64,000 nucleotides of DNA from Cereibacter johrii (GTDB taxonomy: Bacteria > Pseudomonadota > Alphaproteobacteria > Rhodobacterales > Rhodobacteraceae), in NCBI RefSeq assembly GCF_001720585.1, contig NZ_MABH01000165.1, positions 1 through 64,000 on the forward strand. Reading direction: 5' to 3'. Positions 1 through 64,000 of the stretch are shown piece by piece. Below the pieces are notes generated by a model. That model was not told where the DNA came from, did no database searches, and worked only from the letters and a program-made list of their open reading frames with translations. Made by a program: the position numbers and the translations under genes. Position 1 is the stretch's first letter. Every line of letters starts with the position of its first letter.

Positions 1-645
1 GGCCGCCAGCAGCTTGCGCATCTCGGCGCCCACCCGCTCGCGCGAGAGCTGCGCCACGCCCTCGGCCCGCGCGGCACAGGCGGCCAGCCCCTCCGCGTCG
101 AGCCCCTCGTCCGGCGCGCCGTAGATCGCATGAAAGCGGAAGAAGCGCAGGATGCGCAGGTAGTCCTCCTCGATCCGCCGGATGGGGTCGCCCACGAAGC
201 GCACCCGTCGCGCGATCAGGTCAGGCAGCCCGCCCAGCGGGTCGATGACCGCACCCGAGGCCTCGGCATAGAGCGCGTTCATGGTGAAGTCGCGCCGGGC
301 CGCATCCTCGGCCACATCGGTCGAGAAGGCCACCACGGCGTGGCGCCCGAAGGTCTCGACATCGCGTCGGAAGGTCGTGACCTCGTGCGGCACGCCGCCC
401 GCGATCACCGTGACGGTGCCATGGTCGATGCCGGTCGGCACCACCTTGAAGCCCGCCGCCGAGGCCAGAGCCGAGACCGCCGCGGGCACCGCATCGGTGG
501 CCAGATCGATATCCGACACCGGCCGGCCCAGCAGCGCATTGCGCACGCAGCCGCCCACGAAGAGCGCGCGATGCCCCGCCTCGGCCAGCGCCGCGCAGAG
601 CCGCTGCGTTGCGGGACGCGCCAGCCAGTCGCCCGAGATCCTCAT
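1..645 (-). CDS. cca: CCA tRNA nucleotidyltransferase, partial
   Basis: N-terminal 215 codons of a class II CCA-adding enzyme or poly(A)-polymerase-like nucleotidyltransferase, which adds or repairs the 3' CCA of tRNA. The gene runs off the left edge, so the C-terminal half is missing. Reading leftward from ATG at 645 the protein begins MRISGDWLARPATQ. It shows the nucleotidyltransferase signature FVGGCVRNALLGRPVSDIDLATDA (about residues 29-52; the DxD carboxylates bind metal), then the RRDFTMNALY motif and the ERRxR-type region around RRIEEDYLRILRFFRF. The start overlaps the stop of the upstream Nudix gene by 4 nt (ATGA), so the two are probably translationally coupled. It is the third gene of an hsp33-nudix-cca unit. 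Whether it adds full CCA or only part cannot be judged from this half. Confidence 0.9.
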   Translation of the reverse strand, partial: MRISGDWLARPATQRLCAALAEAGHRALFVGGCVRNALLGRPVSDIDLATDAVPAAVSALASAAGFKVVPTGIDHGTVTVIAGGVPHEVTTFRRDVETFGRHAVVAFSTDVAEDAARRDFTMNALYAEASGAVIDPLGGLPDLIARRVRFVGDPIRRIEEDYLRILRFFRFHAIYGAPDEGLDAEGLAACAARAEGVAQLSRERVGAEMRKLLAA

Positions 646-1229
646 CCCTGCATCCTCCGCGCAAGGCCGTGCAGGATGCGCGCCGTAGCCCCCCAGATGT
701 AGTAGGGCCCGTAAGGCACGACATAGTAGCGCCGCCAGCCGCCGCGCCAGAGCCGCTGCTCCACCCGGTAGCGGGACAGATCGAGGAGGTGGGTGAGCGG
801 CACGGTGAAGGCTTCCTCCACCTCGTCCTCCTGCGTCACCGGCACGAAGGGTCCGCGCACCTCGGCGAGGACGGGGACGACCGTGAAACCCGTCACCGTC
901 TCATGCGCGGGCAGGCGGCCGACGACCTCGACCATCTCGGCCGGAAGCCCGATCTCCTCGCGCGCCTCGCGCAGCGCGGCATCCTCGGGGCTGGCATCCG
1001 TCGGGTCGATCTTGCCGCCCGGAAAGGCGATCTGGCCGGGATGATGCGCGAGATGCGAGGCCCGCTTGGTCAGGATGACCCGCGCCCCGCCCTCGCGCTG
1101 CCAGACCGGCACCAGCACCGCCGCCGCGCGCAGGCGGCGGTCGGGCGGCAGCACGATCTCGGGGTTCAGGTCATGGTCCGAAGAGGCGGCGCCGCCGCTC
1201 TCCAGCGCGCGGCGCAGCGCCTCAGGCAT
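642..1229 (-). CDS. Nudix hydrolase, CoA pyrophosphatase type
   Basis: A 195-aa Nudix hydrolase. The Nudix box begins GGKIDPTDASPEDAALREAR and continues EEIGL, giving the GX5EX7REUXEEXGU pattern. It is preceded by LTKRASHLAHHPGQIAFPGG, the UPF0035-like signature of coenzyme A pyrophosphatases (CoA to phosphopantetheine plus 3',5'-ADP). The start ATG at 1229 lies 8 nt inside the end of hsp33, and its stop overlaps cca by 4 nt, so the three genes form one compact operon. Substrate assignment is by family motif only; other nucleoside diphosphate derivatives remain possible. Confidence 0.9.
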   Translation of the reverse strand: MPEALRRALESGGAASSDHDLNPEIVLPPDRRLRAAAVLVPVWQREGGARVILTKRASHLAHHPGQIAFPGGKIDPTDASPEDAALREAREEIGLPAEMVEVVGRLPAHETVTGFTVVPVLAEVRGPFVPVTQEDEVEEAFTVPLTHLLDLSRYRVEQRLWRGGWRRYYVVPYGPYYIWGATARILHGLARRMQG

Positions 1230-2211
1230 CGTCGCTCCGGGCGCCGGTGCCGAGAGTCGTCGGGTCGAACTCGTAATGCGCGCCGCAGAACTGGCAGTCG
1301 GCCGTGACGATGCCCTCGTCGGTCGTCATCTCGGCGATTTCCTCGGGCGCATAGATCGCGAGCGACTCGCGCACCCGGTCGGGCGAGCAGGAACAGCCGA
1401 AGCGCAGCGTCTGCGCCTCGAACACCCGCGGCGCCTCCTCGTGGAACAGCCGCACGAGCAGGTCCGGCGGCTGGACCGAGGGGCCCACCAGCTCCAGATC
1501 CTCGACCGTGTCGAGAAGCAGATTGGCCCGCGTCCAGTTCTCGCCCTCGTCGCCGTCGAGGAGGTCGCCATGCTGCAGGAGCCCGCCTTCGCCCGAGCCG
1601 CCCTCGCCCGCCACGCCCGGCGAGGCCTTGGGCATGTGCTGGAGCATCACGCCGCCGCCCCGCCAGTGGGTCGCGCCCTTGGCGGTGGACTGGCCGAAGG
1701 AGAGGGCAAAGCGGGTGGGCAACTGCTCGGACTGCGCGAAATAGGTCTCGGCGCAGGCGGTGAGCGAGCCTCCGGCAATCGGCGTGATGCCCTGATAGGG
1801 CACCATCCCCTGCCCCTGATCGATCAGGATGGCGAAATATCCCTCGCCGATCTGATCGAAGGCCCGGGCCCCCGGCTGCAGATCCTCCGCCACGAAGCTC
1901 GCATAGGCGCGGATCCGGGCGGGTTGCCCATCCTCGGAGGGGCCGTAATAGTCCGTGGCGATCATCCGCACCGCGCCGTTGCCGCGGATCTGCAGCGACA
2001 GCTTCCAGCGCAGCTTGATCGCCTGGCCGATCAGGGCGGTCAGAAGCGACGCCTCGGCCACCAGCGCCTCGATCTGCGGCGGGTAATCGTGCTTCGACAG
2101 CACCTCCTCGAGGACCCCGTCCAGCCGCACGACGCGGCCGCGGATGTCCGAGCGGTCAAGCTGGAAGGGCAGGACGGTATCGTCCCAGGCGATCTGTGAA
2201 CCGATGGTCAT
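1222..2211 (-). CDS. hslO: Redox-regulated chaperone Hsp33
   Basis: A 329-aa Hsp33 family holdase. Oxidation of the C-terminal zinc centre activates it to bind unfolding proteins in the cytoplasm. The zinc ligands are visible: CSC in RFGCSCSPDR and CQFC in ADCQFCGAHYEF near the C-terminus, the CxC...CxxC arrangement of the family. I chose ATG 2211 (MTIGSQIAWDD) because AAGGAA lies about 6 nt upstream. Longer in-frame starts exist but would add an unrelated N-terminal tail. First gene of the hslO-nudix-cca unit. Confidence 0.92.
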   Translation of the reverse strand: MTIGSQIAWDDTVLPFQLDRSDIRGRVVRLDGVLEEVLSKHDYPPQIEALVAEASLLTALIGQAIKLRWKLSLQIRGNGAVRMIATDYYGPSEDGQPARIRAYASFVAEDLQPGARAFDQIGEGYFAILIDQGQGMVPYQGITPIAGGSLTACAETYFAQSEQLPTRFALSFGQSTAKGATHWRGGGVMLQHMPKASPGVAGEGGSGEGGLLQHGDLLDGDEGENWTRANLLLDTVEDLELVGPSVQPPDLLVRLFHEEAPRVFEAQTLRFGCSCSPDRVRESLAIYAPEEIAEMTTDEGIVTADCQFCGAHYEFDPTTLGTGARSDDA

Positions 2212-2283
2212 GGGGTTTCCTTGAGGCATGAGCCTTGGCATACCGCCCCAATATAGGCGCGACAACCGGGGGACCAAGAGCAG

Positions 2284-2721
2284 ATGATCAGGCGATACGG
2301 CGACCCCGTGCGGGCGGATCGGCACTATCGGCGCAGGCCGGGGGTCTATGCGGTGCTCCTGAGCGGCGGCGACATCCTCACCACCTTTCAGGAGACTCCG
2401 CTGCCCGAGTTCCAGCTTCCGGGTGGCGGGATCGATCCGGGCGAGCATCCGATGGCGGCCCTGCACCGCGAGGTGCGGGAAGAGACCGGCTGGCGCATCG
2501 GCGGCCTCCGCCGGATCGGCGCCTTCCGCCGCTTCACCTACATGCCGGAATACGATCTCTGGGCCGAGAAGCTCTGCGCGGTGTATCTCGCGCGTCCGAT
2601 CCGGCGCCTCGGCGCGCCCACCGAGCCCGGGCATCACGCCGTCTGGCTGCCGGTCGAGGAGGCGCTGGTGCGGCTCGGCAATGCGGGCGACCGGGCGCTT
2701 CTGGCGGCGGCCCTGCGCTGA
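2284..2721 (+). CDS. Nudix hydrolase (small)
   Basis: A 145-aa single-domain Nudix hydrolase, divergent from hslO with 72 bp between the starts. The Nudix box is GGGIDPGEHPMAALHREVREETGW (residues about 47-70), a full match to GX5EX7REUXEEXGU. The N-terminus RRRPGVYAVLLSGGDIL resembles MutT/RppH-sized enzymes. AAGAG just upstream of ATG 2284 can serve as ribosome binding site. The substrate cannot be told from sequence. It ends 28 bp before the convergent phosphatase gene. Confidence 0.85.
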   Translation: MIRRYGDPVRADRHYRRRPGVYAVLLSGGDILTTFQETPLPEFQLPGGGIDPGEHPMAALHREVREETGWRIGGLRRIGAFRRFTYMPEYDLWAEKLCAVYLARPIRRLGAPTEPGHHAVWLPVEEALVRLGNAGDRALLAAALR

Positions 2722-2749
2722 CGGACCCCGGCTCTCGGGCCCGCGCCCC

Positions 2750-4069
2750 TCACGGCCGGTAGTCGAAGAGCACGCCCGAGACATCGTCCCGGAAGTCTCC
2801 GCCGCCCATCCGCTCGTGGAGCGCCCAGACGAGAGCCTCCATCAGCTCCTCGGAGCCGAGGGCCGCGTGCTCGGCAAGCAGGCGCACCAGCCCCGCCTCT
2901 CCCAGCTCGTGCCCCGAGGGATCCGGGCATTCCGTCACCCCGTCCGACAGCAGAAAGAGCCTGTCGCCCGGCAGAAGCCGCGTCTCCGACCGCTCGAAGG
3001 TGGCGTCGGGCAGAAGGCCCACGGGCAGCCCGCCCTGCCCCAGAAGCTCCCCCCGCCCATCGGCGCGCAGCACCACCGGATGCGGATGGCCCGCCTGCAC
3101 CAGCGCGAGCGCCCCCGACCGCAGGTCGATCTCGGCATAGGCCATGGTGAAATACTGCTCTACCCCCAGATCCGCGATCATCATGCGGTTGAGGCGCGCG
3201 GCCAGAATCTCGGGCGGCCAGCTGTCATGCCCGGCGCAGTGCGGGCAGGCGCCGTCCGACCGGGCCACCCCGCCCTCGGGCGAGAGGCCCGACAGGAGCC
3301 CCGCCAGCCGCGCCGTCATCAGCGCCGAGGCGACGCCGTGACCCGAGACGTCGATCGAATAGAGGGCGATCCGCCCCGCCCCGAGCTCGAGAGAGCCCGC
3401 GAGGTCGCCGCCGACATGGCCCGAGGGCCGCAGGAGCAGCGTGACGGTCGAGCGGCCGAACCGCCGGGACCTGTCCCGGGCGAACGACTGCTGCAACCGC
3501 CGCGCCTCGTCGAGATCGCGGTCGAGCGACTCGTAGATGGTGCGCAGTTCCGAGAAGGCGCGCTCCAGAAGCTGGTTCTTGTCGACGAGTTCGGCCTGCA
3601 TCGACAGCACCCGCTCGCCGGCCCGCAGCCGGGCCCGCAGTTCGTCGGGCGCCGCGGGCTTCACCAGATAGTCGTCGGCGCCGCAATCGAGGCCGTCGAC
3701 CACCTCGCCGGTGCCGGACCGGGAGGTGAGAAGGATGAAGTAGCAATAGGCCGCGCCCGGCAGCGCCCGGATCCGGCGGCAGAGCTCCAGCCCCGACATG
3801 CCGGGCATCATCCAGTCGCTGAGCACGATGTCGACCTCGGCGCCCGTGCAGAGGGCCAGTGCCTCCGAGGCGGTTGCGGCCTCGCTCACCCGGTAGCCCC
3901 ACCGCTCGAGCGAGAGCGCGACGAGCCGCCGCTGCGCCCGGCTGTCGTCCACGATCAGAACATGCCGGACGGGCGCGGAAGCGCCGTGCGCACCGGCTTC
4001 GGCCAACGGAAGGGATCGCGCATTCACTGGGGCATCTTCGGGATCGGCCTCGCGGCAGCATGGCGCCAC
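2750..4069 (-). CDS. Response regulator with PP2C/SpoIIE-type serine phosphatase output
   Basis: A two-domain signalling protein, up to 439 aa. Residues about 35-155 form a receiver domain (VLIVDDSRAQ acidic pair; phosphoacceptor Asp in DIVLSDWMMPGMSG; conserved Lys in YLVKPAAPDE). A coiled linker follows, then an RsbU/SpoIIE-type PP2C phosphatase with metal aspartates in HVGGDLAG, SIDVSGHGVASALM, LFLLSDGVTE and FRDDVSGVLF. Such proteins usually dephosphorylate an anti-sigma-factor antagonist. Between the DVSGHG motif and the following helix there is an insert with a CPHC motif (GACPHCAGHD), possibly metal binding. The start is uncertain: GTG 4069, or GTG 4027 (MNARSLPLAE). It is divergent from an Hpt gene, its likely phosphotransfer partner. 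No antagonist or anti-sigma gene is adjacent. Confidence 0.85.
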   Translation of the reverse strand: MAPCCREADPEDAPVNARSLPLAEAGAHGASAPVRHVLIVDDSRAQRRLVALSLERWGYRVSEAATASEALALCTGAEVDIVLSDWMMPGMSGLELCRRIRALPGAAYCYFILLTSRSGTGEVVDGLDCGADDYLVKPAAPDELRARLRAGERVLSMQAELVDKNQLLERAFSELRTIYESLDRDLDEARRLQQSFARDRSRRFGRSTVTLLLRPSGHVGGDLAGSLELGAGRIALYSIDVSGHGVASALMTARLAGLLSGLSPEGGVARSDGACPHCAGHDSWPPEILAARLNRMMIADLGVEQYFTMAYAEIDLRSGALALVQAGHPHPVVLRADGRGELLGQGGLPVGLLPDATFERSETRLLPGDRLFLLSDGVTECPDPSGHELGEAGLVRLLAEHAALGSEELMEALVWALHERMGGGDFRDDVSGVLFDYRP

Positions 4070-4192
4070 GCTGACCCGGCACCGCTTAAGGGAGCGTGAA
4101 GGCTCAAATCATCCGGAACTGCCGGGACCATCCTCATCGACCGTTAAGGCGCGCGTGCCAGTCTGGACCGGCACAATCAGCGAGCGGGCAGC

Positions 4193-4522
4193 ATGATCGA
4201 CTGGGGACGGGTTGCGGCACTGCGCGAGGAGGTCGGCCGCGAGGCGTTCGAGGAGGTCGTTCTCATGTTCCTCGAGGAGACGGACGAGACGATCCGCCGG
4301 CTTTCCGCCGCTCCGGTCGCGCCGCTCGAGGAGATGCTGCATTTCCTGAAGGGATCGGCGCTGAACCTCGGCTTCAGATCGGTCTCGCGCCTCTGTCAGG
4401 AGGGCGAGCAGCTCGCCGCCTGCGGGCGCGGCGCCGAGGTCGAGCTGGGCGTGCTGGTGACGAGCTACCGGCTGGCCCGGATGGAGTTTCTCAAGGGACT
4501 CGAACGGATGGAGGCCGGCTAG
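4193..4522 (+). CDS. Hpt-domain phosphotransfer protein
   Basis: A 109-aa stand-alone histidine phosphotransfer (Hpt) protein. The phosphorylatable histidine is in LHFLKGSALNLGF (about residue 64), matching the HxxKGSxxNxG core; the rest is predicted all-helical. It starts at ATG 4193, 123 bp from the divergent receiver-phosphatase gene. This suggests a relay of hybrid kinase, Hpt and phosphatase-type regulator, with the kinase encoded elsewhere. Its stop overlaps the convergent ilvA stop by 4 bp. Confidence 0.85.
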   Translation: MIDWGRVAALREEVGREAFEEVVLMFLEETDETIRRLSAAPVAPLEEMLHFLKGSALNLGFRSVSRLCQEGEQLAACGRGAEVELGVLVTSYRLARMEFLKGLERMEAG

Positions 4523-5766
4523 ACCAGGAACTCGGCCAGAGCATCGTCGCCGGTGATGTCGCGGTAGTTAAGCCCCGCCTCCTCCATCACCGCCGTCAGC
4601 CGCGCGAAATTCCCGGCCTCCCTGGTCTCGATCCCGATCAGGACCGAGCCGAAGTTGCGGGCCGACTTCTTGAGATATTCGAAGCGCGCGATATCATCGT
4701 CGGGGCCGAGCATCATCAGGAACTCGCGCAGCGCGCCGGGGCGCTGCGGCATCCGCAGGATGAAGTATTTCTTGAGGCCCGAGTAGCGCTGCGCCCTCTC
4801 CTTCACCTCAGGCAGGCGCTCGAAGTCGAAATTGCCGCCCGAGGTCACGCAGACGACCGTGCGGCCGCGGATCTCTTCGGCCAGCTCCGGCAGGACGTCC
4901 ACCGACAGCGCCCCCGCAGGCTCGAGCACGATGCCCTCGACGTTCAGCATCTCGAGCATGGTGATGCAGATCCGGTCCTCGGGCGCCAGATGCACCTGAT
5001 CGGGGCGCACCCAGTCGAGCATCGAGAAGGGCAGCTGTCCCAGACGAGCCACGGCGGCCCCGTCGACGAAGCTGTTCACGCGCGGCAACGGCGTGGGGCC
5101 TCCCGCTTCCAGCGCGGCCAGAAGGCTGGCGCCGCCCGCAGGCTCGACGAACCGGAAGTCCGTCTCCGGCGCCTCGCCCCGCAGGAAGGCCGTCACGCCC
5201 GAGGCAAGCCCGCCGCCGCCCACCGGCAGCACCACCAGATCCGGCGCCCGGCCCAGCTGTTCGAGCAGCTCGACCCCCACGCTTGCCTGCCCCTCGATCA
5301 CGTCGGGATCGTCGAACGGCGCGAGGAAATGGGCCTTCTGCTCGGCACACCAGGCCTGGGCCGCGGCGAGTGTCTGGTCGAAGTAGTCGCCCGTCAGCAC
5401 GATCTCGACGGCCTCGCCGCCGAAGGTCCGCGTCTTGGCGATCTTCTGCTGCGGCGTCGTCACCGGCATGAAGATCGTGCCCTTCACGCCGAAATGCCGG
5501 CAGGCGTAAGCCACGCCCTGCGCATGATTTCCCGCCGAGGCGCAGACGAAGGAGCGCTGGTCGGGGCGCGCATCGCGCACCTTCCGCATCGCCGTGAAGG
5601 CGCCGCGCAGCTTGTAGCTGCGCACCGGCGTCAGATCCTCGCGCTTGAGCCAGATCTCGGCGCCATAGCGGGCCGAGAGATGATCGTTGCGCTGGAGCGG
5701 CGTCTCGGGGAAGAGATCGCGCAGGGCGCGGGTGGCGGCACGGGCGTTGCGGGCGAACTGGGTCAT
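4519..5766 (-). CDS. ilvA: Threonine dehydratase (threonine ammonia-lyase)
   Basis: A 415-aa PLP enzyme converting threonine to 2-oxobutanoate, the first step toward isoleucine. The PLP lysine is in VRSYKLRGAF (about residue 52) and the glycine-rich phosphate loop is PVGGGGLASG. The C-terminal ~85 residues (KYFILRMPQRPGALREF...) form one ACT-like regulatory domain, so this is the short biosynthetic form with a single regulatory module, unlike the two-ACT E. coli enzyme. The start ATG at 5766 is divergent from argG across 121 bp. Confidence 0.92.
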   Translation of the reverse strand: MTQFARNARAATRALRDLFPETPLQRNDHLSARYGAEIWLKREDLTPVRSYKLRGAFTAMRKVRDARPDQRSFVCASAGNHAQGVAYACRHFGVKGTIFMPVTTPQQKIAKTRTFGGEAVEIVLTGDYFDQTLAAAQAWCAEQKAHFLAPFDDPDVIEGQASVGVELLEQLGRAPDLVVLPVGGGGLASGVTAFLRGEAPETDFRFVEPAGGASLLAALEAGGPTPLPRVNSFVDGAAVARLGQLPFSMLDWVRPDQVHLAPEDRICITMLEMLNVEGIVLEPAGALSVDVLPELAEEIRGRTVVCVTSGGNFDFERLPEVKERAQRYSGLKKYFILRMPQRPGALREFLMMLGPDDDIARFEYLKKSARNFGSVLIGIETREAGNFARLTAVMEEAGLNYRDITGDDALAEFLV

Positions 5767-5887
5767 GCGCGCACCCTACCCGCTTCGTCGCGGCTCCGCC
5801 ACGGTCCAGGTGCGGCCCGCGCCCCTTGTTCACAACGGCAAACTTCACTAGACCGGCGTGCAAACTTTCCCGCGATGGAGCCCTCCC

Positions 5888-7114
5888 ATGTCCGCCCCGA
5901 AGAAAGTCGTCCTTGCCTATTCCGGCGGGCTCGACACCTCGATCATCCTGAAGTGGCTGCAGACCGAATATGGCTGCGAGGTCGTGACCTTCACCGCCGA
6001 CCTCGGCCAGGGCGAGGAACTGGAGCCCGCCCGCGAGAAGGCCGTGATGCTGGGCATCAAGCCGGAAAACATTTTCATTGAAGATGTGCGCGAAGAGTTC
6101 GTGCGCGACTTCGTCTTCCCGATGTTCCGGGCAAACGCGCTTTACGAAGGGCTCTACCTGCTCGGCACCTCGATCGCGCGGCCTCTGATCGCCAAGCGGC
6201 TGGTCGAGATCGCGGCCCAGACCGGCGCCGACGCGGTGGCCCACGGCGCCACCGGCAAGGGCAACGATCAGGTGCGGTTCGAGCTGACGGCCTATGCGCT
6301 CGATCCGGCGATCAAGGTGATCGCGCCCTGGCGCGAGTGGGACCTGACCTCACGCACGAAGCTCCTCGAATTCGCCGAGCAGAACCAGATCCCGATCGCC
6401 AAGAACAAGCGCGGCGAAGCGCCCTTCTCGGTCGATGCGAACCTGCTGCACACCTCGTCCGAGGGCCGCGTGCTGGAGAACCCGGGCGAGGAAGCCCCGG
6501 ACTACGTCTACCAGCGCACCGTCGACCCCGAGAAGGCGCCCGACGCGCCCGAGTTCGTGGAGATCACTTTCGAGAAGGGCGATGCGGTCGCCATCAACGG
6601 CGAGGCCATGTCGCCCGCGACCATCCTCACGAAGCTCAACGAGCTTGGCGGCAAGCACGGCGTGGGCCGTCTCGATCTGGTGGAAAACCGTTTCGTGGGC
6701 ATGAAGTCGCGCGGGATCTACGAAACGCCCGGCGGCACCATCCTGCTGGAGGCCCACCGCGGGATCGAGCAGATCACGCTCGACTCGGGCGCAGGCCACC
6801 TCAAGGATTCGATCATGCCGCGCTATGCCGAGCTGATCTACAACGGCTTCTGGTACAGCCCCGAGCGCGAGATGCTTCAGGCGCTGATCGACAAGTCGCA
6901 GGAACATGTCACCGGCACCGTCCGCGTGAAGCTTTACAAGGGCTTCGCCCGCACCGTCGCCCGCTGGTCCGAACATTCGCTCTATTCCGAGAAGCACGTC
7001 ACCTTCGAGGAGGATGCGGGCGCCTACGACCAGAAGGACGCGGCCGGCTTCATCCGGCTGAACGCCCTGCGGCTGAAGCTGATCGCGACGCGCAACGCGC
7101 GTGTGAAGGGCTGA
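5888..7114 (+). CDS. argG: Argininosuccinate synthase
   Basis: A 408-aa enzyme joining citrulline and aspartate with ATP to make argininosuccinate in arginine biosynthesis. The N-terminal [15 protein letters not shown] is the PP-loop ATP pyrophosphatase motif, and [14 protein letters not shown] is the second family signature. I chose ATG 5888 because GGAG sits 7 nt upstream; a longer in-frame ATG at 5858 lacks this and adds [11 protein letters not shown] strong hairpin follows at 7121-7144. Confidence 0.95.
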
Positions 7115-7120
7115 GGCTGG

Positions 7121-7144
7121 AACCGGCGCCCTGCGGCGCCGGTT
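7121..7144 (+). terminator. Hairpin terminator after argG
   Basis: A perfect inverted repeat: AACCGGCGCC, loop CTGC, GGCGCCGGTT, starting 6 nt after the argG stop. No run of T follows directly, so it may act as a 3' stabilising or Rho-assisted structure rather than a classic intrinsic terminator. It also lies upstream of the DUF533 gene. Confidence 0.65.
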
Positions 7145-7177
7145 GACCTCCTTTCCCAAGGGAGAGGAGACCCTTCG

Positions 7178-7855
7178 ATGAGCCTCAAGAAAGTCCTCGG
7201 GCTGATGCTGGCCTCGCGCATGGCCGGCCGCGGCGGCCGAACGGGAGGGCTCGGCTCTGCCGCCGTCCTCGGCTCGAGCGTGAGCAAGAAGGCCGGGATG
7301 GCCGCGCTGGCCTACATGGCCTACCGCGCCTATCAGGATCATCAGGCGCGTAGTCCGGGCGGCACGGCCCGGACTGCGGGCGGTGCGGGCGGCATCGGGG
7401 GCATGATCGGCGGCATCGTCGACAGCCTGACCGGCCCGCAGGACGATGCCGGCCGGTCCTCGGCCGCTCCTGCCGGCGCAGCGATGGGTCAGTCGCCCGA
7501 GGAGGCGATTTCGGACGCCAAGGCGCTCCTGCTGCTGCAGGCGATGGTGGCCGCGGCCTGGGCCGATGGCGCGATCTCGACGGACGAGCGGCAGCGGATC
7601 CTCGACCAGCTCGACGCCGCGGGTGCGGACGAGAGCGACCGGCGGCTCGTCGAGCGCGAGATCGCCCATCCGCAGCCGCTCGACCGGCTGCTGGAGCAGG
7701 TCCGCGATCAGGAGACCGCCGAGCAGTTCTATCTCGCTTCACGCGCCGCGGTGGATCCGGCCACCAACGCCAACAAATCCTACCTCTGCACCCTGCGGGG
7801 GCGGCTGAACCTCTCGGAGGCGGAAGTGCGCGAGGTGGAAGCCTTCACGTCCTGA
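7178..7855 (+). CDS. DUF533 (YebE/TerB-like) protein
   Basis: A 225-aa protein. The first ~110 residues are low-complexity Gly/Ala/Ser-rich with one weak hydrophobic stretch (AALAYMAYRAYQDH). Residues ~120-225 form the helical DUF533 domain, related to tellurite-resistance TerB folds (MVAAAWADGAISTDERQRIL; YLCTLRGRLNLSEAEV). GGAGAGGAG precedes ATG 7178. Function unknown; E. coli YebE is an envelope-stress-associated inner-membrane protein, but no role can be inferred here. The last 11 bp overlap the convergent sulfotransferase-like gene. Confidence 0.85.
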   Translation: MSLKKVLGLMLASRMAGRGGRTGGLGSAAVLGSSVSKKAGMAALAYMAYRAYQDHQARSPGGTARTAGGAGGIGGMIGGIVDSLTGPQDDAGRSSAAPAGAAMGQSPEEAISDAKALLLLQAMVAAAWADGAISTDERQRILDQLDAAGADESDRRLVEREIAHPQPLDRLLEQVRDQETAEQFYLASRAAVDPATNANKSYLCTLRGRLNLSEAEVREVEAFTS

Positions 7856-8567
7856 TGCGGAAGGCGGCAAGGCGCTCGTAATGCGGCAGCGCCTGCCGGG
7901 CCAGCTCGGCATAGTGCGGGGCGAGATCCGGCAGCGGGCCCTCGGGATCCTCGAAACCCGAAGACAGATGCACGGCGCCGTACCAGTGCGGCGCCCAGAC
8001 ACCGTCGGCCTTGTGTCCGCCTGCAGGCCAGCGCAGCATCGCATCGGTGAAAGGGAGGCCGAGGGCCGCACAGAGGGCCGTCAGCGTCCCTTTCGGGTCC
8101 TGCCGGACGTCCGCGCTGTCCACCACGAGGGGCGGGCGCCCCAGCCATTGCGCCACCTCGTCGAAAAGCTCGGCCTGCTGCACGAAGCCGATGTCGGCGA
8201 GGCCGGGCCCCTCGCGCTTCTTGGCGTAGCTCGCCACGACCCGCGCCGGATGGCGGATCAGAAAAACATTTTCGCAGTCGCGCATGAAGCTCCGGTCGAA
8301 GGAGGGGATCATGTGCAGCGTCATGTGCTTCTGGTAGAAGATCGGCTCGCCGAGCGGCGCCTCTCCGCGGCACCTGTCGGCGATGACGGAGGCGTCGGTT
8401 TCGTGTGCGGCGAGGATCTCGGCGCGCATCGGATGGTCGAGCCCCGTGGCCTTGAGATAGGCGGCGTAGAAGGGTTCGTCCCAGATGCCGCAGTCACCCC
8501 GCGCCGCGAAGGAATACATCAGGGCCGTCGAGAGGTTCCGCGGCCCGGACCACATGGCGATCCTCAT
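7845..8567 (-). CDS. Sulfotransferase-like P-loop protein
   Basis: A 240-aa protein beginning MRIAMWSGPRNLSTALMYSF. The WSGPRNLSTAL segment resembles the 5'-phosphosulfate loop of sulfotransferase-fold proteins, and FLIRHPARVVASYAKKR resembles the 3'-phosphate-binding region (RxPxxVxxS). A PAPS-dependent reaction is possible but unproven; many members of this bacterial subgroup have no known substrate. Its start overlaps the stop of the upstream class IV aminotransferase by 4 nt (ATGA), so the two are co-translated. Confidence 0.75.
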   Translation of the reverse strand: MRIAMWSGPRNLSTALMYSFAARGDCGIWDEPFYAAYLKATGLDHPMRAEILAAHETDASVIADRCRGEAPLGEPIFYQKHMTLHMIPSFDRSFMRDCENVFLIRHPARVVASYAKKREGPGLADIGFVQQAELFDEVAQWLGRPPLVVDSADVRQDPKGTLTALCAALGLPFTDAMLRWPAGGHKADGVWAPHWYGAVHLSSGFEDPEGPLPDLAPHYAELARQALPHYERLAAFRIRT

Positions 8568-9463
8568 GCCGCCACCAGAGCCTTGTAGAGGCCACGGATG
8601 CGCTCCGTCATGGGGCCCATCTCGCCCGTGCCGATCCGCCGGCCGTCGATCGATCCCACAGGCGTCTGCGCGCCGAAGGTGCCGGTCAGGAAGGCCTCGT
8701 CGGCGGAGTAGGTCTCGACCAGCGAGAAATTCTTCTCGAAGACAGGAATGCCGGCCTCGCGGCAGATCCGGATGACCTTGCCGCGGGTGATGCCGTTCAT
8801 GCAGTAGTCGCCCGTCGAGGTCCAGACCTCGCCCTTTCTCACGATGAAGAAGTTGCAGGCGTTGGTCGTGTTCACGAACCCATGCACGTCCAGCATCAGC
8901 GCCTCGTCCGCGCCCGCCTTCTCGGCCGCGATGCAGGCCAGGATGCAGTTCAGCTTGGAATGCGAGTTCAGCTTCGGATCCTGACTCATCGGCAGGCCGC
9001 GGATATGGGGCACGGTGGCAAGCCGGATCGGCCGCGGGATCTTCGGCTTCGAATGTTCCATGATGATCGCGACGGTGGGCCCCTGCCGCGAAAGCGACGG
9101 ATGCTGGAAGGGCCGCGTCTTGATCCCGCGCGTCACCATCAGCCGGGCGTGTGCGTCCGTCGTCATGCCGTTCGCCGCGGCCGTGTCGAGGATCGCCTGC
9201 CGGAGCGCGGCTCGATCCATCCCGATGTCGAGGTCGATGGCCAGCGCCGCCTCGAACAGCCGGTCGAGGTGCTCGTCGAGAAAGGCCCAGCGCCCGTCAT
9301 AGAGGCGGATGCCCTCCCAGACGCCGTCGCCGAGCATGAAGCCTGCGTCATAGACCGACACCAGTGCCTCGGCCTTGGGCAGGATCCGCCCGTTCAGCCA
9401 GAGGCGGATGGTCTCGTTCCGGGCATCTTCCTCGGCCTGGTGGGTGGTGACGTGATCGGTCAT
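8564..9463 (-). CDS. Class IV PLP aminotransferase (branched-chain/D-amino acid type)
   Basis: A 299-aa fold-type IV aminotransferase. Visible motifs are IRLWLNGRILPKAEALVSVYDAGF, the PLP lysine region in NSHSKLNCILACIAAE, EALMLDVHGFVNTTNACNFF and GITRGKVIRI. The family covers branched-chain aminotransferase (IlvE), D-amino acid aminotransferase and 4-amino-4-deoxychorismate lyase; sequence alone does not settle which. GGGAG sits upstream of ATG 9463. It is coupled to the sulfotransferase-like gene, an unusual pairing. Confidence 0.85.
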   Translation of the reverse strand: MTDHVTTHQAEEDARNETIRLWLNGRILPKAEALVSVYDAGFMLGDGVWEGIRLYDGRWAFLDEHLDRLFEAALAIDLDIGMDRAALRQAILDTAAANGMTTDAHARLMVTRGIKTRPFQHPSLSRQGPTVAIIMEHSKPKIPRPIRLATVPHIRGLPMSQDPKLNSHSKLNCILACIAAEKAGADEALMLDVHGFVNTTNACNFFIVRKGEVWTSTGDYCMNGITRGKVIRICREAGIPVFEKNFSLVETYSADEAFLTGTFGAQTPVGSIDGRRIGTGEMGPMTERIRGLYKALVAA

Positions 9464-9529
9464 CGGCGGCTCCCTGTTCCCGCCGACGCTAGACCGGAGA
9501 GGGGCCGCCCGCCAAGGGGGGCAGAGGCG

Positions 9530-10384
9530 TCAGCCGAGGAAGGCGTCCACCTCGTCGGCCGTGGGCATGGCTTGGGCTGCGCCCGGACGTGTCACCTGAA
9601 GAGCGGCGGCCGCGGATGCGCGGCGCATCGCCGCCGCCGGAGCGAGCCCGGCATCGAGCGCCGCGGCAAGGTTTCCCGTGAAACAGTCTCCCGCACCCAC
9701 CGTGTCGACGGCCGTCACGGGAAAGGCCGGAACGGACAGCCGGTCCTCGCCCGGAACGAGCCATTCGGCACCCCGCGCGCCGAGGGTCACGACCATCGCC
9801 ACCTCGGGCAGCGCCCCGAGCGCGGCTCTCAGGGCCGCCGCTTCGCCCTCGTTCATCACGAGGAGGCTGACATAGGGCAGGACGGCCTGCACGGCGCCGA
9901 TCTCGAACGGGGCGGCGCAATAGATCACCCTCAGGCCGCGCTCCGAGGCCAGACGCGCCGCCTCGACCTGCGCCGAGGTCTCATTCTGCAGAAGGAGCGT
10001 GTCCCCCGGGCCCGCCCCGGCGAGGGCCGCCGTCACCGCCGCTGCATCGAGCGTCCGGTTCGCGCCCGAAAAGATCACGATGGTATTCTCGGCCTCGGCA
10101 TCCACATTGATGATGGCATGGCCGGTGGCGACCTCGCCCACCGCCACATGGGTCACATCGACGCCGGCCTCCGCCATCCGCTCGCGCGCCCAGCGCCCCT
10201 CGGGCCCGACCGCCCCGACATGACGGATCCGCGCCCCGGCCCGTGCCGCGGCGACGGACTGGTTTGCGCCCTTGCCGCCGAGGCCCAGACTGTAGCTCGC
10301 GGCCTCGAGCGTCTCGCCGGGCGCCGGCAGGTGCGGCATCCGGTAGACATGGTCGATGTTGATCGAGCCCAGATTGAGCAGCAT
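9530..10384 (-). CDS. rbsK: Ribokinase-like PfkB-family sugar kinase
   Basis: A PfkB-family kinase of about 284 aa. The N-terminal GLGGKGANQSVAAARAG motif contacts the substrate. The C-terminal VDTVGAGDCFTGNLAAAL holds the catalytic Asp of the GAGD anion hole, placing it with ribokinases; other sugars are possible. I chose ATG 10384, which shares one base with the maeB stop (TGATG) and is preceded by AAGGTGGGG. It is probably translated by coupling after maeB. No ribose transporter is adjacent. Confidence 0.82.
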   Translation of the reverse strand: MLLNLGSINIDHVYRMPHLPAPGETLEAASYSLGLGGKGANQSVAAARAGARIRHVGAVGPEGRWARERMAEAGVDVTHVAVGEVATGHAIINVDAEAENTIVIFSGANRTLDAAAVTAALAGAGPGDTLLLQNETSAQVEAARLASERGLRVIYCAAPFEIGAVQAVLPYVSLLVMNEGEAAALRAALGALPEVAMVVTLGARGAEWLVPGEDRLSVPAFPVTAVDTVGAGDCFTGNLAAALDAGLAPAAAMRRASAAAALQVTRPGAAQAMPTADEVDAFLG

Positions 10385-12639
10385 CACCCCACCTTGCACG
10401 CGGCCATCACGGCCATGTTGAGAATGTCATTGACCGTCGAGTTCACGCCGCAGATCTGGATCGGCTTCGACACGCCGGTGAGAATGGGACCGATCACGGT
10501 CGCCCCCGCCATCTCCTGCATGAGCTTGATCGAGATCGACGACGAGTGCCGCGCCGGAACCACGAGGATATTGGCAGGCCCCGTGAGCCGGCAGAAGGGA
10601 TATTGCGCCATGGCCGTCTTGTTCAGCGCCACGTCGACGGTCATCTCGCCCTCATATTCGAAATCGACCTTCATTCCGTCGAGCACGCGCGAGGCCTCGC
10701 CCATCTTGGCCGCCCGCTCCGAGACCGGATAGCCGAAGGTCGAGAAGGAGACGAAGGCCACCCGCGGCTCGAGCCCGAGGTTGCGCGCCACTCGCGCCGA
10801 CTTGATCGCGATATCGGCCAGATCCTCGGCCTCGGGCCATTCATGGACCAGCGTGTCGGCAATGAGCACGATGCGGCCCTTGTGCAGCAGCGCCGTCACA
10901 CCCACCGCGCCGTCCGAGGCCTTGGCATCGAACACATGATTGATGAGCTGCATCACATAGGCCGATTTGCGCGTGGCCCCCGTCACCAGCCCGTCGCCGT
11001 GCCCATGCGCCAGCATCAGCGCCGAGAAGACATGCCGGTCGCGCGTGGCGAGGCGCTGGATGTCGTAGCTGTCGAAACCGCCGCGCTGGAGACGGTTGTA
11101 GAGGAAGCTCTTGTAGGCCTCCATGTGGCGCGAGTTGGCGGCGTTCACCACCTCGAGCTCGCGCACCGCATCGCCGAGGCCCGTCGCCTCGAGCTTCTCG
11201 CGCACGTCCTGCTCGCGGCCCACGACCAGCGCCTTGCCCATGCCGGCCCGCTGATAGGCCACGGCCGCGCGCAGCACGCGTGGATCGTCGCCCTCGGCGA
11301 AGATCATCCGGGCCTGCGCCGCCTTGGCGCGGGCATGGATGCCCTGCAGGATCGAGGCGGTCGGGTCCATCCGCGACTTCAGCGCCAGCTCGTAGCCCTG
11401 CAGGTCGATGATGGGCCGCCGCGCAACGCCCGTATCCATGCCGGCCTTCGCCACCGCGGGCGGGATCGTGTAGATCAGCCGCGGATCGAAGGGCGTGGGA
11501 ATGATGTAGTCGCGCCCGAACGAGAGCTTGCGCCCGTAGGCCATCGCCACCTCGTCCGGCACGTCCTCGCGCGCGAGCTGCGCCAGCGCCCGGGCGCAGG
11601 CGATCTTCATCTCGTCGTTGATCGCGCGGGCGTGGATGTCGAGCGCGCCCCGGAAGAGATAGGGGAAGCCCAGCACGTTGTTGACCTGGTTCGGATAGTC
11701 CGACCGGCCCGTGGCCACGATGGCATCGGCGCGGACAGCCTGCGCCTCCTCGGGCGTGATCTCGGGATCGGGGTTGGCCATGGCGAAGATGACCGGATTG
11801 TCGGCCATGCTCCTCACCATCTCGGGCGTGACCGCGCCCTTGGCCGAGACGCCGAGAAACACGTCCGCCCCCGCCATCGCCTCTTCCAGCGTGCGCAGCT
11901 CGGTGCGCGCGGCATGGGCCGATTTCCACTGGTTCATGCCCTCGGTGCGGCCCTGATAGATCACGCCCTTGGTGTCGCACATGATGCAGTTGTCGTGGCG
12001 CGCACCCATGGTCTTGAGGAGCTCCAGACAGGCGATCCCCGCCGCCCCCGCGCCGTTCAGCACGATGCGGACATCCTCGATCTTCTTGCCCGACAGCTCC
12101 AGCGCGTTGATGAGGCCCGCGGCACAGATCACCGCCGTGCCGTGCTGGTCGTCATGGAACACCGGAATGTCCATGAGCTCCTTCAGCCGCTGCTCGATGA
12201 TGAAGCACTCGGGCGCCTTGATGTCCTCGAGGTTGATGCCGCCGAAGGTCGGCCCCATCAGCTTCACCGCCTGGATGATCTCGTCGGGGTCCTCGGTGTC
12301 CAGCTCGATGTCGATGGCGTTCACGTCGGCGAAGCGCTTGAAGAGCACCGCCTTGCCCTCCATCACCGGCTTCGAGGCCATGGCCCCGAGATTGCCCATG
12401 CCGAGGATCGCGGTCCCGTTCGAGATCACCGCCACCATGTTGCCCTTGACCGTATAGTCGTAGACCGTCTCGGGCGCGTCGGCGATCGCCTGCACCGGGA
12501 CGGCCACCCCCGGCGAATAGGCGAGGCTCAGGTCGCGCTGCGTGGCCATCGGCGTCGAGGCGGTGATCTCGTATTTGCCGGGCCGCGGTTCCAGATGGTA
12601 GAGAAGCGCCTCTTCGGGCGTGATCTTGGTCTTGGTCAT
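10384..12639 (-). CDS. maeB: NADP-dependent malic enzyme with phosphotransacetylase-like C-terminal domain
   Basis: A 751-aa MaeB-type malic enzyme (malate to pyruvate plus CO2 and NADPH). Residues ~18-400 hold the malic and NAD(P)-binding domains (SLAYSPGVAVP; FHDDQHGTAVICAAGLINAL; LNGAGAAGIACLELL). Residues ~430-751 are a phosphate acetyltransferase-like domain (QARMIFAEGDDPRVLRAA...LVTGATRKSAYVMQLINHVF). In characterised relatives this domain is regulatory (acetyl-CoA sensing) rather than catalytic. I chose ATG 12639 (MTKTKITPEEALLYH) because AGGATGG lies about 8 nt upstream. Divergent from mutS. Confidence 0.93.
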   Translation of the reverse strand: MTKTKITPEEALLYHLEPRPGKYEITASTPMATQRDLSLAYSPGVAVPVQAIADAPETVYDYTVKGNMVAVISNGTAILGMGNLGAMASKPVMEGKAVLFKRFADVNAIDIELDTEDPDEIIQAVKLMGPTFGGINLEDIKAPECFIIEQRLKELMDIPVFHDDQHGTAVICAAGLINALELSGKKIEDVRIVLNGAGAAGIACLELLKTMGARHDNCIMCDTKGVIYQGRTEGMNQWKSAHAARTELRTLEEAMAGADVFLGVSAKGAVTPEMVRSMADNPVIFAMANPDPEITPEEAQAVRADAIVATGRSDYPNQVNNVLGFPYLFRGALDIHARAINDEMKIACARALAQLAREDVPDEVAMAYGRKLSFGRDYIIPTPFDPRLIYTIPPAVAKAGMDTGVARRPIIDLQGYELALKSRMDPTASILQGIHARAKAAQARMIFAEGDDPRVLRAAVAYQRAGMGKALVVGREQDVREKLEATGLGDAVRELEVVNAANSRHMEAYKSFLYNRLQRGGFDSYDIQRLATRDRHVFSALMLAHGHGDGLVTGATRKSAYVMQLINHVFDAKASDGAVGVTALLHKGRIVLIADTLVHEWPEAEDLADIAIKSARVARNLGLEPRVAFVSFSTFGYPVSERAAKMGEASRVLDGMKVDFEYEGEMTVDVALNKTAMAQYPFCRLTGPANILVVPARHSSSISIKLMQEMAGATVIGPILTGVSKPIQICGVNSTVNDILNMAVMAACKVG

Positions 12640-12770
12640 GAGGGGGCCATCCTGTGCAAGCACGGCCCTTCTAGCGCCGCCCCGCCCCCGCAACAATGAC
12701 CAAGGATTTGCGGCTTTTCCCCGCAGAGGCGCTTTTGTAGGGTCGCCCGACCGAAGTGGAAGGGGGCAGC

Positions 12771-15398
12771 GTGAGCGACGACACCGTCACGCCGATGATG
12801 GCGCAATATCTCGAGATCAAGGCGCAGAACCCCGGCGCCATCCTGTTCTACCGGATGGGCGACTTCTACGAGATGTTCTTCGACGACGCGGCTCTGGCCG
12901 CCGAGGCGCTCGACATCGCGCTCACCAAGCGCGGCAAGCACCGCGGCGAGGACATCGCCATGTGCGGCGTGCCGATCCATGCAGCCGAGGGCTATCTTCT
13001 CACCCTGATCCGCAAGGGCTTCCGCGTGGCCATCGCCGAGCAGATGGAGGATCCGGCCGAGGCGAAGAAGCGCGGCTCCAAGTCCGTGGTCCGGCGCGAG
13101 GTCGTGCGCCTCGTCACGCCCGGCACGCTGACCGAGGACACGCTGCTCGAGGCGCGGCGGCACAACTACCTCTGCGCCTTCGCCGAGATCCGCGACGAGG
13201 CGGCGCTCGCCTGGGCCGACATCTCGACGGGCGAGCTCAGCGTCACCGCCTGCCCGCTGCCGCGCCTCATGCCCGAACTGGCCCGCCTCGCCCCGCGCGA
13301 GCTGCTGGTGGCCGACGAGTGGGAGCTCGACTGGATCGAGGAGGTGGGCTGCGCGCTGACGCCGCTCTCGCGGGCGAGCTTCGACAGCGCCTCGGCCGAG
13401 AAGCGGCTCTGCGCGCTCTTCGGCGTGGGCACGCTCGAAAGCTTCGGCAATTTCACCCGGGCCGAGCTTTCGGCCATGGGGGCGCTGGTCGACTATCTCG
13501 ACCTCACCCAGCGCGGCAAGCTGCCGCTCCTGCGCCCGCCCGTGCGCGAGATGGCGGGCGGCACGGTCCAGATCGACGCCGCCACCCGCCGCAATCTCGA
13601 GATCACGCAGGCCCTTGCCGGAGGCCGCGAGGGCTCGCTCCTCTCCGCCGTGGATCGCACCGTCACCGCCCCGGGCGCCCGCCTGCTCGAACGGCGGCTC
13701 TCGAGCCCCACCCGCGACGTCGGCCTGATCCACGAGAGGCTCGGCGCGGTGCGCTGGCTCACCGAGGAGCCGCGCCTGCGCGAAGAGATGCGCGCGAGCC
13801 TCCGCCGCGTGCCCGACATGGACCGAGCCCTCTCGCGGCTGGCGCTCGACCGCGCCGGTCCCCGCGACATGGCGGCGATCCGGGCGGGCCTCACCCAGGC
13901 CCACGAGATCGCGCACCGGATGCCCGCCGAGGCGCCCGCCCTCGTCACCCGCGCGCTCGAGGCGCTCGGCGGCCACGAGGCGCTGGGGGATCTCCTCGAT
14001 CAGGCTCTGGTGGCCGAGCCGCCGCTTCTCGCCCGCGACGGCGGCTTCATCGCACAGGGGTTCGATGCGGATCTCGACGAGACGCGGCGCCTGCGCGACG
14101 AGGGCCGCGGCGTCATCGCCTCGATGCAGGCGGGCTTCATCGAGCTGACCGGCATCCAGAGCCTGAAGATCAAGCACAACAATGTGCTCGGCTATTTCAT
14201 CGAGGTCACCTCGACCCATGCCGAGAAGATGCTCTCGGCCCCGCTCTCCGAGCGCTTCATCCATCGCCAGACCACCGCCGGGCAGGTGCGCTTCACGACG
14301 GTGGAGCTGTCGGAACTCGAGACGCGGATCCTGAACGCGGGCAACCGCGCGCTCGATCTCGAGAAGATGCATTTCGCAGCGCTGCGGACGGCAATCCTCG
14401 ATCTCTCGGGCCAGATCGGACGCGCCGCCCGGGCGCTGGCCGAGCTGGACCTGATCGCGGCCTTCGCCGACCTCGCGGTGGCCGAGGACTGGACCGAGCC
14501 CGAGATCGACGACAGCCGCGCCTTCGCCATCGAGGCCGGGCGCCATCCGGTCGTCGAGCGCGCCCTGCGCCGCACCGGCACCCCCTTCGTGGCCAACCAT
14601 TGTGACCTCTCCACCGGCGAGACGCCGGCGGTCTGGCTCATCACCGGGCCGAACATGGCCGGCAAATCCACCTTCCTGCGCCAGAACGCCCTGATCGCGC
14701 TCCTCGCACAGGCGGGCAGCTTCGTCCCCGCCCGCCGCGCCCATATCGGCCTCGTGAGCCAGATCTTCAGCCGCGTCGGCGCCTCCGACGATCTGGCGCG
14801 CGGCCGCTCGACCTTCATGGTCGAGATGGTCGAGACCGCGGCCATCCTGAATCAGGCCGACGACCGCGCCCTCGTGATCCTCGACGAGATCGGCCGCGGC
14901 ACCGCCACCTGGGACGGGCTCTCCATCGCCTGGGCCACACTCGAACATCTGCACGACCGGAACCGCTGCCGCGCCCTCTTCGCCACCCACTACCATGAGA
15001 TGACGGCGCTCGCGGGCAAGCTCGGGGGCGTGGAAAACGCCACCGTCGCGGTCAAGGAATGGGAAGGCGACGTGATCTTCCTGCACGAGGTGCGGCGCGG
15101 TGCGGCCGATCGCTCCTACGGCGTGCAGGTGGCACGGCTCGCGGGCCTGCCCGCCTCGGTGATCGAGCGCGCGCGCACCGTGCTCGACGCGCTCGAGTCG
15201 GGCGAACGCGAGAGCGGCGGCCGACGGCAGGCCCTGATCGACGACCTGCCGCTCTTCCGCGCGGCCCCGCCGCCGCCCGCGCCCGCGGCTCCGAGGACCT
15301 CACCCGTGGAAGAGCGGCTGCGCGAGATCCAGCCCGACGACCTCAGCCCGCGCGAGGCGCTGAAGCTCCTCTACGACCTCCGCGCCCTCCTGACCTGA
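12771..15398 (+). CDS. mutS: DNA mismatch repair protein MutS
   Basis: An 875-aa MutS that recognises base mismatches and recruits MutL. The mismatch-contacting FYE motif is in LFYRMGDFYEMFFDD (about residues 25-39). The ABC-type ATPase has Walker A TGPNMAGKST and Walker B LVILDEIGRGT. The C-terminal tail is Pro/Ala-rich, then EERLREIQPDDLSPREALKLLYDLRALL. I chose GTG 12771 because GGAAGGGGG is immediately upstream; an ATG at 12756 would place that sequence inside the gene. Confidence 0.95.
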   Translation: MSDDTVTPMMAQYLEIKAQNPGAILFYRMGDFYEMFFDDAALAAEALDIALTKRGKHRGEDIAMCGVPIHAAEGYLLTLIRKGFRVAIAEQMEDPAEAKKRGSKSVVRREVVRLVTPGTLTEDTLLEARRHNYLCAFAEIRDEAALAWADISTGELSVTACPLPRLMPELARLAPRELLVADEWELDWIEEVGCALTPLSRASFDSASAEKRLCALFGVGTLESFGNFTRAELSAMGALVDYLDLTQRGKLPLLRPPVREMAGGTVQIDAATRRNLEITQALAGGREGSLLSAVDRTVTAPGARLLERRLSSPTRDVGLIHERLGAVRWLTEEPRLREEMRASLRRVPDMDRALSRLALDRAGPRDMAAIRAGLTQAHEIAHRMPAEAPALVTRALEALGGHEALGDLLDQALVAEPPLLARDGGFIAQGFDADLDETRRLRDEGRGVIASMQAGFIELTGIQSLKIKHNNVLGYFIEVTSTHAEKMLSAPLSERFIHRQTTAGQVRFTTVELSELETRILNAGNRALDLEKMHFAALRTAILDLSGQIGRAARALAELDLIAAFADLAVAEDWTEPEIDDSRAFAIEAGRHPVVERALRRTGTPFVANHCDLSTGETPAVWLITGPNMAGKSTFLRQNALIALLAQAGSFVPARRAHIGLVSQIFSRVGASDDLARGRSTFMVEMVETAAILNQADDRALVILDEIGRGTATWDGLSIAWATLEHLHDRNRCRALFATHYHEMTALAGKLGGVENATVAVKEWEGDVIFLHEVRRGAADRSYGVQVARLAGLPASVIERARTVLDALESGERESGGRRQALIDDLPLFRAAPPPPAPAAPRTSPVEERLREIQPDDLSPREALKLLYDLRALLT

Positions 15399-15403
15399 GG
15401 CCG

Positions 15404-15490
15404 CTTTCATTCTGGCAGAAATATCCCGCGGGGGAGCCCGACCCCCCGGGGTCGGGCGGGGGGCGCGCAGCCCCCCCTCCCGGGCGGCCA
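15404..15490. repeat. Rhodobacterales-type intergenic hairpin element between mutS and grpE
   Basis: A gap between two convergent genes carries CTTTCATTCTGGCAGAAATA, then TCCCGCGGGGGAG. A hairpin follows at 15436-15457 (GCCCGACCCC, CC, GGGGTCGGGC), then a second G-run/C-run hairpin. From memory, a very similar block (ctttcattttggcaaaaatatcccggggg) recurs at the 3' ends of genes across Rhodobacteraceae. It probably serves as a bidirectional terminator or mRNA-end element. Only one copy is seen here. Confidence 0.6.
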
Positions 15491-15509
15491 CAGCCACCCC
15501 GGGAAGCGC

Positions 15510-16079
15510 TCAGGCGCCGGTATTCGAGGACACGCCCACCTGTGCCGGGCGCAGCAGCCGGTCGTGGATCATGAAGCCCTCGGTCATCACCTGGATGATC
15601 TGGCCGGCCTTGGTGCCGGGCACCGGAGCCTCGAACATCGCCTGATGCTGCTGCGGGTCGAACGTGTCGCCCACCTGCGGCGTGATCGGGCGCACGCCAT
15701 GCTTGTTCATCACGTTGCGCAATTCGCGAAGCGTGAGTTCCACGCCCTCGATCAGGGCCGCCGCCGCCGCCCTCTGCTCGTCCGTCGCCACCTCGAGCGC
15801 GCGGCTCAGGTTGTCGTAGACGGGCAGCAGATCGCGCGCGAGCCGCGTGCCGCCATATTGCTCGGCCTCGCGCCGGTCGCGCTCGGCCCGCTTGCGGCTG
15901 TTCTCGGCATCCGCCAGCGCCCGCATGAATCGGTCGCGCAGCTCGTCGCGTTCGGCGCGCAGGGTCTCGAGTTCGTCGATCTCCGGCGCCTCCGTCAGTT
16001 CGGGCGCTTCGACAGTCTCTTCCCGGGGTGCCTGGTCCTCGGCCATCTCGTCTTTCCTTGCGTTCGTCATGCTCGTCAT
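15510..16079 (-). CDS. grpE: Nucleotide exchange factor GrpE
   Basis: A 189-aa cochaperone that speeds ADP release from DnaK. It has an acidic N-terminal region, a long coiled coil (ETLRAERDELRDRFMRALADAENSRKRAERDRRE) and the beta-domain signature GDTFDPQQHQAMFE...IIQVMTEGFMIHDRLLRPAQV. The start overlaps the hrcA stop by 4 nt (ATGA), so hrcA-grpE is one translationally coupled unit. dnaK/dnaJ are not in the window. Confidence 0.94.
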   Translation of the reverse strand: MTSMTNARKDEMAEDQAPREETVEAPELTEAPEIDELETLRAERDELRDRFMRALADAENSRKRAERDRREAEQYGGTRLARDLLPVYDNLSRALEVATDEQRAAAAALIEGVELTLRELRNVMNKHGVRPITPQVGDTFDPQQHQAMFEAPVPGTKAGQIIQVMTEGFMIHDRLLRPAQVGVSSNTGA

Positions 16080-17146
16080 CCCTTGCCGCGGTCGGACACC
16101 AGCCGACCCACCAGCTGCGCCGTGTAGTCGACGATCGGAACGATACGGCCGTAGTTCAGCCGCGTCGGACCGATCACGCCAATGGCGCCGATGATCTTTC
16201 GATCCGCGTTCATATAGGGAGAGACCACCAGAGAGGAACCCGAAAGTGAGAAAAGCTTGTTTTCCGAGCCGATGAAAATGCGCACGCCCTCGCCCGCCTC
16301 GGTCAGTTCCAGATATTCCGCGATGTCCCTTTTGCGCTCCAGATCGTCGAAGAGCGTGCGGATCCGCTCGAAATCGGCGGCCTCCGCCCCGCCCTCCAGC
16401 AGGTGCGACTGCCCCCGCACGATCAGCCGCTCGGACTGCTCGCCCGGGTTCTCCCAGACGGCCAGCCCGCTTTGCACCAGATCATGCGCCAGCGCGTCGA
16501 TCTCCTGGCGACGGCGGGTGATTTCCTGCCCGATGGTCTGGCGCAGGTCGCCCAGCGTCCGCCCCTCGACCAGCGCGTTCAGGAAGTTCGCGGCCTCGCG
16601 CATCGACGAGGCGGTCTGCCCCGACGGCGGGCGGAAGACCCGGTTCTCGACATGCCCATCCGCAAAGACCAGCACCACCAGAGCCCGATCCGTGCCGAGG
16701 CTCACGAATTCGATGTGGCGGATCGCCGCCTCGTGCTTGGGCGCGAGCACGAGGCTCGCCCCCTGGGTGACCGCCGACAGCGTGGCCCCCACCCGGTCGA
16801 GGAGCGAGACCACATCGTGCTCGTTGCCCCCGAAGGTCGCGTCGATCCGCTCGCGGTCCTTCTCCGAGACCTGCCCCACCTCGAGCAGCCCGTCCACGAA
16901 CATCCGCAGGCCGAGCTGGGTCGGGATCCGGCCCGCGGACACATGCGGGCTGTCGAGCAGGCCCAGATATTCCAGATCCTGCATCACATTGCGGATCGTG
17001 GCGGCGCTCACCTTCTCGGACATGTGCCGGGTGAGGGTGCGCGAGCCCACCGGATCGCCCGAGGCGAGATAGCCTTCCACCACGCGGCGGAAGACCTCGC
17101 GCGAGCGGTCGTTCATCTCCGAGAGCATCCTGCGGCCTTCGTTCAT
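16076..17146 (-). CDS. hrcA: Heat-inducible transcription repressor HrcA
   Basis: A 356-aa repressor of heat-shock genes that normally binds CIRCE inverted repeats. An N-terminal winged helix-turn-helix ([43 protein letters not shown]) leads into a GAF-like middle domain and a C-terminal [18 protein letters not shown] chose ATG 17146, with GGAAGG about 12 nt upstream. No CIRCE element (TTAGCACTC-N9-GAGTGCTAA) is present upstream, so autoregulation at this site is not supported. Cotranscribed with grpE, divergent from rph. Confidence 0.93.
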
Positions 17147-17278
17147 CCTGCTGCCTTCCAAGCGACTGCCGACTTTAGCGAGGCCCCGCGCCGCCCGTCA
17201 ATCGGCTCGCCGTCAATCAGGGTTGCATCCCGGCCCGCCCGGGGCCTATCTGACGGCGGTCCAGAGATGAGGTTTTCC

Positions 17279-17992
17279 ATGCGTCCTTCCGGCAGAAAAC
17301 TCGACCAGATGCGGTCGGTTTCCATCGAGCCCAATGTGATGAAACATGCCGAGGGCTCGTGCCTCATCCGCATGGGCGAGACGCATGTGCTCTGCTCGGC
17401 CTCGATCGAGGACAAGCCTCCGCCGTTCCTGAAGAATACCGGCCTCGGCTGGGTGACGGCCGAATATGGCATGCTGCCGCGGGCCACCACCTCGCGCAAC
17501 CGGCGCGAGGCGGCCGCGGGCAAGCAGAGCGGCCGCACGCAGGAGATCCAGCGCCTGATCGGCCGGGCGCTCCGCGCGGGCGTCGACCGCTCGGCGCTCG
17601 GCGAGCGCCAGATCGTGATCGATTGTGACGTGCTGCAGGCCGACGGCGGCACCCGCTGCGCCTCGATCACCGGCGGCTGGGTCGCGCTGCGGCTCGCGGT
17701 GAACAAGCTCCTGAAGGCCGGGATCATCGTCTCGGATCCGATCGTCGATCATGTGGCAGCAGTCTCCTGCGGGATCTACGCGGGCCAGCCGGTGCTGGAT
17801 CTCGACTATGCCGAGGATTCGACCGCCGGCACCGATGGCAATTTCGTCCTCACCGGCCGCAACCGGCTGATCGAGGTGCAGATGTCGGCCGAAGGCGCGA
17901 GCTTCTCGCGCGACGAGATGGGGCAGCTGCTCGATCTGGCCGAGGCGGGCATCGCGGGCCTCGTGACCGCCCAGAAGGCCGCCCTCGAATGA
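17279..17992 (+). CDS. rph: Ribonuclease PH
   Basis: A 237-aa phosphorolytic 3'-5' exoribonuclease that trims tRNA 3' ends. It begins [20 protein letters not shown], the usual family N-terminus, and contains [42 protein letters not shown] and [21 protein letters not shown] chose ATG 17279 from length and the upstream TGAGG. It begins a plus-strand run with rdgB, ridA, hemW and a DUF454 gene. Confidence 0.95.
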
Positions 17993-18600
17993 CGCGGAAG
18001 TTCTCGGGCGAGCGCCTGCTCGTCGCCACCCACAACAAGGGCAAGCTCGAAGAGATCCAGCATCTCTTCGAGCCCCTCGGCATCGAGGTCGTCTCGGCGG
18101 GAGAGCTGGGCCTGCCCGAGCCGGAAGAGACCGAGACCAGCTTCGTGGGCAATGCGCGCATCAAGGCCCATGCGGCAGCGAAGGCCGCCGACATGGTGGC
18201 GCTGGCCGACGATTCCGGGATCACCATCGACGCGCTCGACGGCGCGCCGGGGGTCTATACCGCCGACTGGGCCATGACCCCCACGGGCCGGGACTTCGTG
18301 AAGGCCATGACCGACACCTGGGCCAAGCTCGAAGCGGCGAACGCCCCCTTCCCGCGTCGCGCGCAGTTCCGCTGCACGCTGGTCCTCGCCTGGCCCGACG
18401 GCCATGATGAGGTCTTCGAGGGCGTGATGCCCGGCCAGGTCGTCTGGCCGATGCGGGGCCAGCAGGGCCACGGCTACGACCCGATCTTCCAGCCCGACGG
18501 CAGCGAGCTCACCTTCGGCGAGATGGACCGCTGGGAGAAAAACGAGATCAGCCACCGCGCCCGCGCCTTCCGCAACCTCATGCAGGGCTGCTTCAAATGA
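17989..18600 (+). CDS. rdgB: XTP/dITP pyrophosphatase (RdgB/HAM1)
   Basis: A 203-aa house-cleaning nucleotide pyrophosphatase that removes XTP, ITP and dITP. Family motifs: [55 protein letters not shown] and [10 protein letters not shown]. The start overlaps the rph stop by 4 nt (ATGA) and its stop overlaps ridA by 4 nt. Confidence 0.95.
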
Positions 18601-18971
18601 GGCGCATCTCCAGCGGCTCGCCCTTCGAGGCCACGATGGGCTATTCGCGCGCCGTGGTGAAGGGCGGCTGGTGCTTCGTCTCGGGCGTCACCGGCTATGA
18701 CTATGCCACCATGACCATGCCCGAGGACATCGCGGCCCAGGGGCGCAACTGCTTCGCCACCATCGCACGCGTTCTTGAGGAGGCCGGTTTCACGATGGCC
18801 GACATCGTGCGGGTGCAGTATACGGTCACCGATGCGGCGCTGGTCGAGGCGCTGGTCCCCGTTCTGGGGGACGTGCTGGGCGAGATCCGCCCGGCCGCGA
18901 CCATGGTCATCGCCGGGCTGATCCGCCCCGAGATGCTGGTCGAGATCGAGGTGACAGCCTTCAAGGGGTAG
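18597..18971 (+). CDS. RidA/YjgF family protein
   Basis: A 124-aa member of the YjgF/YER057c/UK114 family, whose RidA members hydrolyse reactive enamine/imine intermediates from PLP enzymes. Visible: SRAVVKGGWCFVSGVTGYD at the N-terminus and RPAATMVIAGLIRPEMLVEIEVTAF at the C-terminus. The canonical RidA arginine (about 105) appears as the R of LIRPEM, though this alignment is by eye. Overlaps rdgB by 4 nt. Confidence 0.85.
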   Translation: MRRISSGSPFEATMGYSRAVVKGGWCFVSGVTGYDYATMTMPEDIAAQGRNCFATIARVLEEAGFTMADIVRVQYTVTDAALVEALVPVLGDVLGEIRPAATMVIAGLIRPEMLVEIEVTAFKG

Positions 18972-18973
18972 CA

Positions 18974-20131
18974 ATGGACGACTGGCGGAACGGCGGCTTC
19001 GGGCTTTACCTGCACTGGCCGTTCTGTCAGTCGAAATGCCCCTACTGCGACTTCAATTCCCACGTCGCGGCCACCATCGACCAAGAGCGCTGGCAGCGCG
19101 CCTATCTCTCCGAAATCCGCCGTCTGGGCGCCGAGACCGAAGGCCGGGTGCTGAACTCGGTCTTCTTCGGCGGCGGCACGCCCTCTCTGATGGAGCCCGA
19201 GCTCGTGGCGGCCATCCTCGAGACGGTGCGCGCCACCTGGCCGCTCGCCAACGATCTCGAGGTGACGCTCGAGGCCAATCCGGGCTCGGTCGAGGCCGGG
19301 CGCTTCCGGGGCTATCGCGCGGCGGGCGTGAACCGCATCTCGATGGGCATTCAGGCGCTGAACGACACCGACCTCAGAAAGCTCGGGCGGCTCCACACGG
19401 TGGCCGAGGCGCGGGCCGCGTTCGACGTGGCACGCGCGACCTTCGACCGTGTGAGCTTCGACCTGATCTATGCCCGGCAGGACCAGCCGCTGGACCATTG
19501 GCGCGGCGAACTGACCGAGGCACTGGCGATGGCCGCCGATCACCTCTCGATGTATCAACTTACAGTTGAAGACGGCACGGCTTTCGGCGAGCGTTTCAAG
19601 CGGGGCAAGCTGCGGGGGCTGCCGGAAGAGGAGCTGTCGGCGGACATGTATGCGCTGACACAGGATCTGTGCGAGCGAGCGGGCCTGCCCGCCTACGAGG
19701 TCTCCAATCACGCGCGGCCGGGTGCCGAATCGCGCCACAACCTGATCTACTGGCGCGGCGGCGACTATGCGGGCGTGGGGCCCGGCGCCCATGGGCGTCT
19801 CACCTTTCCGACCGGACGGTGGGCGACCGAGGCGCCCAAGGCACCCGGCGCTTGGCTCGAGCGCGTGGAACGCGACGGAAACGGCGAAAGCCCGCGGGTC
19901 CGACTGGACCCTGAGGATCATGCGCTCGAATATCTGATGATGTCCCTCCGCCTCCGCGAGGGACTGGACCGCGGGCGCCACGCGGCGCTGGCCGGGCGGC
20001 CACTGGACGAGCGGCGGGTCGCGGACCTGCGGGAGATGGGCATGATCGACATCGACGACGAGCGGATCTGCGCGACGACCGAGGGCCGGATGGTCCTGAA
20101 TTCGGTCATCACCGCTCTGGCGGGGGCGTAA
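18974..20131 (+). CDS. hemW: Radical SAM protein HemW (heme chaperone)
   Basis: A 385-aa HemN-like radical SAM protein. The cluster motif is HWPFCQSKCPYCDFN: CX3CX2C followed by Phe where true coproporphyrinogen oxidase HemN has a fourth Cys. This marks HemW, a heme-binding/insertion factor, rather than HemN. Further motifs are FFGGGTPSLM and EANPGSVEAGRFRGYRAAGVNRISMGIQ. It begins 2 bp after ridA. Confidence 0.9.
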   Translation: MDDWRNGGFGLYLHWPFCQSKCPYCDFNSHVAATIDQERWQRAYLSEIRRLGAETEGRVLNSVFFGGGTPSLMEPELVAAILETVRATWPLANDLEVTLEANPGSVEAGRFRGYRAAGVNRISMGIQALNDTDLRKLGRLHTVAEARAAFDVARATFDRVSFDLIYARQDQPLDHWRGELTEALAMAADHLSMYQLTVEDGTAFGERFKRGKLRGLPEEELSADMYALTQDLCERAGLPAYEVSNHARPGAESRHNLIYWRGGDYAGVGPGAHGRLTFPTGRWATEAPKAPGAWLERVERDGNGESPRVRLDPEDHALEYLMMSLRLREGLDRGRHAALAGRPLDERRVADLREMGMIDIDDERICATTEGRMVLNSVITALAGA

Positions 20132-20132
20132 G

Positions 20133-20486
20133 ATGCGGCTCCTGTGGGTCTCGGCCGGCCTCGCCGCGCTGGGACTGGGCGTGCTGGGCATCTTCCTGCC
20201 CCTCCTGCCCACCGTCCCTTTCCTCTTGCTGGCGGCCTTCTGCTTCGCCCGCTCGTCCGAGAGGCTGCACAACTGGCTGATCCACCACCCTGTCCTCGGC
20301 CCGCCCATCCGCGACTGGGAGCGTTCAGGCGCCATATCGCTCAAGGGCAAGCAGATGGCGACCCTGTCGATGCTGGCTGTCTTCGGGATCTCGGTCGGCC
20401 TTGGTCTCCGACCGACGATCCTTGCCGTTCAGGCGGCGGCGCTCTGCGCCTCCGGCCTCTTCATATGGACCCGTCCCTCGGCATGA
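20133..20486 (+). CDS. DUF454 (YbaN-like) membrane protein
   Basis: A 117-aa inner-membrane protein with an N-terminal hydrophobic pair (LWVSAGLAALGLGVLGIFLPLLPTVPFLLLAAFCFA), the DUF454 motif FARSSERLHNWLIHHPVLGPPIRDW, and one or two C-terminal membrane segments. Function unknown. It starts 1 bp after the hemW stop; its last 26 bp overlap the convergent parB. Confidence 0.85.
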   Translation: MRLLWVSAGLAALGLGVLGIFLPLLPTVPFLLLAAFCFARSSERLHNWLIHHPVLGPPIRDWERSGAISLKGKQMATLSMLAVFGISVGLGLRPTILAVQAAALCASGLFIWTRPSA

Positions 20487-21363
20487 CCGAGAGCGTTCGG
20501 CACAGCGTGTCGAGATCGTCGAGCGTGGTGTAGCGGATCGTGAGCCGCCCACTCTCGCCGCCCGGCTCGTGATCGATCGTCACCGCCATCTTCAGATTGG
20601 CCGAGAGATCCGCCTCGAGCGCCCGCGTATCGGCATCCTTCTCGCGGCCTCCGCGCGGCGCGCTCGGCTTGCGCTTCTCGCCCGCCCCGCGCGCCAGACG
20701 CTCCGTGTCCCGCACCGAGAGGTTGCGCGAGATCACCTGCCGCGCCAGATCCGAGGCGTTGGGCGTGGTAATGAGCGCCCGCGCATGGCCCGCGGTCAGC
20801 TTCCCCTCCCGCAGCCAGACCTGAACGTCGTCAGGAAGCTGTAGCAATCTCAACAGGTTAGCAATGTGAGAGCGGCTCCGTGACAGCGCCTCCGCCAGCT
20901 TTTCCTGAGTATGGCCGAATCGGTCCATCAGCTGACGGTAGCCCATCGCCTCTTCGATCGCGTTCAGGTCCGCGCGCTGAATGTTCTCGATGATCGCGAC
21001 CTCGAGCACCTCGGTATCGTCGAACTCGCGCACGATCACCGGCACTTCGTGCAGCTGCGCGAGCTGCGATGCCCGCCACCGCCGCTCGCCCGCCACGATC
21101 TCGTAGCGGTCGCCCTCCGGCATCGGCCGGACGATCAGCGGCTGGATCACGCCCTTCTGCCGGATCGACGCCGCCAGATCCTCCAGCGCCTCCGGTCCGA
21201 AATCGCGACGAGGCTGATTCGGGTTCGGCACCAGCTTCTCGACCGGCACCAGAAGATCCGGCCGGCGCGCAGCGCCCTGCCCCGCATCGACCTCGACCTG
21301 AATGTCCGCCATCAGCGCGGACAGGCCGCGGCCAAGCCCACGACGCTCCATCTTCTTCTCCAT
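20461..21363 (-). CDS. parB: Chromosome partitioning protein ParB
   Basis: A ~300-aa ParB CTPase clamp that loads on parS and spreads to organise the origin region. It has the typical start ERRGLGRGLSALMAD, box I/II sequences (VEKLVPNPNQPRRDF; YEIVAGERRWRAS; IIENIQRADLNAIEEA) and a helix-turn-helix (TQEKLAEALSRSRSHIANLLRLLQLP). ATG 21363 shares a base with the parA stop (TGATG). ATG 21348 (MERRGLGRG), with GGAG 6 nt upstream, is an equally good start. Two parS sites lie 1.4 and 3.3 kb upstream. Confidence 0.94.
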   Translation of the reverse strand: MEKKMERRGLGRGLSALMADIQVEVDAGQGAARRPDLLVPVEKLVPNPNQPRRDFGPEALEDLAASIRQKGVIQPLIVRPMPEGDRYEIVAGERRWRASQLAQLHEVPVIVREFDDTEVLEVAIIENIQRADLNAIEEAMGYRQLMDRFGHTQEKLAEALSRSRSHIANLLRLLQLPDDVQVWLREGKLTAGHARALITTPNASDLARQVISRNLSVRDTERLARGAGEKRKPSAPRGGREKDADTRALEADLSANLKMAVTIDHEPGGESGRLTIRYTTLDDLDTLCRTLSVMPRDGSI

Positions 21364-22187
21364 CACAAGGCGGGTTCCTGTCGGGCCGCGAAGCCGTGGC
21401 GCACCGCGATCTCTCGAGCCAGCGCCCGATAGGCTTCGCTGCCCTTCGACGTCGGATCGTAGGACAGCACTGGCAGCGCGTAGGACGGCGCTTCGCTGAC
21501 ACGCACATTTCGCGGGATCATCGTGCGGAAGACCAGATCGCCGAGGTTCTGGCGCGCGTCGCCCTCAACCAGTTGCGACAGGTTGTTCCGCTTGTCATAC
21601 ATCGTGAGCAGCACGCCCTCGATCTTCAGCGCCGGATTGGCTGTCCCCCGCACTTCGCGGATCGTCAGCATGAGTTGCGACAGCCCTTCGAGGGCGAAGA
21701 ATTCGCTCTGCAGCGGGACGAGAACCGAATCGCAGGCGATGAGGGCGTTCACCGTCAGCAGGCTCAGCGACGGCGGGCAGTCGATCAGGATGTAGTCGAA
21801 GCCGAACCGCTCCATACCCTGCTGACGCAGCGCCTCGCGGAGCAGCTGGCTCCGCTTCTCGTTCACCGCAAGCTCGATGTCGGCAGAGGCGAGATCCGCA
21901 TTCGCCGGACAGAGGAACAGGTTGTCGGTGCGGGTCGGCAGGATGACCTCGTCCAGATCCGGCTTGTCGAGCAGAAGATCGTAGCTGGTCTTCAGCCGGT
22001 CGGGGGCCTCGATCCCGAGGCCGGTCGAGGCATTTCCCTGCGGATCGAGATCGACAACCAGGATCCGGGCCCCGAGTTCCGCGAGGCCAGCGGCCAGGTT
22101 GATGGCGGTCGTGGTCTTGCCCACGCCCCCCTTCTGGTTAGCGATCGCCAGGATGAGCGGCTTGCCGGGTCGGATCGAATCAGACAT
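21363..22187 (-). CDS. parA: Chromosome partitioning ATPase ParA
   Basis: A 274-aa ParA/Soj ATPase with deviant Walker A ANQKGGVGKTTTAINLA (residues ~16-32), LVVDLDPQGNASTGLG and YILIDCPPSLSLLTVNAL. It forms DNA-bound gradients that move ParB-parS complexes to daughter cells. Its start overlaps the end of rsmG, and parB follows. The mnmE-mnmG-rsmG-parA-parB order is the conserved near-origin arrangement of alphaproteobacteria. Confidence 0.95.
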   Translation of the reverse strand: MSDSIRPGKPLILAIANQKGGVGKTTTAINLAAGLAELGARILVVDLDPQGNASTGLGIEAPDRLKTSYDLLLDKPDLDEVILPTRTDNLFLCPANADLASADIELAVNEKRSQLLREALRQQGMERFGFDYILIDCPPSLSLLTVNALIACDSVLVPLQSEFFALEGLSQLMLTIREVRGTANPALKIEGVLLTMYDKRNNLSQLVEGDARQNLGDLVFRTMIPRNVRVSEAPSYALPVLSYDPTSKGSEAYRALAREIAVRHGFAARQEPAL

Positions 22188-22800
22188 GAGCCAGGGCTTT
22201 CAGCTTCAGGATGACGGCGTCGGGGTCGGTGAGGCTCGGCAGAGTCTCCAGCTCCATGTTCCACGACTGGCGCGCCGCTGCAATCTCGCTGATGTGCCCT
22301 GCGCCCTTCGGGAAGAGGCAGATCCCATTCGGTGCCAGATGCGGCGCAGCCAGCGCGCAAAGCTCGGGCAAGGCGGCCAGAGCGCGGGCACTGATGACAT
22401 CAGCACCCTGCGGCGGAAGCGATTCGATGCGCGCGGCCAGCACCGACGCGGAGAGTTCCAGCTCGCGACAGGCCGTGCGCAGGAAGGTGGCCTTCCGCTG
22501 ATCCGATTCGACCAGAACGAATCGAGACTCGGGCGACTCGTCGGCCGCAATGATCGCAATGACAATCCCCGGGAAGCCGGAACCGCTTCCGAGGTCCAGC
22601 CACAGGCGCGGGCGAAGGGCAAGATGTGCCCGCAGCTGCGCCGAATCAAGGACGTGCCTCGTCCAGATGCTGTCGACGGTGGAGCGCCCGATCAGATTGA
22701 CCGCCTTGTTCCACTTCTCCACCAGCGCGACGAAGTGTGAGAGCTTTTCGGATGTTTCACGTGAAACATCCAGCTGCGCGAGCACGCTCTCCTGCATCAT
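22180..22800 (-). CDS. rsmG: 16S rRNA (guanine-527 N7) methyltransferase RsmG
   Basis: A ~206-aa SAM methyltransferase for 16S rRNA G527. Motif I is [18 protein letters not shown]. Two tandem ATGs at 22800 and 22797 overlap the mnmG stop (ATGATG), so the start is ambiguous by one codon. Residues DVSRET near the N-terminus are encoded by a perfect parS site. Overlaps parA by 8 nt. Confidence 0.94.
22753..22768. promoter_or_regulatory. parS: parS centromere site 1 (inside rsmG)
   Basis: TGTTTCACGTGAAACA, a perfect 16-bp palindrome identical to the universal parS consensus for ParB. It lies within the first codons of rsmG (D-V-S-R-E-T), 1.4 kb from parB and about 5 kb from the putative origin. 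Confidence 0.95.
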
Positions 22801-24677
22801 ACGGCCGCCGCATCCCGGCCCGCGCGCCGCAGGCGGGCAAGGATCAACGTCAGGGCAGACGGCGTCATCCCCTCCAGCTGAGCCGCCTGGGCAATGGTCG
22901 ACGGGCGAGCGCGCATCAGCTTGGCTTTCAGCTCGCTCGACAGGCCCGACAAGGGCGCATAATCGAAATCCGCCGGAATGCGAATCGCCTCGTCGCGCTT
23001 CAGTGCCGCTGCCTCTTCTTCCTGCCGCAGGATGAATTGCGCATACAGCCCGTCCTTCGCAAGCTGCTGGCGGATCTCTTCCGGCAGGTCGCCGTATCCT
23101 TCGATCCCCTGCTCCACGGCCGACGCAGCCTCCTCGCCGAAGGCCATCACAGCGAAAGCCGTGCGTCGGACGCCATCCTGGCTGACCTTGATCCCCAGCT
23201 CGTTCAACTGCGACGGCGTGAAGGTGCTGCCCTCGAGAAGGGCCCTCCCCTTCTCCAGCATCTCGCGCTTCCTGCTGAAGCTCTCCCGTCGCGCGTCGCT
23301 GACGCAGCCGAGATCCAGCCCGATCGGCGTCAGGCGCTGGTCGGCGTTGTCGGCGCGGAGAGACAGACGGAACTCGGCGCGCGAGGTGAACATGCGATAA
23401 GGCTCGGTGACACCGCGGGTCGTGAGATCGTCGATCATCACACCCAGGTAGCTCCCCGAGCGGCTGAAGTGGAGCGGCTCGCAACCACGGATCGACAAGG
23501 CCGCGTTGAGCCCCGCCGCGAGTCCCTGAGCTGCGGCTTCCTCGTAACCGGTCGTACCGTTGATCTGGCCGGCGAAGTAAAGCCCGCCGAGCGCCTTCAC
23601 TTCAAGAGTCGGGCGCAGTTCGCGTGGATCGAAGTAATCATACTCGATCGCGTAGCCGGGCTGCAGGATGCGCACCTCCTCGAGCCCGACGATCGTGCGG
23701 ACATAGGCCTCCTGAACGTCCGCAGGAAGCGAGGTCGAGATCCCGTTGGGATAGACGGTGTCATCGTCGAGGCCCTCGGGCTCAAGAAAGACCTGATGCT
23801 CCTGCTTATCCGCAAAGCGCACGATCTTGTCCTCGATGGACGGACAGTAGCGCGGCCCGACCCCCTCGATATGGCCACCATACATGGCGGAGCGACCCAG
23901 GTTGTCCCGCACGATCTGGTGGGTGCGCTCGTTCGTATGGGTAATCCCGCAGGCAATCTGCCGCGCTTTGGGCGCACGGTTCAGGAAAGAGAAAACCACC
24001 GGATCCTCGTCGCCCGGCTGCATTTCGAGCTCGGCCCATCGAATCGTGCGGCTGTCGAGGCGCGGCGGGGTACCGGTCTTCAACCGCCCGCGTGCCAGAG
24101 ACAACTCCCCCAAGACCGCTGCGAGGCGCCGAGATGGATCATCACCCATCCGCCCCCCGGGGCGCTGCTGGTCCCCGATATGGATGATGCCGTTCAGGAA
24201 CGTCCCCGAGGTGAGGATCACCCGCCCTGCCACGATACGGGTCCCGTCCGCCAGCGAGACGCCCTGAACCCGATCGCCCGAAACCTGCAGGTCGACGACC
24301 TCGCCTTCGATAATGGTCAGACCCGGCTGCTCCGCCAGAAGCCGTTGCACGGCTTCGCGATAGAGCCGGCGATCCGCCTGAGCGCGGGGACCCTGGACGG
24401 CCGGACCCTTCTTCCGGTTCAGCAGACGGAACTGGATTCCGGCCTCATCGGCCGCGCGGCCCATGATCCCGTCGAGCGCATCGATCTCGCGGACGAGGTG
24501 GCCCTTCCCCAGACCGCCGATGGCGGGATTGCAGGACATGACGCCGAGCCCGGACTTCCGGAGCGTAATCAGCGCAACCTGAACGCCCATGCGCGCAGCA
24601 GCGGCAGCCGCTTCACAACCGGCATGTCCGCCCCCGATGACCACAACGTCGAAATGTTTCACGTGAAACACCCTCAC
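22797..24677 (-). CDS. mnmG: tRNA U34 carboxymethylaminomethyl-modifying enzyme MnmG (GidA)
   Basis: A ~626-aa FAD protein that works with MnmE to modify wobble uridine 34. FAD-binding [16 protein letters not shown] is at the N-terminus. The GidA signatures [23 protein letters not shown] and [12 protein letters not shown] are also present. GTG 24677 overlaps the mnmE stop (GTGA); GTG 24671, giving [15 protein letters not shown], is an equally likely start. FHVKH is encoded by a perfect parS site. Confidence 0.94.
24655..24670. promoter_or_regulatory. parS: parS centromere site 2 (start of mnmG)
   Basis: A second perfect TGTTTCACGTGAAACA palindrome, overlapping the first codons of mnmG (F-H-V-K-H) and its possible GTG start. 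It is 1.9 kb from parS site 1 and 3.2 kb from the putative origin. Confidence 0.95.
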
Positions 24678-25960
24678 TTCCCGATGCAGAAGCTGGCAAA
24701 GATCTCACCCAGCAGCGACTCCACGTCCACCCTTCCCACCAGTGAGTCGAGGGAGCGGATCGCGCGCCGAAGGTCATCCGCCGCCAGTTCCGTGTGCTGT
24801 TGGCCATTCAATAGCTCAGCCCGCACCGATTCCATAGCCCCGATCGCACGTTCGATAGCGAGACGGTGCCGCTCGCGGGTCAAACTTCCGGCACCGGCGC
24901 TGCGCCACCGCAATCTCTCGCCGATGGCGGCCACGAGCTCCGGCACACCCTCGCCCGTGCGACCCGAGAGGCGCAGTCCCTGCCCCGGACGAAGATCCGC
25001 CTTGCCTTGCACGACCAGATCGTCGGCCTGAACGGCAACCCCGGGCAAGGGTCCGCTGTCGTCCAGCAGGAAAACGCGCAGGTCCGCCGCCTGTGCCCGG
25101 GCCACGGCACGTTCGATGCCGAGGCTCTCGACAAGGTCCGATGTTTCCCGCAATCCCGCCGTGTCCAGAAAGGTCACGGGAAGCCCGTCGAGGTCCATCC
25201 GAACCTCGATCACGTCACGGGTGGTGCCGGCGATCTCGGAGGTGATCGCAGCCTCTCTCCGGGCAAGCGCATTAAGGAGCGTGGATTTCCCGGCATTGGG
25301 TGCGCCGACGATCGCGACCTCGAACCCGTCGCGGATCCGTTCGGCGATCCGCGATCCGTCGACTTCCCGCCGAAGATCCGCCAACAGGCCGTCGATCAGG
25401 GTCAGCACCTCGGGCGTGACATCGACCGGCACGTCCTCATCGGCGAAATCGATGGTCGCTTCGAGCAAAGCCGCAGCCCGGATGAGGTCGGCCCGCCACT
25501 GCTCTGCCCGCTCGCCGATGGCGCCGGAAAACACCCGCATCGCCTGACGGCGCTGAGCTTCCGTCTCGGCATCGATCAGGTCAGCCAGCCCCTCGACCTG
25601 CGCGAGGTCGAGCCGACCGTTCTCCAGGGCCCGGCGAGTGAACTCGCCGGCCTCGGCTGCCCTCAGACCGGGCAGGCCGGACAGGACCCGAAGCACCGAG
25701 GAGACGGCAGCAGGGCTTCCATGAAGATGCAGCTCAGCCGATGTCTCGCCGGTGAAACTCGCACCGGCGCCGAAGAGCAGCACCAGAGCTTCGTCGAGAA
25801 CCTCGCCGTTCCACGTCAGCCGCCGTAGCGCCGCGTGCCGGAGAGGAGGCAAGGGGACGCCGAACGCCTGCACCGCCTCATGCGACCGCGGTCCGGAAAG
25901 GCGCAAAACCGCCACTCCGGCCTTGCCGCGTGCGCTGGCCAAGGCGTAGATCGTGTCCAT
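24674..25960 (-). CDS. mnmE: tRNA modification GTPase MnmE
   Basis: A 428-aa GTPase partner of MnmG. The N-terminal tetrahydrofolate-binding domain begins [24 protein letters not shown]. The central G domain has P-loop GAPNAGKST and DTAGLRET. The C-terminal end is FCIGK, the C-x-G-K motif needed for modification. It is separated from rho by 25 bp. Confidence 0.95.
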
Positions 25961-25985
25961 CCCGGAGTCCTGTCGAGCGGGTCGC

Positions 25986-27254
25986 TCAGGTGTTCATGGA
26001 ATCGAAGAATTCCGCGTTGCTCTTGGTCTGCCGCAGCTTCGAGATCAGGAACTCGATCGCATCGGTGGTGCCCATCGGGTTCAGGATGCGGCGCAGGACA
26101 TAGGTTTTCTGCAGGTCGGACTTGTCGACCAGCAGATCCTCTTTCCGGGTGCCGGATTTGAGGATGTCCATGGCAGGGAACACGCGCTTGTCGGCGACCT
26201 TCCGGTCGAGAACGATCTCGGAGTTGCCGGTGCCCTTGAACTCCTCGAAGATCACTTCGTCCATCCGGCTGCCGGTATCGATCAGGGCGGTCGCGATGAT
26301 CGTCAGCGACCCGCCCTCCTCGATGTTCCGCGCTGCACCGAAAAACCTTTTCGGACGCTGAAGCGCGTTGGCATCCACACCGCCCGTGAGCACCTTGCCG
26401 GACGAGGGCACCACGGTGTTGAAGGCGCGCCCAAGGCGGGTGATCGAGTCGAGCAGGATCACCACGTCGCGCTTGTGCTCGACGAGGCGCTTGGCCTTCT
26501 CGATGACCATCTCGGCCACGGCGACGTGCCGCGTGGCGGGCTCGTCGAAGGTCGAGGAGACCACCTCCCCCTTCACCGACCGCTGCATGTCGGTGACCTC
26601 CTCGGGCCGCTCGTCGATGAGCAGCACGATCAGGTAGCATTCGGGGTGATTGGTCGCGATGGAATGGGCGATGTTCTGCAGGAGCACCGTCTTGCCGGTC
26701 CGCGGCGGCGCCACGATCAGCCCGCGCTGCCCCTTCCCGATCGGCGCCACCAGGTCGATGATGCGCGCGGACCGGTCCTTCACCGTCGGATCGTCGACTT
26801 CCATCTTCAGCCGCTCGTCGGGATAGAGCGGCGTCAGGTTGTCGAAATGCACCTTGTGGCGCGCCCGTTCGGGATCGTCGAAGTTGATCTTCGTCACCCG
26901 CGTCAGGCTGAAATAGCGCTCGTTTTCGCGCGGCGCGACGATCACGCCCTCGATCGTGTCACCGGTGCGCAGCGAGAACTGGCGCAGGATCTCGGGCGAG
27001 ACGTAGATGTCGTCGGGGCCCGGCAGATAGTTGGCCTCGGGCGAGCGCAGGAAGCCGAAACCGTCCTGCAGCACCTCGAGCACGCCGTCTCCGCCGACTT
27101 CGTAGCCTTCCTCCGCATGTTCCTTGAGGATCGAGAACATCATCTCGCCCTTCCGCATGGAAGGTGCGTTCTCGATCTCCCACTCCTCGGCCATGGCCAG
27201 GAGATCGGCCGGAGTCTTGGCCTTCAGGTCAGCGAGGTTGAGACGTTCGTTCAT
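25986..27254 (-). CDS. rho: Transcription termination factor Rho
   Basis: A 422-aa RNA-dependent ATPase/helicase. The N-terminal RNA-binding OB fold contains [28 protein letters not shown]. The RecA-like domain has Walker [10 protein letters not shown] and the Q/R-loop region [26 protein letters not shown]. The 140-bp leader to hemJ contains a GGGCC-GGAC-GGCCC hairpin (about 27329-27342) that could take part in rho autoregulation, but this is a guess. Confidence 0.96.
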
Positions 27255-27394
27255 GGCACTCTGCGCTCGTCAGGAGCGCCTCCAGAAGGGGGAGTCGCTG
27301 CAGCATAAGTCGGGAAGATGCATTGGGCCGGACGGCCCTGCAAGGCCGCACATAGGCGCTGCGACGCCGTGAGTCAATGATGTTGGCCGGGGGC

Positions 27395-27859
27395 TCAGAA
27401 GCCCCAGTAGTTCCATTTCGCCACAGCGGAGAAGACGATCACCAGCATGAGGAGCGTCGGAAGTTCGTTCATCATGCGGTAGGTGCGCCCCGCGTGGCGG
27501 TTGGCGCCAGCCGCGAAGTCGCGCCGACGGGCCGAGAGCCACATGTGAAACCCGGTCATCGCCAGAACGCAGGCGGCCTTCGTCCAGGGCCAGAGCATCG
27601 ACCAGTCAACGATGCCCGGCGTGAAGACGAGGAGCAGGCCGAAGATCCAGGTCGAGATCATGGCCGGGTTCATGATCGCCCGCAGAAGCCGCCGCTCCAT
27701 GGTCTGGAACAGCGCGTCGGTGTCGGTCCCGGCTTTTACGACCTCGGCGTGATAGACGAAGAGCCGGGGCAGGTAGAAGAGCCCCGCCATCCAGGCCAGC
27801 ACCGAAATCACATGCAGCGACTTGGTCCACAGGTAGTAGTCGGCCAGGAACGTGCCCAT
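27395..27859 (-). CDS. hemJ: Protoporphyrinogen oxidase HemJ
   Basis: A 154-aa four-helix membrane protein of the HemJ family (oxygen-independent-type protoporphyrinogen IX oxidase). Motifs: YLWTKSLHVISVLAWMAGLFYLPRLFVYH (conserved His and Arg), LLRAIMNPAMISTWIFGLLL, and C-terminal RMMNELPTLLMLVIVFSAV. I chose ATG 27859 (MGTFLADYYLW) because GAGGAGACGACG precedes it. It lies just left of the putative oriC. Confidence 0.92.
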   Translation of the reverse strand: MGTFLADYYLWTKSLHVISVLAWMAGLFYLPRLFVYHAEVVKAGTDTDALFQTMERRLLRAIMNPAMISTWIFGLLLVFTPGIVDWSMLWPWTKAACVLAMTGFHMWLSARRRDFAAGANRHAGRTYRMMNELPTLLMLVIVFSAVAKWNYWGF

Positions 27860-27997
27860 CGTCGTCTCCTCGAAGCGGTCGGCCATCCTCATAAGAAAAG
27901 AAAGATTAGAAGGGAATGATGCAGTAGGGCGCAGGGATAACTGGATTTCCGATCTTACCCCTGCGCTTGTCCACAAGGTTCCCTCTGGGGGCAGCGG

Positions 27998-28006
27998 TGT
28001 GTATAA
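27998..28006 (-). promoter_or_regulatory. DnaA box (perfect)
   Basis: TTATACACA on the minus strand, matching TTATNCACA. One of two perfect boxes in the putative oriC. Confidence 0.75.
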
Positions 28007-28072
28007 GTGTGGAGAATTTTTGGCCCCTCCGTGAAACACGCGTAATTACAGTCGGTTACGGAAATTATTCTG

Positions 28073-28081
28073 TGTGGATAA
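28073..28081 (-). promoter_or_regulatory. DnaA box (perfect)
   Basis: TTATCCACA on the minus strand, the strongest consensus DnaA box, just right of the A/T-rich segment of the putative oriC. Confidence 0.8.
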
Positions 28082-28275
28082 GTTTCAGGCGACCTCTCCC
28101 CAGCCATGGGAGAGGCGGTTCGTCCACGGCAGGCGGGAAGCTTCGTCCACGAGTGGACAACTGTGGCTCTTTGCCCGATAACATGGCATCTTGACGGACC
28201 ATCGGTCACCGACAGCCCGGCTTGTGCCGGATTCGCCGTCAGGAACAGAAGCAGACTATCCACAGCCTCCTCCCC

Positions 28276-28869
28276 ATGCGCCTTCTTCTCGCCTCTGCCT
28301 CGGAAACGCGGCTCGCGCTCCTTCGGGCCGCGGGGCTGGAGCTCGAGGCCCTGCCCGCCCGCATCGACGAGGAGGGCGTGCGCGGGGCGCTGGAGGCCGA
28401 GGGTGCCTCTCCGCTCGACGTGGCCGACACGCTGGCCGAGATGAAGGCGCAGAAGCTGGCCGAGCGGCACCGCGAGGCGCTGGTTCTGGGCTGCGATCAG
28501 GTGCTGGCCTTCCGCCGCGAGGTCTGGGGCAAGGCCCCCTCGCCCAAGGCGCTGCGCGCCCAGCTCCTCCGGCTGCGGGGCGAGACGCACAAGCTGATCT
28601 CGGCCGTCGTCCTCTACGAGGAGGGCCGCCCGGTCTGGCGCCATGCGGGCGAGGTGCGGCTCACGATGCGCGACTTTTCCGACAGCTGGATCGACGGCTA
28701 CATCGCCCGCAACTGGGAGGCCGTGCGCCATTCGGTCGGAGGCTACCATCTCGAAGGCGAAGGGGTGCGGCTCTTCTCGGCCGTCGAGGGGGATTATTTC
28801 ACCGTCCTCGGCCTGCCGCTCCTGCCGCTCTTGAATTATCTGGGTCAAAGAGGCTTCATCCCGACATGA
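28276..28869 (+). CDS. maf: Maf family nucleotide pyrophosphatase
   Basis: A 197-aa Maf/YceF-type nucleotide pyrophosphatase acting on modified nucleotides. N-terminus [20 protein letters not shown]; then LGCDQVLAF and [19 protein letters not shown] chose ATG 28276 from the conserved Maf N-terminus; the ribosome binding site is weak. First rightward gene from the putative oriC; its stop overlaps aroE by 4 nt. Confidence 0.92.
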
Positions 28870-29705
28870 CGGAACTCACGCGGATCCCGCTGGCGGGGGT
28901 GCTCGGATCGCCCATCGCCCACAGCCGGTCGCCGGCGCTGCACGGCTACTGGCTGAAGCGCTACGGGCTGAAGGGCCACTATATCCCGATGGACGTGGCG
29001 CAGGCCGACCTGCGCGACGTGCTGGCCACGATGCCGAAGATGGGGTTCGTCGGTTGCAACGTGACGATCCCGCACAAGGAATCGGTGATCGGTCTGGCCG
29101 ACATCGTGACCGACCGGGCGGCGCTGATCGGCGCGGCCAACACGCTGATCTTCAGCAAGGACGGCAAGATCCACGCCGACAACACCGACGGGACCGGCTT
29201 CACCGCCAACCTGCGCCAGAATGCACCCGCCTGGCAGCCCCAGTCGGGGCCGGCGGTGGTCTGGGGCGCGGGCGGGGCCGCGCGCGCCGTCATCGCCGCG
29301 CTGATCGAGGTGGGCGTCCCCGAGATCCGGCTCGCGAACCGCAGCCGGGCGCGGGCCGACGCGCTCCGCTCGGACTTCGGCGCCAAGGTGCATGTGCATG
29401 ACTGGGTGCAGGCCGGCAACATCCTCGAAGATGCGATGACGGTCGTGAACACCACCTCGCTCGGCATGGTGGGCAAGCCCGAGTTTCGTGTGCCGCTCGA
29501 TGCGCTGAACCCGAAGGCCGTGGTGACGGATCTCGTCTATGCGCCGCTGCGGACGCGGCTTCTGGTCGAGGCCGAGGCGGCGGGCTGCCGGACCGTGGAC
29601 GGGCTCGGGATGCTCCTGCACCAGGCCGCGCCCGGCTTCGAGCGCTGGTTCGGCGTCCGGCCCGAGGTGGACGAGGAGACCCGGGCCGCCGTGCTGGCCG
29701 CATGA
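28866..29705 (+). CDS. aroE: Shikimate dehydrogenase
   Basis: A 279-aa NADPH-dependent enzyme of aromatic amino acid synthesis. Substrate site [17 protein letters not shown] and catalytic Lys in [19 protein letters not shown]-binding [17 protein letters not shown]-terminal [24 protein letters not shown] overlaps with both maf and coaE. Confidence 0.95.
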
Positions 29706-30295
29706 GACCCTTCCGCCTCGGCCTGACCGGCTCGATCGGCATGGGCAAGTCCACCACGGCCGCTCTCTTCGCGGAAGAGGGCGTGCCGGTGTGGGATGCG
29801 GATGCCGCCGTCCATCGGCTCTACGCGCCCGGAGGCGCGCTGGTGGGCCCCGTGGCGGACCTCTGCCCGGCCGCGCTTCAGGAGGACGCGGTAGACCGCG
29901 GCGCGCTCCGCGACTGGATCGCGGCCGATCCCACGGCCCTGCCCCGGCTCGAGGCGCTGGTCCATCCGGCGGTCGCGGCCGACCGGGCCGCCTTCCTCGC
30001 CCAGACCCGCGCCGACATCGTGCTTCTCGATATCCCGCTCCTCTACGAGAAGGGCTCCGAGGCCGAGATGGATGCGGTCCTCCTGGTGACCGCGCCGCCC
30101 GCGCTGCAGCGGGCTCGCGTGCTCGGGCGCGGCACCATGACCGAGGCACAGTTCGAAGCGATCCTCGCCCGCCAGATGCCCGACCGCGAGAAGCGCGCCC
30201 GGGCGACCCACATCCTCGAGACGCTGGGCCTCGACGCCGCACGCGCCTATGTCCGGGCGCTCATCGCCCATATCCGGGAGACCGCCGATGCGTGA
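29702..30295 (+). CDS. coaE: Dephospho-CoA kinase
   Basis: A 197-aa kinase for the last step of coenzyme A synthesis. P-loop GLTGSIGMGKSTTAALF, VWDADAAVHRLY, and LDIPLLYEKGSEAEMDAVLLV. It overlaps aroE by 4 nt and dnaQ by 8 nt. Confidence 0.94.
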   Translation: MRPFRLGLTGSIGMGKSTTAALFAEEGVPVWDADAAVHRLYAPGGALVGPVADLCPAALQEDAVDRGALRDWIAADPTALPRLEALVHPAVAADRAAFLAQTRADIVLLDIPLLYEKGSEAEMDAVLLVTAPPALQRARVLGRGTMTEAQFEAILARQMPDREKRARATHILETLGLDAARAYVRALIAHIRETADA

Positions 30296-30977
30296 GATCG
30301 TCCTCGACACAGAAACCACCGGCTTCGAGCCCTCCGAAGGACATCGGATCGTCGAGATCGGCGCGGTCGAGCTCTTCAACCACATGCCGACGGGGCGCAC
30401 CTACCACCAATATATCAACCCCGAGCGGCCGATGCCGAACGAGGCCTTCGAGGTTCACGGCCTCGGAGACGAGTTCCTGCGCGACAAGCCGGTCTTTGCG
30501 ACCATCGGACGCGCCTTCCTCGACTTCGTGGGCGAGGCTCGCCTCGTGATCCACAACGCCGCCTTCGACATGAAATTCCTGAATTTCGAGCTGGGGCGCG
30601 CCGGCCTGCCCCGCCTCGCGCCCGATCAGGCGCTCGACACGCTGGCGCTGGCGCGGCAGCGGTTTCCGGGCGCGCCCGCCACGCTCGACGCGCTCTGCCG
30701 CCGCTTCGGCGTCGACAATTCGGCGCGCGAGAAGCACGGGGCACTGCTCGACAGCGAGATCCTGGCAGAGGTCTATCTGGAACTGATCGGCGGGCGGCAG
30801 CCGGATTTCGGACTGGCCAGCTCGGCCGGGGCGCGTCCGGGCAGCCCCGAGGGCGAATGGCGCCCTCGGCCCCGGCCCGTGGCGCTGGCGCCGCGCATCA
30901 CCGAGGAGGAGGCCGCCGCCCATGCCGCCTTCGTGGCGAAGCTGGGCGACGGCGCGATCTGGCTCAAGCGGGCCTGA
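30288..30977 (+). CDS. dnaQ: DNA polymerase III epsilon subunit (3'-5' exonuclease)
   Basis: A 229-aa proofreading exonuclease of DNA polymerase III. Exo I is IVLDTETTGFEP (metal D and E), Exo II HNAAFDMKFLNFEL, and Exo III the H/D pair in KHGALLDSEILAEVY. The C-terminal tail holds the polymerase-binding region. I chose ATG 30288, which follows GGGAG by about 9 nt and overlaps coaE. Confidence 0.95.
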   Translation: MREIVLDTETTGFEPSEGHRIVEIGAVELFNHMPTGRTYHQYINPERPMPNEAFEVHGLGDEFLRDKPVFATIGRAFLDFVGEARLVIHNAAFDMKFLNFELGRAGLPRLAPDQALDTLALARQRFPGAPATLDALCRRFGVDNSAREKHGALLDSEILAEVYLELIGGRQPDFGLASSAGARPGSPEGEWRPRPRPVALAPRITEEEAAAHAAFVAKLGDGAIWLKRA

Positions 30978-30980
30978 GCC

Positions 30981-31481
30981 TCACTGAACGGGCTGGGCCG
31001 CCTTCTGCGCTTCGGCGCGGCGGGCCAGCTCCATCCGGTAGAGCGCGAGGAAATCGACCGTATCGACGTTCAGCGGCGGGAAGCCGCCGTCGCGCGTCAC
31101 GTCCGAGATGATGCGGCGCACGAAGGGGAACAGCAGGCGCGGGCATTCGATCAGCAGGAACGGATGCAGCTGATCTTCCGGCACGTTCTCGACATGGAAG
31201 ATCCCGCCGTAGTCGAGCTCGAGCAGGAACAGCGTCTCGGTAGAGCCCGACTTGTTCTTCGAGGTCACCTTGAACTTGGTGATGACCTCATACTGATGTT
31301 CCACCGACCGCTTGCGGGCGTCGAGGCTCACCTGCACCTGAATGTCGGGCTGGACGTCGCCGCCCTGAAGGCCCTTCTGGGCCACCATGTTCTCGAAGGA
31401 CATGTCGCGCACATATTGCGCGAGCACCTGCATCCGGATCTGCGGTGCGGCCTCTGCGGGCGCTCCATTGGCATCGGTCAT
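30981..31481 (-). CDS. secB: Protein-export chaperone SecB
   Basis: A 166-aa tetrameric chaperone delivering preproteins to SecA. Motifs: QYVRDMSFENMVAQKGL, VQVSLDARKRSVEHQYEV, FLLELDYGGIFHVENVPEDQLHPFLLIECPRLLFPFVRRI and GGFPPLNVDTVDFLALYRMEL. I chose ATG 31481 because GGGAGAG is 5 nt upstream. It is convergent with dnaQ, 3 bp apart. Confidence 0.95.
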   Translation of the reverse strand: MTDANGAPAEAAPQIRMQVLAQYVRDMSFENMVAQKGLQGGDVQPDIQVQVSLDARKRSVEHQYEVITKFKVTSKNKSGSTETLFLLELDYGGIFHVENVPEDQLHPFLLIECPRLLFPFVRRIISDVTRDGGFPPLNVDTVDFLALYRMELARRAEAQKAAQPVQ

Positions 31482-31541
31482 CTTGTCTCTCCCTGGGTCA
31501 CGGGCCATTTGCGGCCGGTGTATCAGGTCGGCGGCTGCGCC

Positions 31542-32018
31542 TCAATGCCGCGTCCAGCCGGAGTTGCCCGGCGGCTGCGACGGCGGAGCCAGCGGATCGC
31601 GCACGGGCTCGATCTCGTGATAGTCCGCGTCGATGGGCGCATCGTCCCGCACCGGCCCGCGCCATGCGGTGCTGCGCACCTGCACATTGCGCCCGAGCCG
31701 GCGGATCAGCGCCCGCCGGACCGGCGGGATCAGAAGCAGCAGGCCCAGCGTGTCGGTGAAGAAGCCGGGCAGGATCAGCAGCGCCGCCGCCAGCGATACG
31801 GCCGCGCCATCGGCCATCAGCACCAGCGGATCCATCCGCCGCGGCATCTGCAGCGCGGCCTGCATCTCGACCCCCTGCCGGCGCAGCAGGAAGACACCGA
31901 GCGCGGCCGTTCCGAAGATGATGAGCAGCGTGGCCAGAAGGCCGATCGCACCGCCGATGGTGACGAACAGCGCGATCTCGAGGATCGGCAGCGCGAGGAT
32001 GGCCGCAAGTGGCCTCAT
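31542..32018 (-). CDS. FxsA-family membrane protein
   Basis: A 158-aa inner-membrane protein with the FxsA domain (PLAAILALPILEIALFVTIGGAIGLLATLLIIFGTAALGVFLLRRQG; LLILPGFFTDTLGLLLLIPPVR). E. coli FxsA suppresses F-plasmid exclusion of phage T7; a general role is unknown. GGAGACATCCC precedes ATG 32018. Confidence 0.88.
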   Translation of the reverse strand: MRPLAAILALPILEIALFVTIGGAIGLLATLLIIFGTAALGVFLLRRQGVEMQAALQMPRRMDPLVLMADGAAVSLAAALLILPGFFTDTLGLLLLIPPVRRALIRRLGRNVQVRSTAWRGPVRDDAPIDADYHEIEPVRDPLAPPSQPPGNSGWTRH

Positions 32019-32161
32019 GGGATGTCTCCTCTATCGAACGTCTTGCAGGCGCGGCGGTGGACTTGCCGCGGGGCCTCCCCTACATAGGGAGGGATCGCTA
32101 TCCATACCAACCCCGATATGCCGCGGGACTTCAGGCCCGACGCCCCCGACCGAGGTTAAAA

Positions 32162-32821
32162 ATGAGTTCGTCCCTGATCCAACTGCTGGTGCTGGCCGGG
32201 ATCGCCGTCTTTCTGATCATCAAGCTCAAGAGTGTTCTGGGCACCCGCGAAGGCTTCGAGAAGCCTGCGGTGCCGCTGGAAGATCCCAAACCGCGCACCC
32301 GGCGCGACTTCGAGGTGATCGAGGGCGGACCCGACCGCGACATCATCGACCATGTGACCGATGGCAGCCCCTCGGCCAAGGCGCTGGCGGGCATGAAGAT
32401 GGCCGAACCCGGCTTCTCGGTGTCGGAATTCCTCACCGGCGCCCGCGGCGCTTATGAAATGATCGTGATGGCCTTCGAGAAGGGCGAGCTGGAGCAGATC
32501 CGGCCCTTCCTCTCGCCGGATGTGTTCGAAAGCTTCGAGGAGGCCGTGAAGGCCCGCGAGGCCGAGGGCCTGAGCGTCGAGGCCACCTTCCTCGGCCTGC
32601 GCGAGATCGACATCCACGAGGCCTCGTTCGACCGCGACACCCGCATCGGCCAGGTGGCGGTGCGCTTCGTGGGCGAGCTGACCTCGGTGGTGCGCGACCG
32701 GACGGGACAGGTGATCGAGGGCAGCCCGACCGAGGTCAAGCGTCAGCGCGACGTCTGGACCTTCGAGCGCCGCATGGGCGCGAACGACCCGAACTGGCAA
32801 CTCGTCGCCACCGGGGAGTGA
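32162..32821 (+). CDS. Tim44-domain protein
   Basis: A 219-aa protein with one N-terminal membrane helix (LIQLLVLAGIAVFLIIKLKSVLG), a charged linker, and a C-terminal Tim44-like domain (FLTGARGAYEMIVMAFEKGELEQIRPFLSPDVFESF...DVWTFERRMGANDPNWQLVATGE). Bacterial members are inner-membrane proteins related to mitochondrial Tim44/TimA. GAGG lies 7 nt before ATG 32162. Coupled to mltA by TGATG. Confidence 0.88.
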   Translation: MSSSLIQLLVLAGIAVFLIIKLKSVLGTREGFEKPAVPLEDPKPRTRRDFEVIEGGPDRDIIDHVTDGSPSAKALAGMKMAEPGFSVSEFLTGARGAYEMIVMAFEKGELEQIRPFLSPDVFESFEEAVKAREAEGLSVEATFLGLREIDIHEASFDRDTRIGQVAVRFVGELTSVVRDRTGQVIEGSPTEVKRQRDVWTFERRMGANDPNWQLVATGE

Positions 32822-33846
32822 TGCGTGCCCTCGTCCGTGCGCTGGCGGTCTGTGCCGTGACGGCCGCCTCCGGCGGCGCGTCGGCGCAGGTTCTGGAGTT
32901 CGAGGCGCTCGACGGCTGGACGAAGGACGATCATGCCGCGGCGCTGGCCACTTTCCGGCAGACCTGCGACCTCCTGAAGGAGCCGGAGTGGCAGCCGCTC
33001 TGCCGGGTGGCGGCTGAGGCCGCCGAACGCCCCGAAGCCGCGCGCGAGTTCTTCGAGCTCTTCTTCCGGCCCGTGCAGGTGGGCGATCCGCCTGCCCTCT
33101 TCACCGGCTACTACGAGCCGGAGCTGGACGGTTCGCCGGTCCGCACCCCTCGCTTCGCCTGGCCGATCTATGCCCGCCCGCCCGAGTTGCAGGACGGCGC
33201 CGTCTGGCGCACCCGGGCCGAGATCGAGAGCGGGCTCCTCGCCGGGCGCGGGCTCGAGATCGCCTGGCTCGACGATCCGGTCGAGGCCTTCTTCCTGCAG
33301 GTGCAGGGCTCGGGCCGGATCCGGATGCCCGACGGGCGGGTGGTGCGCGTGGGCTATGCGGGCAAGAACGGCCATCCCTACGTCTCCGTCGGCAAGGAGA
33401 TGGTCCGCCGCGGTCTCCTCCGGCTCGAGGAAGCCTCGGCGCAGACGATCCGGGCCTGGGTCCGGCGCAACCCGGCCGAGGGCGCGGCGCTTCTCGCGCT
33501 CAACCCCTCCTTCGTCTTCTTCCGCAAGCTGCCGCAGCTGGGCGCAGACCGGGGCCCCATCGGCGCGATGGGACGGTCGATCACCACCCTGCGCAGCATC
33601 GCGGTCGATCCCCTGTTCACGCCCCTCGGCGCGCCGGTCTGGGTCGAGAAGTACGGGCACCGCCCGCTCCGGCGGCTCTTCGTGGCGCAGGATACCGGCG
33701 GGGCGATCAAGGGCATGCAGCGCGCGGACATCTTCTACGGCACCGGCGCCGCAGCGGGAGAGGTCGCGGGCGAGGTCAAGGACGGCGGGCGGATGATGGT
33801 GCTGCTGCCCATCGATCGCGCCTACGCCATGCTGCCCGAAAACTGA
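32821..33846 (+). CDS. mltA: Membrane-bound lytic murein transglycosylase A
   Basis: A 341-aa peptidoglycan lytic enzyme. Signal peptide MRALVRALAVCAVTAASGGASA with no lipobox Cys, so it is probably a soluble periplasmic form. MltA domain: FTGYYEPELDGSPVRT, FFLQVQGSGRIRMPDG, YVSVGKEMVRRG. The C-terminal 3D domain contains FVAQDTGGAIKGMQRADIFYGTG with the catalytic Asp region. ATG 32821 shares a base with the preceding stop. Confidence 0.9.
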   Translation: MRALVRALAVCAVTAASGGASAQVLEFEALDGWTKDDHAAALATFRQTCDLLKEPEWQPLCRVAAEAAERPEAAREFFELFFRPVQVGDPPALFTGYYEPELDGSPVRTPRFAWPIYARPPELQDGAVWRTRAEIESGLLAGRGLEIAWLDDPVEAFFLQVQGSGRIRMPDGRVVRVGYAGKNGHPYVSVGKEMVRRGLLRLEEASAQTIRAWVRRNPAEGAALLALNPSFVFFRKLPQLGADRGPIGAMGRSITTLRSIAVDPLFTPLGAPVWVEKYGHRPLRRLFVAQDTGGAIKGMQRADIFYGTGAAAGEVAGEVKDGGRMMVLLPIDRAYAMLPEN

Positions 33847-34442
33847 TGGCCCGCCGGCGCACCCTCCGTCCCGACGAGGAAGAGCTGTGGCAGGCCGTGG
33901 CGCGGTCGGCCCAGCCGCTCCATCCGGCCCGCATCCGCACGCATCTGCCCAAGGACGAGCCCGCCCCCCGCGCGCCCGAGCCACAGGTGCAGGTTCCGGC
34001 CTTTCCGCATTTCCGGGTGGGCGAGAAGGTGCGCCACGGCACCTCCCACAACCTCGTGCCGCCGCTGCGCGACCATCTCGCGGCCCAGCCGCTGCGGATG
34101 GATGCCAAGAACTTCGCCCGCATGTCGCGGGGCAAGCTCTCGCCCGAGGCGCGGATCGACCTGCATGGCATGACCCTCACCGAGGCCCATCCCGAGCTCA
34201 TCCGCTTCGTGCTGAACGCCCATGCCGACGGGCTGCGGCTGGTGCTCGTCATCACCGGCAAGGGCAGCCGCCGGCCGGACGATCACGGGCCGATCCCGCA
34301 GCGGCAGGGGGTGCTGCGCCATCAGGTGCCGCAATGGCTCAGGATGCCGCCGCTCGGGGCCGCGGTGCTGCAGGTGGCGGTGGCGCATCTGAAGCACGGC
34401 GGCGAGGGCGCCTATTACGTCTATCTCCGCCGCGGCCGCTGA
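33846..34442 (+). CDS. Smr-domain DNA/RNA-binding protein
   Basis: A 198-aa Smr (MutS2 C-terminal-like) nuclease-type protein. The Smr core is DLHGMTLTEAH and LRLVLVITGKGSRRPDDHGPIPQRQGVLRHQVPQWL. The N-terminal ~100 residues are basic/proline-rich. It starts in a TGATG overlap with mltA. Whether it is catalytically active is unknown. Confidence 0.9.
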   Translation: MARRRTLRPDEEELWQAVARSAQPLHPARIRTHLPKDEPAPRAPEPQVQVPAFPHFRVGEKVRHGTSHNLVPPLRDHLAAQPLRMDAKNFARMSRGKLSPEARIDLHGMTLTEAHPELIRFVLNAHADGLRLVLVITGKGSRRPDDHGPIPQRQGVLRHQVPQWLRMPPLGAAVLQVAVAHLKHGGEGAYYVYLRRGR

Positions 34443-34451
34443 GGCCCGCCA

Positions 34452-34466
34452 TTCGCGCTTCGCGAA
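34452..34466. terminator. Small hairpin between convergent genes
   Basis: TTCGCG, CTT, CGCGAA between the Smr gene and the VOC gene. A short stem that could help terminate either transcript; no T-run. Confidence 0.35.
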
Positions 34467-34469
34467 CGG

Positions 34470-34883
34470 TCAGGCCCAGATCGAGGGGTCGGCGAACTCG
34501 ATGGAATTGCCTCCCGGATCGCGGACATAGACCGAGCGCGCGCCGTTCGGCCAGTGGAAGTCCGCCTCGATCTCGACGCCCGCGGCCTCCATCCGCTGCC
34601 GCCAGAGGTCGAGCGCCTCGGGCGGGACGGCGAAGCAATAATGCCCCTGCCCGCGCATCCCGTGCGGCGGCACCGGCAGGTCCGGGTTGCCGCCCGGCAC
34701 CTCCGTCTCGGCGGGGTTGAACACCAGCAGCACGCCCTCGCCCACGCGGAAGAAGATGTGCCGGCCCGTCGCGCGGGTCACCACGGGCAGGCCGATCAGA
34801 TCGCCGTAGAAGGCTTCGGCCGCCGCGAGGTCCGTCACATAGAGCGCGGATTCGAGCGTGCCGAGGATCGGAGGATGGGTCAT
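34470..34883 (-). CDS. VOC-family (glyoxalase-like) protein
   Basis: A 137-aa vicinal oxygen chelate protein: LESALYVTDLAAAEAFYGDLIGLPVV, GQGHYCFAVPPEALDLW, ARSVYVRDPGGNSIEFADPSIW. Likely metal ligands are the His of GHYCF and the Glu of SIEFAD. AAGGAGATCTGCC precedes ATG 34883, which overlaps the lacI-type gene stop by 4 nt (ATGA). It is thus coupled to the regulator of the sugar operon. Reaction unknown. Confidence 0.85.
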   Translation of the reverse strand: MTHPPILGTLESALYVTDLAAAEAFYGDLIGLPVVTRATGRHIFFRVGEGVLLVFNPAETEVPGGNPDLPVPPHGMRGQGHYCFAVPPEALDLWRQRMEAAGVEIEADFHWPNGARSVYVRDPGGNSIEFADPSIWA

Positions 34884-35899
34884 GGCAGATCTCCTTGGCA
34901 TGGGGGTGGCGGGGCGACGCTCTGGCGGCGGATCAACTCCACCGGCAGCAGTTCCGACGGTCCGCCGAGAGCGCGCGCCTCGATCATGGCTGACAGCAGT
35001 TCGCCCGCCCTTCGGCCGATCTGGCGCCGCGGCTGGCGGATGGTGGTGAGGGGCGGCACCAGATGGGCGGCCACCTCGATATCGTCGAAGCCCACCACCG
35101 ACACGTCCGAGGGCACCGAGATGCCCGCATGCTGCAGCGCGCCCATGAAACCGCAGGCCGTCTCGTCCGAGGCGCAGAAGACCGCCGTCGGCCGCTCCTT
35201 GAGGCCGAGCCAGGTCATCGCGGCGGCCGAGCCCGAGGCAAGCCCGAAGTCGCCGCGGAAGATCCAGTCCTCGCGCAGGGGCAGCCCCAGCGCCTCGAGC
35301 GCCCGGCGAGCGCCCGCCAGACGGCTCTCGGTCAGCACATTGCCCGCGGGCCCCATCGCATGTCCGATGCGCCGGTGGCCCATCTCGTGCAGATGCCGGA
35401 TCGCGATCTCGGCGCCCGCGGCATTGTCCACCCGCACCGAGGGCAGCGTCTCGCCCATCCATTCGCAGGCGAGGATCACCGGCGGGCGCCGCCGCGTGGC
35501 CAGCGCCTCCTCGGGCAGGGTGCCGTCGAAGACCACCACGCCGTCCGCCAGCCCGCTCTCGAGATAATAGGTCAGGCGCCCCGCCGGATCGGTGTGGGTG
35601 TCCGCGATCAGAAGCCCGTAGCCCGCAGGCGTCAGCACCGAGGCGAGGCCGGACAGGATCTCGGAGAAGAACGGGTTGGCGAGGTTCGGCACCAGCGCCA
35701 GAATGCTGCCCGTGCGCCGCCGCCGGAGGTTCCGCGCCATCGGATTGGCGACATAACCCGTCTCGCGCACGGCCCGCAGCACCGCCTCGCGCGTGGGCTC
35801 GGCCACCCGATCAGGGTGGGACAAGGCCCGGCTGACGGTCGCGGTCGACACGCCGGAAAGACGTGCAACATCTTGAATCGTGGCAACTTTCTGCCGCAT
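34880..35899 (-). CDS. LacI-family transcriptional regulator
   Basis: A 339-aa LacI/GalR regulator. N-terminal HTH: VATIQDVARLSGVSTATVSRALSHPDRVAEPTREAVLRAVRETGYVANPMARNLRRRRTGSILALVPNLANPFFSEIL. The effector-binding domain (FCASDETACGFMGALQHAGISVPSDVSVVGFDD) suggests a sugar inducer. I chose ATG 35899; longer in-frame starts would run through the operator region. It is divergent from the sugar operon with two candidate operators between, so it probably represses both. Confidence 0.92.
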   Translation of the reverse strand: MRQKVATIQDVARLSGVSTATVSRALSHPDRVAEPTREAVLRAVRETGYVANPMARNLRRRRTGSILALVPNLANPFFSEILSGLASVLTPAGYGLLIADTHTDPAGRLTYYLESGLADGVVVFDGTLPEEALATRRRPPVILACEWMGETLPSVRVDNAAGAEIAIRHLHEMGHRRIGHAMGPAGNVLTESRLAGARRALEALGLPLREDWIFRGDFGLASGSAAAMTWLGLKERPTAVFCASDETACGFMGALQHAGISVPSDVSVVGFDDIEVAAHLVPPLTTIRQPRRQIGRRAGELLSAMIEARALGGPSELLPVELIRRQSVAPPPPCQGDLP

Positions 35900-35942
35900 G
35901 ACGCCTCGCTGTTCTGCGACATCCTGCGCCGCAGGAAAATCG

Positions 35943-35958
35943 TTGTAAACGTTTGTCG
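35943..35958. promoter_or_regulatory. Candidate LacI-family operator 1
   Basis: TTGTAAACGTTTGTCG contains AAACGTTT, the CG-centred core typical of LacI-family operators. It lies between the divergent lacI-type gene and sugar operon. Assignment is by pattern and position. Confidence 0.6.
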
Positions 35959-35975
35959 TGCGTCTATAGTGACTC

Positions 35976-35989
35976 TGCAAACGATTACA
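35976..35989. promoter_or_regulatory. Candidate LacI-family operator 2
   Basis: TGCAAACGATTACA, a CG-centred near-palindrome 18 bp beyond operator 1, beside a TATAGT -10-like element (35965-35970). It shares the AAACGwTT core with operator 1. Confidence 0.6.
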
Positions 35990-36049
35990 TCAACGACAGC
36001 GGTCGCGATGGAGGAGTTGCGCCGGTGGCGACCGGAGGGAGGAAATCGC

Positions 36050-37108
36050 TTGAAGACGATCAAGGGGCCTGCGCTGTTTCTGGCGCAGTTCGCGGGCGAT
36101 GCTGCGCCCTTCAATTCATGGACATCGATCACCCGCTGGGCGGCCGATTGCGGCTATGCGGGCGTGCAGGTGCCGACATGGGACGCGCGGCTGTTCGATC
36201 TCGACCGGGCGGCGGAGTCGAAGGACTGGTGCGACCAGTTCAAGGGCGAGGCGGCCGAGGCGGGCCTCGAGGTGACAGAGCTTGCGAGCCACCTGCACGG
36301 CCAGCTCGTCGCGGCCCATCCGGCCTATGACACGATGCTCGACGGCTTTGCCGATCCGTCCGTCCGCGGCAATCCGAAGGCGCGGCAGGAATGGGCGGTC
36401 GACCGGGTCATGAAGGGCCTGACCGCCTCGCGCAACCTCGGGCTGAAGGCGATGGCGACCTTCTCGGGGGCGCTCGCCTGGCCCTATCTCTATCCCTGGC
36501 CGCAGCGGCCCGCAGGTCTTGTCGAGACCGCCTTCGACGAACTGGCCGCCCGCTGGCGCCCGATCCTCGATCATGCCGAGGACTGCGGGATCGACCTCTG
36601 CTACGAGATCCACCCCGGCGAGGACCTGCATGACGGCGTGACCTTCGAGATGTTCCTCGAGCGCGTGGGCGGCCACGCCCGCTGCAACATGCTCTACGAT
36701 CCGTCGCACTATGTGCTTCAGGCGCTGGATTACCTCGACAATATCGACATCTACGGCAGCCGCATCCGCATGTTCCACGTCAAGGACGCCGAGCTGAACC
36801 CCACGGGGCGGCAGGGCGTCTATGGCGGCTTCCAGTCCTGGGTGAACCGGGCGGGGCGCTTCCGCAGCCTCGGCGACGGGCAGGTGGATTTCGGCGCGAT
36901 CTTCTCGAAGCTCACCGCGCTCGACTTCGACGGCTGGGCGGTCGTGGAATGGGAATGCGCGCTGAAACATCCCGAGGACGGGGCGCGCGAGGGGGCAGAG
37001 TTCGTGCGGAACCACATCATCCGCGTCACCCCCAATGCCTTCGACGATTTCGCGGGCGCAGGCACCGACGAGGCCGCCAACCGGGCCATGCTGGGGCTCG
37101 ACCGATGA
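36050..37108 (+). CDS. Sugar phosphate isomerase/epimerase (TIM barrel)
   Basis: A 352-aa xylose-isomerase-like TIM barrel protein. I chose the TTG start at 36050 (MKTIKGPALFLAQFAGDAAP) because GGAGGGAGG lies just upstream and the family begins this way; an in-frame ATG at 36008 would put the Shine-Dalgarno inside the gene. Metal/substrate residues are suggested by CYEIHPGEDLHDG, LYDPSHYVLQ, MFHVKDAELNP and AVVEWECALKHP. First gene of a five-gene sugar operon; ATGA overlap with the next gene. Substrate unknown. Confidence 0.88.
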   Translation: MKTIKGPALFLAQFAGDAAPFNSWTSITRWAADCGYAGVQVPTWDARLFDLDRAAESKDWCDQFKGEAAEAGLEVTELASHLHGQLVAAHPAYDTMLDGFADPSVRGNPKARQEWAVDRVMKGLTASRNLGLKAMATFSGALAWPYLYPWPQRPAGLVETAFDELAARWRPILDHAEDCGIDLCYEIHPGEDLHDGVTFEMFLERVGGHARCNMLYDPSHYVLQALDYLDNIDIYGSRIRMFHVKDAELNPTGRQGVYGGFQSWVNRAGRFRSLGDGQVDFGAIFSKLTALDFDGWAVVEWECALKHPEDGAREGAEFVRNHIIRVTPNAFDDFAGAGTDEAANRAMLGLDR

Positions 37109-38250
37109 GCCGGTTCGCAGGGCGCGAGGGGCCCATCCGGCTCGGCATGGTGGGCGGCGGCAGCGGGGCCTTCATCGGCGCGGTCCACCGGATCGCCGCA
37201 CGGCTCGACGGGAAATATCAGCTGGTGGCGGGCGCGCTTTCCTCGACGCCCGAAAAGGCGCGCGAGAGTGCGTCGGCACTGGGCATCCCCCGCAGCTACG
37301 ACGATTTCACCGCCATGGCGAAAGCCGAGGCCCGGCGACGCGACGGGATCGAGGCGGTGGCGGTCGTCACTCCGAACCACATGCACGGGCCGGTGGCGCG
37401 CGAGTTCCTCAAGCGCGGCATCCATGTGATCTGCGACAAGCCGCTGACGGCGACGCTGGCCGAGGCCAGGCGCCTTCAGCAGGCGGCCGAGAAGGCGGAT
37501 GCGCTCTTCGTGCTCACGCACAATTACACCGGCTATCCGATGGTGCGCGAGGCGCGCGCGCTGGTGGCCTCGGGCGCGCTCGGGCGGCTGCGGGTGGTGC
37601 AGGTCGAATATCCGCAGGGCTGGATGGCCGCCCCCGTCGCCAACAAGCAGGCCGAATGGCGCAACGATCCGGCGCGCAGCGGCGCGGGCGGCTCGACGGG
37701 CGATATCGGGACGCACGCCTACAACCTCGCCCGCTTCGTGACCGGCCTGAAGGTCGAGGCGCTGGCGGCCGACCTCTCGGAGTTCGTCGAGGGCCGGCAG
37801 AACGACGACAATGCCCATGTGATGCTGCGCTTCGAGGGCGGGGCACGCGGGATGCTCTGGTGCAGTCAGGTCGCGGTGGGGCATGAGAACTCGCTCCGCC
37901 TGCGGGTCTATGGCGAGAAGGGCGGGCTCGAATGGGCACAGGAGACCCCGACCGAGCTCTGGCACACGCCCCTGGGCGAGCCGAAGCGCCTCATCACCCG
38001 CATGGGCGCGGGCGCGGGCCCCGAGGCCGCGCGGGTGAGCCGCACGCCGGCAGGCCATCCCGAGGGTTTCCTCGAGGCCTTCGCCACGATCTATTCGGAG
38101 GCGGCCGAAGCGATCCTCGCCCATCGCGAGGGGAAAGCCCCGCCCGAGGGCGTGACCTATCCCGGCATCGCCGACGGCATGGAGGGCATGGCCTTCATCG
38201 ACGCCTGCCTCCGCTCGTCGCGCCGGAATGCCGCCTGGGTGGTGCCATGA
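37105..38250 (+). CDS. Gfo/Idh/MocA-family oxidoreductase
   Basis: A 381-aa NAD(P)-dependent dehydrogenase. Rossmann [47 protein letters not shown] (catalytic Lys) and [17 protein letters not shown] (His). Such enzymes oxidise sugars or inositols at C1-C3; the paired TIM-barrel isomerase suggests a 3-keto- or inosose-type route, which is inference. Overlaps its neighbours by 4 nt on each side. Confidence 0.9.
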
Positions 38251-39746
38251 CCGAGCCCGTGCTCGCGATCCGCCAGGTCTCGCGGCTGTTCGGGCCGGTT
38301 CAGGTCCTGTTCGACGTGGATTTCGACCTCCGCCCCGGCGAGGTCCATGCGCTGATCGGCGAGAACGGCGCGGGAAAATCCACGACGATGAAGATCCTCG
38401 CGGGCTATCTCGCGCCCTCGGCGGGTGAGGTGCTGCTGGACGGCCGGCCCGTCCACTTCCCCTCCTCGCGCGAGGCCGAGGCCGCGGGCGTCGTGATGAT
38501 CCATCAGGAATTCAACCTCGCGACCCCGCTCACGGTCGAGGAGAACATCTTCCTCGGGCGCGAGCTGAAGCGCGGCCCGTTTCTCGACCACCGGGCCATG
38601 CAGGCCGAAAGCCGCCGCCTGCTCGAGCGGCTGCATTGCGCGGTCGATCCGCGCGCGCGTGTCTCGACCCTGTCGGTGCCGAACCGGCAGATGGTCGAGA
38701 TCGCCAAGGCGCTGGGGCTGAAGGCGCGTGTCCTCATCATGGACGAGCCGACGGCCGTGCTCACCCACCGCGAGACGGATACGCTGCTCGAGCAGGTGGA
38801 CCGGCTGCGGGCGGCGGGCACGGCCATCCTCTACACCTCGCACAAGCTCGACGAGGTGGCGCGGATCGCCGACCGGGTGACGGTCCTGCGCGACGGTCGC
38901 AGGGTGATGACGGCGCCGGCGAAGGGCCTGTCCGAGGACCGGATGGCCGAGACCATGGTCGGCCGCGAATTGTCGGGCCTCTTTCCGCCGAAGTCCTCCC
39001 CCGCGCCCGAGCCTGTGCTCGAGGTCGCGGGCCTCACCGTGCCGGGGTTCGTCCGTGACGCCTCCTTCACCCTTCGCCGCGGCGAGGTGCTGGGCTTTGC
39101 GGGTCTCGTCGGCTCGGGCCGGACCGAGCTCATGGAGGGCATCGTGGGCCTCCGCCCGGCCACGGGCGAGGTGCGGATGGAAGGATCCCCCCTGCCCCAT
39201 GCCTCCGTGTCGGCGGCGCGCGCGGCGGGCCTCGTCTACCTGACCGAGGACCGCAAGGAGAAGGGTCTCCTCCTCGGCAAGCCGCTGGGAGAGAACCTCA
39301 CCCTCCTCGCGCTGGACCGCTTCGGGCGCGTGCTGATCGACAAGGCCGCCGAAGAGCGCGCCCTGACGCAGGCAATCTCGGATTTTGACATCCGGGTGGG
39401 CGACCGCGGGATCAGCGCGGGCAGCCTGTCGGGCGGGAACCAGCAGAAGCTGCTTCTCGCCAAGACCATGCTGGCCGAGCCGCGTGTCGTCATCATCGAC
39501 GAGCCGACCCGCGGGATCGATGTCGGCACCAAGCAGCAGATCTACGGCTTCATCGCCCGCCTCGCCGCCGAGGGCCGCAGCGTCATCGTCGTCTCGTCGG
39601 AATTGCCCGAGGTGATCGGGCTTGCGAACCGCGTGGTCGTGATGAGCGCGGGTCGCATCGCCGGCGAGGTCGAGGGTGAGGCCATCACCGAAGAGAACAT
39701 CGTCCGCCTCGCGATGGGGCTGAACCACCGGAAGGCCAGCGCATGA
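38247..39746 (+). CDS. Sugar ABC transporter ATP-binding protein (RbsA type)
   Basis: A 499-aa protein with two ATP-binding domains for a monosaccharide importer. NBD1: Walker A GENGAGKSTTMKIL, Walker B ARVLIMDEPTAVL. NBD2: degenerate Walker A GLVGSGRTELMEGI, signature LSGGNQQKLLLAK, Walker B VVIIDEPTRGID. This is the RbsA/XylG/MglA layout. ATGA overlaps with the dehydrogenase and the permease. Confidence 0.93.
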   Translation: MTEPVLAIRQVSRLFGPVQVLFDVDFDLRPGEVHALIGENGAGKSTTMKILAGYLAPSAGEVLLDGRPVHFPSSREAEAAGVVMIHQEFNLATPLTVEENIFLGRELKRGPFLDHRAMQAESRRLLERLHCAVDPRARVSTLSVPNRQMVEIAKALGLKARVLIMDEPTAVLTHRETDTLLEQVDRLRAAGTAILYTSHKLDEVARIADRVTVLRDGRRVMTAPAKGLSEDRMAETMVGRELSGLFPPKSSPAPEPVLEVAGLTVPGFVRDASFTLRRGEVLGFAGLVGSGRTELMEGIVGLRPATGEVRMEGSPLPHASVSAARAAGLVYLTEDRKEKGLLLGKPLGENLTLLALDRFGRVLIDKAAEERALTQAISDFDIRVGDRGISAGSLSGGNQQKLLLAKTMLAEPRVVIIDEPTRGIDVGTKQQIYGFIARLAAEGRSVIVVSSELPEVIGLANRVVVMSAGRIAGEVEGEAITEENIVRLAMGLNHRKASA

Positions 39747-40735
39747 GTGCCGTCACTGCCCCCCGTCCCCGCTTCCATCTGCATGTGCTGGGGCCCCTGC
39801 TCGCGCTTTTCGTGCTGATCGCGCTCGGGGCCTGGCTGAACCCGAACTTCCTCAGCTACGGCAACGTGACGAACGTGCTGGCGCGCTCGGCCTTCATCGG
39901 CATCATCGCCGTGGGCATGACCTTCGTCATCACCTCGGGCGGCATCGACCTCTCGGTGGGATCCATGGCGGCCTTCATCGCGGGGCTCATGATCCTGTCG
40001 ATGAACGCGCTGCTGCCCCACATGGGCGAAGGCGTGTCGGTCATCCTCGTGGGGGTGCTGGTCGCCGCCGGCGCGGGCCTCCTTGCCGGCTGGCTCAACG
40101 GCTTTCTCATCGCCAAGGTGGGGATCGAGCCCTTCATCGTGACGCTGGGCACCATGGGCATCTACCGCTCGCTGGTCACCTGGCTCGCCGACGGCGGCAC
40201 GCTCTCGCTCGATTTCGGCCTCCGCGGCCTCTACCGGCCGGTCTATTACGGCGGGATCCTCGGCATCGCCTGGCCGATCATCGTCTTTGCCATCGTGGCC
40301 ATCCTGGGCGAGATCGTGATGCGCCAGACCGCCTTCGGCCGCCATGTCGCGGCCATCGGCGCGAACGAGCAGGTGGCGCGCTACTCGGCGGTCAAGGTGC
40401 CGCGCGTGCGGATCGCGACCTATGCGCTTCTGGGGCTGCTCGTGGGGCTCGCCACCATCATGTATGTGCCGCGGCTGGGCTCGGCCTCCGGCTCGACCGG
40501 CGTCCTGTGGGAGCTCGAGGCCATCGCCGCCGTCATCATCGGCGGCACGGTGCTCAAGGGCGGCTACGGCCGCGTCTGGGGCACGGTGGTGGGCGTCCTG
40601 ATCCTCAGCCTGATCGACAATATCCTGAACCTCGCCTCGATCGTCAGCCCCTATCTCAACGGCACGATCCAGGGCGTCATCGTCATCCTCGCTGTCGTCT
40701 TGCAGCGGGAGAAGAAGGCCGCGGACGCGCGGTAG
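39743..40735 (+). CDS. Sugar ABC transporter permease (RbsC type)
   Basis: A 330-aa inner-membrane permease with about 8-10 helices. Family signature GMTFVITSGGIDLSVGSMAAFIAGLM; EAIAAVIIGGTVLKGGYGRVWGTVVGVLILSLIDN near the C-terminus. Partner of the adjacent ATPase and binding protein. Confidence 0.93.
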   Translation: MSAVTAPRPRFHLHVLGPLLALFVLIALGAWLNPNFLSYGNVTNVLARSAFIGIIAVGMTFVITSGGIDLSVGSMAAFIAGLMILSMNALLPHMGEGVSVILVGVLVAAGAGLLAGWLNGFLIAKVGIEPFIVTLGTMGIYRSLVTWLADGGTLSLDFGLRGLYRPVYYGGILGIAWPIIVFAIVAILGEIVMRQTAFGRHVAAIGANEQVARYSAVKVPRVRIATYALLGLLVGLATIMYVPRLGSASGSTGVLWELEAIAAVIIGGTVLKGGYGRVWGTVVGVLILSLIDNILNLASIVSPYLNGTIQGVIVILAVVLQREKKAADAR

Positions 40736-40753
40736 ATCCTTGGGAGGAACGTG

Positions 40754-41716
40754 ATGAAACGCAGAGAATTCCTGACCACCGCGGCCGTGGCCGGCGTGGC
40801 CGCCGGGGCCGGCGCGGCCCCTGCCCTCGCACAGGAGAAGGTGGGCACCATCGGGGTGGCGATCCCCTCGGCCACCCACGGCTTCATGGGCGGGCTGAAC
40901 TTCCACGCGCAGGACACGATCAAGCGCCTGCAAGAGGTCTATCCGCAGCTCGACTTCGTGCTGGCGACCGCCGGAAACGCGGGCAAGATGGTCAATGACA
41001 TCGAGGACATGGTCGCCACGCGCAACATCAGCGCCCTCGTCGTCCTGCCCTTCGAGAGCGAGCCGCTCACCTCGCCCGTGCAGGCGGTCAAGGAGGCGGG
41101 CATTTGGGTGACGGTCGTGGACCGGGGCCTCTCCGTCGAGGGGATCGAGGATCTCTATGTGGCGGGCGACAACCCGGGCTTCGGCCGCGTGGCGGGCGAG
41201 TATTTCGCGCAGAACCTCGAGTCCGGCAAGAAGATCGTCGTCCTCCGCGGGATCCCCACCACGCTCGACAACGAGCGGGTCGAGGCCTTCACCGCGGCCA
41301 TCGACGGCTCGGGCATCGAGGTGCTCGACATGCAGCACGGCAACTGGAACCGCGACGACGCCTTCAACGTGATGCAGGACTTCCTGTCGAAATATCCCCA
41401 GATCGATGCCGTCTGGGCCGCCGACGACGACATGGCCATCGGCGCGATGGAGGCCATCGCCCAGGCCGGCCGCACCGAGGAGATGTGGGTGATGGGCGGC
41501 GCGGGCATGAAGGAGATCATCCGGCGCATCGCCGACGGCGATCCGCAGCTTCCGGCGAACGTGACCTCCCCGCCGGCCCAGATCTCGACCGCGATCGAGC
41601 TCACGGCGCTGAAGCTCGTGTCCTCGACGCCGGTCTCGGGGCGCTTCATCATCGGCTCGCAGCTCGTCACGCCCGAGAATGCCGAGCAGTTCTACTTCCC
41701 CGACAGCCCGTTCTGA
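40754..41716 (+). CDS. Periplasmic sugar-binding protein (RbsB type)
   Basis: A 320-aa type I periplasmic binding protein. The signal begins MKRREFLTTAAVAGVAAGAG, then AAPALA, with a twin-arginine-like RREFL motif, suggesting Tat export. The mature part shows VGTIGVAIPSATHGFMGGLNFHAQDTI, VVLPFESEPLTSPVQAVKEAGIWVTVVDRG and VWAADDDMAIGAMEAI. GGGAGG precedes ATG 40754. It is the last gene of the operon, whereas RbsB-type genes usually come first or are separately placed. A strong hairpin follows. Confidence 0.92.
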   Translation: MKRREFLTTAAVAGVAAGAGAAPALAQEKVGTIGVAIPSATHGFMGGLNFHAQDTIKRLQEVYPQLDFVLATAGNAGKMVNDIEDMVATRNISALVVLPFESEPLTSPVQAVKEAGIWVTVVDRGLSVEGIEDLYVAGDNPGFGRVAGEYFAQNLESGKKIVVLRGIPTTLDNERVEAFTAAIDGSGIEVLDMQHGNWNRDDAFNVMQDFLSKYPQIDAVWAADDDMAIGAMEAIAQAGRTEEMWVMGGAGMKEIIRRIADGDPQLPANVTSPPAQISTAIELTALKLVSSTPVSGRFIIGSQLVTPENAEQFYFPDSPF

Positions 41717-41725
41717 GCCGGGGCG

Positions 41726-41757
41726 GAGCGCGGCCCCTGCCCCAGGGGGCCGCGCTC
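41726..41757. terminator. Bidirectional terminator hairpin
   Basis: A 12-bp stem: GAGCGCGGCCCC, loop TGCCCCAG, GGGGCCGCGCTC, between the convergent binding-protein gene and the pseudoazurin gene. Confidence 0.75.
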
Positions 41758-41766
41758 TCCTCCATC

Positions 41767-42201
41767 CTACTCGGCGACCTGCGCGAGCAGGGGACCGAAC
41801 CGCTTCTTGGCCGCGCCCTTCATCGGCACCTCGGCAATGGCCGCCTTGTTCACGGGCTGGCCCACCTGAATCAGCGCCACCATCCCCATCGCGAAGTGCG
41901 GCGCGCATTTCACGCCATAGAGCCCCTCCTCGGTCAGCGTCACCTCGAGGTCCTTGCCCATCTTGCCCTTGAAGGCCTCGGCCCCCTCGGGAAGCATCCC
42001 CTTGATGGTCTCGGCATTGTGGCCCTTGTCGGTGGCCTTGAAGCGGATCGTGTCGCCCGGCTCCGCGGTGACGAAGGCGGGTTCGAAGACCATTGCACCA
42101 TCCGCTCCGCTGTTGAGCATGGTGACCTCGTGCATGGCGGCCCCGGCCGCCGTCCCGAGGACGAGGATGAGCGTGGCCGCTGCCGTGATCGTTCTGAGCA
42201 T
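41767..42201 (-). CDS. Pseudoazurin (blue copper electron carrier)
   Basis: A 144-aa periplasmic type 1 copper protein. Signal peptide MLRTITAAATLILVLGTAAG, probably cleaved before AMHEVTMLNSG. Copper ligands are visible: His in DKGHNAE, then Cys, His and Met in GVKCAPHFAMGM. EVTMLNSGADGAMVFEPAFV is the classic pseudoazurin N-terminus. It donates electrons to copper nitrite reductase or other periplasmic reductases. An NNR-type palindrome lies 56 bp upstream, pointing to nitric-oxide-dependent control. No nir or nor gene is in the window. Confidence 0.93.
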   Translation of the reverse strand: MLRTITAAATLILVLGTAAGAAMHEVTMLNSGADGAMVFEPAFVTAEPGDTIRFKATDKGHNAETIKGMLPEGAEAFKGKMGKDLEVTLTEEGLYGVKCAPHFAMGMVALIQVGQPVNKAAIAEVPMKGAAKKRFGPLLAQVAE

Positions 42202-42256
42202 CTCGCATTCCTTCCGTCTGCTGCCCCGGTTCTAGCCGCCCCTGCGGAGCCGCTTG

Positions 42257-42270
42257 TTGCGCTGCCGCAA
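42257..42270. promoter_or_regulatory. Candidate NnrR/Nnr binding site
   Basis: TTGCG-CTGC-CGCAA, a perfect 5-4-5 palindrome of the CRP/FNR NnrR type, 56 bp upstream of the pseudoazurin start. In R. sphaeroides, NnrR controls denitrification genes through such sites (from memory). Confidence 0.55.
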
Positions 42271-42335
42271 GCTCCAGGCGATTCGGCCGTCGCAGCCTCC
42301 GTGCGGCCTGCAAAGGCAGGGCGGCCGGCCCGTTC

Positions 42336-42361
42336 TGCACGCGCAAACGATTGCGCTTGCA
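42336..42361. promoter_or_regulatory. 26-bp imperfect palindrome, LacI/PurR-like
   Basis: Core GCGCAAACGATTGCGC (42341-42356) flanked by TGCA on both sides; 10 of 11 arm positions pair. It lies 119 bp upstream of the phasin-like gene and shares GCAAACGATT with the sugar-operon operator at 35976. It could bind a LacI-family regulator. Confidence 0.5.
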
Positions 42362-42479
42362 GGCGCAGCATTCTCCGCCGCGACTCCGGCGGATTTTCGT
42401 TGACGGGTGGGGCGCGAGCCCGCACCGTTCCATACCTGCGGCCCGAGCCGCAGCAGTAACGACCGATCTGGAGGTAATC

Positions 42480-42881
42480 ATGACCAAACCGGCCGAGACG
42501 TCCCGCACCCTCTTCGACACGATGACCGAGCTGCTCTCCACCCTGTCGGTGGCCCCCGTGGGCACGATCATGGCCAAGCGTATGCTCGACATGCAGCAGG
42601 GGATCGCGGGCGAGATGAACCAGGCGGCGCATGACTGGCTCGACCGCCGTCAGGCCGCCGTCACCAGTCTCGTCGGCACCGCGCACAAGGTGATGGACAA
42701 GGGCTTTTCCGACACGGCGACCTACAGCTCGATGCAGGAATGGTACGGCAGCATGGTCGAGCGCCTCGCCGCCGACATGAAGAGCCCCTATGACCTGATG
42801 CTGGCCTGCAGCGCCCATGTGACGCCGCCGGCCGCCAAGCCCGCCGAGAAGACCGCCTCGACCTTCCGCCGCGCCGCCTGA
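42480..42881 (+). CDS. Phasin-like helical small protein (hypothetical)
   Basis: A 133-aa, mostly helical protein (MTKPAETSRTLFDTMTELLSTLSVAPVGTIMAKRMLDMQQ...YSSMQEWYGSMVERLAADMKSPYDLMLACSAHVT) ending in a Pro/Ala/Lys tail. GGAGG precedes ATG 42480. Size and amphipathic helices resemble phasins that coat PHA granules, and phaC is 6 kb away, but I see no decisive motif, so the function is only suggested. Confidence 0.8.
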   Translation: MTKPAETSRTLFDTMTELLSTLSVAPVGTIMAKRMLDMQQGIAGEMNQAAHDWLDRRQAAVTSLVGTAHKVMDKGFSDTATYSSMQEWYGSMVERLAADMKSPYDLMLACSAHVTPPAAKPAEKTASTFRRAA

Positions 42882-42897
42882 GGCGCCCGCCCACCGC

Positions 42898-42930
42898 AGG
42901 GCCGGAGGCTGCGCGACCGCCCCCGGCCCT
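42898..42930 (+). terminator. Weak hairpin after phasin-like gene
   Basis: AGGGCCGG...CCGGCCCT, 8-bp arms and a 17-nt loop, 17 nt after the stop. No T-run. Confidence 0.4.
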
Positions 42931-43151
42931 TGCCTGTCGCGACTCTCGTCCGGTCGGTCAGCCCCCAAAAATCCGCAGATCCCTCGGCCTTGCTGCGAAA
43001 TGCCGCGGTCCAGAGGCGCTAACCCATTCCAAAGGATGGGCATTCATGGCCCAAAGACATTTTCTCTCTGCGGGAACCTTCTGTAAGATGAGGAAAAGAA
43101 GGCTAAGACGCCGGTCTCTCCTCCGGCTGCATGGGCCGAAGGACGGTCGCG

Positions 43152-43430
43152 ATGAAAAAGACTATCGAGCGGTTGAACTGGGACGAACTGCTGGACCTCT
43201 ATGGACGGATCTCCAAGGCCCTCGACGCCTGCGAGACCCGGCAAGCCGCCGCGAAGGCGCGATCCAGGACAGCAGCGATCTCTGGAGAGGCAGGAAACGG
43301 GGCGAAGCGTGTGAGCTACTTCAACCCGGCAAATCGCGCCGTGTCGTGGAATGGCCGCGGGCGGTGTCCGAACTGGTTCAAGGTGGCCATGGCCCAGGGG
43401 CGCACGCCCGAAGAACTGGCCTCGCTCTGA
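43152..43430 (+). CDS. H-NS family (HvrA/Spb-like) nucleoid protein
   Basis: A 92-aa H-NS-type protein. N-terminal coiled coil (MKKTIERLNWDELLDLYGRISKALDACETRQAAAKARS); C-terminal DNA-binding YFNPANRAVSWNGRGRCPNWF, the AT-hook-like core of alphaproteobacterial HvrA/Spb proteins. The linker is short compared with Spb (about 104 aa). AAGGA lies upstream of ATG 43152. The 270 bp before it hold no other gene. Confidence 0.85.
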   Translation: MKKTIERLNWDELLDLYGRISKALDACETRQAAAKARSRTAAISGEAGNGAKRVSYFNPANRAVSWNGRGRCPNWFKVAMAQGRTPEELASL

Positions 43431-43443
43431 AACGCCTGTGAAC

Positions 43444-43470
43444 GGCCGGGTGGAGAGGCTCCGCCCGGCC
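43444..43470 (+). terminator. Terminator hairpin after H-NS-like gene
   Basis: GGCCGGGtGGAG, loop AGG, CTCCgCCCGGCC (one G-T pair), followed by ATTGATTTT. It also separates the convergent nitronate monooxygenase gene. Confidence 0.7.
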
Positions 43471-43484
43471 ATTGATTTTGCAGG

Positions 43485-44426
43485 TCACAGCCAGCCTTCG
43501 CCGCGAGCCTCCTCGGCGGCCCCCGCGACAGCTGCACGGTAATCCGCAATCAGGCGGCGGCAGAGCTCTCCTGCCTTCGGAATGTCCGAGATGCCGCCCA
43601 CGCCCTGCCCCGCCGACCAGACGTCGCGCCACACCTTCGCCTCCGAGGCCATGTCGAGATGCGGGGCCGCCCCGCCCTCGGGATCGATCCCCGCAGCGGC
43701 GAGGCTCTGGCGCAGGAAGCTTGCCGGAACGCCGCTCACCTTCGGCGTATAGACGATGTCCGCTGCCGCGCTCTCGGCCACCATCCGCTTCTGTTCCTCG
43801 GATACCTGCGCCTCCTCGGTCGCGAGGAAGCGGGTGCCGAGATAGGCGAGGTCGGAGCCCATCATCCGGGCCGCTGCCACGTCCCGCCCGGTGTTCATCG
43901 CGCCCGACAGGACGATCGTGCCCGCGAAGAACGACCGGATCTCCGAGACCAGCGCGAAGGGGTTCAGCGTGCCCGCGTGCCCGCCCGCCCCGGCTGCCAC
44001 GGCAATGATGCCGTCGACGCCCGCCTCGGCGGCCTTGCGGGCATGGCGCGCGTTCACGACATCGTGGAAGACGAGCCCGCCGTAGCCATGGACCGCCGCC
44101 ACCAGCTCCGGCACCGCGCCGAGCGAGGTGATGACGAGCGGCACCTTCTCGGCCACGCAGACCGCCAGATCCGCCTGAAGCCGCGGGTTCGAGCGATGGA
44201 CGATCAGGTTGACGCCGAACGGCGCCGCCTCAGGCGCGAGCCTGTTGCGGATGTCGTGCAGCCAGTCGCGGAACCCTTCGGTGGTGCGCTGGTTCAGCGC
44301 CGGGAAGGTGCCGAGGAGGCCTGCGTTGCAGGTCTCCACCACCAGATCCGGGCCCGATGTGAGGAACATGGGCGCAGCGATCACGGGCGCCTTCAGGCGG
44401 CCCTTCAGGGCTTCGGGAATGGGCAT
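43485..44426 (-). CDS. Nitronate monooxygenase / 2-nitropropane dioxygenase-like flavoprotein
   Basis: A 313-aa FMN TIM-barrel protein. Motifs: LKAPVIAAPMFLTSGPDLVVETCNAGLLGTFPALN; GVDGIIAVAAGAGGHAGTLNPFALVSEI (FMN phosphate site); GSDLAYLGTRFLATEEA. Substrate could be alkyl nitronates or an unknown reduced flavin reaction. GGAGGATCCG precedes ATG 44426. Confidence 0.88.
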   Translation of the reverse strand: MPIPEALKGRLKAPVIAAPMFLTSGPDLVVETCNAGLLGTFPALNQRTTEGFRDWLHDIRNRLAPEAAPFGVNLIVHRSNPRLQADLAVCVAEKVPLVITSLGAVPELVAAVHGYGGLVFHDVVNARHARKAAEAGVDGIIAVAAGAGGHAGTLNPFALVSEIRSFFAGTIVLSGAMNTGRDVAAARMMGSDLAYLGTRFLATEEAQVSEEQKRMVAESAAADIVYTPKVSGVPASFLRQSLAAAGIDPEGGAAPHLDMASEAKVWRDVWSAGQGVGGISDIPKAGELCRRLIADYRAAVAGAAEEARGEGWL

Positions 44427-44743
44427 CGGATCCTCCTCTCGCGTGGCGAGAGGTGACACCGCCTGCCGAACTCCGGTCAACCGTTCCGCTGCGTCGGGGA
44501 GGATGGGCGGGCGGGATGCTCGCCGATGGGGATTCTTGAGGAAAGCCGGCGGTCGCATCGAAGGACATACGCGAGCTATAACCGAACAACGGTTCTATAA
44601 CTACCGCCAAAGCAGCTCGGCGACGGGACTCGCTGCGGATCGCAGGATGACGTGCGGACCGATCTCTCGCCAGTCCGGCACCCTTGGGCCTGACGGAGAG
44701 GAGCGGGCAAGGGCGGATCGCCCGCCGTCGCCCGCTGCACGGA
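44427..44743. other. Gene-free region with operator-like inverted repeat
   Basis: 317 bp without a convincing gene. At 44577-44599 lies TATAACCG-AACAA-CGGTTcTATA, an imperfect palindrome of MarR/TetR-operator size, about 150 bp upstream of the nitronate monooxygenase start. A small GGGCGG-ATCG-CCCG-type hairpin is near 44715. No promoter can be fixed with confidence. Confidence 0.45.
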
Positions 44744-44929
44744 TCACGGAATGACCGCGCCGCCCACACCGCCGACCACGGCGCCCGTGATGGGATCGTC
44801 CGCGATCACCTGGCCCGCGACGGCCCCGCCGAGGGCGCCGGTCGCGGCCCGCTGGGTGCGGGTGTCACCGCAGGCGGCGACGGCCACGCTCAGCACGAGG
44901 GCGGGAAGCAGGAACTTGGGAATGTTCAT
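44744..44929 (-). CDS. Small lipoprotein with glycine zipper
   Basis: A 61-aa protein: hydrophobic signal MNIPKFLLPALVLSVAVAAC with a lipobox ending AAC, then DTRTQRAATGALGGAVAGQVIADDPITGAVVGGVGGAVIP, a glycine-zipper-like segment. GGAGGATCCCG precedes ATG 44929. Resembles small outer-membrane lipoproteins (YMGG/SlyB-like) of unknown role. Confidence 0.8.
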   Translation of the reverse strand: MNIPKFLLPALVLSVAVAACGDTRTQRAATGALGGAVAGQVIADDPITGAVVGGVGGAVIP

Positions 44930-45061
44930 CGGGATCCTCCATGTCGGGTCCGGGCGGTGTGCCCGCCCGAACATTACGCTGAGGAATGCGCGCGGCGGCC
45001 GGAACGTTCCGTCGCAGGTCCGCCGCCGGCGAAGATTTGCCGGCAGACGCTTCCCCACCGC

Positions 45062-46252
45062 TCAGGCAAGCGCCACCCCGGCCGAATAATGCGCGACCTC
45101 GCCGCGGTGGAGCGCACGGAGGATCACCTCCTCCTCGTCCGTCGCGATCACGGCGGCCTTCACCCGGCTGCCCGGAGCCGAGATGACGGCCTGTCCCGCG
45201 CCATTCGCGGCCGCATCCATCTCGAGGCCGAGCCAGCCGAGCCCCTCCATCACCCGCGCCCGGATCTCGGGCGAATGCTGGCCGATGCCCGCGGTGAACA
45301 CCAGCGCGTCGAGGCCGCCCATTCCCGCGCTCAGGGCTCCGATCTGGCGCAGGATGAAGCGGACGAAGAGATCGACCGCCTCGGCCGCCTCGGGCCGGTC
45401 GCTGGCCAGAAGGTCGCGCATGTCGGGGCTGATCCCCGAGACGCCGGCGAGGCCGCTCTGCTTGCCGAGGATCGTCTCGATCTCCGGTCCGGTCAGGCCC
45501 TGCCGCAGGAAATGCAGGATCACGCCCGGATCGAGCTGGCCGCAGCGCGTGCCCATCATCAGCCCGTCGAGGGCGCTGAAGCCCATGGTCGTGTCGAGGC
45601 TGCGCAGGTTCTCCATCGCGCAGAGGCTCGCGCCGCTGCCGAGATGGGCCACGATCACCTTGCCGCGCCCGGTCTCGCCCAGCACCTCGGGCAGGCGGCT
45701 CGCGATGTAATCGTAGGAGAGCCCGTGAAAGCCGTAGCGCAGGATGCCTTCCTCGGCCATGGCGCGGGGCAGGGCATAGAGCCGGGCGAGGCGCGGCCGG
45801 TCGTGGTGGAAGGCCGTGTCGAAGCAGGCGATCTGTGGCACCCCCGGCCAGCGCGCCTCGACCGCCCGCACCCCCGCGAGGTTGAAGGGCTGGTGGCTGG
45901 GGGCCAGCGGCGAGAAGCTCTCCAGCCGCTCGAACACCTCGGGCGTGAGCAGCACCGGCGCGTTGTAGTCGGGCCCGCCATGCACGACGCGGTGCCCGGC
46001 CGCATGCAGGTCGAGCGGCCCGAGGCGGCCTTCGAGCAGGCCCAGAAGCCACAGCGTCAGCTCCTTGGCGTCCCGCGCATCCGCGGGGGCACGCAGTTCC
46101 AGCGTGCCGTCGGGCAGGCTGGCCTTCAGCCGCGGCTGAAGGCCGATCCCCTCGATCAGGCCGCGGACGAGAGGGCGCGCATCCTCCACGTCGAACAGGC
46201 CGAACTTGACCGTGGAAGAGCCGATGTTCAGGACGAGCCAGACGGGTTTCAT
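45062..46252 (-). CDS. ackA: Acetate kinase
   Basis: A 396-aa acetate/propionate kinase interconverting acyl phosphate and acyl acid. Motifs: LVLNIGSSTVKFGLFD, AAGHRVVHGGPDY, CFDTAFHHDRP (catalytic Asp region), RYGFHGLSYDYIA, VIVAHLGSGASLCAMENLRSLDTTMGFSALDGLMMGTRCGQLDPG. ATGA overlap with the MaoC-Pta gene; last gene of the phaC-fabI-maoC/pta-ackA unit. Confidence 0.95.
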   Translation of the reverse strand: MKPVWLVLNIGSSTVKFGLFDVEDARPLVRGLIEGIGLQPRLKASLPDGTLELRAPADARDAKELTLWLLGLLEGRLGPLDLHAAGHRVVHGGPDYNAPVLLTPEVFERLESFSPLAPSHQPFNLAGVRAVEARWPGVPQIACFDTAFHHDRPRLARLYALPRAMAEEGILRYGFHGLSYDYIASRLPEVLGETGRGKVIVAHLGSGASLCAMENLRSLDTTMGFSALDGLMMGTRCGQLDPGVILHFLRQGLTGPEIETILGKQSGLAGVSGISPDMRDLLASDRPEAAEAVDLFVRFILRQIGALSAGMGGLDALVFTAGIGQHSPEIRARVMEGLGWLGLEMDAAANGAGQAVISAPGSRVKAAVIATDEEEVILRALHRGEVAHYSAGVALA

Positions 46253-47670
46253 TCGGCCACCGGCTTCGTGGGCCGCGCCTCGGCATGGAGCCGGGCAAGG
46301 GCCGCCGAGGTGAGGCGCGCGGAGGGACCGTCGGCGCGGCTCGTCAGCATGATCGGCACCTTCGCCCCGAGCACGAGGCCCGCGGCCTCGGCGCCGCCCA
46401 GATGGATCAGCTGCTTGGCGATCATGTTGCCGCTCTCGAGGTTCGGCGCCACGAGGATGTCGGCGCGCCCTGCCACGTCCGAGACGATGCCCTTGGCCTT
46501 CACCGCCTCGAGCGAGATCGCATTGTCGTAGGCCAGCGGCCCGTCGATCAGCCCGCCCACGATCTGGCCGCGGTCATGCATCTTGCAGATCGAGGCCGCG
46601 AGGAGGGTCGAGGGGATCTTGCCCGTCACCGTCTCGACCGCCGACAGCAGCGCCGTGCGCGGGCAGTCGATCCCCAGCGCCATGACGAGGTCGATGGCAT
46701 TCTGGACGATGTCCTTCATCGTCTCGAGATCGGGCGCGATGTTGATCGCCGCATCGGTGATGAAGAGGATCCGGTCCACGTCCGGCACGTCGAGGGCGAA
46801 GACATGGGACAGGCGCCGCTCGGTCCGCAGCCCCGTGTCGCGGCGGAGCACCGCCGACAGCAGCTCGTCGGTGTGCAGCTTGCCCTTCATCAGCGCGCCC
46901 GCGCGTCCCTCGCGCACCAGATCCACCGCCACTTCGGCCGAGGCATGGCTGTGGGGGGTATCGACGATGCGGCTCTCGTCCAGCGTGACATTGGCCGCGG
47001 CCGCCGTGGCGAGGATCCTGGCCTTCGGCCCGACCCACCAGGGCGCGATGAGGCCCGCGCCCTCGGCCTGGATCGCGCCGAGAAGGCTCAGGTCGTCGCA
47101 GGGATGGACGATGGCCGTGGGCAGCGGAGGCAGGCTCCGCGCGGCGAGGATGAGGTTGGCAAAGCGCGCGCCCGGCGTGTGCAGCCGCACCTCGGGCAGG
47201 TGCGAGACCGGCCGGCGCACCTTCTCGCGCGGGGCCATCACCAGCGCCTCGCCGGTGATGACCAGCTCTCCCGCCTGATTGAGGCAGAGGCAGTCGAGCG
47301 TGACCTTGGCCGAGGCCATGTCCTTCTCGCGCACCGTCACCCGCACCGTGATCCTGTCGCCCGGCGAGACGGGGCGGCGGAAGCGCAGGGACTGGCCGAG
47401 ATAGATCGTGCCGGGGCCGGGCAGGCGGGTGCCCAGCACCGCCGAGATCAGCGCGCCGCCCCACATGCCGTGGGCGATCACATGGTGAAAGCCCGTCTCG
47501 GCCGCATAGGTCGCATCGAGGTGAGCGGGGTTCACGTCTCCCGACATGACGGCGAACAGCTCGATGTCCTCGGGGGTGAGCACGCGGTCCACCTCGGCGC
47601 TCTCGCCGATCTGGAGTTCGTCCAGCGTCCGGTTCTCGACCGTGGTGATGGAAGGATCACATCCGAACAT
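46249..47670 (-). CDS. MaoC dehydratase-phosphate acyltransferase fusion
   Basis: A 473-aa bifunctional protein. Residues ~10-150 are a MaoC/(R)-specific enoyl-CoA hydratase hot-dog domain (HLDATYAAETGFHHVIAHGMWGGALISAVLGTRLPGPGTIYLGQSLRFRRPV with catalytic D/H). Residues ~170-473 are a Pta/Ptb-type phosphotransacylase (LLGAIQAEGAGLIAPWWVGPKARI, GRAGALMKGKLHTDELLSAVL, FITDAAINIAPDLETMKDIVQNAIDLV). Predicted to form (R)-3-hydroxyacyl-CoA and/or acyl phosphate, feeding PhaC and AckA. Confidence 0.9.
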   Translation of the reverse strand: MFGCDPSITTVENRTLDELQIGESAEVDRVLTPEDIELFAVMSGDVNPAHLDATYAAETGFHHVIAHGMWGGALISAVLGTRLPGPGTIYLGQSLRFRRPVSPGDRITVRVTVREKDMASAKVTLDCLCLNQAGELVITGEALVMAPREKVRRPVSHLPEVRLHTPGARFANLILAARSLPPLPTAIVHPCDDLSLLGAIQAEGAGLIAPWWVGPKARILATAAAANVTLDESRIVDTPHSHASAEVAVDLVREGRAGALMKGKLHTDELLSAVLRRDTGLRTERRLSHVFALDVPDVDRILFITDAAINIAPDLETMKDIVQNAIDLVMALGIDCPRTALLSAVETVTGKIPSTLLAASICKMHDRGQIVGGLIDGPLAYDNAISLEAVKAKGIVSDVAGRADILVAPNLESGNMIAKQLIHLGGAEAAGLVLGAKVPIMLTSRADGPSARLTSAALARLHAEARPTKPVAE

Positions 47671-48415
47671 GTCGGCCTCCGTCGATATGGGTCACGGTTC
47701 CTGTGACGCCCGAGGCGGCATCGGAGGCGAGGAAGGCGGCCACGGCGCCCACCTCGTCGATGGTCACCAGACGCCGCTCGGGCGAGCGGGTCTTGGCATC
47801 CTCGATCAGCGCGTCGAAATGGTCGATGCCGCTGGCCGCGCGGGTGGCGATCGGGCCGGGCGAGAGCACGTTGGCCCGGATCCCCTGCGGCCCGAGCTCG
47901 GCCGCCACATGGCGGGTGCAGGCCTCGAGCGCGGCCTTCACCGGCCCCATGATGTTGTAATGGTCCACGACCTTCTCGGCGCCGTAGTAGCTGACCGTCA
48001 TCAGGCTGCCGCCCGCGCTCATCAAGGGTTCGGCCAGCTTCGCCATCCGCAGGAACGAGTGGCAGGAGATGTCCATGGCCTGCGCGAAGCCCGCGGCCGA
48101 GCAGTCGGTGACGCGGCCGTGCAGGTCTTCCTTCGGGCAGAAGGCCACCGAATGGAGCAGGAAGTCGAGCCGCCCCCAGCGCTCCTTCACGCTCTCGAAC
48201 ACCGCGTCCAGCGCGCCCTCCTGCGACAGGTCGAGCGGCAGCAGCGCCGCGGCGCCCACCTCCTCGGCCACCGGCCGGACATGGGGCAGGGCGCGCTCGT
48301 TCAGATAGGTCAGCGCAAGCTCGGCCCCGGCTCCGGCGAAGGCGCGGGCGCAGCCGGCGGCGATCGACTGGCCGTTGGCGACACCCACCACCAGCCCGTA
48401 TTTTCCCTTCAGCAT
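47657..48415 (-). CDS. fabI: Enoyl-ACP reductase FabI-like
   Basis: A 252-aa short-chain dehydrogenase of the FabI class. N-terminal LKGKYGLVVGVANGQSIAAGCARAFAGAGA, and the FabI-type catalytic YX6K pair in SYYGAEKVVDHYNIMGPVKAALEA, plus NVLSPGPIATRAASGIDHFD. It lies inside a PHA/acetate operon, so a specialised role is possible rather than the main fatty acid FabI. It overlaps the next gene by 14 nt and begins 13 nt after phaC. Confidence 0.88.
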   Translation of the reverse strand: MLKGKYGLVVGVANGQSIAAGCARAFAGAGAELALTYLNERALPHVRPVAEEVGAAALLPLDLSQEGALDAVFESVKERWGRLDFLLHSVAFCPKEDLHGRVTDCSAAGFAQAMDISCHSFLRMAKLAEPLMSAGGSLMTVSYYGAEKVVDHYNIMGPVKAALEACTRHVAAELGPQGIRANVLSPGPIATRAASGIDHFDALIEDAKTRSPERRLVTIDEVGAVAAFLASDAASGVTGTVTHIDGGRHVRM

Positions 48416-48428
48416 CGTCCCCAGCCCT

Positions 48429-50150
48429 TCAGCGTTGCAGGATGTAGGTGCCCGGCGCCTCGCAGAGCGCGGGATAGCCGCCCCGGGCGCTGCCCATCGG
48501 TGGCAGCTTGCCCTTGGGCGCGGAGCGTTCGGCGAGCCAGGCGCCCCAGGCGGGCCACCACGAGCCCTCGACCGGCGCCGTCTCGGCGAACCATTCGTCG
48601 GCGTCGCGGTAGGGATCGTCGCGCCGGGTGGTGGCGATGCGGAAATGCCGCCGCGGATGGCCCGGCTCGGACACGATGCCCGCATTGTGCCCGCCCGAGG
48701 TGAGCACGAAGGTCGTTTCGGTCTCGGTCAGCCGCTGGATCTTGAAGACCGACCGCCAGGGCGCGACATGGTCGGTCTCGGTGCCCACCGCGAGGATCGG
48801 CAGCCGCAGCTCGGTCAGCGACAGCGCATGACCCTCGAGCTCGAACTTGCCCTCGGCGAAGCGGTTCTCGAGAAAGAGCTGGCGCAGATATTCCGAATGC
48901 ATCCGGTAGGGCATCCGGGTGGTGTCCGCGTTCCAGGTCATCAGGTCGTTCGGATGCGGCTGCTCGCCCATCATGTATTCATGGATCATCCGCGACCAGA
49001 TCAGATCGTTCGACCGCAGAAGCGTGAAGGCCCCGCTCATCTGGTCGCTGTCGAGATAGCCCTGATGCCACATCATGTCCTCGAGCAGCGCCACCTGCGC
49101 CTCGGAGATGAAGAGCGCCAGCTCGCCCGCTTCCGAGAAATCGACCTGCGCGGCGAACAGCGTCATCGAGGCCAGCCGCTCGTCGTGATCGTGGGCCATG
49201 CGCGCGGCCATGATCGAGAGCAGCGTGCCGCCGAGGCAGTAGCCCGCCGCATGGACCCTGGGTGCGCCGGTGATCGCCTGGATCGCCTTCAGCGCCGCGC
49301 GCGGCCCCTGATCGAGATAGTCGATCAGACCCAGATCGCGGTCCTCCGACAAGGGGTTGCGCCACGAGATCATGAAGACGGTGAAGCCCTGCGCCACCAG
49401 CCAGCGGACCAGCGAATTCTGCTCGCTCAGGTCGAGGATGTAATATTTCATGATCCAGGCCGGCACGATCAGCACCGGCTCGGGATGCACCTCCTTCGTG
49501 GTGGGGCTGTACTGGATCAGCTCCATCAGATGCGTGCGCAGGACGACCTTGCCGGGTGTCGCGGCCAGCGTCTCGCCGATGCGGAACCCGCCCACGTCCA
49601 TCGGCACGCCGGTTGCGAGGCGGGCCATGTCGCCCGCGAAATTCATCGCGCCCTGCACGAGGTTCGCGCCCCGCGTCTCCGTCGTCCGGCTCAGCACTTC
49701 GGGATTGAGGAACGGGTTGTTCGAGGGCGACCAGACATCGAGCATCTGGCGCACCGAAAAGCTCAGCGCCGCCTCGTGCGCCCGGTCCATCCCGCGCAGG
49801 CCGGTGGTGGCCGTCTGCCACCAGTCCTCGGTCAGAAGGAAGCTGTCGCGCAGCGCGGCGAAGGGCTGGCGGTTCCACGCCTCCGAGGCGTAGCGGCGGT
49901 CCTTGACCGGAGCCTCGTGCGGCTGCAGCCCCGCCTGCATCAGGGCTGCGGAGGCAGTCGCGGCCTTCTCCCACAGCTCCGCCTGCTTTCCGGGGGCCGC
50001 GGCCAGATGCATCATCCAGTCGAGCGCGGCCGTGGCCAGCACCGAGGGCGCCAGACCCCGTGTCATGCCCGCGATGGCGGCGCGCGCCGCCCGATCCAGC
50101 GCTTGCCCATAGGCCGGCGCACCTTCCGCATTCCACTTCATGTCAGACAT
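48429..50150 (-). CDS. phaC: Polyhydroxyalkanoate synthase
   Basis: A 573-aa class I PHA synthase polymerising (R)-3-hydroxyacyl-CoA. Nucleophile Cys in the lipase-like box GYCLGGT; catalytic Asp in VGTETDHVAPW; His in TSGGHNAGIVSEPG. Family block PVLIVPAWIMKYYILDLSEQNSLVRWLVAQGFTVFMISWRNP is present. No phaR or phaP lies beside it. This may be a second synthase, since R. sphaeroides has another phaC elsewhere (from memory). The gap to the divergent hydrolase gene carries an FNR-like site. Confidence 0.92.
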   Translation of the reverse strand: MSDMKWNAEGAPAYGQALDRAARAAIAGMTRGLAPSVLATAALDWMMHLAAAPGKQAELWEKAATASAALMQAGLQPHEAPVKDRRYASEAWNRQPFAALRDSFLLTEDWWQTATTGLRGMDRAHEAALSFSVRQMLDVWSPSNNPFLNPEVLSRTTETRGANLVQGAMNFAGDMARLATGVPMDVGGFRIGETLAATPGKVVLRTHLMELIQYSPTTKEVHPEPVLIVPAWIMKYYILDLSEQNSLVRWLVAQGFTVFMISWRNPLSEDRDLGLIDYLDQGPRAALKAIQAITGAPRVHAAGYCLGGTLLSIMAARMAHDHDERLASMTLFAAQVDFSEAGELALFISEAQVALLEDMMWHQGYLDSDQMSGAFTLLRSNDLIWSRMIHEYMMGEQPHPNDLMTWNADTTRMPYRMHSEYLRQLFLENRFAEGKFELEGHALSLTELRLPILAVGTETDHVAPWRSVFKIQRLTETETTFVLTSGGHNAGIVSEPGHPRRHFRIATTRRDDPYRDADEWFAETAPVEGSWWPAWGAWLAERSAPKGKLPPMGSARGGYPALCEAPGTYILQR

Positions 50151-50456
50151 GGATCGTTCCGTGTTCCGAAGGCTCTGGAGCCCGCTTACGCTTCTTTCAT
50201 GAAATCGGTGTAATGCACCTGCAGCATTTTTGATTTGAGCAAGGTCAAGTTGTTCAACTGCCGTGATTTACGGCACCGAGGCCGATGCCGCATTGCAGCA
50301 CAAAGGCTTGGACCGAACCTGCGGCGGATGGTCGCGCGGCACTGTGCGGCATTGACCCGGCAGCCTTGCGCCCTAGCTCACCGATTCGTGGGTGAGGTGA
50401 GTCTCCGCGGCCTCCGGGCAACGGCGAGGATCCTGTCGAGTTCCGAGCGGTGTATC
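50151..50456. other. Divergent promoter region phaC / hydrolase
   Basis: 306 bp without a gene. At 50235-50248 lies TTGAG-CAAG-GTCAA, which matches TTGA-N6-TCAA of the FNR/FnrL family (2 mismatches to TTGATN4ATCAA), 85 bp upstream of the phaC start. Confidence 0.4.
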
Positions 50457-51395
50457 ATGCGCAGGGTCCGTCTTGTCCGTCTGCTGTTCGTGTTCAACCT
50501 CATGATTGCGGTCATGATGGGGGCGGGGATCGCGCTCTGGACGCCGGACCTGCCGCGGGCAGAGCTCGAGGGGCGCTATCTCGCCCGGCCCGGCGATCTG
50601 GCGACGGTGGCCGGCACCACGATCCACATGCGCGACCGCGGCCCGAAGGGCGCGCCCGCCGTCATCCTGATCCACGGCTTCGGCTCGAGCCTGCATACCT
50701 GGAGCGCCTGGCAGGACCGGATGGCCGCCACCCGGCGCGTCATCAGCTTCGATCTGCCCGGCCTGGGCCTCTCGCCGCCCGACGCGACCGGAGACTATTC
50801 CGACCGGCGGGTGGCCGAGATCCTGATCGCCATCATGGACCGCGCGGGCTTGCAGCAGGCCGACCTGATCGGCAACTCGATCGGCGGGCGCATCGCCTTC
50901 ACCTTCGCCGCCGCCCACCCCGAACGGGTGCGCAAGCTCGTCCTCGTGTCGCCCGATGGCTACGAAAGCCCGGGCTTCACCTATGGCGAGGCGCCCGAGG
51001 TGCCGCTTCTTGCCGAGGCTCTCCGCTACTGGCTGCCGCGGCCGCTGCTGCGCCTGTCGCTCGGCATGGCCTATGCCGATCCCAACGTCATGTCCGATCA
51101 GATCGTCAGCCGCTATTACGACCTGATCCGCGCACCGGGTGTCCGCGAGGCGCTGATCGACAGGATGCGGCAGACCGTTCTCGTTCCGCCCGAAACGCTT
51201 CTGGCGCGGGTGCGCGCGCCGACGCTGCTGCTCTGGGGCGAGGAGGATGCGGTGATCCCGGTCTCGAACGCCCCGTCCTATGCGCGTGCGCTGCCCGATG
51301 TGCGGACCGTCCTCCTGCCCCGCATGGGCCATGTGCCGCAGGAAGAGGGGCCTGACCGCTCGCTTGCCCCGGTCGAGGCCTTTCTCGCCGGTTGA
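50457..51395 (+). CDS. Alpha/beta hydrolase
   Basis: A 312-aa alpha/beta hydrolase with an N-terminal membrane anchor or signal (VRLLFVFNLMIAVMMGAGIALW). Oxyanion HGFGSS, nucleophile Ser in IGNSIGGRIAF, Asp in LLWGEEDAVIP, His in PRMGHVPQEEGP. Divergent from phaC; a role in PHA or ester turnover is possible but not shown. Confidence 0.88.
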   Translation: MRRVRLVRLLFVFNLMIAVMMGAGIALWTPDLPRAELEGRYLARPGDLATVAGTTIHMRDRGPKGAPAVILIHGFGSSLHTWSAWQDRMAATRRVISFDLPGLGLSPPDATGDYSDRRVAEILIAIMDRAGLQQADLIGNSIGGRIAFTFAAAHPERVRKLVLVSPDGYESPGFTYGEAPEVPLLAEALRYWLPRPLLRLSLGMAYADPNVMSDQIVSRYYDLIRAPGVREALIDRMRQTVLVPPETLLARVRAPTLLLWGEEDAVIPVSNAPSYARALPDVRTVLLPRMGHVPQEEGPDRSLAPVEAFLAG

Positions 51396-51416
51396 CGCCG
51401 TCCTTCCGGCTTCACA

Positions 51417-51441
51417 GGAACCGGCGCAGGGTCAATGCGTT
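51417..51441 (+). promoter_or_regulatory. EcfG-type (general stress response) promoter
   Basis: GGAAC (51417-51421), 16-nt spacer, CGTT (51438-51441): a perfect match to the alphaproteobacterial EcfG consensus GGAAC-N16/17-CGTT, 36 bp before the next gene. Confidence 0.6.
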
Positions 51442-51476
51442 GGCCGGTACATGAGTTCGCACAGGGGATCCTGCAC

Positions 51477-51680
51477 ATGGAAATGAATATGTTTCAGCTT
51501 CGCGGCTTCGGCGGCCTGATCATCCTTGCGCTGGATCTCTGGGCCTTGGTATCCATTCTCGGCTCCTCCGCCTCGACCGGGCGGAAGGTGCTCTGGGCGC
51601 TGATCGTGATCCTGCTCCCGGTGATCGGCTTCATCCTGTGGCTGATCTTCGGGCCGCGCGGAGCCTCCCGCGGGATCTGA
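51477..51680 (+). CDS. Small PLDc_N-type membrane protein
   Basis: A 67-aa membrane protein (LRGFGGLIILALDLWALVSILGSSASTGRKVLWALIVILLPVIGFILWLIFGPRG) matching the cardiolipin synthase N-terminal (PLDc_N) pattern, with two membrane spans. Preceded by an EcfG-type promoter, suggesting stress induction. Starts ATG 51477; later in-frame ATGs exist at 51483 and 51489. Confidence 0.82.
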   Translation: MEMNMFQLRGFGGLIILALDLWALVSILGSSASTGRKVLWALIVILLPVIGFILWLIFGPRGASRGI

Positions 51681-51694
51681 CCGTCCCAGGTTCC

Positions 51695-51714
51695 GGCCCG
51701 CATGTGGGCGGGCC
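51695..51714 (+). terminator. Hairpin after PLDc_N gene
   Basis: GGCCCGC-ATGTGG-GCGGGCC, 14 nt past the stop and 21 bp before the next gene; a terminator or attenuator. Confidence 0.5.
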
Positions 51715-51735
51715 GACCAGAGGGAGAACGAGTGG

Positions 51736-52197
51736 ATGGTCGGGATCAGATCCTACGGTGCGCCGGAACCCGCGGCGCTGGATGCCCTCGAGACGCTGCA
51801 TCTGCGCTCCCTCGATGTCCTGGCCGGGTTCGAGACCATGGTCGACCGGGCAGAGCCCGCATTCCGGCCCACCGCCGAACGGTTTCGCGATCTGCACCGC
51901 GTTCAGTCCGACGAGCTGGCGGAGATGATCGCCCGCTTCGGACGCGAGCCCGAGAGCAAGGGCAGCCTCATGTCCACCGTCAATCGCGCGGTCGTCTCGC
52001 TGCGGTCGCTGGTGAACGGGGTCGATGGCAACATCATCGACCAGATCCAGGACGGGGAGCAGCATGTGGTCACCGCCTTCGACGATGCGCTGGGCGAGGG
52101 GCAGCCGATCGACGTGACCGCGCGCCTCCGGTCGATGCGACGCGAACTGTGCCTCCTCCTGTTCGAGACCCAGGCCGCCGCCGCGACGGGCCGGTAG
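51736..52197 (+). CDS. DUF2383 (PA2169-like) four-helix-bundle protein
   Basis: A 153-aa helical, ferritin-like-fold protein of the DUF2383 type. The order ALDALETLHLRSLDVLAGFETMVDRA..., SKGSLMSTVNRAVVSLRSLVNGVDGNIIDQIQDGEQHVVTAFDDAL matches the family. Function unknown; often found with stress genes. GGGAG lies upstream of ATG 51736. Confidence 0.8.
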   Translation: MVGIRSYGAPEPAALDALETLHLRSLDVLAGFETMVDRAEPAFRPTAERFRDLHRVQSDELAEMIARFGREPESKGSLMSTVNRAVVSLRSLVNGVDGNIIDQIQDGEQHVVTAFDDALGEGQPIDVTARLRSMRRELCLLLFETQAAAATGR

Positions 52198-52239
52198 GAC
52201 ACCCGCCTTCGCCTCCTGCACCGGATGCAGCAGCGCGCG

Positions 52240-52662
52240 TCAGCCGTTTGCGGCTGCGTCTCCCCTCGACAGACGCGCGGCGATGGTCCGGTGGAGTTCC
52301 GTCACGTCCTCGGGGCCACTCAGATCCAGCCGCTCGAGGCCCGGCGCGAGAGCGCGAAGTTCCTCGCGGGACACGATCCTCATGGACCAGTCCGGGAAGC
52401 GGCGCGCCGCGATCCGCTCGAAGCCGAAGGCGAGGATCTCCTGGTGCCGGGGGTCTGCGGAGATCAGGCGGAAGAGCTCGTCGCAGGCGGCGCGCGGCCC
52501 TTCGATGGTCTGGACGAAATGGACGCCGTTGTAGAGCAGGATGCCGGTGATGCCGAGGCGCAGGTTCCTGACCCGGGCGGCCCGCATGATCTGCACGATC
52601 TGCGCGGTCGGATCGGCGAGCCGCGCCCGGCTTCGATAGGTCAGGGATACCAGCTCATCCAT
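52240..52662 (-). CDS. blrB: BLUF blue-light photoreceptor BlrB
   Basis: A 140-aa BLUF-domain flavin photoreceptor. MDELVSLTYRSRARLADPT has Tyr9, Asn33 is in RVRNLRLGITG, Gln51 in HFVQTIEG, and Trp92 in DWSMRI: the flavin-signalling residues of BLUF. The sequence agrees closely with R. sphaeroides BlrB (from memory), with a few substitutions. There is no effector domain, so it signals through a partner. It lies 69 bp downstream of a response regulator gene on the same strand. Confidence 0.95.
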   Translation of the reverse strand: MDELVSLTYRSRARLADPTAQIVQIMRAARVRNLRLGITGILLYNGVHFVQTIEGPRAACDELFRLISADPRHQEILAFGFERIAARRFPDWSMRIVSREELRALAPGLERLDLSGPEDVTELHRTIAARLSRGDAAANG

Positions 52663-52731
52663 GGCGCGAGTGTGGAGAAGCCTGTGGCCGCTGCAAGGGC
52701 AAAATGCGGGACGAGCGGCGTGGCTGCCGCC

Positions 52732-53319
52732 TCAGTTCAGGTGCCGGCCGCGGCTCGAGCGGCTGGCCTCCTGCAGGAGGTCGATCAGCCGCTGCCGCAA
52801 CTCCTCGTCGCGCTCGGGCATCCGGCCGGGTGTCTCGATCAGGGCGCGCAGCGCGCTCTCGACCAGCCGGTCGGCCGAGGGCCCGTCCGGCATCAGCTGG
52901 CGGGCGTGCAGACGCAGGTCGCGCACGAGGCGGTCGAGATCGGCCGAGGCCGTATGGTCGGCCCGTTCGATCTGGCGGGCCAGCTGGCGCAACATCTCGC
53001 GCGCGCCGCAGGGCTTGTTGAAGAGCGTCACGCGGCGGAACCGCTCGGGCAGCGCCGTGCGATCGGCCGCGGTGCAGAAGACGAAGGGCACGCTGCGGTT
53101 CAGCAGGCAGTCCGCCAGCTCGTAGCTCTGCTCCGACCCGAGCCTTATGTCGAGGACGGCGGCATCCACCTCGTCGAGCCTGTGGATCGCCTCGTGAATG
53201 TCGGAGAAGGGCCCGATCACCCGATGGCCCATGCGGCCAAGATCCCGGGCCAGGCCCTGCGCCTGTATGTAGTCGTCTTCGATCACCAGAATGCGAAGGG
53301 ACAGGGCAACATCTTGCAT
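52732..53319 (-). CDS. Single-receiver response regulator upstream of blrB
   Basis: A 195-aa regulator: receiver (residues ~8-115) with ILVIEDDY (D15/D16), phosphoacceptor D57 in AVLDIRLGS, Thr/Lys in LFNKPC, then a ~75-aa helical tail (ADLDRLVRDLRLHARQLM...ELRQRLIDLLQEASRSSRG) without a recognisable DNA-binding or enzyme domain. AGAGG lies 8 nt before ATG 53319. Probably cotranscribed with blrB. The leader contains tandem 100-bp repeats. Confidence 0.82.
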   Translation of the reverse strand: MQDVALSLRILVIEDDYIQAQGLARDLGRMGHRVIGPFSDIHEAIHRLDEVDAAVLDIRLGSEQSYELADCLLNRSVPFVFCTAADRTALPERFRRVTLFNKPCGAREMLRQLARQIERADHTASADLDRLVRDLRLHARQLMPDGPSADRLVESALRALIETPGRMPERDEELRQRLIDLLQEASRSSRGRHLN

Positions 53320-53325
53320 CGAGAA

Positions 53326-53625
53326 CCTCTTGGGGCTGATGCGGGCTGAACCGGATCGGCGGCCCGAAGTTCCGAGCGGCGGCGGAGTCCGGCGGATGGC
53401 GGACACGGGCTCCACGGCTCTGCATCCTCTCGGAGCCGATTGGGGGCGAGCCAATTAGGCGGTCTGGGCTTCCGAGCGGCGGCGGGATCCGGTCGATGGC
53501 GGAAACGGGCTCCACGGCTTCGAACCCTCCCGGAGCGGATGCGGGACGAACCGGATCGGTGCCTTGGGGCGCCGAGCGGCGGAGGGCTCTGGTGACTGGC
53601 GGGACCGGGCCTCGCGGCTGCCGCA
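53326..53625. repeat. Three tandem 100-bp degenerate repeats
   Basis: Units at 53326-53425, 53426-53525 and 53526-53625 align in register without gaps. By eye, units 1-2 share about three quarters and units 2-3 about two thirds of positions. Each starts CCTC(T/C), has GCGGCGG and CGGGC blocks near the middle and end, and on the minus strand ends in an AGAGG/GGGAGG-like string. Period 100 is not a multiple of 3, so a peptide repeat is unlikely. Confidence 0.85.
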
Positions 53626-53935
53626 GGACGCGCACGGACGAGTGCTCCTGACACTGGCCGAGGGCCCACCCGAGGATGCCATGCCTTCGGCAGGTGCCGA
53701 AAGTTGACAGCCGTACAGCCGTCAGAGCGAGGACAGGCTGGCGCAGGGCGCCAGGCATCGAGGAGAGGCGACCCGTCGGCGAGGGAGGGGCCGGTCGGCC
53801 GGGGCGGATCCCGCATCCCGCAACCGCCTCCCGGCCTGTGCCTTTACGCGCCCTTTACGGAGAAGTGCCTTATCCCGAATGGCGCCCTTACGCGGCTTCG
53901 GGAGAGCCTTCCGCCATGACTTTCAGGAGCGGAAG
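53626..53935. other. kdp promoter region, no gene
   Basis: 310 bp between the tandem repeats and the kdp operon. No convincing gene. Contains a short direct repeat CAGCCGTACAGCCGT (about 53711-53725) and the KdpE-like element at 53843-53859. Confidence 0.5.
53843..53859 (+). promoter_or_regulatory. Candidate KdpE operator
   Basis: TTTACG-CGCCC-TTTACG, a direct repeat with 5-nt spacing like the E. coli KdpE site TTTATA-N5-TTTACA (from memory), 77 bp before the first kdp start codon. Confidence 0.5.
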
Positions 53936-54019
53936 ATGACCGACCTTGCCTATCTCGTTCTGGGCCTCGGAGGCTTCGCGGCCTTCGCCGCCCTTGTGGC
54001 GGCCCTCGGGCGCAGCTGA
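53936..54019 (+). CDS. Putative 27-aa membrane peptide at head of kdp operon
   Basis: [20 protein letters not shown] continues with VAALGRS and stops; mostly hydrophobic, one membrane span. AGGAGCGGAAG lies directly upstream of ATG 53936. It sits before kdpF and after the KdpE-like site, so it is probably the first cistron. I do not recognise it as KdpF (the next gene is). Function unknown; an assembly or regulatory peptide of the Kdp complex is one possibility. Confidence 0.65.
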
Positions 54020-54031
54020 GGAGACCCACCC

Positions 54032-54118
54032 ATGTTCGAACCCATCCTGGGCCTCGCGGTCGCCGCGGGCCTCTTCGTCTATCTCGTGGCGGCGCTCGTC
54101 CGCCCCGACCGGTTCTGA
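54032..54118 (+). CDS. kdpF: KdpF small subunit of K+-transporting ATPase
   Basis: 28 aa: [20 protein letters not shown] continues with ALVRPDRF and stops, the typical KdpF shape (one helix, Arg-Pro-...-Phe end). GAGGAG lies upstream. It stabilises the KdpABC complex in the membrane. Confidence 0.88.
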
Positions 54119-54125
54119 GGGTCCC

Positions 54126-55781
54126 ATGTCCGAGATCTGGGGCCTTCTGCTGTTTCTTGCGGCGCTGGCGGGGGGCGGCTGGCTGCTCGGCTCCGGCATG
54201 GCGCGCCTTTACGCGGGCGACGGCCTGCCTGCCGGCCGGCGCCTCCTCGGGCGGAGCGCCCGGCCGCAGGGCTGGGCCGCCTATGCGATGGCCGTGCTCG
54301 CCTTCAATGCCGCGGGCTTTCTGGCGCTCTATGCGCTGCTGCGGCTGCAGGGCCTCCTGCCGCTGAACCCCGACGGGGTGGCGGGCATGGCGCCCGACCT
54401 CGCCTTCAACACCGCGCTGAGCTTCGTCACCAACACCAACTGGCAGGCCTACAGCGGCGAGGCGCAGCTCAGCTACCTCGCGCAGATGCTGGGCCTGACG
54501 GTGCAGAACTTCGTCTCCGCGGGCACCGGCATGGCGGTGGGCGTTGCGGTGATCCGCGGCTTCACCGGGCCCGCGGGCGAGAGCCTCGGCAACTTCTGGA
54601 CCGACCTCTCGCGCTCGGTGCTCTGGGTGCTCCTGCCGCTCTCCGTCGCGCTCGCGCTCATCCTCATCCTGCAGGGCGTGCCGCAGACGCTGCTCGGCGC
54701 CGTGCGGGCCACGACCCTCGAGGGGGCCGAGCAGATCATCGCCCGCGGCCCGGCCGCGAGCCAGATCGCGATCAAGCAGCTCGGCACCAACGGCGGCGGC
54801 TTCTTCGGGGTCAATTCGGCCCATCCGTTCGAGAACCCGACGATCCTCTCGGACCTCGTGCAATGCTATGCGATCCTCGTGATCCCGGTGGCCTTCTGCT
54901 TCCTCTTCGGCCGCATGGCGGGCGACGGGCGGCAGGGGCGGGCCATCTTCGCCGCCATGTCGGTCCTGTTCCTTGCGGGGCTGGCCCTCATCCTGTGGCA
55001 GGAGAGCGCGGGCAATCCGCTGATGGCGCTTTCGGGCGGCAACATGGAGGGCAAGGAAATGCGCTTCGGCCCGATCCTGTCGGGCCTCTGGGCGGCGGCG
55101 ACCACGGCGGCCTCGAACGGCTCGGTCAATGCCATGCACGACAGCTTCCTGCCGCTCTCGGGGCTCGTGATGCTCGTGAACATGCAGGTGGGCGAGGTGA
55201 TCTTCGGCGGCGTGGGCTCGGGCCTCTACGGGATGCTGCTCTATGTCGTGCTCGCCGTCTTCCTCGCGGGGCTGATGGTGGGGCGGACGCCCGAATATCT
55301 CGGCCGGCGCATCGAGGCGCGCGAGGTGGTGCTGGCGGTTCTGGCCTTCCTGTCGATGCCGGTGGGCATCCTCGCGGGAGGGGCGCTCTCGGCCAGCATT
55401 CCCGCCATGGCGGCCTCGGTGCAGGAGGCGGGCCCGCACGGGCTGTCCGAGATCCTCTATGCCTATTCCTCGGCCACGGGCAACAACGGCTCGGCCTTCG
55501 CGGGCTGGAATGCGGCGACGCCCTGGCAGACGACGGCGCTGGGCCTGCTCATGCTCTTCGGCCGTTTCGCGATGATCGTGCCGATGCTCGCCATCGCGGG
55601 ATCGCTCGTCCGCAAGACGCCCGCGCCCGCCACGGCCGGCACCTTCCCCACCCACGGGCCGCTGTTCGTGACGCTGCTCGTGCTGACCGTCGCCGTCTTC
55701 GGCGCGCTCACCTTCTTTCCCGTCCTGGCGCTGGGACCTCTGGCCGAACAGGCCGCCCTCGCCGCCGGACAGAGCTTCTGA
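54126..55781 (+). CDS. kdpA: K+-transporting ATPase subunit A (KdpA)
   Basis: A 551-aa channel-like subunit binding and conducting K+. Selectivity-filter-like repeats: [66 protein letters not shown] chose ATG 54126 ([16 protein letters not shown]) with GAGGG just upstream. Induced under K+ limitation via KdpDE. Confidence 0.95.
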
Positions 55782-55789
55782 GGCAGATC

Positions 55790-57817
55790 ATGTCCCGACA
55801 TCCCAGACCCGAGGCGCGGCTCGCAACCCTCGCGCCAAGAGCCCTCCGTCAGTCCTTCGTCAAGCTCGACCCGCGCAGCCTGTCGCGCAACCCGGTGATC
55901 TTCACCACGGCCGTGGTGGCGGCCCTGACCACCGTCCTCGCCCTCCCGGCGCTGGCGACCGATCCGTCCCGCGGCCTTACGGCGCTGCATGTCTCGGCCT
56001 GGCTCTGGATCGCGGTGCTGTTTGCGAATTTCGCCGAGGCGCTGGCCGAGGGCCGGGGCCGGGCCCGCGCCGACAGTCTGCGCGCAAGCCGCTCCGAGAC
56101 GCCGGTCAAGCTCCTCGCCTCGGCCGAGGCCGCGCCCGCGAGCGCGACCCTCGTGCCCTCGGCGGGGCTCAGGAAGGGCCAGATCCTGCTCGTCGAAGCG
56201 GGCGACCTGATCCCGGCGGATGCCGAGGTGATCCGCGGCGTGGCCTCGGTGGACGAGAGCGCCATCACCGGCGAGAGCGCCCCGGTGATCCGCGAGAGCG
56301 GCGGCGACCGCTCGTCGGTGACGGGGGGCACGCGCATCGTCTCGGACAGTCTCGTGCTGCGCGTCACCGCCGAGCCGGGGCGCAGCTTTCTCGACCGGAT
56401 GATCGCGCTGGTCGAAGGGGCGGAGCGCAAGAAGACCCCGAACGAGATCGCGCTGAACATCCTGCTCGCGGGGCTCACGCTGATCTTCCTGATCGTGGTC
56501 GTGACGCTCGAGCCTTTCGCGCGCTTCTCGGGCGCGACCATCCCGGTCGTGTTCCTCGCGGCGCTCTTCGTCACGCTCATTCCCACCACCATCGGCGGCC
56601 TTCTCTCGGCCATCGGCATCGCGGGGATGGACCGGCTGGTGAAGGCCAATGTCATCGCCAAGTCGGGCCGCGCGGTCGAGGCGGCGGGCGACGTGGACAC
56701 GCTTCTGCTCGACAAGACCGGCACGATCACCTTCGGCAACCGCATGGCCGACCGGTTCGTGCCGGCCGAGGGCGTGAGCCTGCGCGAGCTGGCCGACCGC
56801 GCGATGCTCGCCTCGCTCGCCGACGAGACGCCCGAGGGCAAGTCCATCGTCGAGCTGGCCCGCGCTCAGGGCGCCACGGCGGTGCCCGAGGGGCTGGCCG
56901 TGGCCTTCTCGGCCCAGACGCGGCTGTCGGGCGTGGATCTGGGCGATGTCGCGCTGCGCAAGGGGGCGGTCGATGCCGTCCTGCGCCACACGGGCCGGGT
57001 GCCCGATGCGCGGGTCGCGGCCGAGGTCGAGGCCATCGCCCGGTCGGGCGGCACGCCGCTGCTCGTCGCGGAGGGCAGCCGCATCCTCGGCGCGGTCCAT
57101 CTGAAGGATGTGGTGAAGCCCGGCGTGCGCGCCCGCTTTGCCGACCTGCGCCGCATGGGGATCCGCACGGTGATGATCACGGGCGACAACCCCCTGACCG
57201 CCGCCGCCATCGCAGCCGAGGCCGGGGTCGACGATTTCCTCGCCGAGGCCACACCCGAGATGAAGCTCGACTATATCCGGCGCGAGCAGGCGCAGGGCCG
57301 GATGGTGGCCATGTGCGGCGACGGCTCGAACGACGCCCCGGCGCTGGCGCAGGCCGACGTGGGCGTGGCGATGAACTCGGGAACGCCCGCCGCCAAGGAG
57401 GCCGCGAACCTGATCGACCTCGACAGCGACCCCACCAAGCTCATCGAGGTGGTGATGGTGGGCAAGGAGCTGCTCATCAGCCGCGGCGCCCTCACCACCT
57501 TTTCGGTGGCCAACGATGTGGCGAAATATTTCGCCATCCTGCCGGCCATGTTCGTGGCGGCCTATCCGGGCCTTCAGGCGCTGAATGTCACGCGTCTGGC
57601 CAGCCCCGAAAGCGCGATCCTCTCGGCCGTGATCTTCAACGCCTTGGTGATCGTGGCGCTGATCCCGCTGGCGCTGCGCGGGGTGGGCTATGCGCCCGCC
57701 TCGGCCGCGGCCCTGTTGCGGCGCAATCTGACGATCTATGGTCTGGGCGGACTGGTCGTGCCGTTCGTGGGGATCAAGATCATCGACATGGGCCTCGTGG
57801 CCCTCGGCCTCGCCTGA
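55790..57817 (+). CDS. kdpB: K+-transporting P-type ATPase subunit B (KdpB)
   Basis: A 675-aa catalytic P-type ATPase. Phosphorylation site [13 protein letters not shown], actuator motif [26 protein letters not shown] and [20 protein letters not shown]. It drives K+ uptake with KdpA, C and F. Confidence 0.96.
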
Positions 57818-57829
57818 AAGGAGCCTGCC

Positions 57830-58387
57830 ATGATGACCCATCTCCGTCCCGCGCTGGCGAGCCTTCTGGCGCTGAGCCTGCTTACCGGCGTGGCCTATCC
57901 GCTGGCCCTGACCGGCCTCGCCGCCGTCATCGCCCCCGACCGCGCCGCGGGCAGCCTGATCCTGCGCGAGGGGCAGGTCGTGGGCTCGGCCCTGATCGGG
58001 CAGGGCTTCGACGAGCCGGGCTATCTGCACCCCCGTCCCTCGGCGAGCGGCTGGAACGCGGCCGGCACCTCGGCCTCGAACCTCGGGCCGACCTCGGCCG
58101 CGCTGCTGGCCCAAGTGCAGGAGCGGCAGGCGGCCTATGAGGCGCAGAACGGCGCCTCCGCTCCGGTCGATGCGGTCACCGGCTCGGGCAGCGGGCTCGA
58201 CCCCCATGTCTCGCCCGCCAATGCCCGGGCGCAGGCGGCCCGCATCGCCCGCGCCCGCGGCCTGGAGGAGGCCGCCGTCCGCCGCCTGATCGAGGCCCAT
58301 GTCGAGCCGCCGCTGCTGGGGCTCTGGGGGCAGGCGCGGGTGAATGTTCTGGCCGTCAACCTCGCGCTCGACGCGGCCGGGGCCTGA
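57830..58387 (+). CDS. kdpC: K+-transporting ATPase subunit C (KdpC)
   Basis: A 185-aa periplasmic-facing subunit with one N-terminal membrane helix (LRPALASLLALSLLTGVAYPLAL), then GSALIGQGFDEPGYLHPRPSASGWNAAGTSASNLGPTS and VTGSGSGLDPHVSPANA, the conserved KdpC blocks. Completes KdpFABC. Confidence 0.95.
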   Translation: MMTHLRPALASLLALSLLTGVAYPLALTGLAAVIAPDRAAGSLILREGQVVGSALIGQGFDEPGYLHPRPSASGWNAAGTSASNLGPTSAALLAQVQERQAAYEAQNGASAPVDAVTGSGSGLDPHVSPANARAQAARIARARGLEEAAVRRLIEAHVEPPLLGLWGQARVNVLAVNLALDAAGA

Positions 58388-58390
58388 TCC

Positions 58391-61054
58391 ATGGCGGACG
58401 AGGATCTCCGTCCCGAACCCGAGGCGCTTCTGGCGGAAGCCGCGCGCGAGGGCAGGGGGCGGCTCAAGATCTTCCTCGGGGCGGCGCCGGGCGTGGGCAA
58501 GACCTTCGCCATGCTCGAGGCCGCCCGCCAGCGGCTGCGCGAAGGCACCGACGTGGTGGCGGGCGTGATCGAGACCCACGGCCGCGCCGAAACCGAGGCG
58601 CTGGTCCATGCCCTTCCCGTGGTGCCGCGCCGCCCCGGCTACTACCGCGGCCGCATCCTCTCCGAGATGGATCTCGACGCGCTGCTGGCCCGGCGGCCCC
58701 GGCTTGCGCTGATCGACGAGCTGGCCCACACGAACCTCGAGGGCAGCCGGCACGAGAAGCGCTGGCAGGATGTCGAGGAGGTGCTGGCCGCGGGCATCGA
58801 CGTCTGGACCACGCTCAACGTCCAGCATGTCGAGACGCTGAACGATGCGGTGGCGCGGATCACCGGCATCCGCGTGCGCGAGACGGTGCCCGACCGGATC
58901 CTCGACACCGCCGACGAGATCGAGCTGATCGATCTCTCGCCCGAGGATCTGATCGCGCGGCTGCGCGCGGGCAAGGTCTATGTGCCCGAGCAGGCGGCGC
59001 GGGCGGTGCAGAACTTCTTCGCCAAGGGCAACCTGACGGCGCTGCGCGAGCTGGCGATGCGGGCCGCGGCCGACCGGGTGGATGCGCAGCTGCGCGAGCA
59101 CATGGCCGCCAATGCGATCCCCGGCCCCTGGCCCGCGCAGGAGCGCCTCCTTGTCTGCGTCTCGGACAGTCCCGCGGCGCGGAATGCGATCCGGGCGGCC
59201 AAGCGGTCGGCGGATCGGGCCCGGGTCGAGTGGATCGCCCTGTCGGTGACCTCGCCCCGGATCGAGACCCTGCCCGAGGGCGCGCGCGACGATCTGGCGC
59301 TCGCGCTGAGGCTGGCCGAGCGGCTGGGCGCCACGGTGGCGAGCCTGCAGGCCGGCGGCGACGTGGCGCGCGAGATCCTCGATTTTGCGCGCCGGAACAA
59401 TGTCCGCCGCATCATCGTGGGGCGTCCCCGCCCAAGGTCCGCGCTCCACGCGCTCGTTCATCCGTTTCGCGAACGGGTGGCCGAGCGCCTGCTGCGGCTC
59501 GGGACCGAGTTCGAGGTGACGCTGGTCTCGGCCGAGCCCGGACGCGCGCGGCCGCAGGGCTGGCACCTGCCCGCCCTGTCCTTCCCGGCGACGGGCTGGG
59601 CCTTGCTCGCCACCGCGCTGGCCTCGGGCGCAGCCTGGATCGTGGACCGGATGCTGCCGGTGGCGAGCCTCGCGCTCCTCTTCATGACGGCCGTCCTCGT
59701 GGTGGCCACGCGCTTCGGGCGCTGGGCCTCGGCCCTGACCGCCGTCTCGGGCTTCTTTGCCTACAACTTCTTCTTCACCGAGCCGCGGCTGACCTTCACC
59801 GTTCACTATCGCGACCAGATCCTGACGCTGGGCCTGTTCCTTGCCGCCTCGCTGCTGACGGGGGGCCTTGCGGCCGAACTGCGGGCGAGGGTCGATGCGC
59901 AGCGCGCGGCCGCCGACCGGATGGGGAAGCTCTACGATTTCAGCCGGCGCGTGGCGGCCGCGGCGGCCTTCGACGATGTGGTCTGGGCCGCCGTCAGCCA
60001 TGTGAGCATGACGCTGGCCTGCCGCACCGTGCTTCTCGTGCCCGAGGGAGAGCGGCTTGCGGTCGCCGGAGGCTTTCCGCCCGAGGACCGGCTGGAGCTG
60101 CGCGACATGTCGGCCGCGCGCTACGCCTGGCAGCGGGGCGAGGAGGCGGGCCGCGGGTCGGCCACGCTGCCCGCGGCAGACTGGCTCTTCCTGCCGATCC
60201 GGGCGGGCGAGCGGCGGCTCGGGGGGGTGGGCGTGGCCTATGAGGGCGGGCGCAGCTTCTCGCCGGTGGACCGCCGCCTGCTCGATGCGCTGATCGATCA
60301 GGTGGCGCTGGCGATGGAGCGGGTGCGTCTGGCCGAGGATCTGGAGGGCGCGCGGCTGGCGGCCGAGACCGACCGGCTTCGGACGGCGCTTCTCTCGTCG
60401 GTGAGCCACGATCTGCGCACACCGCTCGTGACCATCATCGGCGCCGCCGGCAGCCTTTCCGAACCGGGGGCGCTTCCGCCCGAGGCCCAGCAGGCCCTGG
60501 CCGAGACGATCCGCGAGGAGGGCGAGCGACTCGACCGCTACGTCCAGAACCTGCTCGACATGACCCGGCTCGGCCACGGGGCGCTGAAGCCCGCGGCCCG
60601 GCCCTCGGATCTGGCCGAACTGGTGGGTGCCGCGCGCACGCGCCTCGCCGCCGTGCTGCGGGGTCACCGGATCGGGACCGATCTGCCGCCCGATCTGCCC
60701 GCCGTGCTGGTCGATCCGGTGCTGACCGAGCAGGTTCTGGTCAATATCCTCGACAATGCCGCCAAATATGCGCCTCCGGGCAGCCCGATCACCCTCGCGG
60801 CCCGGCTTGACGCGGGGCGGGTGGTGCTGTCGGTTGCCGACGAGGGGCCGGGCATCCCGCCGGCCGACCGCGAGAAGGTCTTCGACATGTTCTACCGCGT
60901 CGCGGGCACTGACCGGCGGAGGGCGGGCACCGGGCTGGGCCTCGCCATCTGCCGCGGCCTTCTCGAGGCGCAGGGCGGCACGATCCGGGCCGAGGCCGCG
61001 CGGCCGGACGGGCAGGGGACGCGCATCCTCCTGACCCTGCCGGTGGCGCCGTGA
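58391..61054 (+). CDS. kdpD: K+-sensing histidine kinase KdpD
   Basis: An 887-aa sensor kinase. N-terminal KdpD domain with Walker A GAAPGVGKTFAML and DELAHTN; USP-like region (VCVSDSPAARNAIRAAKRSADRARVEW...IIVGRPRPRS); four membrane helices (ALLATALASGAAWIV to FLAASLLTGGL); GAF-like; HisKA with His in SSVSHDLRTPLVTIIG; HATPase with ILDNAAKYAPPG and GTGLGLAICRG. GTGA overlap with kdpE. Controls kdp expression. Confidence 0.95.
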   Translation: MADEDLRPEPEALLAEAAREGRGRLKIFLGAAPGVGKTFAMLEAARQRLREGTDVVAGVIETHGRAETEALVHALPVVPRRPGYYRGRILSEMDLDALLARRPRLALIDELAHTNLEGSRHEKRWQDVEEVLAAGIDVWTTLNVQHVETLNDAVARITGIRVRETVPDRILDTADEIELIDLSPEDLIARLRAGKVYVPEQAARAVQNFFAKGNLTALRELAMRAAADRVDAQLREHMAANAIPGPWPAQERLLVCVSDSPAARNAIRAAKRSADRARVEWIALSVTSPRIETLPEGARDDLALALRLAERLGATVASLQAGGDVAREILDFARRNNVRRIIVGRPRPRSALHALVHPFRERVAERLLRLGTEFEVTLVSAEPGRARPQGWHLPALSFPATGWALLATALASGAAWIVDRMLPVASLALLFMTAVLVVATRFGRWASALTAVSGFFAYNFFFTEPRLTFTVHYRDQILTLGLFLAASLLTGGLAAELRARVDAQRAAADRMGKLYDFSRRVAAAAAFDDVVWAAVSHVSMTLACRTVLLVPEGERLAVAGGFPPEDRLELRDMSAARYAWQRGEEAGRGSATLPAADWLFLPIRAGERRLGGVGVAYEGGRSFSPVDRRLLDALIDQVALAMERVRLAEDLEGARLAAETDRLRTALLSSVSHDLRTPLVTIIGAAGSLSEPGALPPEAQQALAETIREEGERLDRYVQNLLDMTRLGHGALKPAARPSDLAELVGAARTRLAAVLRGHRIGTDLPPDLPAVLVDPVLTEQVLVNILDNAAKYAPPGSPITLAARLDAGRVVLSVADEGPGIPPADREKVFDMFYRVAGTDRRRAGTGLGLAICRGLLEAQGGTIRAEAARPDGQGTRILLTLPVAP

Positions 61055-61737
61055 CCGGGCCTGCGCGCATCCTGATCGTCGATGACGAGCCGCCGATCCG
61101 GCGCTTCCTGCGCGTGGCGCTGGAGGCCGAGGGCCATCTCGTGACCGAGGCCGCCAGCGTGCGCGAGGGGATCGACCGTGCCGCGCTCGATGCGCCGGCG
61201 CTGGTGATCCTCGACCTCGGCCTGCCCGACGGCGACGGGATCGAGGTGCTCCGCACGGTCCGGGGCTGGTCGCAGGTGCCGGTGATCGTGCTTTCGGTGC
61301 GCAGCGACGAGGCGGGAAAGGTGGCGGCGCTCGATGCGGGGGCGCAGGATTATGTGACGAAGCCCTTTGCGACGAGCGAGTTCCTGGCCCGGATCCGCGC
61401 GCTCCTGCGCGACCGGACCGGGCCCGCCGCGCCCTCGGTCCTCTCGGTGGCGGAGCTCGAGATCGACCTCGCGGCCCGGAGGGTCAGCGTCGCGGGAGCC
61501 GAGGTGAAACTCACGCGGCGCGAGTTCGATCTTCTGCGGCTTCTGGCCTCGCAGCCGGGGCGGCTCGTCACGCAGGCGATGATCCTGCGCACGATCTGGG
61601 GGCCCGCGCACGAGGAGGACAGCCAGTATCTGCGGGTCTATATCCGCCAGCTCCGCGCCAAGCTCGGCGACGATGCGGCCGATCCGCGCTGGATCTTCAC
61701 CGAGCCCGGCATCGGCTACCGGTTCCGCAACCGCTAG
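61051..61737 (+). CDS. kdpE: Response regulator KdpE
   Basis: A 228-aa OmpR-family regulator. Receiver D11/D12, phosphoacceptor D55 in VILDLGLPDGDG, Lys in YVTKPFA; winged helix (KLTRREFDLLRLLASQPGRLVTQAMILRTIWG...YLRVYIRQLRAKLGDD). GTG start in overlap with kdpD. Predicted to bind the TTTACG repeat upstream of the operon. Confidence 0.95.
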   Translation: MTGPARILIVDDEPPIRRFLRVALEAEGHLVTEAASVREGIDRAALDAPALVILDLGLPDGDGIEVLRTVRGWSQVPVIVLSVRSDEAGKVAALDAGAQDYVTKPFATSEFLARIRALLRDRTGPAAPSVLSVAELEIDLAARRVSVAGAEVKLTRREFDLLRLLASQPGRLVTQAMILRTIWGPAHEEDSQYLRVYIRQLRAKLGDDAADPRWIFTEPGIGYRFRNR

Positions 61738-61788
61738 ACCGGCCCCGCGGTTAGGGAGACCCGCGCGAGCGGGCCTTCCGGCATGAAA

Positions 61789-61810
61789 AGGGCCCGCCGA
61801 AGCGGGCCCT
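61789..61810 (-). terminator. Terminator (csbD side, possibly bidirectional)
   Basis: AGGGCCCGC, loop CGAA, GCGGGCCCT. On the minus strand it is followed by TTTT, so it ends csbD; it also lies after kdpE. Confidence 0.8.
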
Positions 61811-61830
61811 GTCGTGCGTCCTGAGTGACC

Positions 61831-62028
61831 TCAGAGGCCGCGCATCCAGTCGTCGACCTTGCGCTCGGCATCGGCCTTGTTGTCGCCGTATTTCGTCTGG
61901 AGGAGGCCCACCATGCGCTCACGGTCGCCGGCCACTTGGTCCAGCTCGTCGTCCGTGAGCTCGCCCCACTTGGCGCGGGCCTCGCCCTTGATCTGCTTCC
62001 AGCGGCCGGCAATCTGATCCCAATTCAT
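61831..62028 (-). CDS. CsbD-family stress protein
   Basis: A 65-aa CsbD-like protein: MNWDQIAGRWKQIKGEARAKWGELTDDELDQVAGDRERMVGLLQTKYG. General-stress genes in other bacteria carry this family; function unknown. AAGGAG lies upstream of ATG 62028, and an EcfG-like promoter lies at 62072-62097. Confidence 0.92.
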   Translation of the reverse strand: MNWDQIAGRWKQIKGEARAKWGELTDDELDQVAGDRERMVGLLQTKYGDNKADAERKVDDWMRGL

Positions 62029-62071
62029 GTCGATTACTCCTTTAACGGTTCCCATATCGGGCTGCCGGGAA

Positions 62072-62097
62072 AACTCCCGGACGCCCGTGCGAGTTCC
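62072..62097 (-). promoter_or_regulatory. EcfG-type promoter upstream of csbD
   Basis: On the minus strand, GGAAC (62097-62093), 17-nt spacer, AGTT (62075-62072). Near match to GGAAC-N16/17-CGTT; its adjacent position to csbD and to a sigma/kinase locus supports it. Confidence 0.5.
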
Positions 62098-62134
62098 GCT
62101 GTTCAGGATCACGAAGAAGCGCGGACCCGTGAGG

Positions 62135-63901
62135 TCACGGGGCCTCGGCGGCGCTCTCGTTGCGCGCCTCGGCATCGGCGAGGGGGCGGATCTCGAACCG
62201 GACGCTGAGGCTGTGGCTCGTCTCGGTCTTGTCGATCCTGACCTCGCCGCCGATCTGCTGCGCGAAGCCCGCCAGAAGCTGCGCGCCGAGCCCGGTGCCC
62301 ATCGCCGTCGTCTCGGCCGACGGCGGCTCGGTCCCGAGGCTGTTGGTGACATCGAGCACTGCCATCGACTTTTCCTCGCGGTGGAGCGACACGTCGAGCC
62401 GCGGCGTCTCGCCCGCGGGCGCGCCGGCATATTTCATCACATTGGTCAGGGCCTCGGTCAGCAGGAGCGCCAGCGGCACCGCCTGATCGGGGGTCAGGCG
62501 CACGTCGCCGAACGAGGTGTGGACGGCGATCCGGCGCCCGGGGCCCGTCGCGAGATTGACCACCTGCCGCACGATGTCGGACAGGAGCTCGTCGGCGCGG
62601 ATGTCGGTGAGGCCGGTCGTCTGATAGAGGCCGCGGTGGATCGTGGCGAGGCTCATCACCCGGTCCTGCAGCCCCTTCATCAGCCCCTTGGCCTCGGGCG
62701 TGCGGGCCTGACGCATCTGCATGTTCATGATCGAGGCGATGAGCTGGAGGTTGTTCTTCACGCGGTGATGGACCTCGCGCAGCAGAACCTCCTTCTGGTG
62801 CACCATGTCCTCGAGTTCGGCCTCGTCATGCAGGATCGTGTCGGTCATGCGCGCGAAGGCCTCGGCCAGTTCCCGGATCTCCTGCGGCGCATCGGCGAAG
62901 TCCAGCGGATCGACGACCCTGCTGCCCTTGGCGAATTCGAGGATCGCCTCGCGGAGGCGCCGGATCGGCTGGGGCATCATCCGCTCGGCCGCGAGCCATG
63001 TGACGAGCAGGCAGGCCAGCCACATGAGCGAGGGCAGCGCGAACGACGGCAGCGCCCGGATCCAGAGCCCGGCGTCGCCGCCCGCGGGCCAGGAGCCAAG
63101 GGCATAGAGGCGGCCGGCGATGATGGGCACGACCGAATAGACCCGTTCGGCGCCCGACTCGGTGGCCGCGGTGAAGGCGAGGGTTCGCGCCTCGCCGGTC
63201 AGCGCGGCAAGGGCGCGGTCGCGCGGCAGAAGGCGCCCCCCCCTCTCGAAGCCCACCGAGGAGGTCAGGATCTCGCCGGCGCCGTTGAAGGTCATGAGAA
63301 CCGGCGGCACCTGCCCCGGAGCTGCGGCACTCTCCCGGCTCAGAAGGGCGCTGTGCGCGAGCGAAATCGCCAGCACGCCGAGCTGCCGCCCGCCTGAATC
63401 GATGACCGGGTTCGTGGCGACAACCACCGACTTCCCCGAGACCGGCCCGTTCGGATCGATCTGAAGCGTAGGCTCGCCCGCCTGAAGCGCCGCGGCGGCC
63501 AGCTCGTTCCCCGAAAAATCCATCTCGCGGCCGAAGGAGGAGCAGGTCATCCGCCCGTCATTGTCGATGAAGCCGATGGCGGCGTAGCTCTGCGACCCCA
63601 TCTGCACTTCGCGAAGCGCGGTGTTGCACGCATCCCCCGTCGCAAGCAGCGGGCGCACGACCTCGGCCAGAGCCGCGGCTGCGCCCTGGGCCTTCTGGAT
63701 CAGCCGCACCTCGTGCTCGGCTGCCCGCATGGTCTCGCCGGTGAGGGCTGCCTCCGACCGCGCCTCCGCCTCCCTCAGCACCGCATGGGATTGCAGCACC
63801 GAGATCGCGCCCAGAGGCAGCAGGGCGGCGGCGAGCAGAAAGGCCATCCGTGACCCGATCCTGTCCCCGTAGCGCCGCCGCAGCCCGGCGAAGAAGGTCA
63901 T
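62135..63901 (-). CDS. HisKA_2 (HWE/PhyK-like) sensor histidine kinase
   Basis: A 588-aa sensor kinase. Two membrane helices (MAFLLAAALLPLGAISVL; SFALPSLMWLACLLVTWLAA) flank a ~240-aa periplasmic sensing domain with a cache-like fold pattern; then HAMP. HisKA_2 phosphoacceptor His is in LREVHHRVKNNLQLIASIMNMQ, and HATPase in LLLTEALTNVMKYAG and GTGLGAQLLAGF. Such kinases feed PhyR of the general stress response. Its start overlaps the stop of the right-edge gene by 4 nt (ATGA). Confidence 0.88.
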   Translation of the reverse strand: MTFFAGLRRRYGDRIGSRMAFLLAAALLPLGAISVLQSHAVLREAEARSEAALTGETMRAAEHEVRLIQKAQGAAAALAEVVRPLLATGDACNTALREVQMGSQSYAAIGFIDNDGRMTCSSFGREMDFSGNELAAAALQAGEPTLQIDPNGPVSGKSVVVATNPVIDSGGRQLGVLAISLAHSALLSRESAAAPGQVPPVLMTFNGAGEILTSSVGFERGGRLLPRDRALAALTGEARTLAFTAATESGAERVYSVVPIIAGRLYALGSWPAGGDAGLWIRALPSFALPSLMWLACLLVTWLAAERMMPQPIRRLREAILEFAKGSRVVDPLDFADAPQEIRELAEAFARMTDTILHDEAELEDMVHQKEVLLREVHHRVKNNLQLIASIMNMQMRQARTPEAKGLMKGLQDRVMSLATIHRGLYQTTGLTDIRADELLSDIVRQVVNLATGPGRRIAVHTSFGDVRLTPDQAVPLALLLTEALTNVMKYAGAPAGETPRLDVSLHREEKSMAVLDVTNSLGTEPPSAETTAMGTGLGAQLLAGFAQQIGGEVRIDKTETSHSLSVRFEIRPLADAEARNESAAEAP

Positions 63902-64000
63902 GCAGCCGTCATCCCCGACCGCGACATGACCGCGAGCGTCTGTCCGTCCACACCCGAGAAGATCTCCTCGCCCTTCTCGAGGCCGAGAAGCTCGGCGAGC
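63898..64000 (-). CDS. Probable ECF (EcfG-type) sigma factor, C-terminal fragment
   Basis: Only the last 33 codons lie in the window: LAELLGLEKGEEIFSGVDGQ continues with TLAVMSRSGMTAA and stops. The LAELLGL segment fits the end of a sigma region 4 (…TIKSRVNRARARLAELL in many alphaproteobacterial ECF factors, from memory). ATGA overlap with the sensor kinase supports a coupled stress-response operon. Other response-regulator families cannot be excluded from so short a piece. Confidence 0.5.
   Translation of the reverse strand, partial: LAELLGLEKGEEIFSGVDGQTLAVMSRSGMTAA

Follow-up and report, generated by a model that had tools for sequence, protein, structure and literature searches.

A candidate chromosomal replication origin between divergent hemJ and maf genes of Cereibacter johrii, with a three-base repeat shared with other alphaproteobacterial families

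Predicted chromosomal origins of the Rhodobacteraceae lie beside maf, a position stated as conserved in the family, on the basis of DoriC, in a report that also predicts the chromosomal oriC of Ketogulonicigenium vulgare via Ori-Finder/DoriC (PMC4793288). Ori-Finder/DoriC predictions are likewise reported for 101 Rhodobacteraceae strains (PMC6699656), and OriC1 of Rhodobacter sphaeroides has been placed by cumulative skew together with Ori-Finder (PMC6315104). Caulobacter and Rickettsia are described as having a hemE-COG1806 form of the origin (PMC1914354). The unwinding strand of the Bacillus origin bears DnaA-trios (3'-GAT-5') next to tandem DnaA boxes, and the published BUS rule asks for a box with at most two mismatches, a spacer of at most 16 and at least three 3'-NAN-5' trios (PMC8287927). 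Arg202 and Glu228 hold the trio guanine in the Bacillus structure, and Asn187 holds the central adenine; C can substitute for that adenine, while G or T give a lower rate (PMC10721633). The tree of PMC8287927 marks five proteobacterial classes and its predicted BUS sequences are placed in a supplement; among the titles and abstracts listed in our literature search we found none on DnaA-trios in Caulobacter or Alphaproteobacteria, although those predictions may include them.

We analysed 64,000 nucleotides of Cereibacter johrii (contig NZ_MABH01000165.1, positions 1 to 64,000; the window), in which a short gap separates divergent hemJ and maf genes (Table 1). Judged from sequence, this gap is very probably the oriC of the Cereibacter main chromosome, opened at its hemJ edge, a reading to which we give a probability of roughly 0.93. 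It draws on the observed box cluster, its conservation, the nearby parS sites, the strand asymmetry of a relative (G004) and the order of AT-rich tract, repeat and tandem boxes; the claim of a probable oriC in a first-pass annotation of the window gains further support from the family-wide gap, from class-wide synteny and from the position already in print (PMC4793288).

Table 1. Features of the origin candidate and its surroundings (window coordinates except for dnaA)
Feature	Position	Strand	Remark
parB	20461-21366	minus	
parA	21363-22187	minus	
parS, exact TGTTTCACGTGAAACA	22753-22768		
parS, exact TGTTTCACGTGAAACA	24655-24670		
hemJ	27395-27859	minus	PF03653, E 3.3e-60
oriC candidate, the hemJ-maf intergenic gap	27860-28275		gene calls; kept in relatives
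AT-rich tract, probable DNA unwinding element	27885-27912		75% AT in 24-nt windows from 27885, 27888 and 27889
Invariant 35-nt block, trinucleotide repeat and weak tandem boxes	27913-27947		five Cereibacter genomes
Trinucleotide repeat ATG-ATG-CAG-TAG, DnaA-trio-like	27916-27927	plus	
Weak DnaA-like box CAGGGATAA	27932-27940	minus	three mismatches; family consensus TGTGGATAA
Degenerate second tandem box ACTGGATTT	27940-27948	minus	family consensus approximately TGGGGATTA
DnaA box TTGTCCACA	27967-27975	plus	1 mismatch
DnaA box TTATACACA	27998-28006	minus	1 mismatch to TTATCCACA; fits TTATNCACA
DnaA box TTCTCCACA	28008-28016	minus	1 mismatch
DnaA box TTATCCACA	28073-28081	minus	exact
Weak box TCGTCCACG	28120-28128	plus	family consensus at site TTATCCACA
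Weak box TCGTCCACG	28143-28151	plus	family consensus at site TTATCCACA
DnaA-like box	28152-28160	minus	2 mismatches
DnaA box CTATCCACA	28256-28264	plus	1 mismatch
maf	28276-28869	plus	start read in sequence, homology by tblastn
dnaA	L007:1159-2526		

The gap between hemJ and maf

The gene-free gap of 416 bp described in the first-pass annotation is real, and the subset of genes that we checked on either side diverges from it, with parB, parA, rsmG, mnmE, rho and hemJ reading leftward and maf, aroE, coaE and dnaQ rightward. The local A/T-rich stretches claimed for it were likewise recovered: the gap as a whole is 44% AT, and 24-nt windows reach 75% AT at about 27885-27912 and about 28062-28085, so that by sequence composition it has the AT-rich element beside DnaA boxes expected of an oriC. 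A promoter and terminator scan found neither a sigma-70-like promoter nor a terminator in the gap. A structured RNA there was rejected, the sole match of an Rfam scan lying far under threshold and inside maf, where we took it as chance. The sequence CTTGACG at 28190-28196, a possible -35 element for maf, is the same in five Cereibacter genomes. A second block invariant in those five (the first is listed in Table 1) is TTGTGCCGGATTCGCCGTCAGGAACAGAAGC at 28222-28252; it lacks a DnaA box and includes a GANTC (CcrM-type) site at 28230.

Counting boxes that deviate from TTATCCACA at no more than one position, we found eight across the window, where 1.72 were expected, and five of the eight inside the gap, where shuffled sequences held 0.06 on average and none of 5000 shuffles reached five. 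Such a short intergenic cluster is characteristic of a DnaA-dependent bacterial oriC. Of the two perfect boxes claimed for the gap, that at 28073-28081 matches TTATCCACA exactly, whereas 27998-28006 reads TTATACACA and is perfect only against TTATNCACA; the further one-mismatch boxes do exist, just one of the five being exact. Genome-wide, TTATNCACA occurs 12 times, as does its reversed control, and a close pair is found only in the gap. Since TTATNCACA is not commoner than its control, it is the cluster of boxes, rather than any single box, that carries information. In the relative G004, more than one box of at most one mismatch per 416 bp occurred only in the stretch holding the gap (five boxes) among 29 sampled stretches of 20 kb, one of which was unreadable and scored as zero and two of which were read in part.

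The exact boxes differ among the Cereibacter gaps. At most one mismatch allowed, the gaps of the window and G004 hold five boxes each, those of G002 and G001 three each and that of G003 two; the boxes at 27998 and 28073 are both retained only in the window and G004, an exact TTATCCACA is absent from the gaps of G002 and G003, and the site at 28256 carries a box in all five. Across 166 Rhodobacteraceae gaps the median is three boxes, and 100 of the 166 lack an exact TTATCCACA. Judging from these sequences, exact DnaA boxes are not the conserved feature of the gap, even within Cereibacter. The family consensus has a DnaA box across the start codon of maf (TTATCCACATG) at 28268-28278, of which the window keeps a degenerate form.

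The gap itself persists. Its identity to that of the window is 92, 80, 75 and 73% in four relatives of the same genus (92% in G004), and a divergent hemJ-gap-maf arrangement was found at 96 of 112 family loci, with a median gap of 411 bp; at the other 16 no divergent maf was present in the stretch examined. These 112 comprise 108 loci from the family search and four from relatives in the genus, and duplicates of the window, G004 and G025 were removed; hemJ matched in 124 family genomes among 149, weak paralogs and some contig-end matches being left out. The arrangement also holds at every one of the 80 named loci compared (the best 80 of 472 matches), with gaps of 387-444 bp. The alignments used below omit two loci (gaps of 181 and 597 bp), three duplicate named loci and identical sequences. 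The locus resembles the predicted oriC of other Rhodobacteraceae in lying next to maf (PMC4793288), in its DnaA boxes and skew reversal and in being near parAB. It is unlike those predicted origins in that 27998 reads TTATACACA and in its degenerate tandem pair on the side of the DNA unwinding element (DUE).

As in Caulobacter Cori, described in PMC1914354, a heme gene stands on one side and maf with its followers on the other, and the edge at the heme gene is AT-rich. The locus differs from Cori in that hemE is displaced (it lies elsewhere in the same genome, on contig C60), in that PPPase (COG1806, PF03618) has no match in the draft genome, and in the absence of a CtrA site; the flanks are therefore not hemE and COG1806, while the remaining gene string is conserved. 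At 30 loci from other alphaproteobacterial families, one each (the best of 78 PPPase-matching genomes among 114, with 70 of the 78 fetched overall), hemE is divergent in 28 and maf directly follows PPPase in 25. The missing PPPase match and displaced hemE contrast with most of the other families sampled. The simplest reading of these gene orders is an ancestral hemE-[oriC]-PPPase-maf, with hemE and PPPase probably lost from the site in the lineage of the window. Neither TTAA-N7-TTAA nor TTAACCAT, which we take to be the CtrA motifs, occurs in the gap, a further departure from Cori, and the best gap match to WATCAANNNNTTR, presumed to be the IHF motif, carries three mismatches.

The parAB genes and two parS sites reported near the gap were confirmed. 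Exact parS occurs in the C. johrii genome only at these two places, 3.2-5.1 kb from the gap, and in this genome, G004 and G003 alike there are just two exact sites, on the hemJ side and within 5.2 kb of the gap. A weaker parS-like sequence, the third, carries two mismatches and lies at 9670-9685, about 18 kb from the gap.

An origin at dnaA was rejected, no box with at most one mismatch being found between about 1.1 kb ahead of the gene and 1 kb past it. In seven relatives dnaA lies 67-130 kb from the gap when the contigs are treated as closed circles. The contigs of five of these seven begin at, or at most about 110 bases from, dnaA. With dnaA this far from oriC, the numbering of a record is no guide to the origin.

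A three-base repeat at the hemJ edge

The edge of the gap next to hemJ is made up of an AT-rich tract, a trinucleotide repeat and a pair of weak tandem boxes. An A-rich consensus occupies the place of the tract in 166 Rhodobacteraceae sequences, and the tract is probably the DUE, at which the duplex would unwind. The adjoining 35-nt block at 27913-27947 is fully identical in five Cereibacter genomes, compared with 73-92% for the gap as a whole. Most DnaA boxes of the gap vary more than this block, which overlaps a segment (27906-27943) matched at 84% in G025, a member of another genus. The alignment of the 166 sequences shows, from left to right, an A-rich tract, the repeat ATG-ATG-ATG-TTG-TAG at 27913-27927, GGG and two boxes, the first resembling TGTGGATAA and the second TGGGGATTA; the tandem boxes are weak in the window. 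In 62 other families, from which stretches lacking hemE had been removed (2 of 30 and 6 of 40) and 34 of which were oriented by hemE alone, the order of tract, repeat and tandem boxes stands beside hemE in many, not all, of the printed sequences. What is new here is that these elements together appear, by sequence comparison, to form a module shared with other alphaproteobacterial families (62 sampled).

We measured three-base periodicity with position anchored on the tandem boxes, which were sought no further than 150 nt (Rhodobacteraceae) or 190 nt (other families) from the start of the gene, and against shuffles of the same letters. In the 24 nt beside the boxes, G recurs at lag 3 with a z of 11.5 in the 62 families and 8.7 in the 166 Rhodobacteraceae, and T with a z of 9.7 and 16.4, the values for the 166 being overstated since those sequences are related, whereas each of the 62 stands for a different family. 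TAG, TTG, TGG, ATG, AGG and AAG are the most frequent NNG triplets of the 62 families. With the register set for the highest G count, the middle base in these families is T in 96, A in 81, G in 74 and C in 19 of 270 triplets, C being the rarest, and in the 166 Rhodobacteraceae T in 367, A in 226, G in 77 and C in 21 of 691. To say that the alphaproteobacterial trio lacks A would be too strong, A being the middle base in 81 of the 270.

Another way to view this edge is by comparison with the BUS of Bacillus subtilis, with which it shares the order of AT-rich tract, three-base repeat, short spacer and tandem boxes (PMC8287927, PMC6669920, PMC10721633); the box-proximal trio of the window is, moreover, TAG (3'-GAT-5'). 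Unlike the BUS, its other repeats retain G and not the central A, the published rule passes nowhere in the gap of the window on either strand, and the DnaA of the same genome has Tyr at the place of Asn187. Strict BUS membership of the window was accordingly rejected. By position, the hemJ-edge repeat would work like a DnaA-trio, though in the window it falls outside the published definition.

Applied to the DUE-side module, the published rule passes in 81 of the 166 Rhodobacteraceae and in 13 of the 62 other families (5.5% and 6.9% when shuffled); with the search widened to the entire gap, 132 and 37 of them pass (22% and 23%). When boxes with up to three mismatches are allowed, 40 of 62 families (11% when block-shuffled) and 112 of 166 Rhodobacteraceae (10%) contain three 3'-G-N-[T/A]-5' triplets, and 29 of 62 (50%) and 129 of 166 (62%) contain three NAN triplets; in this comparison the spacer is free, NNG and NGN are indistinguishable and the shuffles also destroy boxes, and the anchored periodicity is the cleaner test. 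The window passes as four NNG triplets and fails both the G-N-[T/A] (WNG) and the NAN form, one of its triplets being CAG.

Aligned to 8btg_A, the DnaA of this genome has Lys at the place of Arg202, Glu at Glu228 and Tyr at Asn187. Among 30 alphaproteobacterial DnaA loci including this one (the best 30 of 93 matching genomes, and so biased to close relatives), the Asn187 place holds Tyr in 28 and Phe in two, position 202 Lys in all 30 and position 228 Glu in 29, with one unread. Eight further loci of the class have Tyr (five), His (one) or were unread (two) at the Asn187 place, giving Tyr or Phe in 35 of 36 readable loci. At 19 loci of the phylum outside the class, the place is taken by Thr (nine), Asn (three), Gln (two), Ala (one) and Leu (one), with three unread. 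As the residue varies this widely, what ties Tyr to the loss of the central adenine is a correlation within one clade and not a demonstration.

We tentatively propose that Alphaproteobacteria open their origin via a recoded DnaA-trio of approximately 3'-G-N-[T/A]-5', in which DnaA would read the guanine and not the central adenine, and that this recoding would accompany a DnaA in which Tyr or Phe stands at the Asn187 position, Lys replaces Arg202 and Glu228 is retained. We put this somewhat below even odds, slightly lower than at first, because 37 of the 62 families pass the NAN rule somewhere in the gap and because the strict recoded rule does not pass in the window. The window would be a weak case of the recoded trio, three of its four triplets fitting and the fourth having C at the outer position.

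If the gap is the origin, initiation may be envisaged as follows. DnaA would bind the boxes across the gap between 28256 and 27967 as well as the weak tandem boxes at 27932-27948. Starting at these tandem boxes, it would assemble leftward onto one strand of the repeat (27916-27927), which would thereby act as a DnaA-trio. The AT-rich tract next to hemJ would melt, the helicase would be loaded there, and forks would depart from the gap both ways. ParB on the parS sites at 22.8 and 24.7 kb would then move the new origin.

Strand asymmetry and other readings of the gap

The C. johrii genome is in 257 contigs, and chromosome-wide skew was read in the 3,188,524 bp contig of G004, using 20 evenly spaced stretches of 20 kb, of which 19 were readable and two of these in part. 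Mean GC skew was -0.0216 in the hemJ half and -0.0004 in the maf half (Mann-Whitney p 0.008), and the octamer GGGNAGGG, which we take to be the FtsK-orienting motif of E. coli, had plus/minus counts of 10/56 in the hemJ half and 45/11 in the maf half. The gap falls inside the best half-circle split. In ten further genomes, chosen for large contigs and a divergent maf, GC skew over 20 kb was higher on the maf side than on the hemJ side in eight (Wilcoxon p 0.027), G131 and G062 showing no rise at the gap; this comparison omits G002, G101, G120, G121 and G128 and treats G004 and G168 separately. In G168, mean skew was about -0.046 over five hemJ-side stretches and about -0.008 over four on the maf side.

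The GC-skew check suggested by the first-pass annotation was answered in two ways by G004: on the scale of the chromosome the skew reverses around the gap, but on a fine scale the cumulative minimum (3,028,977) lies 24 kb toward the maf side of the gap (about 3,004,978). The GGGNAGGG orientation switches about 16-18 kb toward the maf side both in G004 and in the window, in the latter between 43603 and 45767 with a few exceptions on either side, and the skew minimum of the window is at 51415. Skew floor and octamer switch thus occupy 43603-51415, offset from the gap by 16-24 kb in the direction of maf. These offsets would be explained if the true origin lay there and the gap were a DnaA-titrating or regulatory cluster of boxes nearby. 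We consider this very improbable, as the right part of the window has boxes of at most one mismatch only as singles (30547 and 52671), no sampled G004 stretch holds a second cluster, the G004 skew floor is flat across about 50 kb, and skew is higher just past the gap in eight of the ten other genomes. Still less probable, in our judgement, is that the boxes serve DnaA in transcriptional control of hemJ, maf or both without any origin function. The gap is a divergent promoter region whose last box ends 11 bp before maf, and DnaA is described as also a transcription regulator in Caulobacter (PMC3193534); against this, the AT-rich edge, repeat and tandem boxes persist beside hemE/PPPase in other families, no sigma-70-like promoter was found in the gap, and strand asymmetry and parS indicate an origin. 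The gap may, however, have a dual use as origin and as transcriptional control region.

A different doubt concerns the repeat, since three-base periodicity is typical of coding DNA and the hemJ-edge triplets could be a coding piece (an N-terminal extension) or a leader instead of a DnaA element. The hemJ frame of the window is indeed open up to a GTG at 28039, 69 of the 166 Rhodobacteraceae sequences and 21 of the 62 others keep the frame open across the module, and in the 62 the phase of the repeat to the gene is mildly uneven (11/21/30, chi-square about 8.7). In the 166, however, the repeat is not frame-locked to the downstream gene (46/57/63); the frame is closed in most sequences, and a similar repeat lies ahead of hemJ in one group and ahead of hemE in the others. 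On the absence of frame-locking in the 166, and the merely mild unevenness in the 62, the coding explanation was set aside as improbable, if slightly less so than the two alternatives above.

Meaning for Cereibacter and the Alphaproteobacteria

Read as oriC, the gap would be an ordinary origin for the Rhodobacteraceae, in which an oriC beside maf is already in print (PMC4793288). Its identification fixes the probable oriC of one more species and indicates that exact DnaA boxes are a poor guide to it even within a genus. The wider interest lies in the three-base repeat conserved across the class. If alphaproteobacterial DnaA does read a different trio, then the model of central-adenine capture would need a clade-specific version, and origin prediction could become sharper in a class where the published rule catches the DUE-side module in so few of the families sampled.
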